From NCBI RefSeq assembly GCF_900188065.1, contig NZ_FZNQ01000002.1, forward strand, positions 248,001-312,000: a stretch of DNA of 64,000 nt. The letters run 5' to 3'. This DNA comes from Halorubrum vacuolatum (GTDB taxonomy: Archaea > Halobacteriota > Halobacteria > Halobacteriales > Haloferacaceae). The first letter of the stretch is position 1, and each line of letters starts with the position of its first letter. A program made the translations under genes and the position numbers. A model generated the notes under the pieces. That model saw only the letters and a list, made by a program, of their open reading frames with translations. It was not told the origin of the DNA and did no database searches. Positions 1-64,000 of the stretch are shown piece by piece.

Positions 1-489
1 GTCGGCGATCGCCGCACAGGGATCGGCACCCGCCTCCTCGGCGGCAAACCCGATCGCGTCCTCGCTATAGTTCCCGATGAACTCATAAATCGTCTCGGCA
101 AAACTAAAGAAGGCTGCATCCCCCTCCCGGGCACCGACACCGCGCGCCGCGCTCGCCACGGGAACCGCCCACTCCTCGTTGACGGGGATCGGGAAATCCC
201 AGTGTTCATACCGGATCTCCTCGGTCTCGATGTAGGTCTCCGCTATCGTCGGAAAGACGTCCGCTTTGAACGTCGCGCACCCGTCACAAGTGAAGTCCTC
301 GAACACCTCAACGAGGACGTCGGACTCGGGGTCGCCGATCATCGGTCGGTAGTCCGTATCGGGCTCCGCCGGCTCCGTGCCCTCACAGTCGTACTCCGGG
401 GTGTCCGGGGCGTCATCACCGAGGCAACCCGCGACGCCGACGACGCCCGCGACACCCGCGGCGAGCACCGTCCGTCGTGAGTGTTCCAT
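1..489 (-). CDS. DsbA-like thioredoxin-fold lipoprotein (partial, C-terminus outside window)
   Basis: The gene runs off the left edge; about 163 N-terminal codons are visible. The N-terminus has a twin-arginine (SRR, residues 4-6), a hydrophobic stretch and a lipobox ending in Cys22 (GVAGC), followed by an acidic linker, as in haloarchaeal Tat lipoproteins. A thioredoxin-fold start follows with FTCDGC at about 66-71, giving a CxxC redox pair (Cys68/Cys71), then a DsbA-like YEHWDFPIP segment. The likely role is disulfide exchange on the outer face of the membrane; the substrate is unknown. It is divergent from the uspA-type gene and shares one central TATA element with it. The ATG ending at 489 is 26 nt from that TATA centre, which suggests a leaderless transcript. 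Confidence 0.85.
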   Translation of the reverse strand, partial: MEHSRRTVLAAGVAGVVGVAGCLGDDAPDTPEYDCEGTEPAEPDTDYRPMIGDPESDVLVEVFEDFTCDGCATFKADVFPTIAETYIETEEIRYEHWDFPIPVNEEWAVPVASAARGVGAREGDAAFFSFAETIYEFIGNYSEDAIGFAAEEAGADPCAAIAD

Positions 490-510
490 AGTCGGCGATC
501 GGTCCGGCGG

Positions 511-520
511 CTATTTAACG
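511..520. promoter_or_regulatory. TATA element shared by two divergent leaderless genes
   Basis: CTATTTAACG reads as TATTTAA on + and TTAAATA on -. Its centre (about 515) is 27 nt from the + strand ATG at 542 and 26 nt from the - strand ATG at 489. Both are the spacing expected for archaeal TATA boxes and leaderless starts. No second TATA-like element is seen in the 52-bp gap. Confidence 0.6.
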
Positions 521-541
521 ACACCGAGGGTAGATACGGAC

Positions 542-973
542 ATGACCTATCTCGTCGCGACCGACGGATCGGCGGTGAGCGACCTCGCGATCGAACACGC
601 GGCCGTGGACGCGGCCAAACGCGAACTCGGGCTGGAGATCATTCACGTCCTGCAGCCACACGCGGAGATCGTCGACGGCGAACTCGTCCTCCCCGGCGGT
701 GCCAAGGCGGCCGAACGGGGCGAACGGGTGCTTTCCGAGGCGGCACGAGTCGCCGAAGAACACGCCGAACAGTACGGATCCCTGCCGTCGGTCGCGACGG
801 AGCTCCGCGGCGGCTCGCCCGCGGAGACGATCGCGAAATACGCCGTCGAAGCGGATGTCGAACGCATCTACGTCGGTCACCGTGGCAAAGCCGCCGACCG
901 TGATCCACGCGTGGGTAGCGTCGCCAAGACGGTCGTTGATAAATCGTCCGTGCCGGTAGTCATCGTCAAGTGA
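542..973 (+). CDS. Universal stress protein (UspA family)
   Basis: This is a 143-aa single-domain UspA protein beginning MTYLVATDGS. The N-terminal beta strand with D-G-S and the C-terminal G-x2-G-x9-G-S motif (GHRGKAADRDPRVGS) form the ATP-binding signature of the nucleotide-binding Usp subgroup. An open frame continues upstream, but the ATG at 542 matches the family start and lies 27 nt after the shared TATA element. Proteins of this family are cytoplasmic dimers that bind ATP; the physiological target is not predictable. It is divergent from the DsbA-like lipoprotein gene, so the two may respond to the same signal. Confidence 0.93.
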   Translation: MTYLVATDGSAVSDLAIEHAAVDAAKRELGLEIIHVLQPHAEIVDGELVLPGGAKAAERGERVLSEAARVAEEHAEQYGSLPSVATELRGGSPAETIAKYAVEADVERIYVGHRGKAADRDPRVGSVAKTVVDKSSVPVVIVK

Positions 974-1068
974 TCCGCAGACTGGACGTCAGCCTCGGGT
1001 CGCTTCGACGCTGACGGTGGAACGGGACGGACCGAACGCTTTTGCTGGCGTGTGATGTGGGTTCGCAT

Positions 1069-1365
1069 ATGAGCGACTGGGACCTCGACCTCCGTGACGC
1101 CGAAGAGCAGATGGAGGAAGCCTTTTCGGCGGGCGGCGACGTCGTCCTCGGCGTGTTGGATGGAACGACCGACCCGGAAGAGTGGGTGCGGAACGTCGAT
1201 TACGGAAACACGCTCGTGCTCTCCATCGACGGGGACCTCAACGAACTCGCCGCCGGCTTCGCGAGGGAGGTGAAGGACATGGGCGGCGAGCTAATGCACT
1301 TCCGTGGGTTCCTCATCGTCACGCCGCCGGGAACGTCGATCAATACCGATAAACTCGGCCGGTGA
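1069..1365 (+). CDS. Small conserved haloarchaeal protein (DUF5779-like)
   Basis: This is a 98-aa acidic soluble protein beginning MSDWDLDLRD. It has an alternating hydrophobic core (VVLGVLDGTTD, LVLSIDGDLNELA, GGELMHFRGFLIVTPPG) that fits a compact alpha/beta fold. It resembles the haloarchaeal DUF5779 family from memory; no catalytic motif is visible and the function is unknown. An in-frame start 27 nt upstream exists, but ATG 1069 fits a weak TATA-like tract about 28 nt upstream (GCTTTTGC). It is followed closely by the next + strand gene. Confidence 0.75.
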   Translation: MSDWDLDLRDAEEQMEEAFSAGGDVVLGVLDGTTDPEEWVRNVDYGNTLVLSIDGDLNELAAGFAREVKDMGGELMHFRGFLIVTPPGTSINTDKLGR

Positions 1366-1413
1366 GCCGACCGCCGGTGAGGGATTCAAAAGGATCCAGC
1401 ACCGAGTATCCGT

Positions 1414-2112
1414 ATGGGAATGAAGGAGGTCGGCGACCCGATCGTCCACGAGATCGACCGGTACGATCGTGGTGTCGGTTGGATGGCCTACCCGGAGGAG
1501 ACGATGGAGCGGGCGAGCCACGCGTTTGCGGTGCCGAACGACGAGCAGGAGCATGACGACGTCTGGGTGGTCGACCCCGTCGATGCCCCCGGCGTGGACG
1601 ACCTGCTCGCGGAGTTCGGCGAGGTCGCCGGCGTCGTCTGTGCGCTCGATAGACATAAACGCGACTGCGCGACGGTGGCTCGCCGGCACGATGTCGCCGT
1701 CCACATCCCCGAGTGGATGACCGGAGTGGCCTCGGAACTCGATGCGCCGGTCGAACGATTCGGTCGCCGGCTCGCCGACACCGGCTTCGAGACGATCCGG
1801 ATCCGGAACTCCTCGGTGCCGCCGTGGCAGGAGGTCGGTCTCTTCGACGGCGAGACGCTCATCGTGCCCGAGTCGCTCGGCGCGGCGACGTATTTCCGGG
1901 GCGACAGGGAGCGCCTCGGCGTTCACCCGATGTTGCGGCTGTCGCCGCCGCGGGCCGCGCTCTCCGGGATTCGACCCGAGCGCATCCTCGTCGGGCACGG
2001 GGTCGGTGTCCTCGAGGACGCCCCGGAGGCGCTCACAGCGGCCCTCAAGGGATCTCGAAGCAAGGCACCGGGACTGTACGCGAAGACGGCACGGTCGCTG
2101 CTCGGTCTGTAA
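1414..2112 (+). CDS. Uncharacterised protein, possibly a metal-free MBL-fold homologue
   Basis: This 232-aa soluble protein has a beta-rich layout reminiscent of the metallo-beta-lactamase fold: a VWVVDPVDAPG strand-turn where substrate entry would be, a VVCALDRHKRDCATVARRH segment in place of the usual HxHxDH motif, GLFDGETLIVPESLG later, and a C-terminal ILVGHGVGVLEDAPEAL resembling the last MBL strand. Only one His of the usual metal site is in place, so a metal-dependent hydrolase activity is doubtful. ATG 1414 is 26 nt from the centre of TTCAAAAGG, supporting this start over the ATG two codons later. Fold assignment is an inference; no function is claimed. Confidence 0.7.
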   Translation: MGMKEVGDPIVHEIDRYDRGVGWMAYPEETMERASHAFAVPNDEQEHDDVWVVDPVDAPGVDDLLAEFGEVAGVVCALDRHKRDCATVARRHDVAVHIPEWMTGVASELDAPVERFGRRLADTGFETIRIRNSSVPPWQEVGLFDGETLIVPESLGAATYFRGDRERLGVHPMLRLSPPRAALSGIRPERILVGHGVGVLEDAPEALTAALKGSRSKAPGLYAKTARSLLGL

Positions 2113-2149
2113 GGACGTTCCGACCCCCGCATCGACCCGGCGATGGGAA

Positions 2150-2158
2150 GTTTAAGGG
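2150..2158 (+). promoter_or_regulatory. TATA box of menA-menC
   Basis: GTTTAAGGG is centred 28 nt upstream of the menA ATG at 2182. This supports the internal ATG over the in-frame ATG at 2143, which lies upstream of the TATA element. Confidence 0.55.
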
Positions 2159-2181
2159 ACGGAGGTCCCCAAAAAGCGCCA

Positions 2182-3111
2182 ATGGAAACGGAGATCTCGC
2201 GTCGCCGCGCGTGGCTGATGGCCGCTCGGCCACAGACGCTCCCGGCGGCGTTCGCGCCCGTGGCCGTCGGTGTCGGCCTCGCGATCGATGCGGGCGTGTT
2301 CGCGCCGCTCCCGGCGCTCGCCGCCTTGGTAGGTGCCGCCCTCATCCAGATCGGAACGAACTTCGCGAATGACTACTACGACGCGGTCCAGGGCGCTGAC
2401 ACCGAGGACCGTGAGGGCTTCACCCGCGTCGTCGCGAGCGGGCTCATCGCGCCCGCGGAGGTGAAACGCGCGATGTGGCTCACGTTCGCGGCAGCGATCC
2501 TCGTGGGTACCTACCTCGTCGCCGTCGGCGGGGTGCCGATACTCGTCATCGGGCTCGCCTCCGTCGCCGCGGGGGTCGCCTACACCGGCGGGCCGTATCC
2601 GTTGGGCTACCACGGGCTCGGTGACGTGTTCGTGTTCCTCTTTTTCGGCGTGATCGCCGTGGCGGGGACCTACTACGTTCAGGCGGCGTCGCTGGCTACG
2701 GGCCTGTTTCCACTCTGGGTCCCCCCGGAAACGGTACCGACCGCGGCCATCATCGCCTCGCTCCCGATCGCCGCGCTCTCGACGAACATCCTCGTGATCA
2801 ACAACGTGCGTGATCGCGAGGAGGACGCAGAGACCGGCAAGCGGACGCTGGCGGTCCGGTTCGGCTACGGCTTCTCGCGGGTGCAGTTTCTCGCCCTCCT
2901 TGTCCTTGCCTACCTCACGCCGTTCTGGTTTCTCGCGTCCGGATACGGGGCCGCCGTGCTGTTGCCGCTCGTGACGCTCCCCCTTGCGGGTCTGCTGGCC
3001 CGTACGGTACTCACGGAGACGGCCGGGGAGGCCCTCAATCCGGCGCTGGAATCGGCCGGAAAGCTGCTCGCGGCATACGCCGTCGCCTTCGCGGTGGGGC
3101 TCGCGATCTGA
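2182..3111 (+). CDS. menA: 1,4-dihydroxy-2-naphthoate polyprenyltransferase (MenA)
   Basis: This 309-aa integral membrane UbiA-superfamily prenyltransferase transfers the polyprenyl chain to DHNA to give demethylmenaquinone. It starts METEISRRRAWLMAARPQTLPAA, the MenA-type N-terminus. The first Asp-rich motif is NDYYDAVQGAD and the second is NNVRDREEDAETGKRTLAVR; both bind Mg-diphosphate in this family. About eight to nine hydrophobic helices are visible. The stop codon overlaps the ATG of menC by one base (TGATG), so the two genes are translated from one message. The neighbouring menC makes this the menaquinone enzyme rather than a haem or tocopherol prenyltransferase. Confidence 0.93.
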   Translation: METEISRRRAWLMAARPQTLPAAFAPVAVGVGLAIDAGVFAPLPALAALVGAALIQIGTNFANDYYDAVQGADTEDREGFTRVVASGLIAPAEVKRAMWLTFAAAILVGTYLVAVGGVPILVIGLASVAAGVAYTGGPYPLGYHGLGDVFVFLFFGVIAVAGTYYVQAASLATGLFPLWVPPETVPTAAIIASLPIAALSTNILVINNVRDREEDAETGKRTLAVRFGYGFSRVQFLALLVLAYLTPFWFLASGYGAAVLLPLVTLPLAGLLARTVLTETAGEALNPALESAGKLLAAYAVAFAVGLAI

Positions 3112-4205
3112 TGCGACGACGGTTCTCGCTTCCGCTCTCGACGCCGCTTGCGACCGCGCATGGAACCATCACCGAGCGCGAGGGATTCCTCGTCGCCATC
3201 GATCCCGAGGGGTCGGCCCCGGCGCGTGGGATCGGCGAGGCGACGCCGCTGCCCGGTTGGACCGAGTCGCTGGAGGCGTGCGTTGAGGCAATCGACCGGT
3301 TCGGCGTCGATCCCATCCGCCTCCCGCCCGCAGGTGAGACGCCGGCCGCGAGACATGGCGTCGCGCTGGCCCGCGACGACGCAGCGGCCCGGGCGGCAGG
3401 GATCCGGCTCGCCGATCGGCTGCTCGCCGTCTCATCGTCGGCCGAAGAGACGGAAAGGGGACGCGACGCCGGTTCCCTGCCCTCGTCCATCCCGGTCAAC
3501 GCGACGGTCGGCGACGGATCGGTCGGGAGGACCGTCGAGGCCGCCGAACGCGCGGTCAAGGACGGATATGGCTGTCTCAAAATCAAAGTCGGTGCACGGG
3601 AGGTTGAGAAGGACCTCGATCGGGTTCGGGCGGTCCGCCGCGCCGTCGGTTCCGCGGTCGACCTGCGTGTCGACGCGAACGGGGCGTGGTCACGTGAGGC
3701 GGCTCGTGAGGCGCTCGATCATTTCAATGACGTGAACCTCGAGTACGTCGAACAGCCGGTTTCAGGGACCGATCTGGCGGGCCTCGCCGCCGTCCGTGAC
3801 GGGAGTCCCGTGCCGGTCGCTGCGGACGAGGCCGTCGCTGCACACGGCGTGGAAGCGGTCCTCGATGCGGCGGCCGCCGACCTCCTTATCCTCAAACCGA
3901 TGGCGCTCGGTGGGCCGGACCGCGCGGTCGCTGCCGCACGGCGCGCGATGGCGACCGGCGTCGATGCGGTGGTGACGACGACGATCGACGGGGTCATCGC
4001 CCGAACCGCGGGGGTTCACGTCGCCGCCGCGATAGAAACGCTCCGAAAGAGCCGGGGACGGCCACTGCGTGCAGCCGGCCTCGCCACCGGACACCTGCTC
4101 GCGGAGGACCTCGCACCCGACCCGTGTCCGGTCGAACGGGGCCGGATCGCCGTTCCGTCAGGGCCTGGGCTGGCGGGGTCGGCCTTCGACGACGTTCAGT
4201 TGTGA
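3111..4205 (+). CDS. menC: o-Succinylbenzoate synthase (MenC, enolase superfamily)
   Basis: This 364-aa member of the muconate-cycloisomerase/OSBS group dehydrates SHCHC to o-succinylbenzoate in menaquinone synthesis. The enolase-superfamily barrel shows CLKIKVG (KxK catalytic lysines), DLRVDANGAWS (first metal Asp), EYVEQPV (Glu), PVAADEAV (Asp) and a late LKPMALGG (Lys) segment. It starts at the ATG overlapping the menA stop, so it is translationally coupled to menA. The remaining men genes are not in this window. Confidence 0.9.
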   Translation: MRRRFSLPLSTPLATAHGTITEREGFLVAIDPEGSAPARGIGEATPLPGWTESLEACVEAIDRFGVDPIRLPPAGETPAARHGVALARDDAAARAAGIRLADRLLAVSSSAEETERGRDAGSLPSSIPVNATVGDGSVGRTVEAAERAVKDGYGCLKIKVGAREVEKDLDRVRAVRRAVGSAVDLRVDANGAWSREAAREALDHFNDVNLEYVEQPVSGTDLAGLAAVRDGSPVPVAADEAVAAHGVEAVLDAAAADLLILKPMALGGPDRAVAAARRAMATGVDAVVTTTIDGVIARTAGVHVAAAIETLRKSRGRPLRAAGLATGHLLAEDLAPDPCPVERGRIAVPSGPGLAGSAFDDVQL

Positions 4206-4270
4206 TGACGGGACGGGGAATCGGCGATCATCCGGCGATGCCGCTTCGGACGGCGTGGCCCGCCGCACCA

Positions 4271-4279
4271 CTATATTGA
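4271..4279 (+). promoter_or_regulatory. TATA box of the signal peptidase gene
   Basis: CTATATTGA is centred about 30 nt upstream of the ATG at 4305, giving a leader of only a few nucleotides. Confidence 0.5.
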
Positions 4280-4304
4280 AACGCGCCGGCGGCCTACCCG
4301 GACT

Positions 4305-4940
4305 ATGTCACGACGGGTCGTCGCGGACGTGTTCGCCGTCATCGCGCTGATCGTCGTGATCGCACTCGTCATCGGGCAGCTGACGGGCCAGCCGGTATTG
4401 CTCGGATATGTCACCAGCGAGAGCATGTCGCCGACGCTCGAAGCCGGTGACGGGTTCATCGCGGTTCCCGCGTTCGCCGCCGGTGAGATCAGGTCTGGCG
4501 ACGTGGTCGTCTTCGACGCCGTGGAGCTACAGGGCGGCGGGCTCACCACCCATCGGGTCGTCGAGGTGACTGACGAGGGCTACGTGACACGGGGTGACAA
4601 CAACCCCTTCCGGGATCAGGAGGGCGACGAGCCGCTCGTCACCGACGATCGAATCGTCGCCACGGCCCTCCAGGTGAACGGACAGGTGGTCCGCATTCCC
4701 GGGTTCGGCACCGGCATCGAGACGGTCACGGGGGCCGCCGAGAGCGCCCAACTGACGGCCGCGACGGCGCTCGGGGTCTTCGTCGTGACGCTGTTCGTTG
4801 CCGGGTTGCTCTCGGGTGCGGGCATCGTCGGATTCACGCAGCTGATCGCGGTGATGGCGCTCTCGGGGGCCATCGGGGCGGTTACCGGCTATCGACTGCT
4901 GCCGGCGCTCGGGCTCTCCGCGATCACGCCGGACGCTTGA
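4305..4940 (+). CDS. sec11: Archaeal-type signal peptidase I (Sec11-like)
   Basis: This 211-aa membrane peptidase removes Sec signal peptides on the outer face. An N-terminal transmembrane helix (about residues 7-30) precedes the catalytic serine box SESMSPTLEAGD. The archaeal/ER-type histidine follows in TTHRVVEV (His in place of the bacterial Lys), and the acidic box is RGDNNPFRDQ. Two further hydrophobic segments at about 150-205 give a C-terminal membrane hairpin. It is a single gene, convergent with halocyanin. Confidence 0.92.
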   Translation: MSRRVVADVFAVIALIVVIALVIGQLTGQPVLLGYVTSESMSPTLEAGDGFIAVPAFAAGEIRSGDVVVFDAVELQGGGLTTHRVVEVTDEGYVTRGDNNPFRDQEGDEPLVTDDRIVATALQVNGQVVRIPGFGTGIETVTGAAESAQLTAATALGVFVVTLFVAGLLSGAGIVGFTQLIAVMALSGAIGAVTGYRLLPALGLSAITPDA

Positions 4941-4964
4941 TCTGGATGGAAAACCCGTGCCGAC

Positions 4965-5360
4965 TCAGTCGACGACCTCGACGGTGCCGACCATGCCGCT
5001 TGTCTGGTGTGGGGTACAGACGTACTCGTAGAAACCGGTCTCCTCGAAGGTGTGTTCGAAGGTGTACCCGGCCTCATCGACGAGGTCGGACTCGAAGGCG
5101 CCGTCGACGTCGACGACGTCGTGTGCGCCCCCGTCGCCGGTCCACTCCCAGATCACGGTCGTGCCGACGTCGATGACGATGTCCACGGGGTCGAACTCCA
5201 GCCCATTGCCCGCGCCGACGACGACGTCGACCGTTTCCTCGCCGGTCAAGTCGACGACATCCCCGTCGCCGTCGTCGTCATCACCTAAACAGCCCGCGAG
5301 CGCGACGACGCTCAGCGCACCCGCTGCGCCGACGAACCCTCTCCGCGTTCGTTCGTCCAT
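4965..5360 (-). CDS. Halocyanin-type blue copper lipoprotein
   Basis: This 131-aa protein begins MDERTRRGFVGAAG: a Tat-type RR, a short hydrophobic stretch and lipobox LAGC (Cys24). A long Asp-rich linker follows, then one plastocyanin domain. Type 1 copper ligands are visible: His in GGAHDVVD, then Cys, His and Met in YVCTPHQTSGM. It is a membrane-tethered single-electron carrier on the outer surface. The frame is open upstream, but ATG 5360 matches the signal peptide and lies 26 nt from a TATA box on the minus strand. Confidence 0.95.
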   Translation of the reverse strand: MDERTRRGFVGAAGALSVVALAGCLGDDDDGDGDVVDLTGEETVDVVVGAGNGLEFDPVDIVIDVGTTVIWEWTGDGGAHDVVDVDGAFESDLVDEAGYTFEHTFEETGFYEYVCTPHQTSGMVGTVEVVD

Positions 5361-5382
5361 ACGGATCGGTAGGGGACGGCGA

Positions 5383-5390
5383 GTTAAACG
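5383..5390 (-). promoter_or_regulatory. TATA box of the halocyanin gene
   Basis: On the minus strand the site reads CGTTTAAC, centred about 26 nt from the ATG at 5360, so the transcript is probably leaderless. A TCCCA-N5-TGGGA inverted repeat (5402-5416) lies just upstream of it. Confidence 0.55.
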
Positions 5391-5472
5391 CTCACGGTCG
5401 CTCCCAACGCATGGGAACGGTCGACCGCGATGGTGCGCCGGTTTCTCGCGACACCCCACCGATAGTAACCCA

Positions 5473-5479
5473 CTTTAGG
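5473..5479 (+). promoter_or_regulatory. TATA-like box of trkA-trkH
   Basis: CTTTAGG is centred about 24 nt upstream of the trkA ATG at 5500, compatible with a leaderless transcript. It is a weak match to the archaeal consensus. Confidence 0.4.
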
Positions 5480-5499
5480 CTGCCCGAGGAGTGTGGGAC

Positions 5500-6846
5500 A
5501 TGGACGTGGTCATCGTCGGTGCCGGCGAGGTGGGAACAGCGATCGCCGCCAACCTGGCGTCCGATCACGATGTCGTGGTCGTCGACCTCGATCAGGACCT
5601 CACCGACGAGTTGACCTACGATCTCGACGTGCTCTCGATCGCAGGGGACGGCACGACCCTGCCGACCCTGCGGGCGGCGATGGTCCCCGAGGCCGATATG
5701 TTCATCGCCTGTACCGACGACGATCGGACGAACCTCGTCGCCTGCGGCACCGCGAAAACGCTCGGCGACCCGTTTACCATCGCCCGCACGAAACGAACGG
5801 ACTATCTCCGTGTCTGGGAACACGACGAATCCGCGTACGGGGCCGACTTCGTCGTCTGCACGGATCTGCTTACCGCCGAGAACATCGTTCGTGTCATCGG
5901 CCTCCCGGCCGCCATCGACGTCGACCCGTTCGCCGGCGGACTCGTACAGATGGCCGAATTCGACGTTACGGAGGAAAGCCCAGTCGCCGGTCGGACCGTC
6001 ATGGAGGCGGACCGGTTCGAGGCGCTCACGTTCGCCGGGATCTTCCGCGACGAGGAGCTGATCCTCGCCCGCGGGGATTCGCTCATCCGTGCCGGCGATC
6101 GCGTAGTCGTCATCGGGAGCCCCGAGAGCGTGCAGTCGTTCGCCACGGACGTCGCTCCCGAGACGACGCCGGATCACGCCGACGAGATCGTGATCGTCGG
6201 CGGGAGCGAGACGGGCTATCACACCGCCCGGCTGTTGGAGGAACGCTCGCTTCATCCCCGGCTCATCGAGCAGGACGGGGATCGCGCGCGCTTTCTCGCC
6301 GAGAATCTGCCACACACGTTGGTGATGGCACACGATGCGACCGACACGGAGTTTCTCGTCCGTGAACACGTCGACGACGCGGACGTCGTCGTCGCCGCGC
6401 TCGCGACCGACGAGCGGAACCTGCTCGTCTCCGTCCTCGCGAAACGCCTCGGGGTCGATCGGGTGATCGCGGTCGTCGACAGCGCCGACTACGTCACCCT
6501 CTTCGAGGAGATCGGTATCAACGTCGCGATCAACCCGCGGTTGGTCACCGCCGAGGAGATCACGCGATTCAGCCACGAAAGTATCGCCGAGAACATCTCC
6601 GTGCTCGAAAACGACAGGGCGGAGGTGGTAGAGATCGAGCTCGCGGCCGACTCGCCGCTCGTGGATCGACCGATTCAGGAGATCACGGCGGAGTTGGAAG
6701 CCAGGGTGGTCATCGGCGCGATCACCCGAAACCGAACACACGTCACGCCACGCGGTGATACCGTCTTACGATCCGGCGACCACGTCGTCGCGTTCGTCGA
6801 GTCGTCGTTCGTGAACGAATTGACCGCCCTCTCCTCGGCGACGTAG
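5500..6846 (+). CDS. trkA: Trk potassium uptake regulatory subunit TrkA (two RCK units)
   Basis: This 448-aa cytoplasmic NAD(H)/ATP-binding gating subunit starts MDVVIVGAGEVGTAIA, a Rossmann glycine motif. A second Rossmann half begins at about residue 227 with VIVGGSETGYHTARLL. Each half is followed by a TrkA-C-like beta domain; the last ends LRSGDHVVAFVE. This is the full-length duplicated form. Its TAG stop is immediately followed by the trkH ATG (no spacer), so the channel and its gate are co-translated. An in-frame start three codons upstream is possible but less likely. Confidence 0.95.
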   Translation: MDVVIVGAGEVGTAIAANLASDHDVVVVDLDQDLTDELTYDLDVLSIAGDGTTLPTLRAAMVPEADMFIACTDDDRTNLVACGTAKTLGDPFTIARTKRTDYLRVWEHDESAYGADFVVCTDLLTAENIVRVIGLPAAIDVDPFAGGLVQMAEFDVTEESPVAGRTVMEADRFEALTFAGIFRDEELILARGDSLIRAGDRVVVIGSPESVQSFATDVAPETTPDHADEIVIVGGSETGYHTARLLEERSLHPRLIEQDGDRARFLAENLPHTLVMAHDATDTEFLVREHVDDADVVVAALATDERNLLVSVLAKRLGVDRVIAVVDSADYVTLFEEIGINVAINPRLVTAEEITRFSHESIAENISVLENDRAEVVEIELAADSPLVDRPIQEITAELEARVVIGAITRNRTHVTPRGDTVLRSGDHVVAFVESSFVNELTALSSAT

Positions 6847-8355
6847 ATGTACGGAAACACGCGTATCCGGGTCGATTGGCGCGCCAGCGCTGAGCTGATG
6901 GGTGTCGTATTGATCTATTTCGCGGTCCCGCTTTCGTTTCCACTGCTTTTGGCCGTCTACTTCGAGGAGCCGCTGACGCCGTTCCTCGTCGCCATCGGTG
7001 TCACGCTGGCGCTCGGAGCCGGCCTTCGGCGGCTCGGCGACCCGGAGGAGAACCTCGGCCCACGGGAGGCGTTTCTCGCGGTCGCACTCATCTGGCTGCT
7101 CGTCGCCGTCGTCGGAGCGGTACCCTTCGTGGTCGCAGGCGCCGGGACGATTGCCCACCCGGTGAACGCGCTCTTTGAATCGATGAGCGGGCTGACGACG
7201 ACCGGCGCGACGGTGCTCGTTGACTTCTCCGTTCACGACCGGTCGATCATGATGTGGCGACAGCTCATCCAGTGGCTCGGCGGGCTCGGGATCCTGATTC
7301 TCGCGACCGCGGTCCTCTCGGAGCTCGGGGTCGGCGGGGCACAGCTGATGGAGTCGGAGACGCGAACGCGTAACGTCAACAAGCTCACGCCGCACATCGC
7401 CGAGACGGCACGTCTTATCTGGGGGCTCTACGTCGGCCTGACGCTGCTCGCGGCGGTCGTTTTTTTCGTGCTCGGACTCGCGTTCGACCCCCGAATGGGG
7501 CCGTACAACGCGCTTGCACACGCGTTCACGTCGGTGGCGACGGCGGGCTTCTCGCCCGAGCCGCTCTCGGCGGGGGCGTTCCATCCCGTGCTACAGTGGG
7601 CGATCGTCCCGTTCATGATCCTCGGATCCACCAGTTTCATCCTGCTCTACGTCTTTATCAACGGCGAGCCGAGGCGGCTGCTTCGTAACGAGGAGTTCCG
7701 GTTTTATGTAGGGGGGCTTGGAATCTTCGCGGCGCTCGTCGCGCTCGTCCTCTTTGTCACCGGCGAGCAGGGAGGGGCGATCGAACCGACGATCCGCCAC
7801 GCCGTCTTCAACGTCACCTCCATCGTCACGACGACGGGCTATGCGAGCACGGACTTCAACCTGTGGTCGCCTGCCGCCACCTATCTCCTCTTTCTCGCGA
7901 TGTTTACGGGCGGGATGGTCGGGTCGACAACCTGTTCGATCAAGTCGTTGCGGTGGCTCGTCGCGCTCAAGTCGCTGCGCCGGGAGCTCTTTACGAGCGT
8001 CCACCCCGAGGCCGTCCGTCCCGTACGGGTCTCCGGATCGCCGGTGGCGGAGGACACGATCCGCGACGTCTACGCCTATCTCCTTTTGGGGATCGTGATA
8101 TTCGTAGGCCTCGCCGTCTTCGTCGCCGTCGACGCCGCACGGGTGGGGATGGACCTCTCGGCGTTCGAGGCGATGGGCGCGGCCGCCTCGACGTTCCTGA
8201 ACATCGGACCCGCCTTCGGGGAGGCCGGACCGTACGGGACCTATGCCGCCTTCCCGATGAGCACCCGAAGCGTCATGATCGTCTTGATGTGGGTCGGCCG
8301 GATCGAGATGATCCCGGTCCTCGTGTTGTTCACGAGGACGTTCTGGACGTCGTAG
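6847..8355 (+). CDS. trkH: Trk potassium uptake transmembrane subunit TrkH
   Basis: This is a 502-aa polytopic K+ translocating subunit of the TrkH/KtrB superfamily. The pore-loop motifs recur along the protein: SGLTTTGATVL, the TSVATAGFSPEPL region, SIVTTTGYASTDF and ASTFLNIGPAFGE, each with the selectivity glycine. It is directly downstream of trkA with zero spacing. The last codons (F-W-T-S-stop) are also the start of a 29-bp tandem repeat that continues past the stop, so the 3' end has been duplicated outside the coding region. Confidence 0.95.
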   Translation: MYGNTRIRVDWRASAELMGVVLIYFAVPLSFPLLLAVYFEEPLTPFLVAIGVTLALGAGLRRLGDPEENLGPREAFLAVALIWLLVAVVGAVPFVVAGAGTIAHPVNALFESMSGLTTTGATVLVDFSVHDRSIMMWRQLIQWLGGLGILILATAVLSELGVGGAQLMESETRTRNVNKLTPHIAETARLIWGLYVGLTLLAAVVFFVLGLAFDPRMGPYNALAHAFTSVATAGFSPEPLSAGAFHPVLQWAIVPFMILGSTSFILLYVFINGEPRRLLRNEEFRFYVGGLGIFAALVALVLFVTGEQGGAIEPTIRHAVFNVTSIVTTTGYASTDFNLWSPAATYLLFLAMFTGGMVGSTTCSIKSLRWLVALKSLRRELFTSVHPEAVRPVRVSGSPVAEDTIRDVYAYLLLGIVIFVGLAVFVAVDAARVGMDLSAFEAMGAAASTFLNIGPAFGEAGPYGTYAAFPMSTRSVMIVLMWVGRIEMIPVLVLFTRTFWTS

Positions 8356-8454
8356 TCCACCGGGAGTGGTTCTGGACGTCGTAATCCACCGGGAGCGGTT
8401 CTGGACGTCGTAGTCCACCGGGAGCGGTTCTGAACGTCGTAATCCGCCGAGCGG
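8341..8454 (+). repeat. 29-bp tandem repeat (4 copies) spanning the trkH stop codon
   Basis: Copies lie at 8341-8369, 8370-8398, 8399-8427 and a diverged 27-bp copy at 8428-8454. Each begins with the bases that encode Phe-Trp-Thr-Ser-stop in trkH (TTCTGGACGTCGTAG or TAA variant) and continues TCCACCGGGAG. Copies differ by one to a few bases. There are no spacers between copies. The stop codon is in the first copy. Confidence 0.95.
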
Positions 8455-8500
8455 CCGCCCCGACCCCTTTTTGTTCCTCCCGATCCATTCGTGCGGATAT

Positions 8501-9283
8501 ATGGCCGCGAAGCCGACGGTCGGGGAGTACATGACCCGTGATGTTGAGACGGTCTCGGCGGAGGACACGGTCGCTGAGGTGTCAAAGCGGATGGTCGAAA
8601 GCGTCGGTCACAACGGGTTTCCGGTCACGAAGGGCCGAAAAGTCGAGGGGTTCGTCTCCGCACGCGACCTCCTGCTCGCCGACGATGACGCGCCGATTTT
8701 CACCGTCATGGCGACGGATCTGGTCGTGGCCCACCCGGATATGAAAGTTACCGACGCCGCGCGGGTCATCCTTCGGTCCGGGATCCAGAAGCTCCCGGTC
8801 GTCGACGATGCGGACAACCTCGTCGGGATCATCTCGAACACCGACGTCGTTCGATCCGCGATCGAGCGTGCGACACCCGGTAAGGTCGGAAAGCTGGTTC
8901 GCACGTTGGAGCAGATACACGGCGTGGACTTGGATGAGGACCGACGCATGGTGTCGCTGGCGACCCTCACGCCGACACAGGACCGCGTCTACGCGGACGA
9001 ACTCGAGGGACGACAGTACGAGCTTGAACGTGGACTCGCCGAACCGCTCGTAGTCATCGACAACGACGGACAGCTGTATCTCGCTGACGGTCATCATCGG
9101 GTGATGGCCGCCTCCGCGCTCGGTATCGAGGAGATGGACGCGTACGTGATCGTCCCGGAGCGGCGACTCGATCTGGGGATGGCGAAAACCGCCGAAAAGG
9201 AAGGGCTGCGAACGATCTCCGACATCGAGATCGTCGATTACGCGAAACACCCGCTTGTGGAGACGACGCGGCGGTTGCAGTGA
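8501..9283 (+). CDS. CBS-domain pair fused to a ParB/sulfiredoxin-fold domain
   Basis: This 260-aa soluble protein has a tandem CBS pair at about 8-60 and 68-125 (VGEYMTRDVETVSAEDT, then QKLPVVDDADNLVGIISNTD). A ParB/Srx-fold domain follows at about 145-255 with YLADGHHRVMAAS (DGHHR at 196-200). CBS pairs usually bind adenine nucleotides. The DGHHR motif is that of the free-serine-kinase (SerK) branch of this fold, not of segregation ParB with its HTH. The protein lacks any DNA-binding HTH, so a regulated kinase or nucleotide-switch role is an inference. It lies 146 bp after trkH, with its own T-rich promoter-like tract near 8468. The ATG at 8501 was chosen because it begins the CBS domain. 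Confidence 0.88.
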   Translation: MAAKPTVGEYMTRDVETVSAEDTVAEVSKRMVESVGHNGFPVTKGRKVEGFVSARDLLLADDDAPIFTVMATDLVVAHPDMKVTDAARVILRSGIQKLPVVDDADNLVGIISNTDVVRSAIERATPGKVGKLVRTLEQIHGVDLDEDRRMVSLATLTPTQDRVYADELEGRQYELERGLAEPLVVIDNDGQLYLADGHHRVMAASALGIEEMDAYVIVPERRLDLGMAKTAEKEGLRTISDIEIVDYAKHPLVETTRRLQ

Positions 9284-9305
9284 GGCCGGAACCCACGGCG
9301 GTGCA

Positions 9306-9320
9306 CCGCTCCGGGAGCGG
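9306..9320. promoter_or_regulatory. 15-bp perfect palindrome upstream of the DUF2797 gene
   Basis: CCGCTCCGGGAGCGG has 7-bp arms and a one-base centre, immediately upstream of the AT-rich GCTAATTCG tract that would serve as TATA for the GTG start at 9354. It may be an operator or, as RNA, a terminator stem for the CBS-ParB gene; there is no T-run after it. Confidence 0.4.
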
Positions 9321-9353
9321 AACTGCTAATTCGAACGTCGACCTAATTGAGGC

Positions 9354-10145
9354 GTGCAGATCGTCGGCTACGAGACGGACCCCGGAGACGGCTCACGCGA
9401 TCGCGACACGGAAGCGACCGGTGCAGGACTCTACGTCGCCGACGGGGAGGCGATCGAGTTCATCGACGCGGGGGCCGGGACGGAACTCTCGTTCGGGCTC
9501 GGCGAGCGCCACTGTGCGGGAACGATCCACGACGGTCGCCACGTTCCCTGCGGGGAGCGCGACGCCCCGTACTGCGAGGCGCATACGCACGTATGGGTCT
9601 GTGCCCGGTGTACGGGGACCTGTTTAAAAGACGAGATGGACTGTCACGAGCCGCACGCGATGTATCTCGCCGCGTTCGCGCCTGACGTGTTCAAAGTCGG
9701 CGTGACACGGGAGTGGCGGCTCGAAACCCGGCTTCGCGAGCAGGGTGCGGACCGGGCGGCTCACATCCGGACGTTTCCGGACGGGCGGATCGCCCGTGAG
9801 GTAGAAGCGGGACTCGCCACGCGTCCGGACCTCGTCGACCGCGTCCGAGTCCCGACGAAGATCGCCGGCTTGCACCGAACCGTGGATATGAACGCGTGGG
9901 CCGAGTTGCTCGATCGGTTCGATCCGATCGAGACGTTCAGCTTCGAGGACGGACCCGAACTCTCGGATCGACCGGTCCCCGAGACGATGGCGGCCGGAAC
10001 CGTACTCGGCTGGTCGGGACGCGTACTGGTTATCGAACGGGATGGCTCGACCTACGCGGTCGATGCGCGCGATCTCGTTGGCCACGAACTCCTCGCGGAG
10101 CCCACGGAACGCGATCTGCAGTCGAGCCTCGGCGCGTTCGGCTGA
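9354..10145 (+). CDS. DUF2797 family protein
   Basis: This is a 263-aa protein with a GTG start. A Cys/His-rich N-terminal half suggests zinc binding (RHCAGTIH, CGERDAPYCEAHTH, CARCTGTC, DEMDCHEPH). A region resembling a GIY-YIG-like nuclease scaffold follows (MYLAAFAPDVFKVGVTREWRLETRLREQGAD), then a variable C-terminal part. This matches the architecture of DUF2797, whose function I do not know. The GTG at 9354 is about 28 nt from an AT-rich tract and is the only early start that keeps the complete Cys region. Confidence 0.8.
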   Translation: MQIVGYETDPGDGSRDRDTEATGAGLYVADGEAIEFIDAGAGTELSFGLGERHCAGTIHDGRHVPCGERDAPYCEAHTHVWVCARCTGTCLKDEMDCHEPHAMYLAAFAPDVFKVGVTREWRLETRLREQGADRAAHIRTFPDGRIAREVEAGLATRPDLVDRVRVPTKIAGLHRTVDMNAWAELLDRFDPIETFSFEDGPELSDRPVPETMAAGTVLGWSGRVLVIERDGSTYAVDARDLVGHELLAEPTERDLQSSLGAFG

Positions 10146-10236
10146 GCCCGCAAAGACGCGGTCGGTTCCCGAAAACTCCACGACGACGATCGCCGAACAC
10201 CAACACGAGAAGGGGCCGGCCGGGCCGATAACGCAA

Positions 10237-10244
10237 CCCTATTA
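10237..10244 (+). promoter_or_regulatory. TATA box upstream of the leader ORF and MFS gene
   Basis: CCCTATTA is centred about 28 nt before the ATG at 10269. It places the transcription start at the leader ORF and not at the MFS start at 10355. Confidence 0.5.
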
Positions 10245-10268
10245 CTCGGGCGCGACGACGGATCGACT

Positions 10269-10358
10269 ATGTGCTCCTCCGTATCGTTCCGGCCGGGAAT
10301 ACCTCCGATTTCAGCGGCACCGACCGATCCCATCGCGTCCTCCGTCGCGTCCGCATGA
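10269..10358 (+). CDS. Possible 29-aa leader peptide coupled to the MFS gene
   Basis: A short frame opens with ATG at 10269, at the predicted transcription start, and ends with TGA at 10356-10358. That stop overlaps the MFS start codon at 10355 by ATGA. The predicted peptide is Ser/Pro/Ala-rich (MCSSVSFRPG to PIASSVASA), with no domain. ATGA overlaps normally mark translational coupling. It may be a leader that lets ribosomes reach the MFS start, or chance. A GTG two bases after the A of this ATG (10271) would instead extend the MFS by 28 residues. Confidence 0.4.
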   Translation: MCSSVSFRPGIPPISAAPTDPIASSVASA

Positions 10359-11671
10359 GGGAGCTTCTCGGCGTCAACCCACAGGTTCTCGCGCTCGCGT
10401 TGGCCCGGATGTCCGAGTCGGTCGGGAACTCCTTTCTCATCGTCGTCCTCCCGCTTTTCATCGCGACGGATTTCATCACGGGCGCGACGTTCGGGCTGAC
10501 GGAGGTCTTCATCACCGGCTTCATTCTTTCCATCTTCGGGTTCGTAAACAGCCCGCTGCAACCGTTTACCGGACGCCTCTCGGATTCGACGGGGCGACGA
10601 AAGGTGTTCGTCCTTTTCGGATTGGTCCTGATCGCGGCCGCCAGCTTCGCGTACTCGCTCGCGACCACCTACTGGCATCTCGTCGGATTGCGGGTGTTAC
10701 AGGGTATCGCCGGCGCGTTCATTATCCCGACGACGGTCGCGCTCGTCAACGACCTCGCGACGGAGGACAACCGCGGCGGCAACATGGGGACCTACAATAC
10801 GTTTCGGCTGGTCGGGTTCGGGGTCGGTCCCGTCGCCGCCGGCGGCGTGGTGGCGGCCGGCCCGTACTCGATCCCGTTCGGCGCGTCGACGGTGACGATC
10901 ACCGGCTTCGACGCCGCGTTTTATTTTGCGGCTTCGACGGCGACGCTCGCGTTCCTTCTCGTGTTGACGCTGATCCGTGACCCGGAAATCGAGCCGAGCG
11001 AGGACGAAGGGTCCGTGTATTCTGCCTTCGTCGTCTTCGATAAACGCGGCGAGAACCTGCTCGATCCGGTGTTCGCACTCGGTGCGGTCTCGTTCTTTCT
11101 GGCGGTGGGGATCGCCGTCTTCGCCACGCTCGGAGACATCGTCAACACACGCCTCGATCAGGGTCCCGAGATGTTCGGCCTCCAGTTTGCGGCGTTCGTG
11201 CTCGCACAGATCCTCTTACAGGCACCGATCGGTCGCGCGACGGACTTCTACGGCAGGAAGGCGTTCATCGTCGCCGGAACGATCATGTTGGTGCCGACGA
11301 CGCTGATTCAGGGACTGATCCCGGATCTGACGCTGTTTTCGGGGCTCATCTCCGATCCGTGGTTGATGTTCCTCGCGCGGTTCCTGCAGGGCGTGGCGGG
11401 TGCGATGGTGTTCGCCCCCGCGCTGGCGCTCGCCGGCGACCTCGCGACGAAGGGCAACTCCGGCACCACGCTTTCGGTGTTGACGATGGCATTCGGCTTC
11501 GGCGTTGCGTTCGGGCCGCTTCTCTCCGGGTTTCTCGTTGCATGGGGGTTCGTCGTGCCGTTCGCGTTCGCCGCGGGGCTTGCGGCGATCGGCGTCGCCA
11601 TCGTGCTCACCCAGATCGACGAGGTGATCGTTCCGAAGCGGGCGATCCCACTCCTCGGCAAGGTCACCTGA
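10355..11671 (+). CDS. MFS transporter
   Basis: This 438-aa protein has about 12 hydrophobic helices. The MFS signature between helices 2 and 3 is QPFTGRLSDSTGRRKVF and a second copy between helices 8 and 9 is APIGRATDFYGRKAF. The LALARMSESVGNSFLIVVLPLF start is typical of drug/metabolite efflux-type MFS proteins. The substrate is not predictable. ATG 10355 is chosen because it begins just before the first helix and overlaps the stop of the leader ORF; GTG 10271 is an alternative start. Confidence 0.88.
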   Translation: MRELLGVNPQVLALALARMSESVGNSFLIVVLPLFIATDFITGATFGLTEVFITGFILSIFGFVNSPLQPFTGRLSDSTGRRKVFVLFGLVLIAAASFAYSLATTYWHLVGLRVLQGIAGAFIIPTTVALVNDLATEDNRGGNMGTYNTFRLVGFGVGPVAAGGVVAAGPYSIPFGASTVTITGFDAAFYFAASTATLAFLLVLTLIRDPEIEPSEDEGSVYSAFVVFDKRGENLLDPVFALGAVSFFLAVGIAVFATLGDIVNTRLDQGPEMFGLQFAAFVLAQILLQAPIGRATDFYGRKAFIVAGTIMLVPTTLIQGLIPDLTLFSGLISDPWLMFLARFLQGVAGAMVFAPALALAGDLATKGNSGTTLSVLTMAFGFGVAFGPLLSGFLVAWGFVVPFAFAAGLAAIGVAIVLTQIDEVIVPKRAIPLLGKVT

Positions 11672-11713
11672 GCGACCTCGCTGGTCGTCCCGTTCGCGCA
11701 TCTATCCTTCGAT

Positions 11714-12157
11714 TTACTCGACCGTCCCTTCGACGTATGCGACCGCGGCCTCCGGGTCTTCGACGGCGACGACGCCAGTGACATCGTGTGTGTCGAGTCC
11801 GGCGACCGGCCGGGCGAACGCGAGCGCGAGGCCGATCTCGGAGAGGGTTCCCGGGCCGCCGTCGACCGCGATAACCGCCTCGCCGTTCATCACGACGAGC
11901 GCGTTGCGGGCGTGACCGAGACCGGTCGCGATCGGGACGGTAACGTACTCGTTCGCGTCGGCGAGCCGGTCGGTGGGGAGGATCCCGATCGTCCGCCCAT
12001 TCGACGACGCCGCACCACGACAGACCGCGGTCATGACGCCCCCGAGGCCGCCACAGACCACGGTGTGTCCCCGGTCGGCGAGCAACCGTCCAAGCCGTTC
12101 GGCGATCGCTTCGATCTCCGCCGATGCCGTGCTTCCGCCGATGACGCTGACGCGCAT
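11714..12157 (-). CDS. LOG/TIGR00725-like Rossmann-fold protein
   Basis: This 147-aa cytoplasmic protein starts MRVSVIGGSTAS. It contains VVCGGLGGVMTAVCRGA and VDGGPGTLSEIGLALAF, the two glycine-rich motifs of the SLOG/LOG family (the second corresponds to PGGxGTxxE). LOG proteins bind nucleotides, and some release free bases from nucleoside monophosphates; the TIGR00725 branch is uncharacterised. The frame is open upstream, but ATG 12157 begins the first beta strand. It follows an MFS gene in the same direction with a 107-bp gap. Confidence 0.82.
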   Translation of the reverse strand: MRVSVIGGSTASAEIEAIAERLGRLLADRGHTVVCGGLGGVMTAVCRGAASSNGRTIGILPTDRLADANEYVTVPIATGLGHARNALVVMNGEAVIAVDGGPGTLSEIGLALAFARPVAGLDTHDVTGVVAVEDPEAAVAYVEGTVE

Positions 12158-12264
12158 GCCTCGATATCGACGGAAGGGATGATAAACCGGTGCGGGTAGG
12201 ATGGCGTTGAACCAGTGGCGTCGAACACGATCGGTGACATCGAAGGTCCGATCGAGGCCGGTCA

Positions 12265-13515
12265 TCAACGTTCGACCGAGGTCAGCGGCGGTAAGACGAT
12301 ACACAGGAGGATCATCACCCCGCTGGCGCCCGCGAGCAGCCAGAACGCCTCATCGAAGTAGCCGGCATCGCCGAGCACGCCGATGAACAGCGGGCTCGTC
12401 GATCCGAACAGGATGTAGCCGGTCCGCAGGATGCCGAGCCCGGTTCCGCGGATCTCCTCGGCCAGGGACTCGGTCAGGTAGGTGAGCGCCAGCACCGCTC
12501 GGCCCAGCAGGCTACTTAATGCGACTGTCATGGCGAGGAGTGGCCAAAACCCCTCGATAGTGGGCAGGAGTGCAAGCGCGGCCGAGATAAATATCAGCAG
12601 GACGAAGAGGGTGCGTCGCTCGCCGAACCGGTCGCCGGCCATGCCGATGAGCGGCTGGATGACGATCCCGCCCGCGAAGAAGACGGCAAACAGGAACGAG
12701 GCGTCCCGCGACGATAATCCCTTGATCTCGATGAGATAGGTCGGATAAAAGCCCGTAAACCCCTGATAGGTAAACGAGCCGAGCATCTGAATGGCCGCGA
12801 TAACGAGGACGGAGCGGACCGCAAGCAGCGAGAGGACGTGTCGTGCGGACTCCAGCGAGATCGACTGGATCGGGGATTCGCTGTTTCCCGCGGCCGAGCC
12901 GGTCACCCGCCATGGAACCACCCGCCAGATCGCCACCGCGACGAGGACGAAGAGCGGAATAAAGAGCAACGCTCCGGCCTGCCAAGCGACGACACCGGCG
13001 ATCACGCCGACCACGAACGGGAGGATCGTGTTCCCGAGGTTCCCGGTGGCCTGTGTGATCCCGATCGCCGTACCGGATCGTTCGGGGAACACGCCCGAAA
13101 GCAACGGGAACCGGGCGGGACCATACAGCGCGGTGCTTGCGCCGAGAAGCGCCGTGGTGGCGAACAACAACGCCGCGGTCGGCGAGATAGAGACGAGCAG
13201 GATCATCACCGCGGATCCACCCGTGCTGATGACCAACACGAGTCCGGGACCCCAACGATCCGCGAGGAACCCACCGGGGAACTGGCCGACCGCGTAGGCC
13301 ATCCACAGGACGGTCAACAGCAATCCAGCCGTCGAGAGATCAAGCCCGAGATCCGCCCGGACGTGTGGAAGGATGACGGGATAGCTGAGTCGCACCCCCA
13401 TCGAGAGAAACCAGCCGAACGCGATGGCGACGAGGATCCGACCGCGACCGTCCTCACGGAGATAGCCGACGGTGTCGCGGAGTTCGGCGACATAGCGGTC
13501 GAACAGCGCCTGCAT
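12265..13515 (-). CDS. MFS transporter
   Basis: This is a 416-aa, 12-helix protein. The signature GGFLADRWGPGLVLV is between helices 2 and 3, and IGMAGDRFGERRTLFVLL lies between helices 8 and 9. The YPVILPHVRADLGLDLSTAGLL opening resembles organic-anion or multidrug MFS carriers; the substrate is unknown. The start MQALFDRYVAELRD (ATG 13515) is preferred because it gives a short cytoplasmic N-terminus; an in-frame ATG lies 16 codons upstream. It is divergent from the HAD hydrolase gene. Confidence 0.88.
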   Translation of the reverse strand: MQALFDRYVAELRDTVGYLREDGRGRILVAIAFGWFLSMGVRLSYPVILPHVRADLGLDLSTAGLLLTVLWMAYAVGQFPGGFLADRWGPGLVLVISTGGSAVMILLVSISPTAALLFATTALLGASTALYGPARFPLLSGVFPERSGTAIGITQATGNLGNTILPFVVGVIAGVVAWQAGALLFIPLFVLVAVAIWRVVPWRVTGSAAGNSESPIQSISLESARHVLSLLAVRSVLVIAAIQMLGSFTYQGFTGFYPTYLIEIKGLSSRDASFLFAVFFAGGIVIQPLIGMAGDRFGERRTLFVLLIFISAALALLPTIEGFWPLLAMTVALSSLLGRAVLALTYLTESLAEEIRGTGLGILRTGYILFGSTSPLFIGVLGDAGYFDEAFWLLAGASGVMILLCIVLPPLTSVER

Positions 13516-13599
13516 TGATTTCGACCATCTCTTGGAAGGCAAGAAAACCGAGCCCTCCGGCAAGGGAGTCCGGCAGCGGGCTGTCGAAGGGTGGCACGG

Positions 13600-13610
13600 T
13601 TCACGGTGAA
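13600..13610. promoter_or_regulatory. TTCAC-G-GTGAA palindrome upstream of the HAD gene TATA box
   Basis: An 11-bp perfect palindrome lies directly upstream of the TATA box at 13614-13623, in the divergent gap between an MFS gene and the HAD gene. It may be a regulator site. Confidence 0.3.
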
Positions 13611-13613
13611 ACC

Positions 13614-13623
13614 CTTTTAAATA
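13614..13623 (+). promoter_or_regulatory. TATA box of the HAD hydrolase gene
   Basis: CTTTTAAATA is centred about 24 nt before the ATG at 13643, giving a leaderless or nearly leaderless transcript. Confidence 0.55.
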
Positions 13624-13642
13624 CGCGGCGTGTGTGAAGCAT

Positions 13643-14302
13643 ATGACCTACGATACCGTCGTATTCGACAACGACGGTGTCCTCGTCGGTCGCACGCGAT
13701 TCGGCGTCCTCCGGGAGGCGACCCGGGAGACGTTTAAGAAGTTCGGCGTGACCGACCCGGACCCGGACGACGTAAAGCGAATGACCATCGGCGCGACCCC
13801 CGGCAGCGTCGGGACCGTCTGTCAACGGTACGACTTCGATCCCGGCACCTTCTGGCGAACCCGCGACAGCACCGTCTCGAAGGCCCAACAGGTCGAAGCC
13901 CGCGAGGGACGAAAGACCCCCTACGACGACCTCGACGAGCTGGAGAACCTCGAGGTCGAGATGGGGATCGTTTCCTCGAACCAGCAGGAGACGATCGATT
14001 TCATCGTCGATCACTTCGACGGCTTCGATCTCTTTGGGGCCGCATATGGCCGGGAACCGACGATTCACAGCCTCCAACTTCGCAAACCGAACCCGCATTA
14101 CATCGAGCAGGCGCTCGCGGACTTGGATGCGGAGAACGCGCTGTTCGTCGGGGACAATGAATCGGACGTGCAGGCGGCACACAACGCCGGCATCGACTCC
14201 GCGTTCATCCGCCGGCCCCACCGCGATGAGTGGGAGCTGAACGTCTGGCCCACGTGGGAGATCGACTGTCTCGCCGACCTCCACGACATCTGCACGCCGT
14301 AA
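13643..14302 (+). CDS. HAD-superfamily hydrolase
   Basis: This 219-aa protein carries motif I DNDGVLVG (nucleophile and acid/base Asp), motif II around VSSNQQETI, motif III Lys in RKPNPHYI and motif IV VGDNESDVQAA. The cap inserted after motif I is alpha-helical (about residues 20-90), as in phosphoglycolate-phosphatase-like members. The substrate is probably a small phosphate ester. ATG 13643 is preferred over 13634 by TATA spacing. It converges on the amidase gene. Confidence 0.9.
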   Translation: MTYDTVVFDNDGVLVGRTRFGVLREATRETFKKFGVTDPDPDDVKRMTIGATPGSVGTVCQRYDFDPGTFWRTRDSTVSKAQQVEAREGRKTPYDDLDELENLEVEMGIVSSNQQETIDFIVDHFDGFDLFGAAYGREPTIHSLQLRKPNPHYIEQALADLDAENALFVGDNESDVQAAHNAGIDSAFIRRPHRDEWELNVWPTWEIDCLADLHDICTP

Positions 14303-14323
14303 AAGCCGGAAGCTGCACGGCAT

Positions 14324-14331
14324 AAAAAAAA
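14324..14331 (-). terminator. Oligo-T terminator of the amidase gene
   Basis: A run of eight A on the + strand is a T8 run on the minus strand, 23 nt beyond the amidase stop at 14354. Oligo-T is the usual archaeal terminator. The two flanking genes converge here. Confidence 0.6.
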
Positions 14332-14353
14332 CCGAGGCGGCGTCGGTGCCCGC

Positions 14354-15355
14354 CTACTCGGGGAAGATGCTGTCGGCGATATAGGCCGTGACGATCCAGT
14401 TCGGCGCGTCGACGACCTCGCTGACTTTCAGGTCCATCGCGGCCGAACAGAGGATGTACGCCTCCCCGCGGGTCAGTCCCCGGTTTTCGGCGAGATGGTC
14501 GATCATGTGTCTCGTCGCCTTCTTCGTCGCGTCCATCAGGTCGTCGCTGATCCCAGTCGTTGCGTACATCGGTTCGTCGTGGCCGGTCGGCGTGAACGGC
14601 CCGGTCGTCTCGAACTGCGGCTGTTCGATCGACATGTCCTTTCGTACCGAAAACCGTGCCGTCACGAACATCGGGGCCTCGATCCCGGTCACACAGACCT
14701 CGCCGTCGCCCTGTGCGGCGTGGCAGTCCGCGGTCGAGAAGAGCCCGCCCTCAACCTCGACGGGCAGGTAGACGGTCGATCCCGCGGTCATGTGTTTCAC
14801 GTCCATGTTGCCACCGGTCGAAAGCGGCGGAAGTGTCCCATGTTCGCCGTCCTCGCCGGGTGCGACGCCGATCACGCCCGGGAAGGGATCGAGTGGCACC
14901 TCGATACCGTTCACGAAGTGGCCCACGTCGCCCTGGAGATCCCAGATGTGGACGTCGGCGTCGGGGAAGTCCTCGGGGAGGAGCCCAAGGCCCATCTCGC
15001 CGGGCATAAAGCCGGTGTAGCCCCAGCCTTTGTGCTGGAAATCGAGGAGGTCGACCTGCAACACGTCACCCGGCTCCGCACCCTCGACGGCGACCGGGCC
15101 GGTCAGCGGGTGGACGGGGTCGAAGCTTACGTTGCCGAAGTCCTCAGCGGTCGACTCCACGTCCAGCTGTCGGTCGACCGCGTCGCGACACTCGAACCGG
15201 ACGACGTCACCGTCCTCGACGGTGAGCACCGGATCGAGGGAGTTGTCCCACACCCGGTGGATGTTCTCCTCGGCGTCCGAGAGGTGATGGTCGATCGTGT
15301 ACTCCCGGCGTGCCGGCTCGCCGTCCGACGTGCCGTGGGATTCGTGGTGTGTCAT
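14354..15355 (-). CDS. Acetamidase/formamidase family protein
   Basis: This 333-aa cytoplasmic amide hydrolase of the FmdA/AmdA family releases ammonia from formamide- or acetamide-type substrates. Family features are ADCHAAQGDGEVCVTGIE (metal/catalytic His-Glu region), GPVAVEGAEPGDVLQVDLLD, VIGVAPGEDGEHGTLPP with GNMDVKHM, and the C-terminal MIDHLAENRGLTRGEAYILCS. ATG 15355 (MTHHESHG) is preferred because the preceding residues are atypical. The substrate within the family is uncertain. Confidence 0.92.
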   Translation of the reverse strand: MTHHESHGTSDGEPARREYTIDHHLSDAEENIHRVWDNSLDPVLTVEDGDVVRFECRDAVDRQLDVESTAEDFGNVSFDPVHPLTGPVAVEGAEPGDVLQVDLLDFQHKGWGYTGFMPGEMGLGLLPEDFPDADVHIWDLQGDVGHFVNGIEVPLDPFPGVIGVAPGEDGEHGTLPPLSTGGNMDVKHMTAGSTVYLPVEVEGGLFSTADCHAAQGDGEVCVTGIEAPMFVTARFSVRKDMSIEQPQFETTGPFTPTGHDEPMYATTGISDDLMDATKKATRHMIDHLAENRGLTRGEAYILCSAAMDLKVSEVVDAPNWIVTAYIADSIFPE

Positions 15356-15524
15356 GCGTTCACAGTCAGGTCGGCCATCAGTATAAATGCGCACCTCGCG
15401 GGCGGTTCCGCCGGAGGGTCGCTCTCGGCGAGGGATCCCTGCGTGAGGCCTGGTCCGGAAGCGAGAACGTTTAGGTTGGTCCGCCCGGCCGCTTTTGTAC
15501 GGCCGTCGTGTAGCCGCCGCACGG

Positions 15525-16040
15525 ATGAATCCGGTCGTTCACCCCGTCGTCGGCTATCTCTGTTATGCGGCGTACGCCCGCGTCCGTCACGGCCGTCCGC
15601 CCGACGGCGCCCCGGCGGCCGTCGCGATCGTGGCCGCGGCGATCCCCGACCTGATCGACCAGCCGCTCTGGCTACTCGGGGTGACGCCGGTCGGGCGAAC
15701 GATCGCACACTCCCTGTTTGGTGCGGCCGTCGCGGTGGCGGTCGCGGTCGCGGTCGCCCGGCTCCGCGGCCGGCCGGAGCTCGGCGTCGCGTTCGCGGTC
15801 GGCTATCTGTCGCATCTCGCGGCGGACGTCCCGTGGCACGTGCTGGCGGGCGACTACGACGAACTCGGGTTTCTGTTGTGGCCCGTCACCCATATGCCGC
15901 CGTACTCGGGCGTGAAAGTCCTCGGGGAAATCGGCGGGGTGGCGGTGACGACGCTGTGGCTGGAGATCGTGATTTTCGTGGTGGGTGTGGCCGTCTGGGT
16001 GCGTGATGGCAAGCCCGGACTGGGGCTGGTTCGGCGGTGA
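15525..16040 (+). CDS. Membrane-bound metal-dependent hydrolase-like protein (DUF457/YdjM-like)
   Basis: This 171-aa protein has four to five hydrophobic helices. It contains the paired His/Asp motifs of the YdjM/DUF457 family: HPVVGYLCYAAY, AAAIPDLIDQPLW, RTIAHSLFG and LSHLAADVPWH. The family is annotated as putative membrane metal-dependent hydrolases, but no reaction is established. ATG 15525 is chosen since the family starts just before the first His motif. It is convergent with the next small membrane gene across a 233-bp gap. Confidence 0.75.
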   Translation: MNPVVHPVVGYLCYAAYARVRHGRPPDGAPAAVAIVAAAIPDLIDQPLWLLGVTPVGRTIAHSLFGAAVAVAVAVAVARLRGRPELGVAFAVGYLSHLAADVPWHVLAGDYDELGFLLWPVTHMPPYSGVKVLGEIGGVAVTTLWLEIVIFVVGVAVWVRDGKPGLGLVRR

Positions 16041-16150
16041 ACACTGAACCAGTCACATACCGGTGACACGGTCGCGAAAGACCTCACCCTCCCCAGCCGC
16101 CACCCGACGGTCTCCACGTTGCTCCGTCCGTCGGGGTGGACCCTCGCGGG

Positions 16151-16180
16151 CCGCTCGCGCCCTTATTACGGCGCGAGCGG
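16151..16180. terminator. 11-bp perfect inverted repeat in a convergent gap
   Basis: Arms CCGCTCGCGCC and GGCGCGAGCGG enclose an 8-nt loop (CTTATTAC). The hairpin lies about 110 bp after the stop of the DUF457-like gene and about 95 bp after the stop of the opposing small gene. It is GC-rich and has no T-run, so it could be a bidirectional transcription barrier, an RNA stem or a protein site. Confidence 0.45.
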
Positions 16181-16225
16181 GCGCGCCGGAGGGGCGTGGA
16201 ACAGTCAGCAAGGGGACGCTGCAGC

Positions 16226-16267
16226 GCGGTCATTCGCAGCGATCACATTCGGAGCGATCACATTCGG
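16226..16267 (-). repeat. 15-bp tandem repeat next to the stop of a small membrane gene
   Basis: Two perfect copies of AGCGATCACATTCGG (16238-16252, 16253-16267) follow a degenerate copy starting at 16226. The array ends 6 bp from the stop codon of the minus-strand gene at 16274. Confidence 0.85.
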
Positions 16268-16273
16268 CGTGGG

Positions 16274-16468
16274 TTATTGGATCCGATCGAGGCTGTTGGC
16301 GATGGTTGTGAGGAGGTAGATTCCGGCGAGGGCGATACCAACCCAAAACCACGTGACGAGGGTCCCAACGTCGTCCGATACGCCACCGACGAAGATCCCG
16401 ATCGCGAGACAGCCTCCGAGGAGGGCCAATACCGGAACTCCGTGATTGGCGGGCGTGTTGGGGGACAT
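16274..16468 (-). CDS. Small two-helix membrane protein
   Basis: This is a 64-aa hypothetical protein. Two hydrophobic segments (VPVLALLGGCLAIGIFVGG and VTWFWVGIALAGIYLLTTI) are joined by a short acidic loop. No family is recognised. ATG 16468 (MSPNTPAN) is about 27 nt from an AT-rich promoter-like tract on the minus strand; a longer start at 16549 would add charged residues without a domain. A 15-bp tandem repeat sits just past the stop. Confidence 0.6.
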   Translation of the reverse strand: MSPNTPANHGVPVLALLGGCLAIGIFVGGVSDDVGTLVTWFWVGIALAGIYLLTTIANSLDRIQ

Positions 16469-16570
16469 ACCGTCGCGCTTGTTCACGTCGCTATTGACGT
16501 TTTTGTTCCGGAACGTCGACCTCCCCTCGAAGAAATACCGCGAATCCAAGATTCGCTGGCTTGACGAGCC

Positions 16571-17809
16571 TTATGGCTCGTCAAACAACTCCTCACCGTC
16601 GACCATATGCGCCTCGACGACGTCCATATCGAGGGTCAGACCGAGACCCGGCTTTTCAGGAATTTCGATGTATCCCTCCTCGATGACGTCCTCCTCGACG
16701 AGGTCTTCCCACCAGCCGAGTTCATACGAGTGGTACTCGACGGCGAGCGAGTTGGGGATCGCGGCACCGACGTGTGCGGCCGCCATCGTCGCGATCGGCG
16801 AGGAGACGTTGTGCATCGCAACGGGCACGTAGTACTGGTTGGCCACGTCGGCGATCTTTCGGGTCTCACGCATCCCGCCGACCTTCGGCAGGTCGGGCGC
16901 GATGATGTCGACCGCGCCGTTCTCGATGAGTCGCCGCTCTTCGGTGACACGATAGCGGTTCTCCCCGACGGCGATCGGCGTCGTCGTCGACTTCGTGACC
17001 TCCTCTTGCACCTGCAGGTTCTCAGGCGGCACGGGGTCCTCAAGCCACCAGACGTCGTACTCCTCCAACGCGGCCGCCAGGCGCTTCGCGGAGCCACCGG
17101 AGAACGTCCAGTGGCAGTCGAACGCGACGTCGGCCTCGTCTTTCACACGCTCGGTCACCTGCTCGACGATCTCGGCTTTATGTCGGATCTCGCCGGGGCG
17201 AAGGTGTCGGTTCGCGCGATCCTTCTCCAGCCCGCTCGGCACGTCGAGATCGAATTTCAACGCGTCATAGCCCAACTCGTGGACCACCCGCTCTGCCTCA
17301 TCGGCACACGCCTCAGGATCGGCTTCCTCCTCCGTATGACAGTCACAGTACACCCGCATGCGGTCTCGATATTTCCCACCGAGCAGCTGATACGCCGGGA
17401 CGTCGAGGATCTTCCCCGCGAGATCGTGCAGCGCGACCTCGATCCCCGAGATGGCGGTGACGGTGACGCCCTCGACGGAGCCCTCACCGGACATCTTCTG
17501 GATGAGGTGTTCATAGAGCCGGTCGATATCGAGCGGGTTCTCGCCGACCACGAACGGCTTCATCCGTTCGATGAGTTCGGGAACGCCAGCACCCCAGTAC
17601 GCCTCGCCGGTCCCCACGATCCCGACATCGGTGTACACACGAACCAACGTCCACGGGAAGTTTCCATCCACCATGGTCGTCTGCACGTCCGTGATCGCTA
17701 CGTCGCGTCGGCCCCCGCGAGCCCCGGTGACGCCCATCGTCTCTGCGGAGAGTTCCCGCATCGTATACTCCGCGTTCGGATCGTGTAACGACTCGTAATC
17801 CCGGCTCAT
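16571..17809 (-). CDS. gnaD: D-gluconate dehydratase-type enzyme (mandelate racemase/enolase superfamily)
   Basis: This 412-aa cytoplasmic Mg-dependent sugar-acid dehydratase begins MSRDYESLHDPNAEYTM. Visible active-site residues are the lysine region ALKFDLDV, metal Asp in VAFDCHWTFSGG, metal Glu in WWLEDPVPPEN and IAVGENRYR, and the catalytic His in AMHNVSSP. The sequence resembles the haloarchaeal gluconate dehydratase of the semiphosphorylative Entner-Doudoroff pathway as I recall it; xylonate or galactonate dehydratase activity cannot be excluded. No other sugar genes are adjacent. A TATA-like GTTTACTATG on the minus strand (17832-17841) is correctly spaced for the start at 17809. Confidence 0.8.
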   Translation of the reverse strand: MSRDYESLHDPNAEYTMRELSAETMGVTGARGGRRDVAITDVQTTMVDGNFPWTLVRVYTDVGIVGTGEAYWGAGVPELIERMKPFVVGENPLDIDRLYEHLIQKMSGEGSVEGVTVTAISGIEVALHDLAGKILDVPAYQLLGGKYRDRMRVYCDCHTEEEADPEACADEAERVVHELGYDALKFDLDVPSGLEKDRANRHLRPGEIRHKAEIVEQVTERVKDEADVAFDCHWTFSGGSAKRLAAALEEYDVWWLEDPVPPENLQVQEEVTKSTTTPIAVGENRYRVTEERRLIENGAVDIIAPDLPKVGGMRETRKIADVANQYYVPVAMHNVSSPIATMAAAHVGAAIPNSLAVEYHSYELGWWEDLVEEDVIEEGYIEIPEKPGLGLTLDMDVVEAHMVDGEELFDEP

Positions 17810-17867
17810 AGTGAGGACTTATTTCGAATCATAGTAAACATTTATGCTCGTCACCGGAGGCGGTTGC

Positions 17868-18980
17868 TCACGGAGCCCCGTCGGACGGCGGATCGCCGCG
17901 CGAGAACAGCCGTGACAGGTGCTCACGGGAGAAGAACGAGCTCGGTTCGTCCATGTGGACGCCGATCTCGCCCGAAAGCGCCCATAGACCGAGTCGTTGG
18001 ACCGGTTCCGGAAGCGAGTAGCAGCGGCGGATCGCCGCGCCGAGACGGATCTCGGTCGCTAACTCCTCGCGCCACCCCTGCTCATACGCCTCCAGCGAAC
18101 GTGGCTCCAGCGGATCGATCCGCTCCGCAGCGATGTCGGCTGCGGTCATCCCGTAGCGGATCCCGCCGCCCGTAAACGGCTTCGTCTGCGCGGCGGCGTC
18201 GCCGACGAGGAACGTGCGGTCGCTCGTCGTGCAGGTCGGCGGCCCCACCGGAATGGCGCCCGAACAGAACCGGTCGGTCGTGACGTCGTAGGTTTCCGTG
18301 AGCTGATCGAAGAGGACGTTCACGTCCTCGCCGGGCGGGGCGGCCAACCCGTATTCAACGCCGGCGTCCCCCCGTGGGATCCGCCACGCGAAGAAGGTCG
18401 GCGCAGTCAGGTGGACATCGACGAAGTCGCCGTGATCGGGCGACTCATCGAACGCTAACACCCCGTGAAGGGTCTCGGACGGCTCGCCCAGCCCGACTGA
18501 GCGTCTCACACGGGATGTCGGTCCGTCACAGCCGGCAACCAGCCGGCCGGTAAAGCTCTCCGTGCCGCCGTCGGGGACACGCACCTCCAGTTCGACGCGG
18601 TCGTCGTGCTCCGTCACATCGAGAACGGTGTGTTCCTCGCGGAGGTCAGCACCCGCCTCGCGGGCACAGCGCGCGAGCGTTCGGTCCAACGCCACGCGGT
18701 CGATCACGTTCGAGACCTCCTCGCGCTTATAAAACGGATAGGCTGTCGAGTCGGGGCCGCCGGTGTGGAATCGCGCGCCGAACACCCGGTTTTGCAGCAG
18801 CTCGTCGCGGGCATCGTCGGGGACGAACTCCCAGACGTCGGTGGAGACGTGTCCGGAGCAGGCGAGCGGCCTACCCACCTCACCGCCCTCTAATAAGAGT
18901 ACCTCGTGGCCTCGCTCCGCCGTTCGTCGGGCGAGCCGTGAACCCGCCGGCCCCGCGCCGACGACGACGATGTCGTACAT
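17868..18980 (-). CDS. Geranylgeranyl reductase-family FAD-dependent oxidoreductase
   Basis: This 370-aa flavoprotein has an N-terminal dinucleotide-binding motif (VVVGAGPAGSRLARR), a middle GCDGPTSRVRRSVG motif and the family FLVGDAAAQTKPFTGGGIRYGM box near residue 260. It probably reduces isoprenoid double bonds of archaeal lipids or of the menaquinone side chain. The window's menA makes the latter conceivable, but this is inference. The start MYDIVVVGAG is preferred over an in-frame ATG eight codons upstream. It is divergent from purD, with an ATATTG-type TATA on the minus strand about 25 nt upstream. Confidence 0.87.
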   Translation of the reverse strand: MYDIVVVGAGPAGSRLARRTAERGHEVLLLEGGEVGRPLACSGHVSTDVWEFVPDDARDELLQNRVFGARFHTGGPDSTAYPFYKREEVSNVIDRVALDRTLARCAREAGADLREEHTVLDVTEHDDRVELEVRVPDGGTESFTGRLVAGCDGPTSRVRRSVGLGEPSETLHGVLAFDESPDHGDFVDVHLTAPTFFAWRIPRGDAGVEYGLAAPPGEDVNVLFDQLTETYDVTTDRFCSGAIPVGPPTCTTSDRTFLVGDAAAQTKPFTGGGIRYGMTAADIAAERIDPLEPRSLEAYEQGWREELATEIRLGAAIRRCYSLPEPVQRLGLWALSGEIGVHMDEPSSFFSREHLSRLFSRGDPPSDGAP

Positions 18981-19073
18981 GTCCAAACTGATCGGCCCGC
19001 ACAATATAAGGACACTCGATCAGGAACGACGGAGACGGTAAGCTTTAGGCGGCTATGCGCGCTCGGGTCGCGT

Positions 19074-20357
19074 ATGACGGAGACCGTACTACTCGTGGGC
19101 GGCGGCGGTCGAGAACACGCCATCGCCCGGTCGCTCGCGGACGACTGCGATCTGTACGCCTGTGCGAGCAACCGAAACCCCGGTATCCGAAGCCTCACGG
19201 ACGGCTTCGAGGTCATCGACGAGACGGACGCCCGATCGATCGTCGACTTCGCTGACGACGTCGGCGCGATGCTGGCGGTGATCGGACCGGAAGCCGCACT
19301 CGCGGCGGGCGTGGCGGACGCCCTCGACGATGCCGACGTCTATACCTTCGGTCCCCGCGAATCAGAGGCGCGCGTGGAGACCGACAAGGCGTACCAGCGA
19401 CGATTCATGCGGGACGCCGACATCCCCGGCTGCCCCGACTTCGAGACGTTCGACGACATGGAGGCCGCCTGTGCGTATATCGATTCGTATGACGACGACC
19501 TCGCGGTGAAGCCCGCCGGATTGACCGGCGGAAAGGGCGTGAAGGTGATCGGCGATCAGGTGACGCCCGAGGAAGCGAAGACGTACCTCCGCGAATCGGA
19601 TTACGACCGCGTCGTTCTGGAGGAGCGCCTCGTCGGCGAGGAGTTCACCATTCAGGCGTTCGTCGCAAACGGCGAGTATCGGCTGACACCCGCCGTGCAG
19701 GACCACAAGCGGGCGTATGTGGGAGATGACGGTCCCAACACCGGCGGAATGGGATCGTACACGGACACGACCGATCACCTGCCCTTCATGACCCCCGACG
19801 ACTACGACGCCGCAGCGAAGGTGATCGACGCCGTCGTTGACGCCCTGCCGGGGTACAAGGGGATCCTGTACGGACAGTTCATGCTCACCGCCGAGGGGCC
19901 GAAGGTGATCGAGTTCAACGCGCGCTTCGGCGACCCCGAAGCGATGAACACGCTCCCGGCGCTTGAGACCCCATTTATTGAGGTGTTGACCGCCGCTCGC
20001 GACGGAGATCCACTCCCGTCGCTGGCGTTTTCCGGCGAGGCCACGGTGTGTAAGTACGCGGTTCCGGACGGCTATCCGACGGACCCTGATTCGGGGGCCC
20101 GCATTACCGTCGATGAGGAAACCGTCGGCGACGCGCTCCTCTTCTATGCGAGCGTCGACGAGCGTGAGGACGGGCTCTATACGACGACGTCACGGGCGTT
20201 CGCCGTCGTTGGGATGGGCGAGTTGATCGCGGCTGCCGAGGAACGGGCGGAGGCGGCGCTCGCGGCCGCGGGAGACGGCGTCAGGATCCGACACGACATC
20301 GGGAAGCCGGATCTCGTCCAAAGCCGGATCGACCACATGGACGAGATCCGCCGCTGA
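19074..20357 (+). CDS. purD: Phosphoribosylamine-glycine ligase (GARS)
   Basis: This 427-aa ATP-grasp enzyme is the second step of de novo purine synthesis, joining glycine to phosphoribosylamine. It starts MTETVLLVGGGGREHAI, the PurD N-domain glycine motif. The ATP-grasp segment VKPAGLTGGKGVKVI follows, then QDHKRAYVGDDGPNTGGMGSYT and the metal-binding EFNARFGDPEAMNTLP. It is a single gene with a CTTTAGG-type TATA about 29 nt upstream. Other purine genes in the window (purA, hpt) are far away. Confidence 0.97.
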   Translation: MTETVLLVGGGGREHAIARSLADDCDLYACASNRNPGIRSLTDGFEVIDETDARSIVDFADDVGAMLAVIGPEAALAAGVADALDDADVYTFGPRESEARVETDKAYQRRFMRDADIPGCPDFETFDDMEAACAYIDSYDDDLAVKPAGLTGGKGVKVIGDQVTPEEAKTYLRESDYDRVVLEERLVGEEFTIQAFVANGEYRLTPAVQDHKRAYVGDDGPNTGGMGSYTDTTDHLPFMTPDDYDAAAKVIDAVVDALPGYKGILYGQFMLTAEGPKVIEFNARFGDPEAMNTLPALETPFIEVLTAARDGDPLPSLAFSGEATVCKYAVPDGYPTDPDSGARITVDEETVGDALLFYASVDEREDGLYTTTSRAFAVVGMGELIAAAEERAEAALAAAGDGVRIRHDIGKPDLVQSRIDHMDEIRR

Positions 20358-20556
20358 AGCGGGAGACGGGAACTGTCGGTGAGCCGGCTTCGGCACGAAT
20401 GACCGATAACGCCGAAGACGATCCGGGGTTGTTCCCATGTTGATTGCGAACAGGCGATGATGGAACCGATCCGCGTCAATCGATCCGCGTCGGGTCACCG
20501 CACGACCGCCTCGCCCGATCGCGGGCAACAACTCAGGGCATACCCTGGGGTGGAGC

Positions 20557-20580
20557 CGTCACCCTTGAAAAAGTGTGACG
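20557..20580. promoter_or_regulatory. CGTCAC-N12-GTGACG inverted repeat upstream of the acyltransferase promoter
   Basis: Perfect 6-bp arms end 6 bp before the TATA box at 20587, in the position of an activator or BRE-proximal repressor site. A second small palindrome, CAGGG-CATA-CCCTG, lies about 20 bp further upstream. Confidence 0.35.
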
Positions 20581-20586
20581 CCGACG

Positions 20587-20595
20587 TTTATATCC
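20587..20595 (+). promoter_or_regulatory. TATA box of the acyltransferase gene
   Basis: TTTATATCC is centred about 27 nt before the GTG at 20618. The spacing supports a leaderless GTG start. Confidence 0.6.
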
Positions 20596-20617
20596 GGATA
20601 GGGCGAAGCGATACGGT

Positions 20618-21142
20618 GTGACGGATGAACGAGTCAACTCCGAACCTCGGCGGGAGCGATTAGCGCGCCATACGACACCCGGTCGTCGAAACTCGCTCTG
20701 GTCGTGGCCGACGGCGAAATCGCCGCTCACGATCGTCCGCAACTACATCGTGATCGTGCTCGCGCGGATCAGCCCCAGTCTCCGGCTGAAAAACTGGCTG
20801 TTGGGTCGGATCGGCGTCACCGTCGGAGCGGGGGTCGCTTGGGGGCTCGAATCGACGCCGGACGTCTTCTGGCCGGAGCGGATCACCGTCGGCGACGACG
20901 CCATTATCGGGTACGACGCAACGCTGCTCTGTCATGAGTTCCTCCAGGACGAGTATCGTCTCGGCGACGTCGTGGTCGGCGAACGGGCGATGATCGGCGC
21001 GGGCGCCATCGTCTTACCCGGGGTCCAGATCGGGGAGGGTGCCCGGGTCGCCGCGAACTCGCTCGTCGCCGAGGACGTCCCGCCGAACACGACGGTGGCT
21101 GGCGTTCCCGCGGAGGTCGTCTCCCGGGCGGACTCAGAGTGA
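20618..21142 (+). CDS. Hexapeptide-repeat (left-handed beta-helix) acyltransferase
   Basis: This 174-aa protein has a GTG start. A charged N-terminus and one amphipathic or membrane-touching helix (IVRNYIVIVLARISP, about 45-60) precede hexapeptide repeats from about residue 85: ITVGDDAIIGYDATL, LGDVVVGERAMIGAGAIVLPGVQIGEG and VAANSLVAEDVPPNTTVAGVPAE. The pattern is that of LacA/maltose-type O-acetyltransferases, with a likely acetyl-CoA donor and unknown acceptor. A His in the active position (CHEF) is visible. Confidence 0.82.
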   Translation: MTDERVNSEPRRERLARHTTPGRRNSLWSWPTAKSPLTIVRNYIVIVLARISPSLRLKNWLLGRIGVTVGAGVAWGLESTPDVFWPERITVGDDAIIGYDATLLCHEFLQDEYRLGDVVVGERAMIGAGAIVLPGVQIGEGARVAANSLVAEDVPPNTTVAGVPAEVVSRADSE

Positions 21143-21187
21143 GCGTGCCGTGCGAAGCCGCCGTCGACGGGCTCGTGGACTCGGCGT

Positions 21188-21841
21188 TCAGCCGAACGCG
21201 ACGTAGAGCTGTCCGGCGCCGGCGAGGGCGATCAGGATCCCGGAGAGCCGGACGAACCGTTCGACACCGCCGGCGACCCGTCCGGCGGCGAGCCGGTGGC
21301 CCATCGCGGTGGTGACCGTCGCCGCGAGCATGAGGGTGGCGAACGCGCCGGCGTAGCTCCCGACAACGAGAAACGCTTCGCCGGGGGCAAACGAGAGCGA
21401 CTGCAGGACGATGGCGAGAAAGAGCGGAAAGACGCATGCGGTCGCAGCGATCGCGTAGACGGCTCCGAAGACGACGAAGCCGAGGACGCTCGACCGCCGC
21501 CGTGGGAGCGCGACGTGAAGCGGCAGGGATCCACGGGAGAGGACGATGATTCCGAGTACGATGAGCGCGACGCCGACGACCGCCTCGACGGTTGGGAGGA
21601 TCGCCCCCAGCGACTGGCCGACGGCGACCGTGATCGCGATGCCGACCGCAAAGACGGCCATGACCCCAACGGTGGCGGCGAGTCCCCGGGCGACGACCCC
21701 GGCGTTCGAGGGGCGCTCGTCGCCAGTTGCGGCCACGTAGTAGCCGACATAGCCGGGGAGGAGCGCATATGCACACGGCGCGAAGAACGTGGCGACGCCC
21801 GCGCCGACCGCGAACGCCACGCTTGAACCGACGCCCGTCAT
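21188..21841 (-). CDS. CcdA-type cytochrome c biogenesis / thiol-disulfide membrane protein
   Basis: This 217-aa protein has six hydrophobic helices. The paired motifs of the CcdA/DsbD-beta family are present: FFAPCAYALLPGYVGYY in helix 1 and ATACVFPLFLAIVLQ in helix 4, giving the redox Cys pair that carries electrons across the membrane to extracytoplasmic thioredoxin-like proteins. A possible partner is a DsbA-like lipoprotein such as the one at the left edge of the window, but they are not adjacent. ATG 21841 begins just before the first helix. Confidence 0.88.
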   Translation of the reverse strand: MTGVGSSVAFAVGAGVATFFAPCAYALLPGYVGYYVAATGDERPSNAGVVARGLAATVGVMAVFAVGIAITVAVGQSLGAILPTVEAVVGVALIVLGIIVLSRGSLPLHVALPRRRSSVLGFVVFGAVYAIAATACVFPLFLAIVLQSLSFAPGEAFLVVGSYAGAFATLMLAATVTTAMGHRLAAGRVAGGVERFVRLSGILIALAGAGQLYVAFG

Positions 21842-21990
21842 GGACCGAACCACCTCACACGGATTTCCAACCGGCCGGTCACGGCGCGGGTCGGCCGAGC
21901 GCTCCAATGTCGACCCATTGCTCGACGCACGAACGAACCGAGGCCCCAGTCGGTCGCCGAGTCGGATCCCTTTCGTGACGGAGGTGGGGT

Positions 21991-22013
21991 AAACCGCACG
22001 ATAAGTGGGGTTT
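21991..22013. promoter_or_regulatory. Imperfect 9-bp inverted repeat upstream of thrS
   Basis: AAACCGCAC-GATAA-GTGGGGTTT has one mismatch in nine pairs. It lies in the 266-bp gap between the divergent ccdA-like gene and thrS, about 95 bp before the thrS start. Confidence 0.35.
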
Positions 22014-22107
22014 GCGATAGCGACCGATAAACCTGTCCGGCGTTCTCACCGACACGGAGTCCCGTCATCAAACAACACTTATGCCGCTCGTCCGGCTTTC
22101 CGGTGAT

Positions 22108-24051
22108 ATGAGCGAGACCGACGCGCAGGCCGAAGTGACGGTCGTCCTCCCGGACGGGTCAGAACTCTCCGTTCCATCGGGTTCGACCGTCGAGGACGTC
22201 GCGTACGAGATCGGCCCCGGCCTCGGACGCGACACGGTTGCGGGGAAGATCGATGGGGAACTCGTCGAGCGGCACGCCACCGTCCACGACGGTGCACGGA
22301 TCGAGATCGTCACTGACCAGAGCGACGAGTATCTTCAGGTGCTTCGTCACTCCGCCGCACACGTCTTCGCACAGGCGCTCCAGCGGCTGTTCCCGGAGGC
22401 GACGCTGACGATCGGGCCGTACACCGACGAGGGGTTCTACTACGACGTGACCGACGTCGACCTTGACGAGGACGACCTCCGCGAGATCGAATCGGAGATG
22501 GACGCGATCATCGAGGCGGACTACGACATCGAACGCGTCGTTCGGTCCCGTGAGGACGCCCTCGAAATATACGCGGACAACGAATTCAAACGCGAGATCC
22601 TCGACGAGGAGGCGGCCGGCGAGGAGGTCACCTTTTATAAACAGGACGGCTGGCAGGACCTCTGTCGGGGGCCACATGTCGAATCGACCGGCGAGGTCGG
22701 CGCGGCGAAGCTGCTCGAGGTGTCTGCAGCCTACTGGCGCGGCGACGAAGAGAACGAAACCCTCACGCGGGTGTACGGGACGGCGTTCGCCTCCGAAGCC
22801 GACCTCGAGGAGTATCTCGACCTCCGCGAGCAGGCGAAAGAGCGCGATCATCGAAAGATCGGCCAGGAGATGAACCTCTTTTCGATCCCGACGGTGACGG
22901 GGCCGGGGCTGCCGTTATATCACCCGCCGGGCAAGACAGTCCTCCGCGAGCTGTCCGACTTCGCGAACGAGCTGAACCGCGAGCACGGCTACGAGGAGGT
23001 CGAGACGCCACATCTCTTCCGGACGGAGCTGTGGAAACAGTCGGGCCATTACGACAACTACCACGACGACATGTTCATCCTCGACGTCAACGACGAGGAG
23101 TACGGCCTGAAGCCCATGAACTGTCCGGGCCACGCGACGATCTTCGATCAGCAGTCGTGGTCCTACCGCGATCTGCCGAAACGCTACTTCGAGAACGGGA
23201 AGGTCTACCGGAAGGAGCAGCGTGGAGAGCTCTCGGGACTCTCCCGCGTCTGGTCGTTCACCATCGACGACGGGCACCTGTTCGTCCGGCCGGATCAGAT
23301 CCGCGCGGAGATCGAGTCGGTGATCGAGATGATCTTCGAGGTCGTCGAGACGCTCGGATTGGAAGTCGACGTCGCGCTCGCGACGCGCCCGGAGAAGTCC
23401 GTCGGCGGTGACGAGATCTGGGAAACCGCGGAGGAACAGCTCCGGGAGGTGTTGGAGTCCGGCGGCTACGACTACGACATCGAGCCGGGCGATGGCGCCT
23501 TTTATGGCCCGAAGATCGATTTCGGCTTCGAGGACGCGCTCGGGCGGGTCTGGGACGGCCCGACCGTCCAGCTCGATTTCAACATGCCGGAGCGGTTCGA
23601 GCTGACATACACGGGCGAGGACAACGAGGAACACCGTCCGGTGATGATCCACCGCGCGCTCTACGGGAGCTACGAACGCTTCTTTATGGTGCTCATCGAG
23701 CACTTCGACGGCAACTTCCCGCCATGGCTCGCGCCCGAACAGGTCCGTGTCCTTCCGATCTCGGATGCGACGCTCGGCTACGCACACCGCGTCCGTAACG
23801 CGCTCACCGAGGCCGGGATCCGCGCGGAGGTCGAGGACCGCGACTGGACGATCGGGCGAAAGATCCGCCAGGGACACGACGATCGGCTGCCGTACATGGT
23901 CATCGTCGGCGATGACGAGGCGGAAGCTGGTACCGTCTCCGTACGGGACCGGTTCGAAAACCAGCAGTCGGACGTCGACCTCGACGAGTTCGTCGACCAT
24001 CTCGTCACGGAGTACGAACAGCGACGGACGGAGCCGACGTTTATCCACTGA
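22108..24051 (+). CDS. thrS: Threonyl-tRNA synthetase, bacterial-type
   Basis: This is a 647-aa class II synthetase. In order it has a TGS domain (about 10-70), the second additional editing domain with [11 protein letters not shown] and CRGPHV, the catalytic core ([35 protein letters not shown] as motif 3) and a C-terminal anticodon-binding domain ([17 protein letters not shown]). The N-terminal editing half is the bacterial/eukaryotic HxxxH type and not the archaeal D-aminoacyl-deacylase type, so the gene was probably acquired from bacteria by an ancestor. ATG 22108 is about 28 nt after a CACTTATG tract, supporting it over the ATG at 22081. Confidence 0.96.
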
Positions 24052-24060
24052 GCCCAGCGA

Positions 24061-24098
24061 GGTGACCCCTACTGGGTCGCCCCTTTCGCCGTGTTTTT
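24061..24098 (+). terminator. Hairpin plus T-run after thrS
   Basis: GGTGACCC (24061-24068) pairs with GGGTCGCC (24074-24081) with one G-U, loop CTACT. It is followed by CCTTT and a T5 run at 24094-24098. The T-run also overlaps the promoter region of the next gene. Confidence 0.5.
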
Positions 24099-24123
24099 CA
24101 TGACCGAATCGGTAGTGCTGAGC

Positions 24124-25296
24124 ATGAGCGAAACACCTGAGCTGTCGTCGCAAGGGCCAGCGGCGCCCGCAGTGAGCGAGTTGAATCCGCCCGACAGAAC
24201 GCTGATGGGCCCCGGACCCAGCGACGTTCACCCGCGTGTGTTGCGGGCGATGAGCACCCCCCTCGTCGGGCACCTCGACCCCACCTTCATCGAGGTGATG
24301 AACGAGGTGCAGGAGCTGCTTCGGTACACGTTCCGGACGGATAACCGGTGGACGATCCCGGTCTCGGGAACCGGCTCCGCCTCGATGGAGGCGGCGATCG
24401 GGAACGTCGTCGAACCGGGCGACACCATGCTCGTCCCGACGAACGGCTACTTCGGCGGCCGAATGGCCTCGATGGCTCGGCGGGCCGGCGGCGAGGTCGT
24501 CGAGGTCGACGCGCCGTGGGGCGAGCCGCTCGACCCCGCCGACGTCGAACGGGCGTTCGAAAGACACGATCCGGACGTGTTCGGATTCGTGCACGCCGAG
24601 ACCTCCACGGGCGTCCTCCAGCCCGAGGTCCCGACGCTCACCGACATCGCCCACGAACACGGCGCGTACGTCATCGCCGACTGTGTCACCTCCCTCGGTG
24701 GCGTCGAGATGCGCGTCGACGAGTGGGACATCGACGTCGCCTACTCCGGGCCCCAGAAGTGTCTCTCCTGCCCGCCGGGTGCGAGCCCGTTGACGCTCAA
24801 CGATCGGACGATGGAGAAGGTGCTCTCACGGGAGGAGGAGCCACGGTCGTGGTATCTCGACCTCTCGCTTCTGGAGGGCTACTGGGGGGAGGAGCGGGCC
24901 TATCACCACACGGCGCCGATCACGAACGTCTACGCGATCCGGGAGGCGCTCCGGCTCGTCGCCGAGGAGGGGATCGAAGACCGCTGGGCGCGACACCGCG
25001 AGGTCGCCGGCGATCTCAAAGCCGGCCTGCGAGCGCTCGGATTGGAGATGAACGCCCCGGACGACTACTGGCTGCCGAGCCTGAACGCCGTCCGTGTCCC
25101 CGACGGCGTGGACGACGGCGCGGTGATCGAGTACCTGCTCGCGGAGTACGACCTCGAGATCGCCTCGGGCCTCGGTGACCTCGCGGGCGACATCTGGCGG
25201 ATCGGCTGTATGGGCTATTCGGCGCGCCCGAAGAACGTCGAGTTCCTCCTCGCCGCGCTCGAGGAGGCGTTGTCGGCACAGGGATACGAAGGGTAG
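24124..25296 (+). CDS. Class V aminotransferase (alanine-glyoxylate/serine-pyruvate type)
   Basis: This 390-aa PLP enzyme contains LMGPGPSDVHPRVLRAM at the start of the fold, SGTGSASMEAAIGNVVEPGD (phosphate site), VHAETSTGVLQP, VIADCVTSLGGVEMRVD with the PLP-stacking Asp, and SGPQKCLSCPPG with the Schiff-base Lys. IWRIGCMGYSARPKNVEF near the C-terminus is a family hallmark. It likely transaminates glyoxylate or hydroxypyruvate with alanine or serine. ATG 24124 is preferred over 24091 because the T-rich tract at 24091-24098 is the probable TATA. Confidence 0.92.
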   Translation: MSETPELSSQGPAAPAVSELNPPDRTLMGPGPSDVHPRVLRAMSTPLVGHLDPTFIEVMNEVQELLRYTFRTDNRWTIPVSGTGSASMEAAIGNVVEPGDTMLVPTNGYFGGRMASMARRAGGEVVEVDAPWGEPLDPADVERAFERHDPDVFGFVHAETSTGVLQPEVPTLTDIAHEHGAYVIADCVTSLGGVEMRVDEWDIDVAYSGPQKCLSCPPGASPLTLNDRTMEKVLSREEEPRSWYLDLSLLEGYWGEERAYHHTAPITNVYAIREALRLVAEEGIEDRWARHREVAGDLKAGLRALGLEMNAPDDYWLPSLNAVRVPDGVDDGAVIEYLLAEYDLEIASGLGDLAGDIWRIGCMGYSARPKNVEFLLAALEEALSAQGYEG

Positions 25297-25338
25297 GCGA
25301 AAAGCGACCGGACGGAACGGTGTGAGCGCCGGACGCGT

Positions 25339-26688
25339 TCAGTCGTCATCGGCGACAGAGGAGGTCTTCGGGTGAGTTCCTGCGGATTCAACGAACCAGC
25401 CGTCAGTCGCCGCCCGTTCGGCCACCCGCGGTTGGAACACCCACGCCGACAGGACGAGGATCGGGATCATCGTGACGCCCACGGCAGCGTATCCCAGGTG
25501 GAGATTCGGGAGGTACGGCGCGGCAAAAATAAGCGGGTAGATGACGCCGCCGACGGTGCCGATCCCGCCGACGAAGCCCGTCACGGTTCCGGTGTTGTTC
25601 GGGAACATGGCCGGAACCTGCGCGAAGATGGCCCCCTCCGAGAACGCACAGCCGAGCCCGACGAGGAATCCGGCGGCGACCGCGAGGTAGATGTTCCCGG
25701 TGAGCCCCGCCGCGGTCATGCCGAACATCGAGAGCGTGACGAACACGAGCGTCACGAAGGTCCACTGTTCACGATAACGCCCCTCGAAGGCCGGGAGCAG
25801 CGCGATCTCGTTGCGCGCGACAACGTCGCTGATGTAGCCGCCGATCGGCCGGAGGAGCCCGGCGGCGATGGAGAACGTCGCCGCGAACGTCGCGGCGATC
25901 ACGATGTCGCCCTGCCCGAACGCCTCGCGATAGTAGGTCCCGAGCCAGCCGTTCATCGCGAGCTCCAGCCCGAAGGTCATGATGTACGCGACCGACAGCA
26001 CGACCGCGCCGTACCGGGTACCGACGTAGAGCCATTGTCGAACGCTCACGTTCCGTTTCGTCGCCTGCCGCTTTTCCGGGCTTTTCGCCGGTTGGCCGAA
26101 CACGAAGTAGCCGATGCCGACGAGGATCGCCAGCAGGCCAGTATAAAAGAACGCCGCACGCCAGTTGGTCGAGAAGATCGGTCCGGACCAATCCGCACCG
26201 AAGATCCGCGGGAGCGTGAAGTAGGCGCCGAGGCCCGCGCCGGCGTTGCCGATCCCCGCGTAGATCCCCTCCGCGAGCCCGAGGTTCTCCGCTTCGAACC
26301 ACTCGGCGACGTGCTGGATGCCGATGACGAAGGTGATGCCCGCGAGCGAGGCCAACACCCGTGAGGCGACGAAGACCTCGTAGGACTGCGCGAACGCGCT
26401 GACGATCGCGAAGACCCCGACGACGACGAGGGTGACGCCGCCGGTGATGGGCGCGCCATACCGATCCGTCATGGGCCCGATGACGATCCGTCCGAGCGGA
26501 ACCGCCACGATCGCCGCGCTGGAGACGACGCCGAGTTGGGCGATCGAGAGACCGAACTCGTCGGCGATCTCGCCCGTGTACGGCGCGAACGAGAACCAGA
26601 TGACGAACCCGAGGTTGAACATGACCGTCGCCAGGATGAGCGTCCGCCACTTGCCGGAGACGGCCGTCCGGAGGCGGGCCCTACTCAT
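25339..26688 (-). CDS. narK: NarK-type nitrate/nitrite MFS transporter
   Basis: This is a 449-aa, 12-helix MFS protein of the nitrate-nitrite porter group. Both nitrate-signature-like glycine motifs are visible: GIYAGIGNAGAGLGAY in helix 5 and GTVTGFVGGIGTVGGVIYP in helix 11. The TM2-3 loop is GRIVIGPMTDRYGAP. It exchanges or imports nitrate/nitrite. No nitrate reductase is in the window, so substrate direction is open. The start MSRARLRTAVSG precedes helix 1. Confidence 0.85.
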   Translation of the reverse strand: MSRARLRTAVSGKWRTLILATVMFNLGFVIWFSFAPYTGEIADEFGLSIAQLGVVSSAAIVAVPLGRIVIGPMTDRYGAPITGGVTLVVVGVFAIVSAFAQSYEVFVASRVLASLAGITFVIGIQHVAEWFEAENLGLAEGIYAGIGNAGAGLGAYFTLPRIFGADWSGPIFSTNWRAAFFYTGLLAILVGIGYFVFGQPAKSPEKRQATKRNVSVRQWLYVGTRYGAVVLSVAYIMTFGLELAMNGWLGTYYREAFGQGDIVIAATFAATFSIAAGLLRPIGGYISDVVARNEIALLPAFEGRYREQWTFVTLVFVTLSMFGMTAAGLTGNIYLAVAAGFLVGLGCAFSEGAIFAQVPAMFPNNTGTVTGFVGGIGTVGGVIYPLIFAAPYLPNLHLGYAAVGVTMIPILVLSAWVFQPRVAERAATDGWFVESAGTHPKTSSVADDD

Positions 26689-26998
26689 GGCGCGTCCTCG
26701 AGACGCATCGGCGACCGATCCGCATCCGTCTGCATGACCGGTCGGACCCCAATGGGGGGACGCGAGCCGTTATCGCCCCGGAGCATTCGGCATGAATCCG
26801 ATCCCGTTCTTCCATTGATGACGGAGCCGACCCCGTCCACAAACGCGCGGATCATACGTCGATCATGTGGACTCAGAGATGGGGTATTATAGCGTTTCGG
26901 CGGATTCTCAGACGACGGGGTCGGTGTGCGGGTGACTGCCGCGGATCCGAAAAATGGGCTGGTGAATGACGGGGCGAGGGCGACTGAGGGAGGGAACG
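26689..26998. other. 310-bp gap: narK upstream region
   Basis: No gene is supported here. The gap lies between the narK start and the stop of the next minus-strand gene. It holds a CCCCA-A-TGGGG palindrome (26747-26757), two close GATCAT repeats around 26850, and AT-rich promoter-like tracts on the minus strand near 26770 (CGATAACGG) and 26886 (CTATAATACC). Either could drive narK, leaving a leader of about 60 or 170 nt. An AAAAA tract at 26950-26954 is an oligo-T signal for the regulator gene. Confidence 0.5.
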
Positions 26999-27532
26999 TT
27001 AGTGAGCGGGCTCCTCGACCGGCGCGCGCATGTCGACGATGCGGAGGATGAGCACGTTCGCGGTTTCGTCCTTTCCGTCGATAGTTCCCTCGATCAGGAG
27101 CTTCGAGAGCGGGGTCGGGCCGACCGTGACGGTGTCGCCCTCGCTGAACTTCTTCACCGAGCCCTGCACGTGGATCTCGGCACGGCAGAGTTCGGGGTGA
27201 TGGACGCTGGAGAGGTCGATGCCGTCGACGTTGGCGCCATCGACGGGCTCGCCGTCGTGTGAGAGCGGCACGTTCGCGGGGTCCTCCATGCGCTGCACGT
27301 CGAGGGCCTCGTATGCGTTCGAGGTCGGTTTATATCCGCCCTTTGGACCCGGGACCCCCTCGACGAGCTGCAGGGCTTTGAGCGACTGCATCTGGTTGCG
27401 GATCGTGCCGGGGTTGCGGTCGACCTCCTCGGCGATCGCCTCGCCTTTAACGGCGTCTTCCTCCCTCCCATAGAGGTTGATAAGCGCCGTGAGGATGGTT
27501 TTCTGGCTCGATGTGAGCTCTATCGATGACAT
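26999..27532 (-). CDS. Winged-helix transcriptional regulator (COG2524-like, without CBS domains)
   Basis: This 177-aa protein begins MSSIELTSSQKTILTALINL. A winged HTH (about 10-65: GEAIAEEVDRNPGTIRNQMQSLKALQLVEG) is followed by a conserved linker GPKGGYKPTSNAYEAL. A small beta domain follows (VHHPELCRAEIHVQGSVKKF, then GDTVTVGPTPLSKLLIEG), as found at the N-terminus of methanogen regulators that carry C-terminal CBS domains; here the protein ends before any CBS. The ligand is unknown. A TTTATAAC box on the minus strand at about 27575 gives a transcript starting near 27550. A second in-frame ATG two codons upstream is possible. Confidence 0.82.
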   Translation of the reverse strand: MSSIELTSSQKTILTALINLYGREEDAVKGEAIAEEVDRNPGTIRNQMQSLKALQLVEGVPGPKGGYKPTSNAYEALDVQRMEDPANVPLSHDGEPVDGANVDGIDLSSVHHPELCRAEIHVQGSVKKFSEGDTVTVGPTPLSKLLIEGTIDGKDETANVLILRIVDMRAPVEEPAH

Positions 27533-27597
27533 ATGCACGCTTACATGCCGGCCCGGCTTAAAGGCGATGGAAGGCGGTTATAAATCCCTCCGAGCGT

Positions 27598-27870
27598 TTA
27601 ACCAGCTACAAGGTCACGAAATCGGATGTATGCGACCGGGCTGGCAAGCACCACGACGAGCCCTAACACGGCGAACACGAGCGCCGCGTCGCCGACGAAC
27701 ACGGACAGTCCGAACCCGAGGAAGGCGATCACCGCGCCCGTGAACGCGACCGCGATCATCGCCCCCATCGGCCCGATGTCGCTCGGCTCCACGTCCTTCG
27801 TGGTCACGTCCCGGGCCCCGCTCGGCTCTGACCTCACCCCATCATCGCTGCCGCCCTCGCCGCCGGTCAT
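27598..27870 (-). CDS. Small two-helix membrane protein
   Basis: This 90-aa hypothetical protein has a charged N-terminal 30 residues and two hydrophobic helices (MGAMIAVAFTGAVIAFLGFG; AALVFAVLGLVVVLASPVAY) ending in IRFRDLVAG. The arrangement resembles other small haloarchaeal membrane proteins that sit next to regulators; no function is recognised. ATG 27870 is chosen since the longer upstream frame runs through a GC-rich tandem repeat and is not protein-like. It is divergent from arginase. Confidence 0.65.
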   Translation of the reverse strand: MTGGEGGSDDGVRSEPSGARDVTTKDVEPSDIGPMGAMIAVAFTGAVIAFLGFGLSVFVGDAALVFAVLGLVVVLASPVAYIRFRDLVAG

Positions 27871-27966
27871 GGTCGATCGTATGCGGCCGGAAGTGAAACG
27901 ATGACGGATCGGGGACGCGACTCGCGAAGCCCGATCCGGTGAGCACCACGAAAGAACCGGTCCCCG

Positions 27967-28043
27967 ACATCGCACCCCGCCCCAGCCCGTCCGAACATCG
28001 CCCCAACCCGTCCGAACATCGCACCCCACCCCAACCCGTCCGG
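27967..28043. repeat. Imperfect tandem repeat in the divergent arginase promoter region
   Basis: Three units at 27967-27994 (28 bp), 27995-28015 (21 bp, lacking a 6-7 bp CACCCC-type block) and 28016-28043 (28 bp) share ACATCG...CCCGTCCGA, followed by a decayed fourth. They lie 60 bp before the arginase start and about 97 bp before the opposing membrane gene. Confidence 0.85.
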
Positions 28044-28102
28044 GCATCGACCCGCCATCGAAACCCACGCCCTCTAAACCCCCACCGGTCGCGGTTTCGA
28101 CT

Positions 28103-29008
28103 ATGACGACCGTGGAGATCATCGGCGTACCGGCCGATTATGGCGCGAACCGACGTGGCGTCGACATGGGACCGTCGGCGATCCGCTACGGCGGGCTCGC
28201 TGCCGAACTCGAAGGCGCGGGTATTGACTGTATCGACGGCGGCGACCTCGCGGTTCCACGCGCCGAGGAACGCGATCCAGACACCGATCAGCCGACCGTG
28301 GGAAAAGCGAAGTTCCTTCGCGAGACCGCCGACGTCTGCGGGCGGCTCGCGGATCGCGTCGAGCGGACCCTTGCGGTCGGCACGGTTCCGCTCACGCTCG
28401 GGGGAGATCACTCCATCGCCATCGGATCGCTGGTCGGGGCGGCCCGTGAGGCGTCGATCGGCGCCGTCTGGTTCGATGCGCACGCCGACCTCAATACGCC
28501 GGAGACGACCCCGTCGGGCAACGTCCACGGGATGCCGCTGGCGGCGGCGCTCGGCATCGGCGCGTTCGATGGCGTCGAGTGGGCGAACGCGCCCGGGCTC
28601 GCTCCGGAGAACGTCGCGCTCGTCGGGCTTCGCTCCGTCGACGACGCGGAGGTGGAGCTGATCCGCGAACGTGGGTTTGCCGCCTACACGATGTCCGACA
28701 TCGACGAGCGCGGGATCACGGCGGTCACCGAGGAGGCGATGGCGACCGCGAGCGAGGGCGTCGACGGCGTCCACGTCAGCCTTGACCTCGACTGGCTCGA
28801 CCCCAACGAGGCCCCGGGCGTCGGGACGCCCGTCCGCGGGGGCGTCACGTACCGGGAGGCACACACCGCGATGGAGGTCGTCCACGGGACGGGCACGCTC
28901 CGCTCGATGGAGCTCGTCGAGGTGAATCCGACCCTCGATCAGTACAACGAGACCGCCGAGCTGGCGACCGAGCTCGCCGCGAGCGCCTTCGGGAAACGAG
29001 TGTTATAA
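28103..29008 (+). CDS. rocF: Arginase
   Basis: This 301-aa Mn-dependent ureohydrolase splits arginine to ornithine and urea. All metal motifs are present: GGDHSIAIGS, WFDAHADLNTPETTPSGNVHG and SLDLDWLDP. The NVHG segment and the SGN spacing favour arginase over agmatinase. It is a single gene with a tandem-repeat-bearing upstream region. No urease or ornithine-metabolism gene is next to it. Confidence 0.93.
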   Translation: MTTVEIIGVPADYGANRRGVDMGPSAIRYGGLAAELEGAGIDCIDGGDLAVPRAEERDPDTDQPTVGKAKFLRETADVCGRLADRVERTLAVGTVPLTLGGDHSIAIGSLVGAAREASIGAVWFDAHADLNTPETTPSGNVHGMPLAAALGIGAFDGVEWANAPGLAPENVALVGLRSVDDAEVELIRERGFAAYTMSDIDERGITAVTEEAMATASEGVDGVHVSLDLDWLDPNEAPGVGTPVRGGVTYREAHTAMEVVHGTGTLRSMELVEVNPTLDQYNETAELATELAASAFGKRVL

Positions 29009-29061
29009 GCGCCGTTCCTACGGACGAAACCCACAGGTAACCCGAGCCCCTACGGATCCGC

Positions 29062-29547
29062 ATGTACGCCGGCTTGAAACGAACCCCGTGTTGTCTCTGT
29101 GCCCGTGAGGAGACCCACACCCGGATCGCGGTGCCGCCGCGAGCGATCACGCTCATGAAAAACGGCGAGCCCATCGCTTGGCGTGACGTCGTCGGGACGG
29201 TGACGCTCCGGTTCTGTCGGGACGACTGGGAGCTGGTCCGCGATCTGGCCATCGAGATGGACACCCATCCGCTCTCGCGGTGTAACGCGGCCCACGTTTC
29301 GCTCGACCTCCGTGAGGATCACGAGGCATTGTTGAGCGCGACCAAGGAAGCGACTGACCAGACGGAGCTGGAATCCACGCTCGAGGCGCGCGCGGAGGAA
29401 ACCCTCGCCGCCGCCCAGGACCCGCATACCGAAGCGCGCGACGTCGTCGAGGCGATCGTCGTGTTGTGTGCGCTGGAGGACCTCGGCGTGCGTAGCGGTG
29501 ACGCGTCGACGCCGGCGACGAACGCCTCGACCGGCTCGCACCCGTAG
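29062..29547 (+). CDS. Conserved haloarchaeal protein with an N-terminal CxxC
   Basis: This 161-aa soluble protein has a short Cys pair (CCLCAREETH), a beta-rich first half (RIAVPPRAITLMKNGEP) and LRFCRDDWELVRDLAIEMDTHPLSRCN. A long acidic helical C-terminal half of low complexity follows. The Cys/His positions suggest a zinc knuckle, but no known domain is recognised. It starts 54 bp after arginase and ends 88 bp before the mutase, in the same direction. Confidence 0.65.
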   Translation: MYAGLKRTPCCLCAREETHTRIAVPPRAITLMKNGEPIAWRDVVGTVTLRFCRDDWELVRDLAIEMDTHPLSRCNAAHVSLDLREDHEALLSATKEATDQTELESTLEARAEETLAAAQDPHTEARDVVEAIVVLCALEDLGVRSGDASTPATNASTGSHP

Positions 29548-29634
29548 CACCCCACGGATGTGCCGGCGGGGTCATCACCCGAAATCAACGTGCCGGACCG
29601 ACGGCTACTAACTCCCGGCGATCGATCCGCCGAT

Positions 29635-31101
29635 ATGAACCTATTTGGCACGGCCGGCATCCGCGGCGACGTGACCGAGCGGGTGACGCCCGAACTCGCG
29701 CTTGCGGTCGGCCGGGCGGTGGCGACGGAGATCCGCGCCCCCGAGCGGATCGTGGACGGAGAGGACGCGGGGTCGCGAACGACACCTGCGCCCGAAGTCG
29801 TCCTCGCACGCGACGGGCGGGTCTCGGGCGGTGCGCTCGCGGCGGCGATGGAGGCGGGACTCACGGCGGGCGGCGTCGAGGTCCGACGCGCGGGGCGACT
29901 TCCCACGCCGGCGCTCGCGTACGCCTCCCGTGGCCGCTATGGCGTAATGCTCACCGCCTCACACAACCCGCCGACGGACAACGGTATCAAGTGCTTCCGC
30001 GACGGGAGGGAGTTCTCGGACGAGCTCGAGGCGGCGATCGAATCGCGTGTCGAGGAAGGTGTCTCTCCAGCGTCGTGGGACGAGTGGACGGAGGCGCACC
30101 GGATCGATCCGCTCGCCGACTACCGGGCGGCGGTCCGTGAATACGCGACGGGCTTCGGTGCGAACCTCGACGGGCTTCGGATCGCCGTCGACTGTGGAAA
30201 CGGGATGTCCGCGCCCGCGACGCCGACGGTGCTCCGCGAACTCGGCGCAGCGGTCGTCACGCTCAACGGCAACGTTGACGGGTACTTTCCCGGCCGGGGA
30301 AGCAAACCGACCCCGGAGACCCTTCAGGACCTTCGGTCGTTCGTCTCCGACGCCAACGCGGGCATCGATGAGCCGGGTCGGGCCGGTCGTGACGACGACG
30401 GATTCGCGTTCGGGATCGGCCACGACGGCGACGCCGACCGGATCGTGATCGTCGACGCCGCCGGGGAGGTCGTCCACGAGGACACCGTGCTTGCGATCCT
30501 CGCGGAGGCCTATGTCCGCCGGAGTGAGGCCGCGGAGCCCGTAGTGGTCACGACGCCCAACGCCTCCGGGCGAATCGATGAGCGCGTACGAGCCGCAGGT
30601 GGGCGGGTCGAGCGCGTCCGGCTCGGCGCGTTACACGAGGGGATCGCCCGCGTCGAGCAGGGATCGGAGGACGGGGGGGAGGGCGGTCGGACCGTCGCGT
30701 TCGCCGCGGAGCCCTGGAAACACATCCACGTCCCGTTCGGCGGCTGGATCGACGGCGTCTGCTCGGCGGCAGTGATCGCTCGGCTGGTCGCCGACGAGGG
30801 GCTCGACGCGCTCCGGGAGCCCGTCACCGAGCGGCCGTATCGAAAGCTGAGCGTGACCTGCTCGGACGAGCGGAAACGACCCGCGATGGACGCGCTCGCA
30901 ACGTCGCTCCCCGAGGCATTCCCGGAGGCGAGCGTCGACACCGACCACGGCGTTCGGCTGGAGTTTCCCGACGCCGCGTGGGCGCTCGTCCGCCCCTCGG
31001 GCACCGAGGCGTACATTCGGATCTACGCCGAAAGCGACGCGGTCGACACGCTCGTCGAGGACGTCCGAGCGGTCGTCGAGGACGCGATCGCGGACGAATA
31101 G
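29635..31101 (+). CDS. glmM: Phosphoglucosamine/phosphomanno-mutase
   Basis: This 488-aa alpha-D-phosphohexomutase starts MNLFGTAGIRGDVTERVTPE. The phosphoserine loop is LTASHNPPTDNGIK, the Mg loop is GHDGDADRIVIVD, the sugar loop is AAEPWKHIHVPFGG and the phosphate loop is RPSGTEAYIRIYAES. It interconverts 1- and 6-phosphates of glucosamine or mannose for sugar-nucleotide synthesis. The choice between GlmM and ManB cannot be settled from motifs. ATG 29635 is preferred to the ATG at 29560 because it begins at the conserved FGTxGIRG. Confidence 0.85.
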   Translation: MNLFGTAGIRGDVTERVTPELALAVGRAVATEIRAPERIVDGEDAGSRTTPAPEVVLARDGRVSGGALAAAMEAGLTAGGVEVRRAGRLPTPALAYASRGRYGVMLTASHNPPTDNGIKCFRDGREFSDELEAAIESRVEEGVSPASWDEWTEAHRIDPLADYRAAVREYATGFGANLDGLRIAVDCGNGMSAPATPTVLRELGAAVVTLNGNVDGYFPGRGSKPTPETLQDLRSFVSDANAGIDEPGRAGRDDDGFAFGIGHDGDADRIVIVDAAGEVVHEDTVLAILAEAYVRRSEAAEPVVVTTPNASGRIDERVRAAGGRVERVRLGALHEGIARVEQGSEDGGEGGRTVAFAAEPWKHIHVPFGGWIDGVCSAAVIARLVADEGLDALREPVTERPYRKLSVTCSDERKRPAMDALATSLPEAFPEASVDTDHGVRLEFPDAAWALVRPSGTEAYIRIYAESDAVDTLVEDVRAVVEDAIADE

Positions 31102-31264
31102 AGCCGATCCGTTCCACTCGGGATATATAAGCGGCCGTTGAGCGTCCACGCCGGTGTTAACCGTCTTTTCCGGAGGTCAGTTGATAAACGGAACTCGCTG
31201 GGACGGTTTATAAAAGAGCGGTGGATCCGATCGTCGGCGAGTGGCGGCAAGCGGTATCCGACCG

Positions 31265-31744
31265 TCAGCGGTCCTCGTTCCGGACGGTGCTCCCGATGAC
31301 GAGCGCCGCGCCGATGATGACGAGGTTCTTCACGATGTACTGTCCCTCGACGGTGAGCGCGTACGGGAACGTGAGGAACGTCACTTCCGGGAGCAAGATG
31401 AGCGGGAGGAACGTCCCCGGCAGCTGTAGCGCCAAGAGCAGGATCCCGAGCCGGATCAGCGGGCGGTAGAGCAGACAGAGCCCGATGATGACCTCCCAGA
31501 CGCCGAGGACGGGGACGAACACTTCCGGCGGGACGACGTAGACCGTCGAGGCCACCAGCTCGGCCGCCGGCGAACTGCCGACCACCTTGAGCGCGCCGAA
31601 CCAAATGAAGACGATGCCGACGGCTGCCCGAAGCGTCGGGATCCCCCAGCGCTCCATGAGCTCCGCGATCCTCGAGTCGATCTCGTCGAACCGCTCGCGG
31701 TACATCTCGATCCGATCCGGTTCGGCGGCCGATTGGGTGGCCAT
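31265..31744 (-). CDS. DoxX-family membrane protein
   Basis: This 159-aa protein has four hydrophobic helices after a charged N-terminal helix. GIVFIWFGALKVVGSSPAAE, VFVPVLGVWEVIIGLCLL and LPGTFLPLILLPEV are characteristic DoxX segments. DoxX proteins are quinol-related or redox-associated membrane subunits; the role here is unknown. ATG 31744 begins MATQSAAEPD; the upstream frame crosses a 34-bp tandem repeat and is not protein-like. Confidence 0.8.
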   Translation of the reverse strand: MATQSAAEPDRIEMYRERFDEIDSRIAELMERWGIPTLRAAVGIVFIWFGALKVVGSSPAAELVASTVYVVPPEVFVPVLGVWEVIIGLCLLYRPLIRLGILLLALQLPGTFLPLILLPEVTFLTFPYALTVEGQYIVKNLVIIGAALVIGSTVRNEDR

Positions 31745-31868
31745 GAGTACGGCGTAACGTAGGGCTTGATGCGTGATAAGGGCTTTTGCCGGTGATAATC
31801 CGTTGAGGACGGGCATCGATCGTGAATGATACACATCGGCGTCGGGGACGCGAGTTGGGATCCATGGA

Positions 31869-31936
31869 GTATATAAACACCCACGGAGGGCGCTCGTGAG
31901 AGGTATATAAACATCCACGGAGGACGCTCGTGGAGG
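31869..31936 (-). repeat. 34-bp tandem duplication carrying a TATA-like element
   Basis: Two copies (31869-31902 and 31903-31936) differ at a few positions. Each contains GTATATAAAC, which reads GTTTATATAC on the minus strand, a strong archaeal TATA match. The array is 59 bp beyond the aldehyde dehydrogenase stop and about 125-190 bp upstream of the doxX start. Confidence 0.85.
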
Positions 31937-31994
31937 ATATCAAAAGCGACGACGGCAGCGAAAGCGACGGCGATCAAAACGACGACGGGGCCGT

Positions 31995-33515
31995 TCAGTC
32001 GTCGTCGGTCTTGATGTCCGCCGAGAGGCCCTGTGCCATCTGGATGTCCTTCGAGTTGTTGAGCGTCCACGCGGTGCGGTCGGTGACCGCCTCGATCGCC
32101 TCACGGGCGCTCGGGTAGCCGTTCCCGGACTTCTTCACGCCGCCGAACGGGAGTTGGACCTCCGCACCGATGCAGGGAAGGTTGCCGTAGGCCAATCCGA
32201 TCTCGGCGTGATCACGGTAGTAGTTGATCTGCCGGTAGTCCTCCGAGATGATCGCCCCGGCCAGCCCGTAGTCGGTATCGTTGTGGATCTCAACGGCCTC
32301 TTCGATGTCGCCGTCGTACTCCAAGAGCGCAACGTGGGGGCCGAATACCTCCTCGTGGGTACAGCGGAGGTCGGCGTGGGCGTCGGCCTCGTAAACGAAC
32401 GGGCCGATCCAGTTGCCGTCCTCGTGGCCGTCGGGGATCTCCTCGGGGTCGAGTTCCGTTCGATCGACGAGCACGTTGACGTCCTCGTCCTTCGCGAGCT
32501 GGTTGTACGAGGCGACCTTCTCGTAGTGTTCCGGCTCGATGAGCGGCCCCATGAACGTGTCCGAATCGAGCGGGTCGCCGACGGCGACGTTCTCGGCGAG
32601 TTCGACGAACCGTTCCTTGAACTCCTCATAGACGTCGGTGTGGACGATGAGCCGCTCGGCGGAGACACAGCGCTGGCCGGTCGTTTTAAACGCCGACATC
32701 ACCGCGGAGTGAACCGCGATGTCGAGGTCGGCCTTCTCGGTGATCACGACCCCGTTCTTGCCGCCCATCTCGCAGGCGACCCGCTTGCCCGGGACGCCGC
32801 CGAGTTTCTCCTGGATCGCGTGGCCGACCTCCGCGGAGCCGGTAAAGAGCACGGTCGACACATCGTCGCTCTCGACGATGGCGTTGCCGGCGTCGCCGAA
32901 GCCCTGTACCATGTTGAACACACCTTCGGGGAGGCCGGCGTCCGCGAACATCTCCGCGACGATCTGTGCACACCACGGGGTCTGTTCTGCCGGTTTGAAG
33001 ACGACCGTGTTGCCCTCGACGAGCGCGATCGCCATGTGCCAGTAGGGGATGGCGACGGGGAAGTTCCACGGCGTGATACAGCCGGTAACGCCCCGCGGCT
33101 TCCGACGCATGTAGGCGTCCTTCGCGGCGATCTCCGAGGGGACGATGTCGCCGTTGGGGTGACGCGCGTCGCCCGCGGCCCACTCCACCATATGTGCGGC
33201 CTCGACGACGTCGGCTTTCCCCTCGCTTATCTCCTTGCCACACTCCTTCGTGACGATCTCGCCGAGTTCGTCGGTCCGGGAGCGCAGTTCGTGATAGACG
33301 TCCCAGAGGTACTCCGCCCGTTCGACCCGCGAGCGGGCGCGCCAGTCCTCGAACGCGTCGGCTGCCGCGTCGATCGCTCGGTCGATGTCCGCTGGAGTTC
33401 CCCGTTGGAATTCGGCGAGCGGCTCGCCGGTCGCCGGGTTTTCGCTCTCGAAGGTTTCGGTTCCCTCGCCGTCGGTCCAGTCACCGCTGATGTAGTGGTT
33501 GTACACCTGCGTCAT
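31995..33515 (-). CDS. NAD(P)-dependent aldehyde dehydrogenase
   Basis: This 506-aa ALDH-superfamily enzyme contains the oxyanion-hole GVTGCITPWNFPVAIP, cofactor VLFTGSAEVGHAI, catalytic Glu in CEMGGKNGVV and catalytic Cys in TTGQRCVSAERL. The C-terminal EVFGPHVALLEYDGDIEEAV and LPFGGVKKSGNGYPSAREA are also family features. The substrate cannot be told; semialdehydes from sugar acids or amino acids are plausible. The start at ATG 33515 (MTQVYNHYISGDW) fits the family. It is divergent from the HTH_10 regulator. Confidence 0.92.
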   Translation of the reverse strand: MTQVYNHYISGDWTDGEGTETFESENPATGEPLAEFQRGTPADIDRAIDAAADAFEDWRARSRVERAEYLWDVYHELRSRTDELGEIVTKECGKEISEGKADVVEAAHMVEWAAGDARHPNGDIVPSEIAAKDAYMRRKPRGVTGCITPWNFPVAIPYWHMAIALVEGNTVVFKPAEQTPWCAQIVAEMFADAGLPEGVFNMVQGFGDAGNAIVESDDVSTVLFTGSAEVGHAIQEKLGGVPGKRVACEMGGKNGVVITEKADLDIAVHSAVMSAFKTTGQRCVSAERLIVHTDVYEEFKERFVELAENVAVGDPLDSDTFMGPLIEPEHYEKVASYNQLAKDEDVNVLVDRTELDPEEIPDGHEDGNWIGPFVYEADAHADLRCTHEEVFGPHVALLEYDGDIEEAVEIHNDTDYGLAGAIISEDYRQINYYRDHAEIGLAYGNLPCIGAEVQLPFGGVKKSGNGYPSAREAIEAVTDRTAWTLNNSKDIQMAQGLSADIKTDDD

Positions 33516-33610
33516 GGATCGATGGTGAGTCGCCAACGGCTAACTATGCACCCCGACCATGGACGGTAACGATGGGAAACGCTAAGCCGCCAGCGACCCT
33601 TCCGTGAGAC

Positions 33611-34393
33611 ATGAGCGAGGCCGAATCGATGGGACGAACCCGACTGACGCTTGACCTGTGGCATCCGAGATGCTGGGCCATTGAGGCGACCGACCGGACC
33701 GCCGGCGGCATTCTCGCGCACGCCGTCTACGGATCTCCCGGTGTCGGTGGGGCCGTCGATCGGACGAACGGAGATAGCACGTCGAAGCGTGGAATCCACG
33801 CGGATGACGACGGCGTACCGTCCACGGTTACCGGTCTGTTCACGGCGTTCGGGGACGATGAAGAGGAGGTGGAGACGCTGTTAGACGCGGTCGCGGAGTC
33901 GCCACACGGCGGAAATCCCCTTGAGTTGCAGGAACGATTCGGCCGCGCACGAAACGCACCGGGAAGCGTGGTCCGTGAGTTCTTCCTCGAATACGACCCC
34001 GCAGACATGATCTGTCCGACGCTGCTTGAGCAGGGGTTCGTCCACAGCGCGCCGGTGCGCATCGAGGACGGGAGCGAGGAGTGGCAGGTGTTATTCACCG
34101 GGGATCGGAACGAGATCGAACCCGCACTCGACCGAGTGATGCAGCGATCGGGTGCCGAAGTCGAGGTTACCGCAATCACGTCGACGAGCGGAAACGGTGG
34201 TTCAGCCCGGGAACACAGGCTCGATACGCTCACACCCACACAACGGAAGGTGTTCGAACACGCCCGCGAGGAGGGATATTATCAGTGGCCACGTGGGACG
34301 TCGACGCGTGATCTCGCCGCGGATCTCGATATTTCCAAGACGACGCTGCTTGAACACCTCCGAAAGGCCGAGGCGAAGCTGCTTGACCCCTGA
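33611..34393 (+). CDS. Bacterio-opsin-activator-type HTH_10 transcriptional regulator
   Basis: This is a 260-aa protein. The first about 200 residues form a sensor-like domain of the BAT family (LTLDLWHPRCWAIEATDRTAGGI at the start). The C-terminus carries the HTH_10 DNA-binding domain: LTPTQRKVFEHAREEGYYQW, then STRDLAADLDISKTTLLEHLRKAEAK. These regulators occur only in archaea. It is divergent from the aldehyde dehydrogenase gene, 95 bp away, which is therefore a likely target. Confidence 0.9.
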   Translation: MSEAESMGRTRLTLDLWHPRCWAIEATDRTAGGILAHAVYGSPGVGGAVDRTNGDSTSKRGIHADDDGVPSTVTGLFTAFGDDEEEVETLLDAVAESPHGGNPLELQERFGRARNAPGSVVREFFLEYDPADMICPTLLEQGFVHSAPVRIEDGSEEWQVLFTGDRNEIEPALDRVMQRSGAEVEVTAITSTSGNGGSAREHRLDTLTPTQRKVFEHAREEGYYQWPRGTSTRDLAADLDISKTTLLEHLRKAEAKLLDP

Positions 34394-34485
34394 TCGAGGT
34401 GGTCGCCGGGGACACCAGCCGGCGAAGCTGCTGGGCGACGACGAGGGCTCCCGACGCTATCTCGGCGGCTGACCGATCCCGTCCC

Positions 34486-35334
34486 TTAAAAACCGTTCGT
34501 CGCCGCGCCCCCGTCGTCGGAACCGTCGATTTCGGCGTCGGTCGCACGCTTCTCAAGTTCCCCGTTCAGCGAGGCGGCGTCGAACTCGTGGTCGGGTCGG
34601 ATCGCCACGAAATCGAGGAACCGACGGGCCGCGAGTAGCTCCGGCGCGGAGTAGCTTGTCAGCGCCGCGTCCACCGTCGCCCCCGGCCCGATAAGCGGTT
34701 CGAGCGCGGCGAGCGCGCTCGCGAGGTCGTATGAGCGAGCGCCGTCCCGTTGCTGATCGTTGACATTCGTCGCGTCGATGAAATAGAGATCGCCGTCGCG
34801 GACCAACACGTTCTCCGCACGGAGGTCGCCGTGTGCGAGCCCGGCGTCATGGACCCGACGAAGCGTCTCGAAGAGCTCCGGGGCGGCCGTCGCGGCCTCC
34901 GCCTGGGTGAGTTCGGTGAGCGTCGAGAACGCCGGGAGATACTCCAACACGACCACGCCGAGGTCCCCGACCTCGAACGCCTCGACCGGCTTCGGGGTGT
35001 TGACACCGATCTCGCGCATCCGCTCGGTCGCTTCGAGCTCGTGACGGGCCATCTCGTACGGCGTCTCATACCGCTCAAAAAAGCCCTCTGTGCCGGCGGA
35101 GAACGCCCCGAGGTTGCGACCGGTGGTAAAGAGTGTGTGAACGAGGGTGTTCTGTCTGGTGATCACCTTCACGAAGAGGTCCTCATCGACGACCATCGGC
35201 GTCGAGAGCCAGTTGTCGGCCTCCAGAAACCGGACCGACATTCCATCGCGATCGTAGCGGTCCGCCAACTCTCGGGCGACCCGTTCGATCTCGGGCCACT
35301 CGACGCGACCGCGGACGAGTCGACGGAGTTCCAT
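34486..35334 (-). CDS. RIO1-like serine/threonine protein kinase
   Basis: This is a 282-aa minimal kinase. DLFVKVI (Lys56) is the ATP lysine, VVLEYLPAF the hinge, AHGDLRAENVLV (HGDLRAEN at 168-175) the catalytic loop and YFIDATN (Asp187) the metal site. The lack of an activation segment is as in RIO/Bud32-type kinases. It lacks the N-terminal winged helix of Rio2. Its target is unknown; Rio1 proteins act in small-subunit ribosome maturation, but this one may be a divergent paralogue. It is divergent from acyl-CoA dehydrogenase. Confidence 0.82.
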   Translation of the reverse strand: MELRRLVRGRVEWPEIERVARELADRYDRDGMSVRFLEADNWLSTPMVVDEDLFVKVITRQNTLVHTLFTTGRNLGAFSAGTEGFFERYETPYEMARHELEATERMREIGVNTPKPVEAFEVGDLGVVVLEYLPAFSTLTELTQAEAATAAPELFETLRRVHDAGLAHGDLRAENVLVRDGDLYFIDATNVNDQQRDGARSYDLASALAALEPLIGPGATVDAALTSYSAPELLAARRFLDFVAIRPDHEFDAASLNGELEKRATDAEIDGSDDGGAATNGF

Positions 35335-35481
35335 ATCTATGGTGGAGACGCCACCGACGGTTAAATGATCGCCGGCGAAACTTAAAAGGGACCGAGTGGG
35401 GGGATCACGCGGCTGTTCGCATACGGCCGTTCCTCACGGACGATGCCGATCGTTTATGCCCTTCGCTCGCAAGTATTGCCC

Positions 35482-36630
35482 ATGGACTTCGAGCTACCCG
35501 CGGAACATCGCATGATCCGGGACACCGTCCGGGGGTTCTGCGAGGAGGAGATCCGGCCGATCGCTCAGGAGATCGAGGACGAACACCGGTTCCCCGACGA
35601 GGTGTTCGCGGCCCTCTCGGAGCTCGATATGATGGGCGTTCCGGTGAGCGAGGAGTACGGTGGGCTCGGTGGCGACCAGTTGCTGTATGCGGTGGTGACC
35701 GAGGAGTTGGGTCGGGTGTCCGGCGGGATCGGGCTCTCGTATGCCGCGCACACCTCACTGGGGGCTAAACCGATCGACCATTTCGGGAGCCACGAGCAGA
35801 AAGAGCGATGGCTCCGTCCCCTCACTGAGGGTGGTGAGATCGGCGCGTGGGCGCTCACCGAACCCGGGAGCGGATCGGACGCCTCGAACATGGACACGGT
35901 CGCCGAGTACGACCCCGACACCGAGGAGTACGTCCTGAACGGCACGAAACAGTTCATCACCAACGCGAACGTCGCACACAGCGTGCTGGTCAAAGCCGTT
36001 ACTGACCCCGATGCGGGGTACGACGGCATCTCCACGTTCATCGTCGACCCCGAGAACGACGACGGCTTCGAGGTGACGACCGTCTGGGAGAAGATGGGAC
36101 TGAACTGTTCGCCGACCTGTGAGATCGTTCTCGATGATGTCCGCCTTCCGGCGGACCGGCTCCTCGGCGATGAAGGCGATGGATGGAAACAGACGATGAA
36201 GACGCTCGACGGTGGCCGGATCTCCATCGCCGCCCTTTCGGTCGGTCTCGCACAGGGTGCCTACGAGGCGGCCAAGGAGTACGCCGGCGAGCGCGAGCAG
36301 TTCGGCCGCCCGATCGCGAAGTTCGACGCCGTTCGCGACAAGGTCGTCCACATGTACCGACAGATCGAGCGGGCACGGCTCCTCACCCACAAAGCCGCCG
36401 TAACCTATGGCGAGGGCGAGCCCGTCACCCGGGAGTCCGCGCTGGCGAAACTCGACGCGAGCGAGGCGGCCCGAAAAGTCGCCGAGGAGGCGGTCCAGAC
36501 GCTCGGTGGCTACGGCTACACGACCGATTTCGCCCCACAGCGCTTCTATCGGGACGCGAAGCTGATGGAGATCGGCGAGGGGACGAGCGAGATCCAACAC
36601 GTCGTGTTGGGTCGGGAACTCGGGCTCTAG
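35482..36630 (+). CDS. Acyl-CoA dehydrogenase
   Basis: This 382-aa FAD enzyme has the family signatures GAWALTEPGSGSDASNMDT and QFITNANVAHSVLVKA. The C-terminal helical domain has GYTTDFAPQRFYRDAKLMEIGEGTSEIQ, with the catalytic-base region at YGYTTDFAPQR. The chain-length class is unclear; the sequence looks like short- or branched-chain members. It is a single gene; a CGTTTATG TATA (35451-35458) centred about 27 nt upstream supports ATG 35482 over ATG 35443. No electron-transfer flavoprotein is adjacent. Confidence 0.93.
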   Translation: MDFELPAEHRMIRDTVRGFCEEEIRPIAQEIEDEHRFPDEVFAALSELDMMGVPVSEEYGGLGGDQLLYAVVTEELGRVSGGIGLSYAAHTSLGAKPIDHFGSHEQKERWLRPLTEGGEIGAWALTEPGSGSDASNMDTVAEYDPDTEEYVLNGTKQFITNANVAHSVLVKAVTDPDAGYDGISTFIVDPENDDGFEVTTVWEKMGLNCSPTCEIVLDDVRLPADRLLGDEGDGWKQTMKTLDGGRISIAALSVGLAQGAYEAAKEYAGEREQFGRPIAKFDAVRDKVVHMYRQIERARLLTHKAAVTYGEGEPVTRESALAKLDASEAARKVAEEAVQTLGGYGYTTDFAPQRFYRDAKLMEIGEGTSEIQHVVLGRELGL

Positions 36631-36671
36631 CGCTTCTTCGACGTTGTCACGTCATCGGGTTTCCGCCGTGA

Positions 36672-36887
36672 TCATGGGGGGCGTCGATCGGTCACGTCGG
36701 CCGACGCGTATTCGACGACGACGCTCGATGCGACGTAACCGATCGCCCCGATCAGTAAGCCGGCGACGATCGCGACTGGAAGCTCCCTGGCGACGACGTA
36801 TGCAAGTAGAAAGCCGACCATGCCGGCCGCGTTAGCACAGAGTAACCGGAGCGTCAGATAGCTCGGTTCCGTATGCGTGGGCGACAT
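36672..36887 (-). CDS. Small two-helix membrane protein
   Basis: This is a 71-aa hypothetical protein. One helix is about residues 13-34 (LLCANAAGMVGFLLAYVVA) and another is about 38-60 (VAIVAGLLIGAIGYVASSVVV). It has short charged termini. No family is recognised. It lies just downstream of the tRNA-Thr gene on the same strand. Confidence 0.55.
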   Translation of the reverse strand: MSPTHTEPSYLTLRLLCANAAGMVGFLLAYVVARELPVAIVAGLLIGAIGYVASSVVVEYASADVTDRRPP

Positions 36888-36917
36888 GTCTGGGTATCCG
36901 ACGGCATCGAAGGGGGA

Positions 36918-36990
36918 AGCCGGAGGAGGGATTTGAACCCTCGACCTATTCCTTACGAAGGAATCGCTCTGCCAGCTGAGCTACTCCGGC
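36918..36990 (-). tRNA. tRNA-Thr (CGU anticodon)
   Basis: Read on the minus strand, the 72-nt body folds as a complete cloverleaf: a 7-bp acceptor GCCGGAG/CTCCGGC, a D arm with GCTC/GAGC, a 5-bp anticodon stem ATTCC/GGAAT with loop TTCGTAA (anticodon CGT, reading ACG), and a T arm GAGGG/CCCTC with loop TTCAAAT. The discriminator is U73 (position 36918), and CCA is not encoded. There is no intron. A TTATTTTGC-like TATA lies about 27 nt upstream (37015-37025 on the minus strand). Confidence 0.97.
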
Positions 36991-37116
36991 GCTCACGTAT
37001 TCGTATTCCGAAGAGCAAAATAAGGGTTCCGAAACGACCGCCCACCTCCGTCCGTCCGGTTCGACGGATCCGGGGCACGGCCGGCCATTCCGCCTCCGAA
37101 CCTGCGTGGCCGTCGG

Positions 37117-39384
37117 TTAGAGATCCGGCATCGCGAGATGGAACCCGCCATCACGCGACTCGGCGAGACAAAGGTGATACCCCTGCTTTCGTGAGAGCTT
37201 GACGAAACTTCGCCGCTTCGTGCCGAACAGTCCACCCCCCACGGCGTCGCCGGCGGCCTCCAGCGCGTCCGGCTCGAAGAAGCTCGCGGTGACGGCGAAG
37301 GCGGCCGCGAACGAGTCGTTCGACTCGGATACGTCACGCCCGTTCGAGATGAGCGATTCGAGGGTTCCGCCGCCGGTCGGTGCGCGGCTATCGTTGAGAT
37401 CGGCGATAAAAAGCGGGTTACCCATGCGATCGCGCAGGACGAGGTCGAAGGTCCGCTGTTCGCGGGTCTCCTCACCGCCCTCGGTAAGCCGCATCGAAAC
37501 CGACCCGTCGATCTCGGCTCGATCCACCTCCGGAAGCGCATCATAGAGGTCACGCAGGGCGCTCTCGTTGTCGGTGTCACGGATCTCGAACATGAGTTCC
37601 TCGACGAGCCACCGAATGAAGCCGTACTCCATCGTTCCCTCAAGGAACTCCCTGTAGGGCAGCCCGTCGACCGTCACGTCCTCGCTTTCGAAGCTCGTGT
37701 GGTGTTCTATCCGCAGGTTCTCACGGAGCGCGTCACGGTCGATCTCCCCCTCGTGGGCGTCCGCGAGCGTCTCGGCACCTTTCGATCGATATCTGATGAA
37801 GAGGTTCGTCTCGCTTCGCGCCTGCGCCGCCGGCACGGTTCGCTCCGCATCCGGAAGGTTCGCACGGGCCTCATCGAGTTGGTCCCGGAGACGGTCCCGT
37901 TCCGCACGAAGCGACTCGACTTCGGCCTCCAGTCGTTCACGCTCCGCTTTGTGCTCGTCGCGGTCGGCCGCGACCGCATCGCGCTCCGTCGAGAGCGCCT
38001 CCCGTTCCGCTTCGGCCCGCTCGAGTGCCGACTCGAGTTCCGCGATCCGCTCATCCTCCGTGGTTCGCCTCGAGACCGCCGCACGGCCGCCGCCGTTTCC
38101 GCTGCGCGGATCCGGGGATCCCTGCTCCGGTGTCGACCCGGAACGACGCCGTCGGGGACCCCCCGACTCGTTCTCGGTTCGAGCGTTGCGATCCCGGTGG
38201 GCACGACGGGAATCGGGCTTCGTGTCAGGCGCTGGGCTCGCGTCCTGTGGATCGAGCGCCGGGATCGATGTCGCCTCGCGCCACTGTGCTTCCTCGGAGA
38301 AGACGTCATCGTCGCCGGACCCCGAGTCCTGTTCGTCCGTTCGTGGCTCAGCCGGTGGGGTGGCGACGGCTTCCGCCGCGGAGGCCGGCTTCGCCCCATC
38401 CACATCGGGGGTAGTTTCGGCCGTTGCTGGCTCGGTCGCAACCGTGTGTGCGTCCTGATCGGCTGCAGCGACGCTCGTGTCGGTCGCTTTTGCGTCGAGA
38501 TCGGCCCCCTGCGAGTCGGCATCGGCCGCAGCAGCGTCGGAGTCCTCGCCATCCCCGGACGGCCCGTCTTCTGCTCTCATCCCTGCGGGGTTCGTGCTCG
38601 CTTCCACGGATGTCGTCGCTCCCTCCGCTGGCTCCGTTTCGGCTTCCGACGCCTCGCTTCCGGCTCCCTGTGCCTCCGTCGTCCCCGTTTCTGCGGGTGC
38701 CGCGTCGTCCGTGCGGCCCGGATCCGGGGTGCTTGTCGGTGTAGTCGAGTCGTCCGCTTCGGGCTCCGGAGCAGCCTCATCGAGTTCCCCGGACGTCCCG
38801 TCAGGTCCGTCCGCCGGTCGATCGTCCGCCCCTGATTTCGCCGTCGGCTTGGGGACCTCCTGGACGTCGAGATCGACCTCGTAGACGGTGTAGATCCCGA
38901 TCTCGTCATCGGCCAGTTCGAAGGCGTCTGCACCGGTTTCGACCCGCCTGGCGTTGCCGACGAACGCGACCGCACGCGATTCCCCGCCGGTGTACGTCAC
39001 GTAATAATCGCCCGAGAGGACGTTCTCGGAGAGCTCCACGTAGCCGGTGAACCCGCCCGCAGAGAGCGTCCGATCCGCCTCCGTGAGCGACGTATCGTTG
39101 GTGTAGTACTGTGCGCGCTTCGTGCCGCCGACCTCCTGCATAGCGAAAAGGAGGGGAAGGCTCTCGTCGGGTGCATGATAGGCCGTCCCGGAGGCCTCGG
39201 CGAACGCCTCGAGCTCGGTGTCGACGATCCCGACGATCCGTCCGTTTAAAAACAGTAGCCAGCCCGATCCGTCCGTGGCCGCCCCCGAGAAGCCCCGATC
39301 CGCGAGCCGTCTGAGGTCGGCGAATCCGTCCGAGAAACGCCGCGAGTCCCACTCGGTGACGTCCTCGATACGCTGGGCATCCAT
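37117..39384 (-). CDS. Large haloarchaeal protein with acidic linker, coiled coil and conserved terminal domains (DUF7527-like)
   Basis: This is a 755-aa soluble protein. The N-terminal domain (about 1-155) has a beta-rich core (SGWLLFLNGRIVGIVD and GGFTGYVELSENVLSGDYYV). A low-complexity acidic linker rich in Glu, Ala, Thr, Asp and Pro follows (about 160-400). A basic stretch and a coiled coil (RIAELESALERAEAEREAL to RDQLDEARANL, about 435-510) come next. The C-terminal domain (about 520-755) holds LFIRYRSKGAETLADAHEGE and FDLVLRDRMGNPLFIADLND, the latter resembling a PD-(D/E)xK-like or restriction-endonuclease-type strand arrangement only loosely. Family members are sometimes annotated as transcriptional regulators, but I see no HTH. 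Confidence 0.75.
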   Translation of the reverse strand: MDAQRIEDVTEWDSRRFSDGFADLRRLADRGFSGAATDGSGWLLFLNGRIVGIVDTELEAFAEASGTAYHAPDESLPLLFAMQEVGGTKRAQYYTNDTSLTEADRTLSAGGFTGYVELSENVLSGDYYVTYTGGESRAVAFVGNARRVETGADAFELADDEIGIYTVYEVDLDVQEVPKPTAKSGADDRPADGPDGTSGELDEAAPEPEADDSTTPTSTPDPGRTDDAAPAETGTTEAQGAGSEASEAETEPAEGATTSVEASTNPAGMRAEDGPSGDGEDSDAAAADADSQGADLDAKATDTSVAAADQDAHTVATEPATAETTPDVDGAKPASAAEAVATPPAEPRTDEQDSGSGDDDVFSEEAQWREATSIPALDPQDASPAPDTKPDSRRAHRDRNARTENESGGPRRRRSGSTPEQGSPDPRSGNGGGRAAVSRRTTEDERIAELESALERAEAEREALSTERDAVAADRDEHKAERERLEAEVESLRAERDRLRDQLDEARANLPDAERTVPAAQARSETNLFIRYRSKGAETLADAHEGEIDRDALRENLRIEHHTSFESEDVTVDGLPYREFLEGTMEYGFIRWLVEELMFEIRDTDNESALRDLYDALPEVDRAEIDGSVSMRLTEGGEETREQRTFDLVLRDRMGNPLFIADLNDSRAPTGGGTLESLISNGRDVSESNDSFAAAFAVTASFFEPDALEAAGDAVGGGLFGTKRRSFVKLSRKQGYHLCLAESRDGGFHLAMPDL

Positions 39385-39536
39385 TTAAACAGTATTCGCC
39401 GAGGACGGCTCAAATACTTTCCGGAGCGGATGACGGCCCTTCGGTTCGGTGTGGGCCGCATCTGCCGGGGAACCGACCGCGTTAGCGGTGAACCGGACAC
39501 ACTGCTCGTCGGCACGAACAGCGACCGGCGTGCCGA

Positions 39537-40016
39537 TCAACGGTTCGCCGCCTCCACGGCGTCGATAGCCTCGCAGCCGAGCGTGACGACGTCGGCATCG
39601 AGGCCACTCCCGTGGAGATCCGCCCGCGTGTACCATGCCCAGTCGGCGGCGTCCGCCTCCTCTGCATCGGTGGGATCGATCCGACGGCTCGGAACCGACG
39701 CGTAATATAGGTGGTCGATGTGCTGATGGCCCACCGAGCCGTCCGGATGGACGTTGATGTCGTGAAGCATCAGGTGGGCGGGCTCAGGCAACGGGCGGCT
39801 GTTTGGCGCGTCGATCGTCGCGTGCTCCCCGACGAGCGTCGGGTCCAACCCGGTCTCCTCGCGGACCTCGCGGATCGCCGCCTCATGTGGGAGCTCGTCC
39901 CGCTCGATGTGTCCGCCGGGTGGGAGTCGGATCCCGAGCCGGCCGTGTTTATGAAGCGCGGTCGCGCCGTCGTTGACGATGTACGTCGTCGCCGTGAAAT
40001 GCCGAGTGGTTTCCAT
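39537..40016 (-). CDS. NUDIX hydrolase
   Basis: This is a 159-aa protein with a complete Nudix box: G-x5-E-x7-REVREETGL (GGHIERDELPHEAAIREV region, then REETGL). It starts METTRHFTATTYIVNDGATA, the usual beta strand before the box. It hydrolyses nucleoside-diphosphate-X substrates; the substrate is unknown. The frame is open upstream to 40082, but ATG 40016 is the family start. It is the last of a small run of minus-strand genes with tfb. Confidence 0.9.
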   Translation of the reverse strand: METTRHFTATTYIVNDGATALHKHGRLGIRLPPGGHIERDELPHEAAIREVREETGLDPTLVGEHATIDAPNSRPLPEPAHLMLHDINVHPDGSVGHQHIDHLYYASVPSRRIDPTDAEEADAADWAWYTRADLHGSGLDADVVTLGCEAIDAVEAANR

Positions 40017-40106
40017 GGCTTCCGCTCCGCGTTCTGGAACCTGAAACGTGTCGTTCGACGGTGGCGGGATGGAACCGTACAAAACGGCGCGTCGAACCGC
40101 GAAAAA

Positions 40107-41081
40107 TCAGTTCATCGCGACGCCGTCTTCGGCCTCAAGCAGCTCGTGGTATCGGTTGCGGATGGTGACCTCGCTGATGTTCGCGACGTCGCTCACCTCG
40201 CTCTGGGTGACCTTCTCGTTGGTCAACAGGGCGGCCGCGTAGACGGCCGCGGCGGCGAGCCCGACCGGTGACTTTCCGGAGTGGATCCCCGCCGATTTCG
40301 CCGTCCCGAGAAGGGCGCGCGCGCGGCGCTCGGCCTCGTCGGAGAGGCCGAGGTCGCTCGCAAACCGGGGGACGTAGCTTTCGGGGTCCGCGGGGCGGAT
40401 CTCCAGTTTGAGCTCGCGGACGACGTAGCGGTACGTTCGGGCGATCTCGTCCTTCTGGACGCGGGAGACGCCGGCGATCTCATCGAGGCTCCGTGGGGTA
40501 CCGGCCTGTCGGGCGGCGGCATAGAGGGCGGCCGTCGAGACGCCCTCGATGGACCGGCCGGGGAGGAGGTCCTCATCGAGCGCGCGCCGGTAGATCACGG
40601 AGGCGGTCTCACGGACGTTGTCCGGGAGCCCGAGCGCGCTCGCCATGCGGTCGATCTCGCCGAGCGCCTGCTTGAGGTTCCGCTCCTTCGAGTCGCGGGT
40701 GCGGAACCGCTCGTTCCATGTGCGAAGCCGCTGCATCTTCTCGCGCTGGCGGCTGGAGAGGGACTTGCCGTAGGCGTCCTTGTCCTGCCAGCCGATGTTC
40801 GTCGAGAGCCCCTTGTCGTGCATCATGTTCGTCGTCGGGGCCCCTACGCGGGACTTTCGGTCCTTCTCGCGGGAGTCGAACGCGCGCCACTCCGGCCCGC
40901 GGTCGATCTCGTTCTCCTCGACGACGAGGCCGCAGTCGGCACAGACCGTCTCGCCGTGTTCGGTGTCGGTCGCGAGCTGGCCGCCACACTCCGGACAGCT
41001 CAGCTCCTCCGTCGTGGAAGGTCGCTCCTCCCGCTCATTGTCGACGTGTTCCGCCGTATACGCTCGGACGTTCTCGCTCAT
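40107..41081 (-). CDS. tfb: Transcription initiation factor B (TFB)
   Basis: This is a 324-aa TFIIB homologue. The N-terminal zinc ribbon is CPECGGQLATD with CADCGLVVEENEID. The B-reader/linker region GPEWRAFDSREKDRKSRVG follows, and then two cyclin folds (about 125-215 and 220-315) ending in the HTH NISEVTIRNRYHELL. It recruits RNA polymerase to TBP-bound promoters. Haloarchaea carry several tfb copies; this looks like a full canonical one. The leader upstream holds a perfect 7-bp inverted repeat. Confidence 0.97.
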   Translation of the reverse strand: MSENVRAYTAEHVDNEREERPSTTEELSCPECGGQLATDTEHGETVCADCGLVVEENEIDRGPEWRAFDSREKDRKSRVGAPTTNMMHDKGLSTNIGWQDKDAYGKSLSSRQREKMQRLRTWNERFRTRDSKERNLKQALGEIDRMASALGLPDNVRETASVIYRRALDEDLLPGRSIEGVSTAALYAAARQAGTPRSLDEIAGVSRVQKDEIARTYRYVVRELKLEIRPADPESYVPRFASDLGLSDEAERRARALLGTAKSAGIHSGKSPVGLAAAAVYAAALLTNEKVTQSEVSDVANISEVTIRNRYHELLEAEDGVAMN

Positions 41082-41112
41082 TGTGTTGGGAAATGGGGGA
41101 CGGGATCAGGGG

Positions 41113-41132
41113 TCCGAGAGAAGGGTCTCGGA
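41113..41132 (-). promoter_or_regulatory. Perfect 7-bp inverted repeat in the tfb leader
   Basis: TCCGAGA and TCTCGGA flank a 6-nt loop, 32-51 nt upstream of the tfb start codon. If the promoter is at about 41154-41175, this stem is in or at the start of the 5' untranslated region. It could be an operator or an RNA hairpin. Confidence 0.45.
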
Positions 41133-41356
41133 TCTACTCATCCTCACAATTTCAAAGGGCTTGAAGCTACTTAAATCATTGGTCGAATATCGAGGCTGAG
41201 AACCCACGAAAAACGGTCGGAAAACCGATCCATTCCGTGAGAATGTGGTAACGTCCCGGGCGACTCCCGGGAGCAGGTTCGAAGCCCCACTACCGACGAC
41301 CACGAATATATAATGGTTTCGCACATCGAGGGACCCTCCGACGGATCGGAGGGGAA

Positions 41357-41365
41357 TTCATATCC
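41357..41365 (+). promoter_or_regulatory. TATA box of the M24 peptidase gene
   Basis: TTCATATCC is centred 27 nt before the ATG at 41388, supporting that start and a leaderless transcript. Confidence 0.5.
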
Positions 41366-41387
41366 CGGCCGCAACCGACCGAGCGGT

Positions 41388-42566
41388 ATGGACCGCTCAC
41401 GCCTCGATGATGCCCTCTCGACGACCGGCACGGACGGTTATCTGATCGACGCCTCACAGGAGGACGCCAACCAGTTCTACCTCTCCGGGTTCACGGGTCC
41501 GGACCCGTTTCTCACCCTCGCTGCCGACGGGGAGACGTCGATGCTCGTCTCCGGACTTGAGTACGGCCGTGCGCGATCGGAGGCGACCGTCGACGTCGTG
41601 AAACGACACGCCGACTACGACTACGAATACGGCGGCCGGGAGGAGCGATACGACATGTACGCGGCCTTCATGCGTGGGAAGGGCGTGGAGTCGGTCTCGA
41701 TGCCCCCGCGCGGCCCCGTCGGGACCGCCGACGCGCTTCGTGAGCGCGGCATCGACGTGCGTGTCGATCACGAGGACCGCCTGACCGAGGTGCGGGCGGT
41801 GAAGACCGACGAGGAGATCGCGGCGATCCGCGAGGCCCAGCGGGCGAACGAAGCCGCCATGCGGGCCGCCGAGGAGCTCTTGAGGGAGGCGGACGTCGCC
41901 GACGGGCACGACGGGGACCTCGTCGAGGAAACCCTCCTGTACGACGGAACGCCGCTGACAAGCGAGCGGGTAAAATCGACGATCGAGATCGAGCTGTTGA
42001 ACCACGGCTGTGCGCTCGACGAGACGATCGTCGCGGGCGGCGAACAGGCGGCGGACCCACACGATCGGGGAAGCGGGCCGCTCCGAGCCAATGAGGCGAT
42101 CATCATCGACATCTTCCCACGATCGAAGACGACCCGGTACAACGCGGACATGACGCGGACGTTCTGCGTCGGCGAGCCGAGCGACGAGCTGCGGGAGCGG
42201 TACGCCATCACCGAGGAGGCGCTTTCGGCCGCACTCGAGGCCATCGAACCGGGTGCGACCGGCGAGGACGTCCATGCCGCCGCCTGTTCGGTCTACGAGG
42301 ATGCGGGCTACCCGACGTTCCGGACCGACCCGAAGACGGAGGTCGGATTCATCCACTCGACCGGTCACGGGATCGGCCTCGACGTGCACGAACTCCCGCG
42401 GCTGTCGAGCGGCGGCGGCTCCCTCGAACCCGGACACGTCGTCACCGTCGAACCGGGCCTGTACGATCCCGCGGTCGGCGGCGTCCGGATCGAGGACCTC
42501 GTGGTCGTCACGGCGGACGGCTACGAGAATCTCACCGAATACCCGATCGAGTTCGTGATCGATTGA
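41388..42566 (+). CDS. M24-family Xaa-Pro peptidase
   Basis: This is a 392-aa protein with an N-terminal creatinase-like domain (about 1-130) and a C-terminal pita-bread metallopeptidase domain. The five metal ligands are visible: Asp in [11 protein letters not shown], Asp in [10 protein letters not shown], His in [14 protein letters not shown], Glu in VVTVEPGLY and Glu in [10 protein letters not shown]. It removes N-terminal residues before proline. The ATG at 41388 follows the TATA at 41357; the frame is open upstream to 41313, but that extension is not protein-like. Confidence 0.93.
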
Positions 42567-42570
42567 TCGG

Positions 42571-42612
42571 CGGGTTGGAGCGGCGAGCTTTTCTCAAGGC
42601 GAGAATCCCGCC
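42571..42612. terminator. CGGCGGG...CCCGCCG inverted repeat after the peptidase gene
   Basis: Seven-bp arms at 42571-42577 and 42606-42612 enclose 28 nt that includes a CTTTTCTC tract. It lies within 50 bp of the peptidase stop, so it could help end transcription. Confidence 0.35.
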
Positions 42613-42749
42613 GTGTAGGGCGAGGAGGACGTCACCGATGTGTACCATGCTTAAAAACGCGGAGCGGATCCTCGTCGATGTGCCCGAAATTATCGTATCC
42701 GATATTCAGGTCAACGGGTACTTACCGCTGTCGCGGCAGTTACGTAACG

Positions 42750-43856
42750 ATGACAGCACGGAGGCGGTCGGCGAAGACGCAGTCGGACGGTGGAAGCGAG
42801 GACACAACCACTATCGGTGATCGTGATAGCGACCGCGTCGTCAACGACGATGTGACGGTCTCTTTCGACGGCGGACGGGTCGAAGCCGCGACCACGGAGA
42901 CGGACGCGTTGCCCGCCGCGTCGGGGACTGGTGACGAACTCGCGGGCGACTCGGGTATCGCCGACGTCGACCGAATGGTCGATGAGGGCGATGCGTCAGC
43001 CGAGGACGAAGACGCCATCCGTGAGTCGATGAGCGGCCTCACCGAACTGCACGACGCCGCCGTCGAGGTCGTCGATGGGACCGACGACATCGCCGAACTC
43101 TCGGCCGAGCAGTTCCGCGGGATGCAGCAGGTGAGCGACGAGGTCGCCACGATGAGCGCCGCCGTCGAGGAGGTCGCCTCCTCCGCGGAGGAAGTTGCCA
43201 ACGAGGCCGACGCGGTAAACGAACTCACCGCGGAGGGCCGAACCGCCGCGGGGGATGCACGCGAGGCGATGGATCGGATCGATGAGACCGCGGAGGCCCT
43301 CGGGAACCGGGTGGAAGCGATCGAAGCCACCGTCTCGGAGATCGACGAGATGGTCGAGGCGATCAACGCGATCGCCGAACGAACGAACCTGCTCGCGCTC
43401 AACGCCTCCATCGAGGCGGCGCGCGCGGGCGAGGCCGGTGCCGGATTTGCGGTCGTCGCCGAGGAGGTGAAAAAGCTCGCCGAGGAGGCACAGGGCCGAA
43501 CGGGCGCGATCGAGGAGCTCGTCGAATCGATCGACTCACACACCCACGGCGCGGTCGTTGAACTCGAAGCCAACGAGGATGCGGTCGCCGACGGAAAGGA
43601 TGAGGTCGACGCCGCCGCGGGCAAACTCACTGATATCGACGACTCAATGACCGAACTATCGGCCGGGATCGGCGAGGTGGCGGCCGCGACCGACGAGCAG
43701 GCCGCGAGCACGGAGGAAGTCGCGGCGATGGTCGATCAGACCGCGAGCAACGCCGCGGAGATCCGAAACGAAACCGACGAGATCAGCGAGGCGGTGCAAC
43801 GGCAGGCCGCGATGATCGTCCAAGTGAGCGACGGGATCGAGGAGATCGTCGACTGA
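42750..43856 (+). CDS. Soluble methyl-accepting-chemotaxis-like signalling protein
   Basis: This is a 368-aa protein with no transmembrane helix and no recognisable sensor domain. An acidic, probably disordered N-terminus (about 1-90) is followed by a long antiparallel coiled coil with the MCP hairpin tip (AERTNLLALNASIEAARAGE, about 209-228, then GAGFAVVAEEVKKLAEE) that contacts CheA/CheW in transducers. Flanking heptads are Ala/Glu rich with E-E or Q-E pairs suitable for methylation. No che or flagellar gene is nearby. ATG 42750 is favoured by protein-like codon use and a CTTACC TATA-like tract at about 42721. A second TATA (GCTTAAAAAC, 42647-42656) fits the longer ATG at 42678. Confidence 0.88.
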   Translation: MTARRRSAKTQSDGGSEDTTTIGDRDSDRVVNDDVTVSFDGGRVEAATTETDALPAASGTGDELAGDSGIADVDRMVDEGDASAEDEDAIRESMSGLTELHDAAVEVVDGTDDIAELSAEQFRGMQQVSDEVATMSAAVEEVASSAEEVANEADAVNELTAEGRTAAGDAREAMDRIDETAEALGNRVEAIEATVSEIDEMVEAINAIAERTNLLALNASIEAARAGEAGAGFAVVAEEVKKLAEEAQGRTGAIEELVESIDSHTHGAVVELEANEDAVADGKDEVDAAAGKLTDIDDSMTELSAGIGEVAAATDEQAASTEEVAAMVDQTASNAAEIRNETDEISEAVQRQAAMIVQVSDGIEEIVD

Positions 43857-43933
43857 GCGGGCGACCCCGATCGCCGTCGGTTCCCCTTCGCCGGGATCCG
43901 AACGGATTTTTAACCCGGTCCGAAACCATTCGT

Positions 43934-45118
43934 GTGAACTGGCGGTACGCCCACACGGCCCTCGTGCTCTGTACGCTCGCGTTCACCGCCACGATGGTCG
44001 CTCGGCTCGTTATCAGCCCGCTGGTCCCGGCGATCACCGACGCCTTCGAGGTGCGAAACGCCACGGTCGGGCTGGCGCTTTCGGGCATGTGGTTGGCGTA
44101 CGCGCTCGCGCAGTTCCCATCCGGCGTGCTCGGGGACCGATACGGCGAACGAGCCGTGATCCTGACCGCCGTCGGCGCCACGGCTGTCGCCTCGTTGCTG
44201 CTCGCGGCCTCGCCGACCATCGGGGTGTTCATGATCTTTACCGTCGTGTTGGGCGCGGGTGCCGGGCTCCACTACTCGGTCGCGACGACCTATCTCACGA
44301 AGCAGTTCGACGACATCGGCCGGGCGATCGGGGTGCACGTCGCCGGCGGGCCGATAGCGGGGCTCGCTGCACCCCCGGCGGCCGCCCTCGTCGGTGCCCG
44401 CTACGGGTGGCGGACGGGGGTCGCCCTCGGCACGCTCGTCGCCCTGCCGGTGTTCGTCCTCTTCGCGTGGCGGATCCGTCCGACTGAGCCGGTCCGACCG
44501 GATCAGCCGCTCCGCGAGCGGTTCGCAACCGGACCCCTGGTCGACCTGCTTTCACGGCCGTCGATCCGATACACGACCGTGCTTGCCACGCTCGGCGCGT
44601 TCACTTGGCAGGCGACCGCATCGTTCCTCCCGACGTTTCTGGAGGTGCAGGGCGGCCTGTCGACGGCCCTCTCTGCGCTCCTCTTCTCGCTGTATTTCCT
44701 CGTACATGGGGGTACCCAACCGGTCACGGGGGCGCTCTCGGATCGCTTCGATCGCGACACCGCGGCGATGCTGACGATGGGAACCGGTGTCCTCGGATAC
44801 GGGTTGTTGGTTCTGGCCGGACGGAGCGACGCGGGCCTCGTCCCGTTGCTCGTCGCCGTGTTGCTCGTCGGCCTCGCGATGTCGTGGGGCGCGCCCGTCC
44901 AGTCACGGTTCATGGACCACCTCTCGGAGGCGGAGCGTGGAGCCGGCTTCGGGCTCGTGCGCACCGTCTACATGGTCATCGGCGCGTCGGGCAGCGTCGT
45001 CGTCGGCGCGCTCGCCGACGTCGCCGGATGGGATGCCGCGTTCGGATTGCTTGCGCTCGTGATGGCGGTGGGCATGACGACGCTGCTCGCGAATCGGTTG
45101 CTCGCGTTCGACCTGTGA
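43934..45118 (+). CDS. MFS transporter
   Basis: This is a 394-aa, 12-helix protein with a GTG start. MFS motif A is QFPSGVLGDRYGERAVI, and the second-half equivalent is QPVTGALSDRFDRDTAAM. It resembles the YnfM/Bcr-type or CynX-type permeases. The substrate is unknown. It converges on the glycerophosphodiesterase gene with only 8 bp between the stops, so the transcripts must overlap. Confidence 0.87.
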   Translation: MNWRYAHTALVLCTLAFTATMVARLVISPLVPAITDAFEVRNATVGLALSGMWLAYALAQFPSGVLGDRYGERAVILTAVGATAVASLLLAASPTIGVFMIFTVVLGAGAGLHYSVATTYLTKQFDDIGRAIGVHVAGGPIAGLAAPPAAALVGARYGWRTGVALGTLVALPVFVLFAWRIRPTEPVRPDQPLRERFATGPLVDLLSRPSIRYTTVLATLGAFTWQATASFLPTFLEVQGGLSTALSALLFSLYFLVHGGTQPVTGALSDRFDRDTAAMLTMGTGVLGYGLLVLAGRSDAGLVPLLVAVLLVGLAMSWGAPVQSRFMDHLSEAERGAGFGLVRTVYMVIGASGSVVVGALADVAGWDAAFGLLALVMAVGMTTLLANRLLAFDL

Positions 45119-45126
45119 CTTCGTCC

Positions 45127-45903
45127 CTAGCGCGCTCGCTTCGCCACGAGGTTGGGGTCGTCAACCATGATCCCGTCGACGCCGCGCTCGCGAAGCCCCA
45201 CCACGTCGCTTGGTGTCTCGGCGGTCCAGACGTTCACCCGGAGCCCGAACGCGTGTGCGAGCGCGACGACGTCGGAGCCCAACGCGATCGTTTCCTCCGT
45301 GTCGAGCCCCGCGTCCAATCGTTCGAGCGCGGCGGGCAGCCGAAGGTTCCCCGGATCCGACCAGGTCTCCACCAGTTCCATCGACGGGTGAAACGCCTCC
45401 GCGTCGAGGTCGCCGGCCAACGCCAGTCGCTCGTCGATCGGCTGCACCTTGTGACACAACACCGCGAGCGGCGCATCGGGGGCGACCGCCCGGATCTCGC
45501 GGATCGCATCGTCATAAAACGACGAATAAAGGGCGTCCGTTCCGTGCGCTCGGCACGCGTTGACGACCTCCTCGCCGATCCCGTCCTCCTTCAGCTCGAC
45601 GTTGAGGAGAACGCCATCCGGGACGGCCGCGAGCAGCTCGTCGAACGTCGGGATCGGCTCGCGAGAGTCCGCCACGGTGAGTCGTTTCAACGTTCCGAGC
45701 GAGGTCTCGTCGATCCGTCCCTCCCCGTCGGTCACGCGGTCCAATTCGTCGTCGTGGAAGACGACGAGTTCGCCGGTTCCGCACCTGCGGACGTCGATCT
45801 CGACCGCGTCCGTGCGTTTCGCGGCCGCACGGACCGCGCCGACCGTGTTCTCCGGGTATGTATCGGCAAACCCACGGTGGGCGAAGATCTGCGGCGCGGT
45901 CAT
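45127..45903 (-). CDS. ugpQ: Glycerophosphodiester phosphodiesterase
   Basis: This is a 258-aa GDPD TIM-barrel protein. AHRGFADTYPENTVGA carries the catalytic His and metal Glu, and AVEIDVRRCGTGELVVFHDDELDR gives the second metal site and catalytic His. MVDDPNLVAKRAR is the typical C-terminus. It hydrolyses glycerophosphodiesters to glycerol-3-phosphate and an alcohol and is probably cytoplasmic, since no signal is seen. A GCTTTTAATACT box about 32 nt upstream on the minus strand would leave a 5-nt leader. Confidence 0.92.
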   Translation of the reverse strand: MTAPQIFAHRGFADTYPENTVGAVRAAAKRTDAVEIDVRRCGTGELVVFHDDELDRVTDGEGRIDETSLGTLKRLTVADSREPIPTFDELLAAVPDGVLLNVELKEDGIGEEVVNACRAHGTDALYSSFYDDAIREIRAVAPDAPLAVLCHKVQPIDERLALAGDLDAEAFHPSMELVETWSDPGNLRLPAALERLDAGLDTEETIALGSDVVALAHAFGLRVNVWTAETPSDVVGLRERGVDGIMVDDPNLVAKRAR

Positions 45904-45995
45904 CGGTTACCGACGATACGACGGGGGAGTATTAAAAGCGTCCGCAGGCGGCGTCCGTACAGGACCCCCGCCTTCCCGAGAGGACAGTACCGGAA

Positions 45996-47189
45996 CTACC
46001 GTCTCCCGAGCAGGATAGCGCCCACGGTAGCGAGGAAAACCGCCAACGCGGTCACGCCGACCCCAAAGCCGGGTGCTGAGACGTCGGTTGCATCGTCATC
46101 CGGTTCGGGTGCCGCTTCGGCGTCGTCGTCCGGTTCGGGTGTCGCTTCGGCGACGTCATCCTCGTCCGTACCCTCGTCATCGGCGGCCACTTCTTGATAC
46201 GTTTCGGCGGCGTCGGCGAGCGTCCGTGTCGATTCCACGACGCTACGCGGGGCGGGCTGGTTGAGGTAGTGGACCTCCATCTCAACCGTATTGCCCTCGA
46301 TTCCGGCCGTCGTCTGCGCGTAGGGCTCCTCGTCGATGATCCCGGCGGTTTCGCCGGTCACGAGGATCAACTCGGGGTCCGCCTCGATCACGACTTCGTC
46401 AGAGAGCTGTGGGTATCCGGTGTGTTCGGCGGCCGCGACGTTGTCCGTCCCGCCGATAGTCATGATCTCGTCGGTGAACGTGTCGCCCGCGACGACGAAG
46501 CCGTCACCGAGCGGATAGAGCGCAGCGGGACGGTCGAACTCCGCCGTGCGTTCCTCGACGGTTTCGACCTCCTCGTACATCCACGTGTTCGTCTCCTCGG
46601 CTTCCGCGCACGCATCGGCTACCTTGCCGATGGTATCAGTCTTGTCGGCGATGTCGTCGACGTCTTTCGCCTCGGTGAAATGATAGACGGTATGGCCATC
46701 GTTTCGAAGCGGCTCGACGTCCTCGGCGGAGGCGTTCGGCGCGAGGATCAGATCAGGGTCCGCGTCGGCAACCAGCTCGCGATCGATCCCGAACTCGGCG
46801 GAGACATCCTGTTTCTCCGCTGCCCCATCGAGATACGCCGCGAACTGCGTCACGCCAACCACCCGATCCTCCACGCCGAACTCCCACAACACCTGTGCGG
46901 CCGAGGGGTTCGTGGTCACGATCCGCTCCGGGGGTTCCTCGATCGTCAGCTCCTCGCCGGTCGCGTCGGTGATCGTGAGCGGGAACTCACAGGTCGGTGC
47001 GGTGGTATCGGCGGTCGCCTCACCGCCTTCAAGGCCGTTCGCGCCGCCATCGATGTCAGCGACGTCCGCATCCGCGCCATCGCCGGCAACGATCGCGGAT
47101 GGCCCAGATCCCGTCGCCACGCCCGCCGTGCCACCCACGAGGGCGGTCACGACGATGGCGGCGACGAGGATCGCGTTAATCCGTGTCAT
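45996..47189 (-). CDS. btuF: PGF-CTERM-anchored corrinoid/iron-siderophore binding protein (BtuF-like)
   Basis: This is a 397-aa ABC-type substrate-binding protein. It has a Sec-type signal (MTRINAILVAAIVVTALVGG), an acidic linker, then a class III binding fold: PERIVTTNPSAAQVLWEFGV, VGVTQFAAYL, PDLILAPNASAEDVEPL, and GGTDNVAAAEHTGYPQLSDE. A Thr/Pro/Asp-rich linker with a 10-residue duplication (EPDDDAEA / EPDDDATD) precedes the C-terminal APGFGVGVTALAVFLATVGA tail, a PGF-CTERM archaeosortase sorting signal. The divergent btuC-btuD operon makes this the receptor of that importer; iron chelate as cargo is possible. Confidence 0.9.
   Translation of the reverse strand: MTRINAILVAAIVVTALVGGTAGVATGSGPSAIVAGDGADADVADIDGGANGLEGGEATADTTAPTCEFPLTITDATGEELTIEEPPERIVTTNPSAAQVLWEFGVEDRVVGVTQFAAYLDGAAEKQDVSAEFGIDRELVADADPDLILAPNASAEDVEPLRNDGHTVYHFTEAKDVDDIADKTDTIGKVADACAEAEETNTWMYEEVETVEERTAEFDRPAALYPLGDGFVVAGDTFTDEIMTIGGTDNVAAAEHTGYPQLSDEVVIEADPELILVTGETAGIIDEEPYAQTTAGIEGNTVEMEVHYLNQPAPRSVVESTRTLADAAETYQEVAADDEGTDEDDVAEATPEPDDDAEAAPEPDDDATDVSAPGFGVGVTALAVFLATVGAILLGRR
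46091..46150 (-). repeat. 30-bp tandem duplication within btuF
   Basis: Two imperfect 30-bp units encode the repeated Glu-Pro-Asp-Asp-Asp-rich linker just before the PGF-CTERM tail. The period is a multiple of three, so the frame is kept. Confidence 0.8.
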
Positions 47190-47218
47190 CGTCCTATCGA
47201 CGCCCCGCGCCCAATAAG

Positions 47219-47224
47219 TATTTA
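47219..47224. promoter_or_regulatory. Shared TATA element between divergent btuF and btuC
   Basis: TATTTA within AAGTATTTACC reads GGTAAATACTT on the other strand. Its centre is about 30 nt from the btuC ATG (47252) and 32 nt from the btuF ATG (47189). It is the only clear TATA element in the 62-bp gap. Confidence 0.5.
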
Positions 47225-47251
47225 CCTACTACAATTTCTGTTGAAGTACGA

Positions 47252-48394
47252 ATGCGCGTCGTGCGGCGAGCCGCCGGATGGTCGGGGGCGTTAGCCGCGG
47301 TGCTCGTGGCGGTGGTGGTCGTCAGCGCCGGGATCGGTCCGGTCCGGATCCCGCCGGCGGAGGTCGTGAAAGTCGTCTTGAACGCCCTCGTCGTCCCCGC
47401 CGGCATCGAGACGGGCTCACGCGGAGCCGGCACGCTCACGCTCCCTACCCTTGAGGTGGTCTACACGTCGCCGTTCGCGTTCCCGGTCGCCGACGTTCAC
47501 CACCGGATCGTCATGTACGTTCGGCTGCCGCGGATCCTGCTCGCTGCGACCGTCGGGTTCGCGCTCGCGGCCGCGGGTACCGTGATGCAGGGCTTCTTTC
47601 GAAACCCCATGGCCGACCCCTCGATCATCGGCGTCTCCTCCGGCGCCGCCGTCGGCGCGGTCGGGTTCATCGTGCTCCCGATCTCGCTTTCGGCGACGGT
47701 CGCGCTTCCACTCGTCGGCGCCGTCGACCTCGGGATCTCCCGTGGCGTGGGAGTGAGCCTGTTTGCGTTCATCGGCGCGCTCGCGGCCGCGTTCGTGGTC
47801 TACGCCATCGCGACACGTCACGGACGGACGCCGGTCGCGACGCTCCTGCTCGCCGGCATCGCCGTCCAGACGTTCCTCGGCGCGGTCATCTCCTATCTGC
47901 AGCTACAGGCCGGCGAGTCGTTGCGACAGATCGTCGCCTGGCTGATGGGTCACCTCTCGGCGGCCTCCTGGGGCGACGTCGCCGTGACGGCCGTGCTCGT
48001 CCCGCCGCTTTTCCTGCTGCTGCTCGTGCACGCCCGGGACCTCAACGTGTTGCTGCTCGGCGAGGAGGAGGCTCAGGGGCTCGGGATCGAAGTCGAGCGC
48101 ACGAAGCGGATCCTGCTCGGGGCCTCAGCGCTCATCACCGCCGCGGGGGTCGCCTTCGCCGGCGTCATCGGCTTCGTCGGGCTGATCATTCCCCACATGC
48201 TCCGGCTTGTCGTCGGGCCGGATCATCGGGTGTTGCTCCCGACGGCCGCGCTCGCCGGCGGGTCGTTCCTCGTCGCCGCCGACACGCTCGCCCGTTCGGG
48301 GAGCGCGGAGGTGCCGGTCGGGATCGTCACCGCGGCGGTCGGCGCCCCGTTTTTCATCTACCTGCTCATGAGTCGGGAGGTGCACGAGCTGTGA
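47252..48394 (+). CDS. btuC: Corrinoid ABC transporter permease BtuC
   Basis: This is a 380-aa FecCD-family permease with about nine to ten helices. Family marks are LPRILLAATVGFALAAAGTVMQG, NPMADPSIIGVSSGA, LAGIAVQTFLGAVISYLQL, WLMGHLSAASW and GFVGLIIPHMLRLVVGPDHR (the ATPase-coupling loop). ATG 47252 follows the shared TATA and begins just before helix 1. The stop overlaps the btuD GTG by four bases (GTGA). Confidence 0.93.
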   Translation: MRVVRRAAGWSGALAAVLVAVVVVSAGIGPVRIPPAEVVKVVLNALVVPAGIETGSRGAGTLTLPTLEVVYTSPFAFPVADVHHRIVMYVRLPRILLAATVGFALAAAGTVMQGFFRNPMADPSIIGVSSGAAVGAVGFIVLPISLSATVALPLVGAVDLGISRGVGVSLFAFIGALAAAFVVYAIATRHGRTPVATLLLAGIAVQTFLGAVISYLQLQAGESLRQIVAWLMGHLSAASWGDVAVTAVLVPPLFLLLLVHARDLNVLLLGEEEAQGLGIEVERTKRILLGASALITAAGVAFAGVIGFVGLIIPHMLRLVVGPDHRVLLPTAALAGGSFLVAADTLARSGSAEVPVGIVTAAVGAPFFIYLLMSREVHEL

Positions 48395-49584
48395 GCGACC
48401 CGATGATCGAGGTCCGTGAACTCACGGTCGCCTTCGGCGACGAGCCGGTGTTTTCGGACGTCGACCTGACCGTCGACCGTGGCACCTTCGTCGGACTCGT
48501 CGGCCCGAACGGCGCGGGAAAGACCACGCTGCTGCGGGCGATCAAGGGCACGCTGAAACCTGACCGCGGAACGGTCCGGCTCGCGGGCGACCCGCTCTCG
48601 ACGCTTTCGGCGAAGGCGGTCGGTCGGCGGGTCGCGAGCGTCCCGCAATCGACGACGCTCTCGTTCGACTTTCCGGTGCGGAACGTCGTCGAGATGGGTC
48701 GGACGCCCCACATCGGTCGGTTCGGAAGCCACGACGCCGACGATGTCAGCGCGGTCGAGGAGGCGATGGCTGCTACGGGGGTCGCCCGGTTCGCCGATCG
48801 CCCGATCACCGAGGTGTCCGGTGGGGAGCGCGGACGGGTGCTGCTCGCGCGCGCCATCGCACAGGGGACGCCCGCGCTTCTCCTCGATGAACCGACCGCG
48901 AGCCTCGACGTGAATCACGCCGTTCGGACCCTCGAGTTGGTCCGTGGGTTCGTCGACGACGGGCGAACCGCGGTCGCCGCGATCCACGACCTCGAGATGG
49001 CCGCACGGTACTGTGACGTGGTCGTCCTCATCGCCGACGGGGGGATTCAGGCGGTCGGTGCCCCTCATGAGGTGTTCACCGCCGAGTCGATCCGCGCGTC
49101 TTTCGACGCCGAGGCGTTCGTCGGCACCGACCCGACGACGGGATCGCCGGCCGTCACCACGTATCCCACGAGCGAGACCGACCCGCGGCGCGTGCACGTC
49201 GTCGGGATCGGACGACCCACGGCGCGTGTGGTCGCACGCCTCGTCGCGGCCGGACACGACCTCTCGGTGGGCGTGGTTCCCGCAACCGGCGCGGTCGCGG
49301 GGGTCGCCGCCGACGCCGACGTTCCCGCGGTGACGGTTCCACCGTTTGAGGACCCGGAGCGGTCACAGGTCGCCGCGGCGGCCGATCTCGCCGCGGACGC
49401 CGACGTCGTGATCGTCGTCGGGGAGCCTCACGAGCACGTCCGGCCCGTCACGGAGACGGCGACGCCGACCGTGCAGGTTCCGGCGGACGTCGATCCGACG
49501 GAGCTGCTTGAGACGGTTGCGGCCGCAACGCCGGACGAGGGCGAGTCGACGGATCACCCCGACGGTTCGGCGGAAGCGGCGTGA
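48391..49584 (+). CDS. btuD: Corrinoid ABC transporter ATPase BtuD with C-terminal extension
   Basis: This is a 397-aa protein with a GTG start overlapping the btuC stop. The ABC domain (about 1-255) has Walker A GPNGAGKTTL, Q-loop region SVPQSTTLSF, signature VSGGERGRVLLARA, Walker B ALLLDEPTASLD and the His-switch IHDLEMAARY. Beyond the usual length (about 255 aa) there is an extra about 140-residue domain. It has a beta-alpha-beta start, RVHVVGIGRPTARVVARLV, and VVIVVGEPHEHV, suggesting a Rossmann-like fold of unknown ligand. I believe haloarchaeal BtuD proteins commonly carry this extension. Confidence 0.92.
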   Translation: MSDPMIEVRELTVAFGDEPVFSDVDLTVDRGTFVGLVGPNGAGKTTLLRAIKGTLKPDRGTVRLAGDPLSTLSAKAVGRRVASVPQSTTLSFDFPVRNVVEMGRTPHIGRFGSHDADDVSAVEEAMAATGVARFADRPITEVSGGERGRVLLARAIAQGTPALLLDEPTASLDVNHAVRTLELVRGFVDDGRTAVAAIHDLEMAARYCDVVVLIADGGIQAVGAPHEVFTAESIRASFDAEAFVGTDPTTGSPAVTTYPTSETDPRRVHVVGIGRPTARVVARLVAAGHDLSVGVVPATGAVAGVAADADVPAVTVPPFEDPERSQVAAAADLAADADVVIVVGEPHEHVRPVTETATPTVQVPADVDPTELLETVAAATPDEGESTDHPDGSAEAA

Positions 49585-49675
49585 ACAGGAGCCCGTCGAA
49601 CGGCGCGGATGAACGAGACGCCTACGAGCCCGACGAAGCGTCAAGCTTTATCCAGGTGACCGTCTGCATCCACCG

Positions 49676-50665
49676 ATGAGCGTTCCCTGTGTCGCCGTCG
49701 ATCGCGAGCGTGGCGAGGCCGTCCGCACACGGCTCGCTCAGGCGGACGTCCTCGACGGCGACCATCGGATCGAGGTGGTCGGGGACGTGATCTATCTCCC
49801 GGTCACGGACGCCGAGGCCGTCCCGCAAGCGCTCCGCGATCGGGTGGTCGAGCGCGATCCGGACGCCCGTGATCGGCCGCGGACGCCGGCCGAGATACTC
49901 GGCTATGAGCCCTCCCTGGAGCGGCTCGGCGACATCGTCATTCTCGATGAGGACGACCCGGATCGGGCCCGGGAGATCGCCGACGCGGTGATGACCTCCG
50001 ACATCCCGTGTGAGACCGTGGTGAATCGGGCCTCCCCCATCGAGGGCGAACTCCGCATCCGCGAGTGGGACGTCCTCGCGGGCAACGGAACCGAGACGAC
50101 CCACCGCGAGTACGGTCACGAGTTTCGACTGGACGTCGCGTCCGTCTACTTCTCCCCTCGGCTGGCGACGGACCGTCATCGGGTGATCAGTCGAGTGGAG
50201 GCGGACGAGACGGTCATCGACATGTTCGCCGGGGTCGGTCCGTATGCCATCCCCATGGCCTCACGTGGGGCGGACGTCATCGCCTGTGATCTGAACGAGG
50301 TCGCGATCGAGTACCTCATCGAAAACGCCGCCCGGAACGGCGTTGCCGACCGCGTGACGGCGATCGCCGGCGACGTGCGCGACCTCCCGACGGAGTACGC
50401 GGACACCGCCGATCGACTCGTGATGAACCTCCCGCACTCGGCCGACGAGTTCCTCGACGTCGCGGTCGCGCTCGCGGGCGACTCCTGTGTGATCCATTAT
50501 TACGACATCCAACACGAGGACGACCCCTTCGGTCCGGGCATCGCGGCGATCCGTGAGGCGGCCGGCGATGCGTACGCCGTCGCCGTCGAAGCCGAGCGTG
50601 TCGTCCGATCGTACGCGCCCCACGAGCACAACGTGCGGCTGGACGTGCGGCTTACGTCTCGTTGA
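49676..50665 (+). CDS. trm5: tRNA (guanine37-N1)-methyltransferase Trm5
   Basis: This is a 329-aa class I SAM methyltransferase that methylates G37 next to the anticodon. The N-terminal D1 domain (about 1-60, VPCVAVDRERGEAVRTRLA) and the linker GHEFRLDVASVYFSPRLATDRHR are present. The SAM motif is VIDMFAGVGPYAIPMASRGA, and MNLPHSADEFLD is the NLP catalytic motif of Trm5. A CTTTATCC TATA (about 49645) lies about 28 nt before the ATG. Confidence 0.94.
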   Translation: MSVPCVAVDRERGEAVRTRLAQADVLDGDHRIEVVGDVIYLPVTDAEAVPQALRDRVVERDPDARDRPRTPAEILGYEPSLERLGDIVILDEDDPDRAREIADAVMTSDIPCETVVNRASPIEGELRIREWDVLAGNGTETTHREYGHEFRLDVASVYFSPRLATDRHRVISRVEADETVIDMFAGVGPYAIPMASRGADVIACDLNEVAIEYLIENAARNGVADRVTAIAGDVRDLPTEYADTADRLVMNLPHSADEFLDVAVALAGDSCVIHYYDIQHEDDPFGPGIAAIREAAGDAYAVAVEAERVVRSYAPHEHNVRLDVRLTSR

Positions 50666-50712
50666 GGCGCTGCAGTCGCTCCGTCCGTTTCCATCATTCG
50701 AACGAAAACGCG

Positions 50713-50741
50713 CACCTCACCCGGTGGGGACGGGCGAGGTG
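50713..50741. terminator. 11-bp near-perfect inverted repeat after trm5
   Basis: CACCTCACCCG and CGGGCGAGGTG (one A-C mismatch) flank a 7-nt loop. It starts 48 bp past the trm5 stop. It is GC-rich with no T-run. Confidence 0.4.
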
Positions 50742-50876
50742 GCTACGGCCCGTGACATGACGAGGGTCCGCGGTCGTGTTCGCTCGGACCAGAGGCGACT
50801 TCGCGCTTGGGCACGCCGGAGACGTGGGATCACACACGACGACCGCGACCGACGGCTGACCGATGAATCCGCTATC

Positions 50877-50900
50877 GCCCGGTACGGGCTCCGACCGGGC
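50877..50900. repeat. Perfect 7-bp inverted repeat GCCCGGT-N10-ACCGGGC
   Basis: The second hairpin of the 574-bp gap lies about 80 bp upstream of the AT-rich island. Its role is unknown. Confidence 0.45.
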
Positions 50901-51000
50901 AGACGTCGCCGAGGGAGTCGATCCCCACCGTCACGGCACGCGACGACGCGGGTACACATTGAGACACGATCCCGGATCGATATTTAAAAATTGTCCTTAT

Positions 51001-51111
51001 ATGCACATTACTATCCTATATGTTATCGACGAGGGCGTATTGCATGAGCTAGTTCGCCGATTCTGTGATATAGTAGATCAATCGTCTAAAAATCTTCCGT
51101 TGGTGCATTAA
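51001..51111 (+). CDS. Possible 36-aa microprotein in the AT-rich island
   Basis: An ATG at 51001 opens a 36-codon frame encoding a peptide with an amphipathic hydrophobic first half (MHITILYVIDEGVLHELV) and a basic/polar end, finishing ...NLPLVH. Codon use is AT-rich, unlike the genes around it. A TATA-like TATTTAAAAA lies only 12-20 nt upstream, closer than usual for a leaderless start, so expression from this ATG is uncertain. The frame is also open upstream to an ATG at 50863 (82 aa), with no protein-like signal there. Confidence 0.25.
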   Translation: MHITILYVIDEGVLHELVRRFCDIVDQSSKNLPLVH

Positions 51112-51239
51112 ACCCTTCTTAAAACAACCCGGTCGGACAGCCAGAGGTGCACCTCCACCGTCGCCGTTGCGGTCGCTATAGTCCGTGAATCTCACACGAG
51201 CGGGCCCTCGCCGATGAAACGGAATGTGCCCTCGAAACG

Positions 51240-51545
51240 TTAGTTCTCGACTTCCGCGGTGTCGTCGATCCGCATCGTTCCCAGTTTCTCGACCGTCTGA
51301 TCGAGTTTCTCGCCGAGCTCGTCGACGAACTCGTGGGTCCGTTCCGTCGTGATCGCACCCTGACTCGACGGCTCGATAAGGTTCTCCTCCTCGAGGACAC
51401 GCAGGGAGTAGCGAACCTTGTGATGCGGGTAGCCGGTCTCGTTCGACATCTTTACGATGCCGATCGGTTCGTTCTCGATGACCATCTTCAGCACCTGAAG
51501 GTGCCGTTCCAACATGTCCACCTCTTTCTCAAGTCGATCTATCAT
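51240..51545 (-). CDS. Small winged-helix transcriptional regulator
   Basis: This is a 101-aa protein with an N-terminal helix (MIDRLEKEVDMLERHLQVL), a winged HTH (IENEPIGIVKMSNETGYPHHKVRYSLRVLEEENLI, with the wing at EPSSQGAITT) and a C-terminal helix suited to dimerisation. It is a familiar haloarchaeal small regulator; the ligand is unknown. The promoter (CGTTTAAAAG, 51571-51580 minus strand) gives a leaderless transcript. A palindrome lies between TATA and ATG, which suggests autorepression. Confidence 0.8.
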   Translation of the reverse strand: MIDRLEKEVDMLERHLQVLKMVIENEPIGIVKMSNETGYPHHKVRYSLRVLEEENLIEPSSQGAITTERTHEFVDELGEKLDQTVEKLGTMRIDDTAEVEN

Positions 51546-51548
51546 GCC

Positions 51549-51562
51549 ACATGTTAACTTGT
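51549..51562 (-). promoter_or_regulatory. Near-palindromic operator at the wHTH gene start
   Basis: ACATGTTAACTTGT is a 14-bp palindrome with a single mismatched pair, centred on GTTAAC, 4-17 bp upstream of the start codon. It overlaps the predicted transcription start. TGCCA and TGGCA flank it as wider arms. This is the expected place for an autorepressor site. Confidence 0.5.
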
Positions 51563-51570
51563 CATGGCAC

Positions 51571-51580
51571 CTTTTAAACG
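51571..51580 (-). promoter_or_regulatory. TATA box of the small wHTH gene
   Basis: CGTTTAAAAG on the minus strand is centred about 30 nt from the start codon at 51545; transcription would start near 51548. Confidence 0.55.
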
Positions 51581-51792
51581 TTCCTGTCGAGGCCGCCAGA
51601 ATAGCTGCTCAACCCGATACATTGGTATGAGGGAAATTAACTATGCTGGTCGCCGTCGCGCCCACCGATCGTTCCGGACCTGCACCGGTTGCGGCGGAGG
51701 GAGCGCACGGGCGATGAGAGGTTCGGGCCCGCAGCGAGGGACCGATCCACGGTCGTGCCGTCTCGGCCGCCACGGACCGTAATCGGTTTTAC

Positions 51793-51811
51793 CCCCCGCT
51801 TGGAACGGGGG
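51793..51811 (+). promoter_or_regulatory. CCCCCG-N7-CGGGGG hairpin at the purA start
   Basis: A perfect 6-bp inverted repeat ends 6 bp before the purA ATG and follows the TATA-like GGTTTTACC (51785-51793). It could be an operator over the transcription start, or an RNA stem next to the start codon. Confidence 0.5.
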
Positions 51812-51817
51812 ACCGGT

Positions 51818-53176
51818 ATGACTGTCACCATCGTCGGCTCCCAACTGGGAGACGAGGGCAAGGGCGCGCTCGTCGACCGGTGGGGAGGGGACGCGGACGT
51901 CGTAGTCCGTTATCAGGGCGGCGACAACGCCGGCCACACCGTCGTCGAGGGCGGCGACGAGTACAAGCTGTCGCTCGTGCCGAGCGGCGCAGTTCGGGGC
52001 AAAGTCGGGATCCTCGGCAACGGCTGCGTGGTCAACCCACGCACGCTGTTCGAGGAGCTCGATACACTCAGGGAGCGCGGGCTCGACCCCGACGTGCGGG
52101 TCGCGCGCCGGGCCCACGTCATCCTCCCGTATCACCGCGTGCTCGACGGGATCGAAGAGACCGTGAAGGCCGACGACGACGCCGGGGAGGAGGTCGGCAC
52201 CACCGGCCGCGGGATCGGCCCGACCTACGAGGACAAAGCCGGCCGACGCGGGGTGCGCGTCGCGGACCTCCTCGAACCGGATGTCCTCCGTGCGAAACTC
52301 GAATACGCGGTCCCGCAGAAGCGCGCGCTCGTCGAGCGCGTTTACGGCCTCGATATCCAGGGATCCGAAAACGAGGCGGCGTTCGACGTCGACGCGCTCT
52401 TCGAGGAGTTCGTCGCCGTCGGCGAACGGCTCGCCGACGAGGGGATGACCGTGAACTGCTCGGACTACCTCTATCGCCGCGCACAGGCGGGCGACCGGAT
52501 CATGTTCGAGGGTGCACAGGGCACCCACATCGACGTGGATCACGGGAACTACCCGTTCGTCACCTCCTCGAACCCGACCGCCGGCGCGGCCGCGGTGGGT
52601 TCCGGAACCGGCATCACGACGGTCGGTTCCGGCGAGGTCGTCGGGATCGTGAAGGCGTACCTCTCGCGCGTCGGTGCGGGACCGCTGCCGACGGAGCTCG
52701 ACGGCGACGCCGACGAGGAGGCGCTCGCGGACGAGATCCGCGAGAAGGGCGGCGAGTTCGGGACCGTGACGGGTCGACCCCGACGGATCGGCTGGCTCGA
52801 CCTCCCGATGGTTCGCCACGCCGCCCGCGTCTCCGGATTCACGGGGCTCGCGGTGAATCACGTCGACGTGCTCGCGGGGCTTGAAGAACTCAAGGTCTGT
52901 ACCGCCTACGAACTCGACGGCGAGGAGATCGATACGGTGCCGACCTCGACGGAGCGGTGGGAGCGCTGTGAGCCGATCTACCGCGAGTTCGATACGTGGG
53001 AGGAGGTCGATTGGACGACCGTCGCGGCCGAGGGCTACGACGCGCTGCCCGAGGCGACGAAGGCGTACCTCTCGTTCCTCGCCGAGGAGACGGAGACGCC
53101 CGTCTACGCCGTCGGCGTCGGTCCCGACCGCGAGGAGACGATCGAAGTGACGAACCCGTTCGAAGTTGAGGGGTAA
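51818..53176 (+). CDS. purA: Adenylosuccinate synthetase
   Basis: This is a 452-aa enzyme joining IMP and aspartate with GTP on the way to AMP. It starts MTVTIVGSQLGDEGKGALVD (P-loop QLGDEGKG). It contains YQGGDNAGHTVV, TGRGIGPTYEDKAGRRG, LFEGAQGTHIDVDHGNYPFVTSS and GRPRRIGWLDLPMVRH, all family signatures. ATG 51818 is set by the family start and by the TATA about 29 nt upstream; the frame is open further upstream to 51689 but not protein-like. Confidence 0.97.
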   Translation: MTVTIVGSQLGDEGKGALVDRWGGDADVVVRYQGGDNAGHTVVEGGDEYKLSLVPSGAVRGKVGILGNGCVVNPRTLFEELDTLRERGLDPDVRVARRAHVILPYHRVLDGIEETVKADDDAGEEVGTTGRGIGPTYEDKAGRRGVRVADLLEPDVLRAKLEYAVPQKRALVERVYGLDIQGSENEAAFDVDALFEEFVAVGERLADEGMTVNCSDYLYRRAQAGDRIMFEGAQGTHIDVDHGNYPFVTSSNPTAGAAAVGSGTGITTVGSGEVVGIVKAYLSRVGAGPLPTELDGDADEEALADEIREKGGEFGTVTGRPRRIGWLDLPMVRHAARVSGFTGLAVNHVDVLAGLEELKVCTAYELDGEEIDTVPTSTERWERCEPIYREFDTWEEVDWTTVAAEGYDALPEATKAYLSFLAEETETPVYAVGVGPDREETIEVTNPFEVEG

Positions 53177-53203
53177 GTTGCCCCCGAGCTAACGGTATTC
53201 CGT

Positions 53204-54526
53204 TCAGGCGTCGGTCTCGACGGTCGCGCCGAGATCCGTAAGCGTCGAGAAGAAACCGGGGAATGAGACGTCGACGTGCTCGCCGCCGCGGATCGTCGTG
53301 GTCCCCTCCGCGACGAGCCCCGCGATCGAAAGCGACATCACGATCCGATGGTCGCCACGGCCGTCCACGGTGGCGCCCACGAGGTCGCTCTCGTCGCCGT
53401 GGACCGTCAACACGTCCGGCTCCTCAGTCGTCTCCGCGCCGAGCTTGCCGAGCTCCTCGGCCATCGCGGAAACACGGTCGGTCTCTTTATACCGGACGTG
53501 TTCACAGTTCACGATCCGTGTCTCACCGTCGGCGATCGCCCCGAGCGTCGCGATCGTCGGGAGGAGATCGGGGGTGTCCCCGACGTCGACCTCGACGCCC
53601 GAGAGCGGGGCGCGTTCGACGGCGATCACGCCGTCGTCGCGGTTCCACTCGATCGACGCGCCCATGCGCTCGGCGATCTCGACGATGGCGGAATCCCCCT
53701 GTGCGCTCGGCCGAGCCCCTTCGATCCGTACACCCGCGTCGCCCTCGCCAGCGACGGCACCGGCCGCGACGAGGTAGGAGATCGAGGAGAAATCCCCCGG
53801 CACAGCGTAGCTGCCCCCCGTCGGCTCGTACCGCTGGTCGCCGGGCACGGAGAACCCACGGGCCCCCTCTGCGGTCTCGCTGCCCATTGGCGTCGCCTCG
53901 ACGCCGAAGTCGGCCAGCAGCTCCAACGTGATGTCGACGTAGGGGGCCGATTTCAACTCGGTCGTCAACTCGACGTCGATCCCTTCCTCGGTCACGGCAC
54001 CGGCCATGAGCAGCGACGTCACGTACTGTGAGGAGACGTCGCCCGGGATCGCGACCTCCCCGCCCGAAAGTGGGCCGAAGACGACGAGCGGTGCCTGGCC
54101 GTTGCCACGGGTCGACTCCGCACGAACGCCGAGATCCCCGAGCGCGTCGAGGAGCGGTCCCTGCGGCCGCGAGCGGAGGGACCCGTCCCCGGTCAACACC
54201 GTGCCGCCGTCACCGAGCGCCGCGGTTCCCGTGACGAGCCGCATCGTCGTCCCGGAGTTCTCACAATCGATCACGTCGTCCGGGACGGTCGGGCGACCGC
54301 CGAACCCGGCGACCTCGAACGTGTCGGCTCCGTCATCGCGCTCCACTTGTCCACCAAAGGCGGTCACCGCCCGCGCGGTCGCCCGGGTATCCGCGGAGAC
54401 CAGCGGCGATCGAACCGTCGCGCCGTCGCTGTATCCCGCGGCGAGTATCGCGCGATGGGTGTAGCTCTTCGAGGGCGGCGCCCGGGCGCTTCCCCCGACC
54501 GTCGAGGAGGTTACGTGTACGTCCAT
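53204..54526 (-). CDS. aroA: 3-phosphoshikimate 1-carboxyvinyltransferase (EPSP synthase)
   Basis: This is a 440-aa shikimate-pathway enzyme transferring enolpyruvate from PEP to shikimate-3-phosphate. It contains [20 protein letters not shown] (S3P site), [31 protein letters not shown] (PEP-site Arg), [18 protein letters not shown] and [16 protein letters not shown]. It is convergent with purA (27-bp gap) and divergent from mbf1. aroC lies about 7 kb away on the other strand. Confidence 0.97.
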
Positions 54527-54633
54527 GTTCCACCCTGCCGTCCGAAAGGGTAAGTTCCTACCGGCCGCGGCGATGGGACGGTCATCGGACCGGCGGCGTA
54601 CCCTTTATACGACCGGGAGCGTTAGCGTCGCGT

Positions 54634-55170
54634 ATGCCCCAGTGTGAAATGTGTGGCGCCGAGCAGTCCTCGTTAACGACCACGAAGGTCGAAGGTGCCG
54701 AGCTGGAGCTGTGTAGCTCCTGTACGGACTTCGGAACCGAGGTCCGTCAGGACACGGGCTCGTCGGGCGGGAGCAAGTACTCGACGACGTCCAGCTCCGG
54801 TCGCGCGTCGAGTGGCTCATCGGGGTCGTCAGGTGCGTCCGGCGGGAGCGCCTCCGGTGGCACGACCCGCCGACGCCGAGACATGTTCGACGATATGGAC
54901 GAGGTCGCGACCGACTATGACGACCGGATCCGGAGCGCGCGCGAGTCACGCGGACTCAGTCAGGAGGAACTCGCCAACCAGCTCAACGAGAAGGCGAGCC
55001 TCATCCGAAAACTGGAGCGCGGCGACGTCCTCCCGAGCGACGAGGTCCAACGGAAGTTGGAACGCGAACTCGACATCACGCTCGTCGAAGGTGGGGAGGT
55101 CGATGCCGACTGGGAAACGGGGAATACGGGGACGATGACCCTCGGCGACGTCGTCAAACGGAAGGATTGA
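54634..55170 (+). CDS. mbf1: Archaeal multiprotein bridging factor aMBF1
   Basis: This is a 178-aa protein. An N-terminal zinc ribbon (CEMCGAEQSS and CSSC) is followed by a Ser/Gly-rich flexible linker (about 40-85). A C-terminal XRE-type HTH follows (RIRSARESRGLSQEELANQL, ASLIRKLERGDVLPSDE) and ends in LGDVVKRKD. aMBF1 binds the small ribosomal subunit and influences translation initiation. A CCTTTATACG TATA (54601-54610) is about 28 nt upstream. Confidence 0.94.
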   Translation: MPQCEMCGAEQSSLTTTKVEGAELELCSSCTDFGTEVRQDTGSSGGSKYSTTSSSGRASSGSSGSSGASGGSASGGTTRRRRDMFDDMDEVATDYDDRIRSARESRGLSQEELANQLNEKASLIRKLERGDVLPSDEVQRKLERELDITLVEGGEVDADWETGNTGTMTLGDVVKRKD

Positions 55171-55197
55171 GATCGGTCAAGCCGGGCCGCCTCGGTT

Positions 55198-55722
55198 TTA
55201 AATCCGGTCCGAATCGACGTAGACGTCGAGCTCGACGTCCCGTCTCGATCCCTCCAGATCGGTAACCGCGCGCTCGACGACCCGTTCGGCCTCCGTCCGA
55301 ATGAGCGGAATGGCCTTCTTTAACACCCAGTCGAACGAGACCAGCCGCGGGAGGTTGAGCGCGTCCGGACTGGCCGAGCTTGGGTCGAACTCGACCTCAA
55401 GCGAAACCGTGCAGGTCGGCGTCCCGTCGGTGCCCTCGTGGGGGGTGATCCGCCAGCAACCGCCCGCGTCAATGTCCTTCGTGATGGTCCAGTCGATCCG
55501 TCCGGGCGGTTCAACGCCCGTCACCCGCGAGTGAGCCGTGTAGGTGAGTTTCCACCAGGCGAACCGCAGCGCGTATCGGGTTCCCGGGCCACCGTCGCCT
55601 TCGAGCGTCCGCACCTCGGTTAAATACTCCGAGTACCGACCGTATCGCGGGAAATCGAGCAGGAACTCGTAGACCGTTTCGGGCTTCGCAAACACCTTCG
55701 TCCGCACGACGAGTTCGTCCAC
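55198..55722 (-). CDS. SRPBCC (START-like) ligand-binding protein
   Basis: This 174-aa protein has a polyketide-cyclase/START-like fold: VFAKPETVYEFLLDFPRYGRYSEYL at the start, then GTRYALRFAWWKLTYTAHSRVTGVEPPGRIDW, CTVSLEVEF, and a final long helix (IPLIRTEAERVVERAVTDLEG). Such proteins bind hydrophobic ligands; a role as a coenzyme Q/menaquinone or lipid carrier is possible but not shown. Its promoter (GCCTAAATG, about 55746-55754) is on the minus strand. Confidence 0.82.
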   Translation of the reverse strand: MDELVVRTKVFAKPETVYEFLLDFPRYGRYSEYLTEVRTLEGDGGPGTRYALRFAWWKLTYTAHSRVTGVEPPGRIDWTITKDIDAGGCWRITPHEGTDGTPTCTVSLEVEFDPSSASPDALNLPRLVSFDWVLKKAIPLIRTEAERVVERAVTDLEGSRRDVELDVYVDSDRI

Positions 55723-55863
55723 GTCCCTCCTTCGGGGACGGGAAGCCTAAATGATGCGGCCCTCTGGCCTCCGGTCACCCCACCATCGACCGTCACATGA
55801 CAGCGTTCGGCCGCCGGATCGGTTTTATTCGGCTGGGCCTGAGCCACCGCTAGCCGCGCCCTC

Positions 55864-56163
55864 ATGTACGTCCCAACCGACGTTCCCGACCGCTGCCCCA
55901 CGTGTGACCGACCCTATGAATCCGTCTCACGTCATACCGGCGGGTTCAGCGTAAACTTACTCGACAACGATCGATACCAGCGGGTCTGTTTTCATCCCGT
56001 AACCGACGGGGAGAACACGCCAGCGATGGACTGCTATCACCACACCCATGCGGAGGCGGGCGTGGACGGATCGACCGCCGGCGTAGACGGATCGACCGCC
56101 GGCGTAGACGGATCGGCCAGTAGAGAGTTTGGCGGGAGCGATGCTCATAAAAGGGAGCGATAA
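55864..56163 (+). CDS. Small CxxC protein with C-terminal heptapeptide repeats
   Basis: This is a 99-aa protein. A conserved-looking N-terminal part (DRCPTCDRPYESVSRHTGG, then VNLLDNDRYQRVCFHPV and DCYHHTH) carries Cys and His residues that could bind zinc. It ends with three near-identical AGVDGST units (about residues 65-85). The second half is low complexity. No family is firmly recognised. A TTTTATTC TATA is about 35 nt upstream. Confidence 0.6.
   Translation: MYVPTDVPDRCPTCDRPYESVSRHTGGFSVNLLDNDRYQRVCFHPVTDGENTPAMDCYHHTHAEAGVDGSTAGVDGSTAGVDGSASREFGGSDAHKRER
56056..56118 (+). repeat. 21-bp tandem repeat (3 copies) in the 3' part of the CxxC gene
   Basis: Units of 21 bp at 56056-56076, 56077-56097 and 56098-56118 encode A-G-V-D-G-S-T (last: S-A). 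The period keeps the reading frame. Confidence 0.95.
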
Positions 56164-56183
56164 AAGGGACCTTCGCCCGCGAC

Positions 56184-57149
56184 TCAGTCCTCGATCACCG
56201 ACGTGTACTCGCCGACCAACGAATCGGTCAGTGAGACGCCGTCGAGTCGTGCGTGTTCGTCGACGACCGTCTCGGTCAGATCCGCGTCGGTAACGGTCGC
56301 GTTCGGGAAAACGACGGTTCGTTCCAGCGCCGAGTCGGTGACCTCCGCGCCGTCCATGACGTGGACGACGTCGCCGATCTCCGAGTCCGTCACCGTCGCC
56401 CCGTCGTCGACGAGCGACTCGCCATCGAGCGCGTACTCGACGGCATCGAGATAGCTCCCGATCGTGCCGATGTCGAACCACGCGCCATCGAAGGTGAACG
56501 CGTGGACGGCCTGTCGGCTCTGGAGCCACTGGAGGAACCAGCCTGGCTCGTCGGGGTTCTTCCCGTCCGCAAGGTAGGTTTCGAGATCCGGAAGCGTCTC
56601 CGCCGGGAAACAGTAACACGCGATGGAGACGAGCGTGCTCTTCGGGTCGTCGGGCTTCTCCTGAAAGCTGACGACCTGATCGCCGTCGAGTTCGACGAGC
56701 CCGTAGGACTTCGCCCGCTCCAAGGATCCGACGTCGTAGGCGGCGAGGATCGGGCTTTCTTTCTCCTCGAAGAAGTCGGTGAACTCGGCGAGGTCGAAGC
56801 TGATCAGGTTGTCGCCGGCGACGACGAGGAGGTCGTCATCGACGCCCTCGCGCTCGACGAGCTGGGCGAGCGCGCCGACAACGCCGAATTTCTCGTCCTC
56901 CTCGACGGTCTCTTCGATCGAGAGCGTCGGCTTCTCGAATTCGCTCTCGTCGAGGTATGCCGCGAACGTCTCCTCGAAGCGTTCGTTCGTCGAGACGAAC
57001 ACCTCGTCGACCCGATCGTCGGCCTCGAGGTCCGCGAAGATCTCGTCGATGACGGTGTGTTCACCGACCGGCAGGAACATCTTCGGACGGTCCTTGGTGA
57101 TCGGCCACATTCGTGTCGCATAGCCCCCGGCAAGCACTACGGCCTTCAT
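56184..57149 (-). CDS. Sugar-1-phosphate nucleotidyltransferase
   Basis: This is a 321-aa protein. The N-terminal nucleotidyltransferase domain begins MKAVVLAGGYATRMWPITKD with RPKMFLPVGEHTVI, then VVAGDNLISFDLAEF and FQEKPDDPKSTLVSIACY. The C-terminal part (about 235-320) has left-handed beta-helix repeats (DGATVTDSEIGDVVHVMDGA, NATVTDADLTETVVDEHARL), as in UDP-/dTDP-glucose pyrophosphorylases of haloarchaea. The sugar and nucleotide are undetermined. ATG 57149 lies about 26 nt from an AAGTATAGG TATA. Confidence 0.9.
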   Translation of the reverse strand: MKAVVLAGGYATRMWPITKDRPKMFLPVGEHTVIDEIFADLEADDRVDEVFVSTNERFEETFAAYLDESEFEKPTLSIEETVEEDEKFGVVGALAQLVEREGVDDDLLVVAGDNLISFDLAEFTDFFEEKESPILAAYDVGSLERAKSYGLVELDGDQVVSFQEKPDDPKSTLVSIACYCFPAETLPDLETYLADGKNPDEPGWFLQWLQSRQAVHAFTFDGAWFDIGTIGSYLDAVEYALDGESLVDDGATVTDSEIGDVVHVMDGAEVTDSALERTVVFPNATVTDADLTETVVDEHARLDGVSLTDSLVGEYTSVIED

Positions 57150-57237
57150 ACCGCTATCCCCGACCGCCGACCCTATACTTCTTTTGTCCGTGTCAAGTTG
57201 GGGGAGATCCCAGCGCGGCAACCACGATCGAATCAGG

Positions 57238-57247
57238 GTTTATATTC
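57238..57247 (+). promoter_or_regulatory. TATA box of the HTH/zinc-ribbon gene
   Basis: GTTTATATTC is centred about 26 nt before the ATG at 57268. Confidence 0.6.
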
Positions 57248-57267
57248 GGGCGGGCCATCCCCCGGCT

Positions 57268-57549
57268 ATGGCGACGACACGGCAACGGATCGCGGAACGT
57301 CTTCGTGAGGGGCCGGCGACGGCGAGCGAACTCGGCGAGCGGCTAGCGCTGCCGACACCGGTCGTGTACGATCACCTCGAACACGTCTCGAAGTCGGTTT
57401 TCGACGACGAGGAGTTTCTCGTCGCGCCGCCCGAATGCCGCGAGTGCGGGTTTGACCGCTTTGACGACCCTGTGAACTATCCCTCCCGCTGCCCGGAGTG
57501 TAAAAACGAGCGGATCGAGGAACCGGCGTTCGTGATTCGACGCCCGTGA
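57268..57549 (+). CDS. HTH plus zinc-ribbon predicted transcriptional regulator (COG3357-like)
   Basis: This is a 93-aa protein. A winged HTH (RIAERLREGPATASELGERL, PTPVVYDHLEHVSKSV) precedes a C-terminal zinc ribbon (CRECGFDRFDDPVNYPSRCP, then ECKNERI). The combination is typical of an archaeal predicted regulator whose target is unknown. The strong TATA fixes the start at 57268; the longer upstream frame is not used. Confidence 0.88.
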   Translation: MATTRQRIAERLREGPATASELGERLALPTPVVYDHLEHVSKSVFDDEEFLVAPPECRECGFDRFDDPVNYPSRCPECKNERIEEPAFVIRRP

Positions 57550-57649
57550 TCGATACCGGAGCCGACGTTCGTGCGTTATCGACGGTGCGCACGGGATGAC
57601 CGACGCGACGCCACGCCGACTCTAACAGTGGCCTCAGTCGTCGTTCTCG

Positions 57650-57700
57650 ACACCGATCTGCTGTCCCGTGCTCGACACCGATCAGCCGTCGCCGTGCTCG
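57650..57700 (-). repeat. 25/26-bp tandem duplication spanning the hpt stop codon
   Basis: On the + strand, a 25-bp copy (57650-57674) and a 26-bp copy (57675-57700) share ACACCGATC...CCGTGCTCG; a decayed third copy begins at about 57640. The hpt stop codon (57682-57684) is in the copy that overlaps the gene. Confidence 0.9.
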
Positions 57701-58251
57701 TCGACGACGACCACTTCGCCGTCCTCGACGGTGACGTTGATGAGCGTTTTGACGTTGTACTCGGTGCCGTCGAGTTCGTTCTCGCCGGCCTTCTTGATGA
57801 CGGCGATGACGTCGACGACCTCGGCGCCGATCTCGCTCGTGAGCGCGTCGAGGATCGCCTTCATCGTGCCGCCCGTCGAGAGCACGTCGTCGAGGACGAG
57901 GACGCGGTCGCCCGCCTCGACGTCGTTGATATACATCTCGGATTCGCCGTAGCCCGTCTCCTGAAACAGCGGCACCTCGCCGTCGAGTCCGTACTGTCGT
58001 TTCCGGATGACGACGAGGGGGATGTCGGTCATCAACGAGAGCGCCGTCGAGATGTGAATGCCCATCGCGGCCGGCGTGACGATCTTGTCGACGTTTTCGA
58101 GGTCGGCTTTCCGGATCATCCGAATGACGATCTCCCGGAGCAGTTCGGGCTCAAGCATCGGAACCCCGTCGCTTATCGGATGGACGAAATACTGGTACTC
58201 GCCTTTCTCGATGATCGGTGCGTCGAGGAGCGACTGCCGCAACTGGTCCAT
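57682..58251 (-). CDS. hpt: Hypoxanthine/guanine phosphoribosyltransferase (archaeal type)
   Basis: This is a 189-aa type I PRTase for purine salvage. The PRPP motif is [13 protein letters not shown]. It contains [16 protein letters not shown] (ligand loop) and [20 protein letters not shown] (flexible loop). It starts [20 protein letters not shown]. It resembles haloarchaeal Hpt more than Apt, but base preference is not certain. The minus-strand TATA CCTTTATGAAC is about 27 nt upstream. The last codons form one copy of a tandem duplication that extends past the stop. Confidence 0.92.
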
Positions 58252-58312
58252 ATCGCCGGTACTCGGGGGAGTTCATAAAGGATGGCGGTTGCGTCGGGGG
58301 CGTGCGTCGGGA

Positions 58313-58534
58313 TCACACCTCCTCGCGGGCGTCGATTCCGGTATAAATGAACCACGCGGCCGCATACACCGCGACGAAGAGGAGGTAGCCGACGACGAGG
58401 CCGACGAGCTGCCGATCCCCGAGCCCACCCGGAAGCGTCGCCGAAAGGACGAGCAGCGCGACGACGAACACGACGAGCGAGAAGAGCCCCGAGAGAGCAT
58501 ACACGCCGAGGTCGGAGGTGAGCTGTTTTCGCAC
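58313..58534 (-). CDS. Small two-helix membrane protein
   Basis: This is a 73-aa hypothetical protein. Helices are at about 10-34 (GVYALSGLFSLVVFVVALLV) and 45-65 (VGLVVGYLLFVAVYAAAWFI). It has a basic N-terminus. No family is recognised. Its TATA box GTTTATAAAC (58557-58566) contains the stop codon of the upstream old-yellow-enzyme gene. Confidence 0.65.
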   Translation of the reverse strand: MRKQLTSDLGVYALSGLFSLVVFVVALLVLSATLPGGLGDRQLVGLVVGYLLFVAVYAAAWFIYTGIDAREEV

Positions 58535-58556
58535 TGGCAGGCGGTACGGCGGCGAT

Positions 58557-58566
58557 GTTTATAAAC
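58557..58566 (-). promoter_or_regulatory. TATA box of the small membrane gene, overlapping the upstream stop codon
   Basis: GTTTATAAAC is palindromic and is centred about 27 nt from the ATG at 58534. The TAA of the upstream gene (58559-58561) lies inside it. Confidence 0.6.
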
Positions 58567-59914
58567 GCCCGTCGTCGTTTGTCGACGCGCTCCGATCGTA
58601 CGCGCCGTGTTTCCGAAGCCGCCCCGCGTGCATCAACACCGACGGCGTCCGGCAGACCCCGGACTCCCCGGCGGCCTGTGCGACCGCACAGTTGTTACAG
58701 TTCTCACAGACGGCCCGAACGCCGGGGTCGACCTCGCCGAGGAGCCGCGCCGGAAGCTCGGGCTCCGCATAAAACGGGCGGCCCATGCCGACGAGGTCCG
58801 CGTCTCGGTCGAGCGTGTCGTCCATCTCCGCGCGTTCACGAAGGCCACCCTCACAGAGAACCGGAATGCCTACCCGCTCACGCACGCGTCGACAGAGCGA
58901 GCGGTTCCAGCCCGGCTCGAAGTCGTACGCGAACGACTCGATCCAGTTGCCTATCGCCACCGCGGCCGCGCGCGGAAGCGACCCGAACGCCTCGCGATAG
59001 CCGTCACGGAATCGCGGCTCGCGCCACGCGGCCGTCGGAAACTCGCCGCGCACGACGCTCATATCCCAGAACACGCTCGTCCGGACGGGAACGACCCCGT
59101 CGTACCCGGCCTTTTCGAGCCGTTCACAGACGCGGACCGCGTCCACGTCGGTCAGATGTGGACCGATACCCGGGAACGTGGGTCGCTCCGAGGGTACCTT
59201 CGTGATAAGCGGTACGTCGCCCGCACGCTCGCGGATCTCCTCGGCAAGGAGTTCGAGGAACGCGACGCCGGCGCCGACGTCCGGGTCGATCCCGAACCGG
59301 TCGTCGCGGCGATTATAAAACGGCGAGAGGAACTGCTGGACGATCCCCATGTTCGCGCCGGCGATGTGGACCATGTCGTAGCCGGAATCGACCGCCCGCG
59401 CCGCCGCCCGACCGAAATCGGCGGCGAGTTCCTCGACTTCCGCAGTCGAGAGGACGTGTGGTGACAGATCGAGAAATCCCACGCGGTCGAGGAGGCGGAG
59501 GGGCCATGGCGGCCGGGAGACGGCGAGTTGATCGAGATCGGGATGTTCCGTCCGGTAGCCCGCGTGCCAGACCTCCATCGACCGCAACCCGCCATGTTCG
59601 AGCTGGATCGCGATCCGCGCGCCGTGTGTATGGATCGTCTCCGTGAGTCGGGAGAGATCCTCGATGAACGCCGGATCGTGGACCCGCGTCATTCCCGGAG
59701 CCGCACAGCCGCCCTCGCCGCTGATGATCGTCGCCCCCTGATGGATGAGCCCGGCCCCGGACGCGGCCGCCGGTTCGAGGTCGGCGATCAGCGTGTCGAC
59801 CGCGTCGGGTCCGTTGCCGGCACATTCCAACAGGGGTGCGCGATAGAGCCGATTACGGAGTCGAAGCCCGCCGATGGAGACGGGATCATCGAGGGTTACC
59901 GCGGCTCGGTCCAT
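58559..59914 (-). CDS. Old-yellow-enzyme-family NADH:flavin oxidoreductase with Fe-S motif
   Basis: This is a 451-aa TIM-barrel FMN protein. It contains LDDPVSIGGLRLRNRLYRAPL, IQLEHGGLRSMEVWHAG (substrate-site region) and FGRAAARAVDSGYDMVHI. The C-terminal end carries CENCNNC-x11-C, a C-x2-C-x2-C-x11-C pattern like the [4Fe-4S] site of trimethylamine dehydrogenase/2,4-dienoyl-CoA reductase. The C-terminal FAD/NAD domain of those enzymes is absent; the protein stops about 40 residues later. The substrate is unknown. ATG 59914 is chosen since the upstream frame is not protein-like. Confidence 0.87.
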   Translation of the reverse strand: MDRAAVTLDDPVSIGGLRLRNRLYRAPLLECAGNGPDAVDTLIADLEPAAASGAGLIHQGATIISGEGGCAAPGMTRVHDPAFIEDLSRLTETIHTHGARIAIQLEHGGLRSMEVWHAGYRTEHPDLDQLAVSRPPWPLRLLDRVGFLDLSPHVLSTAEVEELAADFGRAAARAVDSGYDMVHIAGANMGIVQQFLSPFYNRRDDRFGIDPDVGAGVAFLELLAEEIRERAGDVPLITKVPSERPTFPGIGPHLTDVDAVRVCERLEKAGYDGVVPVRTSVFWDMSVVRGEFPTAAWREPRFRDGYREAFGSLPRAAAVAIGNWIESFAYDFEPGWNRSLCRRVRERVGIPVLCEGGLRERAEMDDTLDRDADLVGMGRPFYAEPELPARLLGEVDPGVRAVCENCNNCAVAQAAGESGVCRTPSVLMHAGRLRKHGAYDRSASTNDDGRL

Positions 59915-60046
59915 ACACGTATTCGGTCGGCACGTAACTTGACGGTTCGGCCGAAACGAGTCGCGGACGTCCGGCCAACCCGATCCGACCAACCGCTTAA
60001 CGCTATGTGGCCGATCCCTTAACCCCATCCGCCCCCACGGTCGTCC

Positions 60047-61186
60047 ATGGAACGGACGCGACGTGGATTTCTCGGGCTCGGCGGCGCCGCCATAACCGCC
60101 CTTGCCGGCTGTCTGGCCCCGACCGGCGACGGTGGACGCCTCGGGGTCGATGCCGCTAACGAGCCCCCGGAACCGACCGACCCGGCTCGGGTCGAGGTGG
60201 ATTCGGCGATCGATTACGGCGAGGTGTACGAGGCTGTTTCTCCATCTGTCGCCCGGATCCAGATCTACGTCGAGGAGGGTGCGGGCGGTTTCTTCGGCGG
60301 CGACGAGGGCGGCGAGGCGGGACAGGGGTCCGGGTTTCGATACACCGACGACATGCTGGTGACCAACGATCACGTCCTCGCCGAACCCGACGCGATCCGG
60401 GTCCAAACCGCGGAGGGGACGTGGCTCGACGCCGAGGTTGTCGGCCGCGACCCGTTCAGCGACCTCGCGGTCATTCAAACGGACGGAAGTTTACCGGGTG
60501 GACCGCTGCCGGTCGCGGAGTCGATCCCGCCGGTCGGGACGGACGTCCTCGTCGTCGGCTCCCCGCTCGGATTGTCGGGAAGCGCCACACAGGGGATCAT
60601 CAGCGGGACGAATCGGACGATCCCCGGGGAGGTGACCGAGGCCGGCCAGTTCTCCATCGCGGACGCGATCCAGACCGACGCCGCATTGAACCCCGGCAAC
60701 AGCGGCGGGCCGATCGTCACCCTCGACGGCAACGTGGTCGGCGTCGCGACCGCGACACAGGGCGAAAACATCGGGTTCGGCGTCTCGGCGGCCCTGCTGA
60801 ACCGGGTCGTCCCGGAACTGATCGAGACCGGCGAGTTCGAACACTCACACATGGGGGTGAGCATCGTCGAGGTCGACCCCCTGCTCGCCGAGGCGAACGA
60901 CCTACCCGAGATGCGCGGAGTGTACATCGTCGATGTGGACGGGACGGGACCATCCGCGGATCTCCTGCGTGGAGACGATGAGGAGGTCGTCGTCGAGGGG
61001 GCCCCCGTCCCCACCGGCGGCGACACCATCGCCGCGCTCGACGGTGAGGAGATAGCAACGACCGACGACCTCTCGCGATACCTCGCGCTGGAGACGGATC
61101 CCGGCGACGACCTCGCGGTGACGGTGTGGCGTGACGGCGAGGAAGAGACCGTCGATGTCGAGTTGGGAGTCCGACCCGAGGCATAA
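60047..61186 (+). CDS. HtrA/DegP-type serine protease, Tat lipoprotein
   Basis: This is a 379-aa protein. The N-terminus MERTRRGFLGLGGAAITALAGC is a Tat signal and lipobox (Cys22), so it is anchored on the outer face. The trypsin-like domain has the catalytic triad His (MLVTNDHVLAEPD), Asp (RDPFSDLAVIQT) and Ser (LNPGNSGGPIV). One C-terminal PDZ domain (about 275-375, HMGVSIVEVDPLLAEAN to VWRDGEEETVDVELG) follows. It degrades or refolds damaged exported proteins. A CCCTTAACC TATA is about 27 nt upstream. Its TAA stop begins a 19-bp tandem repeat. Confidence 0.94.
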   Translation: MERTRRGFLGLGGAAITALAGCLAPTGDGGRLGVDAANEPPEPTDPARVEVDSAIDYGEVYEAVSPSVARIQIYVEEGAGGFFGGDEGGEAGQGSGFRYTDDMLVTNDHVLAEPDAIRVQTAEGTWLDAEVVGRDPFSDLAVIQTDGSLPGGPLPVAESIPPVGTDVLVVGSPLGLSGSATQGIISGTNRTIPGEVTEAGQFSIADAIQTDAALNPGNSGGPIVTLDGNVVGVATATQGENIGFGVSAALLNRVVPELIETGEFEHSHMGVSIVEVDPLLAEANDLPEMRGVYIVDVDGTGPSADLLRGDDEEVVVEGAPVPTGGDTIAALDGEEIATTDDLSRYLALETDPGDDLAVTVWRDGEEETVDVELGVRPEA

Positions 61187-61245
61187 CCGCTGTCGCCGAC
61201 TGTAACCGCTGCCGCCGACTGTAACCGCTGCCGCCGACTGTAACC
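61184..61245 (+). repeat. 19-bp tandem repeat starting at the htrA stop codon
   Basis: Copies lie at 61184-61202, 61203-61221 and 61222-61240 (TAACCGCTGCCGCCGACTG, one base different in the first), then a partial TAACC. The first copy begins with the htrA stop codon TAA. The array ends about 30 bp before the aroC ATG. Confidence 0.95.
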
Positions 61246-61274
61246 CCTAAATGCCCCCGCCCATAGGTAGGGGT

Positions 61275-62462
61275 ATGAACGGGAATCGGTTCGGTCGGCT
61301 GTTTCAGGTGACCACCTACGGCGAGAGCCACGGCGAGGCGATGGGCGTGACCGTCTCGGGCGTTCCGGCGGGCGTCGAACTCGATCAGCAAGCCATTCAG
61401 GCACAGCTCGACCGGCGAAAGCCCGGCCAATCGATGATCACGACCTCGCGCGGTGAACCCGACGAGGTGACGATCAACTCCGGGATCCAGGACGGCTACA
61501 CGACCGGTACCCCGATCGGGATGGTGATCCAGAACAAGGACGCCCGATCCGGTAAATACGAACCGTACGTCACCGCTCCACGCCCCTCCCACGGCGATTA
61601 CACCTACTCCGCGAAGTTCGGGACGCGAAACTGGGGCGGCGGCGGCCGCTCGTCGGCACGTGAGACGGTGAACTGGGTCGCCGCTGGGGCGGTCGCAGAA
61701 CAGGTGCTCGACGCCTCCCCGTACGACATCGAGATCAAAGCGCATGTCAATCGCATCGGGGACGTCGAGGCCGGTCCGGTCACGTTCGAGGAGATCCTCG
61801 AACAGAGCGAGGAGAACGACGTTCGGTGTGCGGATCCGGAGGCCGCCGCCGAGATGCAGGAGCTGATCGAGGAGTATCAGCGCGAGGGCGACTCGATCGG
61901 CGGCTCGATCTACTTCGAATGTCGGGGGGTTCCCCGCGGCCTCGGTGCACCGCGGTTCGACAGCTTTCCGGCCCGGCTCGGGCAGGCGATGTTTTCCATC
62001 CCGGCGACGACCGCCGTCGAGTACGGCCTCGGGAAGGAGGCCAGCGCCGCGGCCGGCAAGGACCGAAACGAGGACTGGACGTTCGACGACGGCGAGTCCT
62101 TCGATCACGTCGTGAGCGAGGCGGGCGATCCGGTTCCGGTCGGCAACGACCATGGCGGTCTTCAGGGGGGAATCACCACCGGCGAGCCCATCTACGGGGA
62201 GGCCACCTGGCACGCGCCCACCTCCATCCCGAAAAAGCAGCGCTCGGCCGACTGGGAGACGGGCGAGGAGAAGGAGGTGCAGGTCGTCGGTCGACACGAC
62301 CCCGTCCTCCCGCCGCGTGCGGTTCCCGTCGTCGAGGCGATGCTCACGCTCACCGTCCTCGATTTCATGCTGCTCGCCGGGCGGATCAACCCCGACCGCG
62401 TCGACGGTGCCGTCGGCGAATACGACACCGAGTACCATCCGAGCAGCCCGCGGAACGAGTGA
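61275..62462 (+). CDS. aroC: Chorismate synthase
   Basis: This is a 395-aa FMN-dependent enzyme, the last step of chorismate synthesis from EPSP. It starts MNGNRFGRLFQVTTYGESHG, with EAMGVTVSG following. It contains QDGYTTGTPIGMVIQNKDA, GGGGRSSARETVNWVAAGAV (signature 2), and IPKKQRSADWETGEE near the C-terminus. ATG 61275 is preferred to 61251 by the family start. The upstream intergenic tandem repeat may separate it from htrA or allow read-through. Confidence 0.96.
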   Translation: MNGNRFGRLFQVTTYGESHGEAMGVTVSGVPAGVELDQQAIQAQLDRRKPGQSMITTSRGEPDEVTINSGIQDGYTTGTPIGMVIQNKDARSGKYEPYVTAPRPSHGDYTYSAKFGTRNWGGGGRSSARETVNWVAAGAVAEQVLDASPYDIEIKAHVNRIGDVEAGPVTFEEILEQSEENDVRCADPEAAAEMQELIEEYQREGDSIGGSIYFECRGVPRGLGAPRFDSFPARLGQAMFSIPATTAVEYGLGKEASAAAGKDRNEDWTFDDGESFDHVVSEAGDPVPVGNDHGGLQGGITTGEPIYGEATWHAPTSIPKKQRSADWETGEEKEVQVVGRHDPVLPPRAVPVVEAMLTLTVLDFMLLAGRINPDRVDGAVGEYDTEYHPSSPRNE

Positions 62463-62492
62463 GTCGGCGGGCGGTCGGCCGCGGATGGCTCC

Positions 62493-63818
62493 TTAGGCCG
62501 ATTCGACGGCGGCGAGGTCGCCGGCCTTCGATCGCGCCTTCGCGACGACGGTCGGTCTGGCCTCGAACGCGACGGTCACTTGATCCTCGGCGTATGTCTC
62601 CTCCTCGACGTGACCGTTGTCGTAGATCCACGAGACGAGACTCATCGCGTCGTCCGAAAGCGGGAGGACGAGCCGTTCACGCTCCCATGGCGGCAGCTCC
62701 GCTTCGACACGGTCACGCAGCTCCGCGATCCCGGCGCCGGTTCGCGCGGAGACCGCGACGGGGTCCGGTGCGAGTCCCGAGAGGGCGGCCCGCTTGTCCG
62801 CGAGTTCGCCCGGCGCGAGTCGGTCGATCTTGTTGAACACGGTGAGGATGGGTGCCTCGTTGCGCTCGTACAGCGTCTCGTGGCTGGTGACAAGCTTCTC
62901 ACGCATCGCCTCTACGGATTCACTCGCGTCGACGACGAGGAGCACGAGGTCCGCGCGGTAGACCGAATCGAGCGTCGATCGGAACGACTCGACGAGCCAA
63001 TGTGGAAGGTCCGAGACGAACCCGACCGTGTCCGTGAGCAGGACGTCTCGCCGCTCCATCGCGGCCCGCCGGGTGGTCGTGCCGAGCGTCGTAAAGAGCA
63101 TGTCCTCGGATTCGGCGGTGGTCACGAGGTCGGGATGCCGGTCGGCGTTCTCGTCGACATCGAGTTCGGCGGCGAGCTGCCGCATGAGCGTCGACTTGCC
63201 GGCGTTGGTGTAGCCCGCGAGCGCGACGAGGTCGAACCCGGATTCGCGACGTTTCTCCCGGCGGGATTCCTCCTTTTCGGCGATCGAGGCGAGTTCGTCA
63301 CGGATCTCGGAGATCTGCCGCTTGATATCACGCTCGACGCTTTCGTCGTACTCGCCGAGCCCCATGAACCCCGGGCGCTCATCGCGCTTCGCGAGGCTCG
63401 CTTTCGCCTCGGCGCGCGGCAACTCGTAGCGAAGCTCCGCGAGTTCGACCTGTAGTTGTGCCTTCCGGGTATTCGCCCGCTGGCCGAAGATCTCGAGGAT
63501 GAGCGTGAACCGATCGACCACCTCGACGCCGTCGGGCAGCTCGCTGCCGATGTTGAACGTCTGGTAGGGCCCGACGTCGTTGTCGATGATCACGAACCCT
63601 GCGTCCCGGGCGATGACCAGGTCGCGAAGCTCCGAGACCTTTCCTTCGCCGAACATGAACGCGGCGTCCTCGGTTCGGCTCTGTGAGAGCTCGCCGACGA
63701 CCGTATAGCCCGCCGCGGCGGCGAGGTCGCGGATCTCCGTCAGGTCCGGATCCCCGAAATCGACCCGCTTCGCGACGACGGCTCGGCGTGCGTCGGCGTC
63801 GGTCTCGTCGCTCATCAT
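62493..63818 (-). CDS. hflX: GTPase HflX
   Basis: This is a 441-aa ribosome-associated GTPase. The N-terminal HflX domain (GKVSELRDLVIARDAGFVII, about 60-130) and a coiled-coil linker (about 145-190) precede the G domain: G1 GYTNAGKSTLMRQL, G2 TLGTTTRRAAM, G3 DTVGFVSDLP, G4 VFNKIDRLA and G5 SARTGAG. The start is one of two consecutive ATGs at 63818/63815. The first overlaps the upstream gene's stop by 4 bp (ATGA), so the two genes are probably coupled. Confidence 0.95.
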   Translation of the reverse strand: MMSDETDADARRAVVAKRVDFGDPDLTEIRDLAAAAGYTVVGELSQSRTEDAAFMFGEGKVSELRDLVIARDAGFVIIDNDVGPYQTFNIGSELPDGVEVVDRFTLILEIFGQRANTRKAQLQVELAELRYELPRAEAKASLAKRDERPGFMGLGEYDESVERDIKRQISEIRDELASIAEKEESRREKRRESGFDLVALAGYTNAGKSTLMRQLAAELDVDENADRHPDLVTTAESEDMLFTTLGTTTRRAAMERRDVLLTDTVGFVSDLPHWLVESFRSTLDSVYRADLVLLVVDASESVEAMREKLVTSHETLYERNEAPILTVFNKIDRLAPGELADKRAALSGLAPDPVAVSARTGAGIAELRDRVEAELPPWERERLVLPLSDDAMSLVSWIYDNGHVEEETYAEDQVTVAFEARPTVVAKARSKAGDLAAVESA

Positions 63819-64000
63819 CGGAGGAGGTCCCGCGCGGCGTAGGCGGCGTGGTGGGCAGTCTGCACGGTAGCGCGTTCACCTATGCTCTCGACGTATTTAA
63901 ACTCGGGTCGGAAACTGAGCGCGACCAGCTCCGCCGGCTCGCCGTAGAACTCGCCGCCCTCGGAGACGATCGGACAATCCGGCGGCTCCGGGAGGTTCCC
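63815..64000 (-). CDS. Unidentified protein, C-terminal end only (partial)
   Basis: The last 61 codons of a gene entering from the right edge end with TGA at 63815-63817 and overlap the hflX start. The visible peptide is acidic and soluble (SEGGEFYGEPAELVALSFRP, then IGERATVQTAHHAAYAARD). No family is recognised from this fragment. Its position and overlap indicate an operon with hflX. Confidence 0.75.
   Translation of the reverse strand, partial: GNLPEPPDCPIVSEGGEFYGEPAELVALSFRPEFKYVESIGERATVQTAHHAAYAARDLLR

Follow-up and report, generated by a model that had tools for sequence, protein, structure and literature searches.

What does a protein that joins a pair of CBS domains to a ParB/Srx-type domain do in a haloarchaeon? 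The gene for such a protein, P0001, lies in a 64,000-nucleotide stretch of Halorubrum vacuolatum DNA (the window), where its reading frame is open over 260 codons. Of 59 haloarchaeal genomes, 58 hold a full-length orthologue with 60-84% identity whose ends nearly coincide with those of P0001; the frame is therefore not a chance one. Its features, at positions of the window, are:

8501 to 9283, plus strand: the CBS-CBS-ParB/Srx protein P0001, 260 aa, an open frame with approximate ends shared by the orthologues of relatives.
8519 to 8674, plus strand: CBS domain 1, about residues 7-58 (Pfam CBS), with GFVSARD (50-56) as its ribose/phosphate-type motif.
8705 to 8857, plus strand: CBS domain 2, residues 69-119 (Pfam CBS), with the motif GIISNTD (109-115).
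8837 to 8920, plus strand: a long helix, residues 113-140, that links CBS pair and ParB/Srx domain in the AlphaFold2 model.
8951 to 9247, plus strand: the predicted ParB/Srx-fold domain, residues 151-249 (AlphaFold2, fold matches and ParBc_2).
8972 to 8980, plus strand: the PTQ motif, residues 158-160 (hhalign, PDB mutants and conservation).
8996 to 9022, plus strand: the DELEGRQYE helix, residues 166-174 (conservation).
9032 to 9046, plus strand: GLAEP, a C-motif-like loop, residues 178-182 (where ParB has GxxQP; aligned to GILQP of B. subtilis ParB).
9086 to 9100, plus strand: DGHHR, a P-motif of the GxxR type, residues 196-200 (conservation; aligned to GERR of ParB and DGHHR of SerK).

The domain architecture is supported by both profiles and models. 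Pfam finds the two CBS domains of P0001 (E 2e-23), each of which shows a G-h-h-[ST]-x-x-[ND] nucleotide motif. ParBc_2 (PF08857) matches the whole protein weakly (E 4e-4, 21.1 bits, with a cut-off of 23.6), and scores 24.0 bits with the C-terminal domain alone and 24.8 with the family member at locus L160; it matches all 31 family members tested. AlphaFold2, run on alignments of orthologues, models whole P0001 as a CBS pair plus a ParB/Srx fold with a mean pLDDT of 84.8 and a pTM of 0.53, so the arrangement of the domains is uncertain, and gives the C-terminal domain alone a pLDDT of 91.7 and a pTM of 0.83. When the whole-protein model is used in a fold search, CBS proteins fill the result list; among the solved pairs that the P0001 CBS domains resemble is AcuB with bound AMP, ADP or ATP. 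The best structural match of the C-terminal domain is Atu1540 (PDB 2hwj; Z 10.4, 3.1 A over 109 residues), for which no CBS pair like that of P0001 is mentioned. Sulfiredoxin (human 3cyi, Arabidopsis 6ky4) follows at Z 9.5-9.8, and SerK and ParB stand at about 8; SbnI is also found. Sulfiredoxin is likewise a small ParB/Srx domain of similar size, but its motif is GCHR, whereas the DGHHR of P0001 has no Cys and P0001 carries the CBS pair. Because SerK, sulfiredoxin and ParB tie within Z 2, we did not use fold rank to choose a subfamily; a profile search of PDB sequences puts ParB first. We have high confidence in the prediction that the C-terminal domain of P0001 adopts the ParB/Srx fold, and the CBS-ParB/Srx architecture given in the initial annotation is borne out by Pfam and the AlphaFold2 models.

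Conservation across 120 homologues (100 haloarchaeal and 20 methanogen or Archaeoglobi-type) singles out four elements of the C-terminal domain. From haloarchaea to methanogens, PTQ is invariant (120/120), with Gln at position 160 in 100/100 haloarchaeal and 20/20 other sequences. The same 120/120 count holds for D166, E167, G170, R171 and E174 of the DELEGRQYE helix, for E181 and P182 of the GLAEP loop, and for DGHHR, which ends the stretch YLADGHHR (residues 193-200). Invariance of these residues fits a working pocket. The nucleotide motifs of the CBS pair are nearly as constant: D56 of CBS domain 1 is kept in 99/100 haloarchaeal and 18/20 methanogen or Archaeoglobi-type homologues, and N113 and D115 of CBS domain 2 in at least 98% of homologues.

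By hhalign, Q160 pairs with the Gln in the NPYQPR stretch of B. subtilis ParB, equivalent to Q52 of M. xanthus ParB. In the M. xanthus Q52A chain (7bnr) KDAPR stands in place of KDQPR, and ParB-Q52A is without CTPase activity (PMC12462528). GLAEP aligns with GILQP of B. subtilis ParB and DGHHR with GERR; the Arg of GxxR is needed for NTP binding in the ParB fold, and its change to Ala abolishes binding (PMC12704722). P0001 thus resembles the ParB CTPases of B. subtilis (Spo0J, 6sdk) and M. xanthus (7bnk) in having Gln at the hydrolysis position, a GxxR P-motif and a conserved loop Pro (GLAEP/GILQP).

The gene neighbourhood varies with lineage. In 47/100 haloarchaeal loci, and in 13/20 loci when one per genus outside Halorubrum is taken, the same strand carries a gene for a TrkA_N-DHH-DHHA1 protein, at most 300 bp upstream (for example L096, 4062-5543; L108, 3981-5543; L130, 4018-5505; and 44 other haloarchaeal loci). 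The source genome carries a TrkA_N-DHH-DHHA1 gene elsewhere, at 49% identity. At methanogen-type loci L141, L144, L145 and L147-L149, hisE (encoding phosphoribosyl-ATP pyrophosphohydrolase) is downstream on the same strand, overlapping or a few bases off; a wHTH-CBS regulator is the neighbour in L142-L146, and other methanogen-type loci have hsp20 on the upstream side and an NTP-transferase on the downstream side. In L160 the neighbour is purQ. Given these differences, no partner stands out everywhere.

Based on this data, we propose that P0001 is a soluble, CBS-gated switch that binds NTP in the ParB manner and acts on a partner, a reading to which we give an even chance. The N-terminal CBS pair would bind an adenosine-type nucleotide, and the long helix would pass its state to the ParB/Srx domain. 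That domain may use the GLAEP loop and DGHHR to bind an NTP, and then slowly hydrolyse it or switch conformation, and P0001 would act on a partner protein or RNA. The protein is probably a dimer through its CBS pair. A dimer is favoured by a Methanocorpusculum-like genome (G258; L166 and L168; C1, about 1632200-1633750) in which a single frame of 513 aa holds two complete CBS-CBS-ParB units, an arrangement expected of a covalent pseudo-dimer. The near-invariant CBS motifs, the closeness of the CBS pair to nucleotide-bound AcuB, and neighbours that lean to nucleotide chemistry (the DHH phosphoesterase, HisE and PurQ) all favour a switch, as do the confidently predicted ParB/Srx fold, the invariant pocket residues, the match of Q160 to Q52 of M. 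xanthus ParB, the need for the GxxR Arg in NTP binding and the vertical, chromosomal distribution. Counted against it are the lack of an evident ParB Box III (ENxQR), the presence of E181 where the C motif usually has Gln, the variation of the neighbours with lineage, and the precedent that no NTP binding was seen for 17 of 28 purified proteins of the ParB fold (PMC12704722). Nucleotide specificity within the fold is predicted by neither sequence nor AlphaFold3 (PMC12704722). In addition, the many acidic residues that are invariant in the DELEGR helix would fit an enzyme acting on a substrate of its own, too.

That last point leads to the main alternative, that the ParB/Srx domain phosphorylates a small non-serine substrate with ATP or ADP as the donor, under allosteric control by the CBS pair. 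Such an enzyme would use its own invariant residues (D166, E167, E174, E181, D196 and H198/H199), and speaking for it is how densely the pocket region is set with charged residues that stay invariant across two very different lineages. SerK and sulfiredoxin show that the fold can move phosphate, their structural Z scores are no lower than that of ParB, and the six methanogen-type loci at which hisE overlaps or follows the gene would agree with a metabolic role. However, P0001 has no known substrate-binding domain, with 60 residues after DGHHR compared to about 170 in SerK; Gln replaces the catalytic Glu of SerK; and the neighbours vary by lineage. We regard the metabolic enzyme as a doubtful but serious contender.

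Another enzyme idea came from the initial annotation, which took DGHHR as the mark of a SerK-like kinase. We consider a CBS-controlled free-serine kinase of the SerK or SbnI type very improbable. SerK of T. kodakarensis (TK0378; PDB 5x0b) does share the ParB/Srx fold, DGHHR and the absence of an HTH with P0001, and hhalign pairs the family with SerK at a probability of 83-84%. (The SerK query sequence is identical to PDB 1vk1, and the 5x0b sequence was read from the alignment.) PDB titles name SerK E30A and E30Q mutants, whose chains read KPHAQ and KPHQQ for KPHEQ; the position of Glu30 is thereby fixed. Nagata and colleagues reportedly found in 2017 that this residue is needed for catalysis. 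In the hhalign alignment P158-T159-Q160 falls on P28-H29-E30, and the spacing from Q160 or E30 to the next Gly is 18 residues in both the P0001 family and SerK. A catalytic Glu, expected in the homologues of a SerK-like kinase, is therefore found in 0/120; the invariant Gln in its place is the very change seen in the SerK E30Q construct (PDB 5x0j/5x0k). With the ParB-type Gln in place of the SerK Glu, NTP hydrolysis or switching is likelier than serine phosphorylation. The Pfam SerK_C domain (PF18231) is found in SerK at E 7e-51 and has no match in P0001 at E up to 1. The CBS pair of P0001 is a further difference from SerK.

DGHHR is not SerK-specific, since a DUF1015 match in P0001 rests on the same stretch, and superposition on SerK, proposed as a check in the initial annotation, does return the fold (Z about 8) but does not discriminate, because ParB equals it. 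A SepRS model gives nothing above cut-off in the source genome, which is weak evidence, so no known phosphoserine-tRNA route would be there to use the product; in the work of Makino et al., clear homologues of SerK were limited to four hyperthermophile genera (PMC5120207). We reject the serine-kinase reading on the Glu30 position and the missing SerK_C. Of the "energy-sensing kinase or nucleotide switch" suggested at the outset, the switch is a plausible reading, already published as a proposal for archaeal ParB-CBS fusions (PMC12704722), and the SerK-like kinase falls with Gln at the Glu30 position. A second DGHHR protein is encoded in the source genome (L172; G000:C39:213172-213291); it has no CBS domains and belongs to a different family.

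Could P0001 instead be a CTP-dependent, DNA-bound ParB-like protein of chromosome or plasmid partition? It retains the ParB-type Gln and GxxR, and ParB leads the profile search of PDB sequences. Nevertheless, Pfam finds neither an HTH family nor a ParB C-terminal dimerisation domain in P0001, where about 40 residues remain after the ParB fold, and a DNA clamp is unlikely for this reason. Unlike the ParB CTPases, P0001 also lacks a clear Box III and has a CBS pair, which replaces the DNA-binding part, and its gene is a single chromosomal copy. No parA is found among the conserved neighbour clusters of the 120 loci or in the window flanks. With HTH, C-terminal domain and parA all missing, we reject a role in partition as very improbable, in agreement with the initial annotation, which had argued from the missing HTH.

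The distribution of the CBS-ParB family is vertical and chromosomal. A profile of the domain has a match in 248/393 genomes of the phylum sample, and the CBS-CBS-ParB layout is the same in all 20 non-haloarchaeal loci sampled. An origin from a mobile element was considered and rejected: a plasmid collection yields one record of the family (50% identity), and a viral scan yields no full-length relative, only partial matches at 29-58% identity. Two haloarchaeal genomes have a diverged second copy. Diverged second CBS-CBS-ParB copies stand at L169, L170 and L171; the L171 copy retains PTQ and DGHHR and has lost the DE, GR and E positions of the DELEGR helix.

In the window, trkA-trkH lies directly upstream of the P0001 gene on the same strand (5491-8355), and the initial annotation had drawn from this a link to potassium or osmotic balance. 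The arrangement recurs at 2/120 other loci, both in Halorubrum (L051, Halorubrum sp. T1Sed10_15; L082, Halorubrum sp. JWXQ-INN 858), and within this genus most loci carry other genes in that place. Regulation of potassium or osmotic balance by P0001 through trkA-trkH is thus highly improbable, despite these three loci and the TrkA_N domain of the DHH neighbour in other haloarchaea, given that trkA-trkH is absent at the remaining 118/120 loci and that a 145-bp gap, which includes a tandem repeat, lies between trkH and the P0001 start. On this 120-locus comparison we reject the trk link as a general feature. The repeat has a 29-bp unit in 3.8 copies (92% matches; 8340-8449), starts at the trkH 3' end and occupies most of the gap. 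Downstream of the P0001 gene is a gene for a DUF2797 protein (9354-10145, plus strand), which also adjoins in L051.

Fusions of this kind have been reported. Kaljevic et al. (2025, PNAS) found CBS to be the most frequent ParB-fold fusion in archaea, with the fusions mainly in Methanobacteriota and Haloarchaea, and suggested coupling to metabolic state (PMC12704722). Their ParB-CTPase-CBS fusions are like the P0001 family in combining CBS with the ParB fold, in being chromosomal and vertically inherited, and in their main lineages. Their survey searched with PF02195.22 at the gathering cut-off (PMC12704722). With PF02195.25, none of 31 family members comes near the cut-off (best E 0.002); at the cut-off the source genome has no match, and no family member is recovered among 59 haloarchaeal genomes. 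PF02195-positive proteins of two haloarchaeal genomes show no CBS pair by eye. Either the older PF02195.22 caught the P0001 family, or the published set is another family. The initial annotation suggested that this may be an undescribed regulatory enzyme; the CBS-ParB fusion is of an already known kind, although PF02195.25 misses the P0001 family.

The haloarchaeal neighbourhood suggests a candidate signal for the proposed switch. For H. volcanii, the proposed c-di-AMP phosphodiesterases are HVO_0990, HVO_0756 and HVO_1690 (PMC8305020), and the phosphodiesterases of this organism have also been stated as unknown (PMC8646023). In Haloferax the DHH gene comes after nuo genes, and from gene order our guess is that HVO_0990 is the DHH gene upstream of CBS-ParB. 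We propose the TrkA_N-DHH-DHHA1 neighbour as a candidate of the c-di-AMP phosphodiesterase class. It is conceivable, if rather unlikely, that the haloarchaeal CBS pair senses c-di-AMP (or its product pApA/AMP) made and removed together with the upstream DHH phosphoesterase, and that the ParB fold is the NTP-driven output. If true, P0001 would add a c-di-AMP effector to those known, and no CBS-gated ParB-fold switch before it would have had its signal identified.

Although nearly all haloarchaea and many methanogens have the CBS-ParB family, it is uncharacterised. For this family, the alignment provides a clear ground to drop the serine-kinase reading and to favour NTP binding or hydrolysis. 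Should the DHH protein prove to be a c-di-AMP phosphodiesterase, it and the CBS-ParB protein together would lead directly to parts that are still missing from archaeal c-di-AMP signalling.
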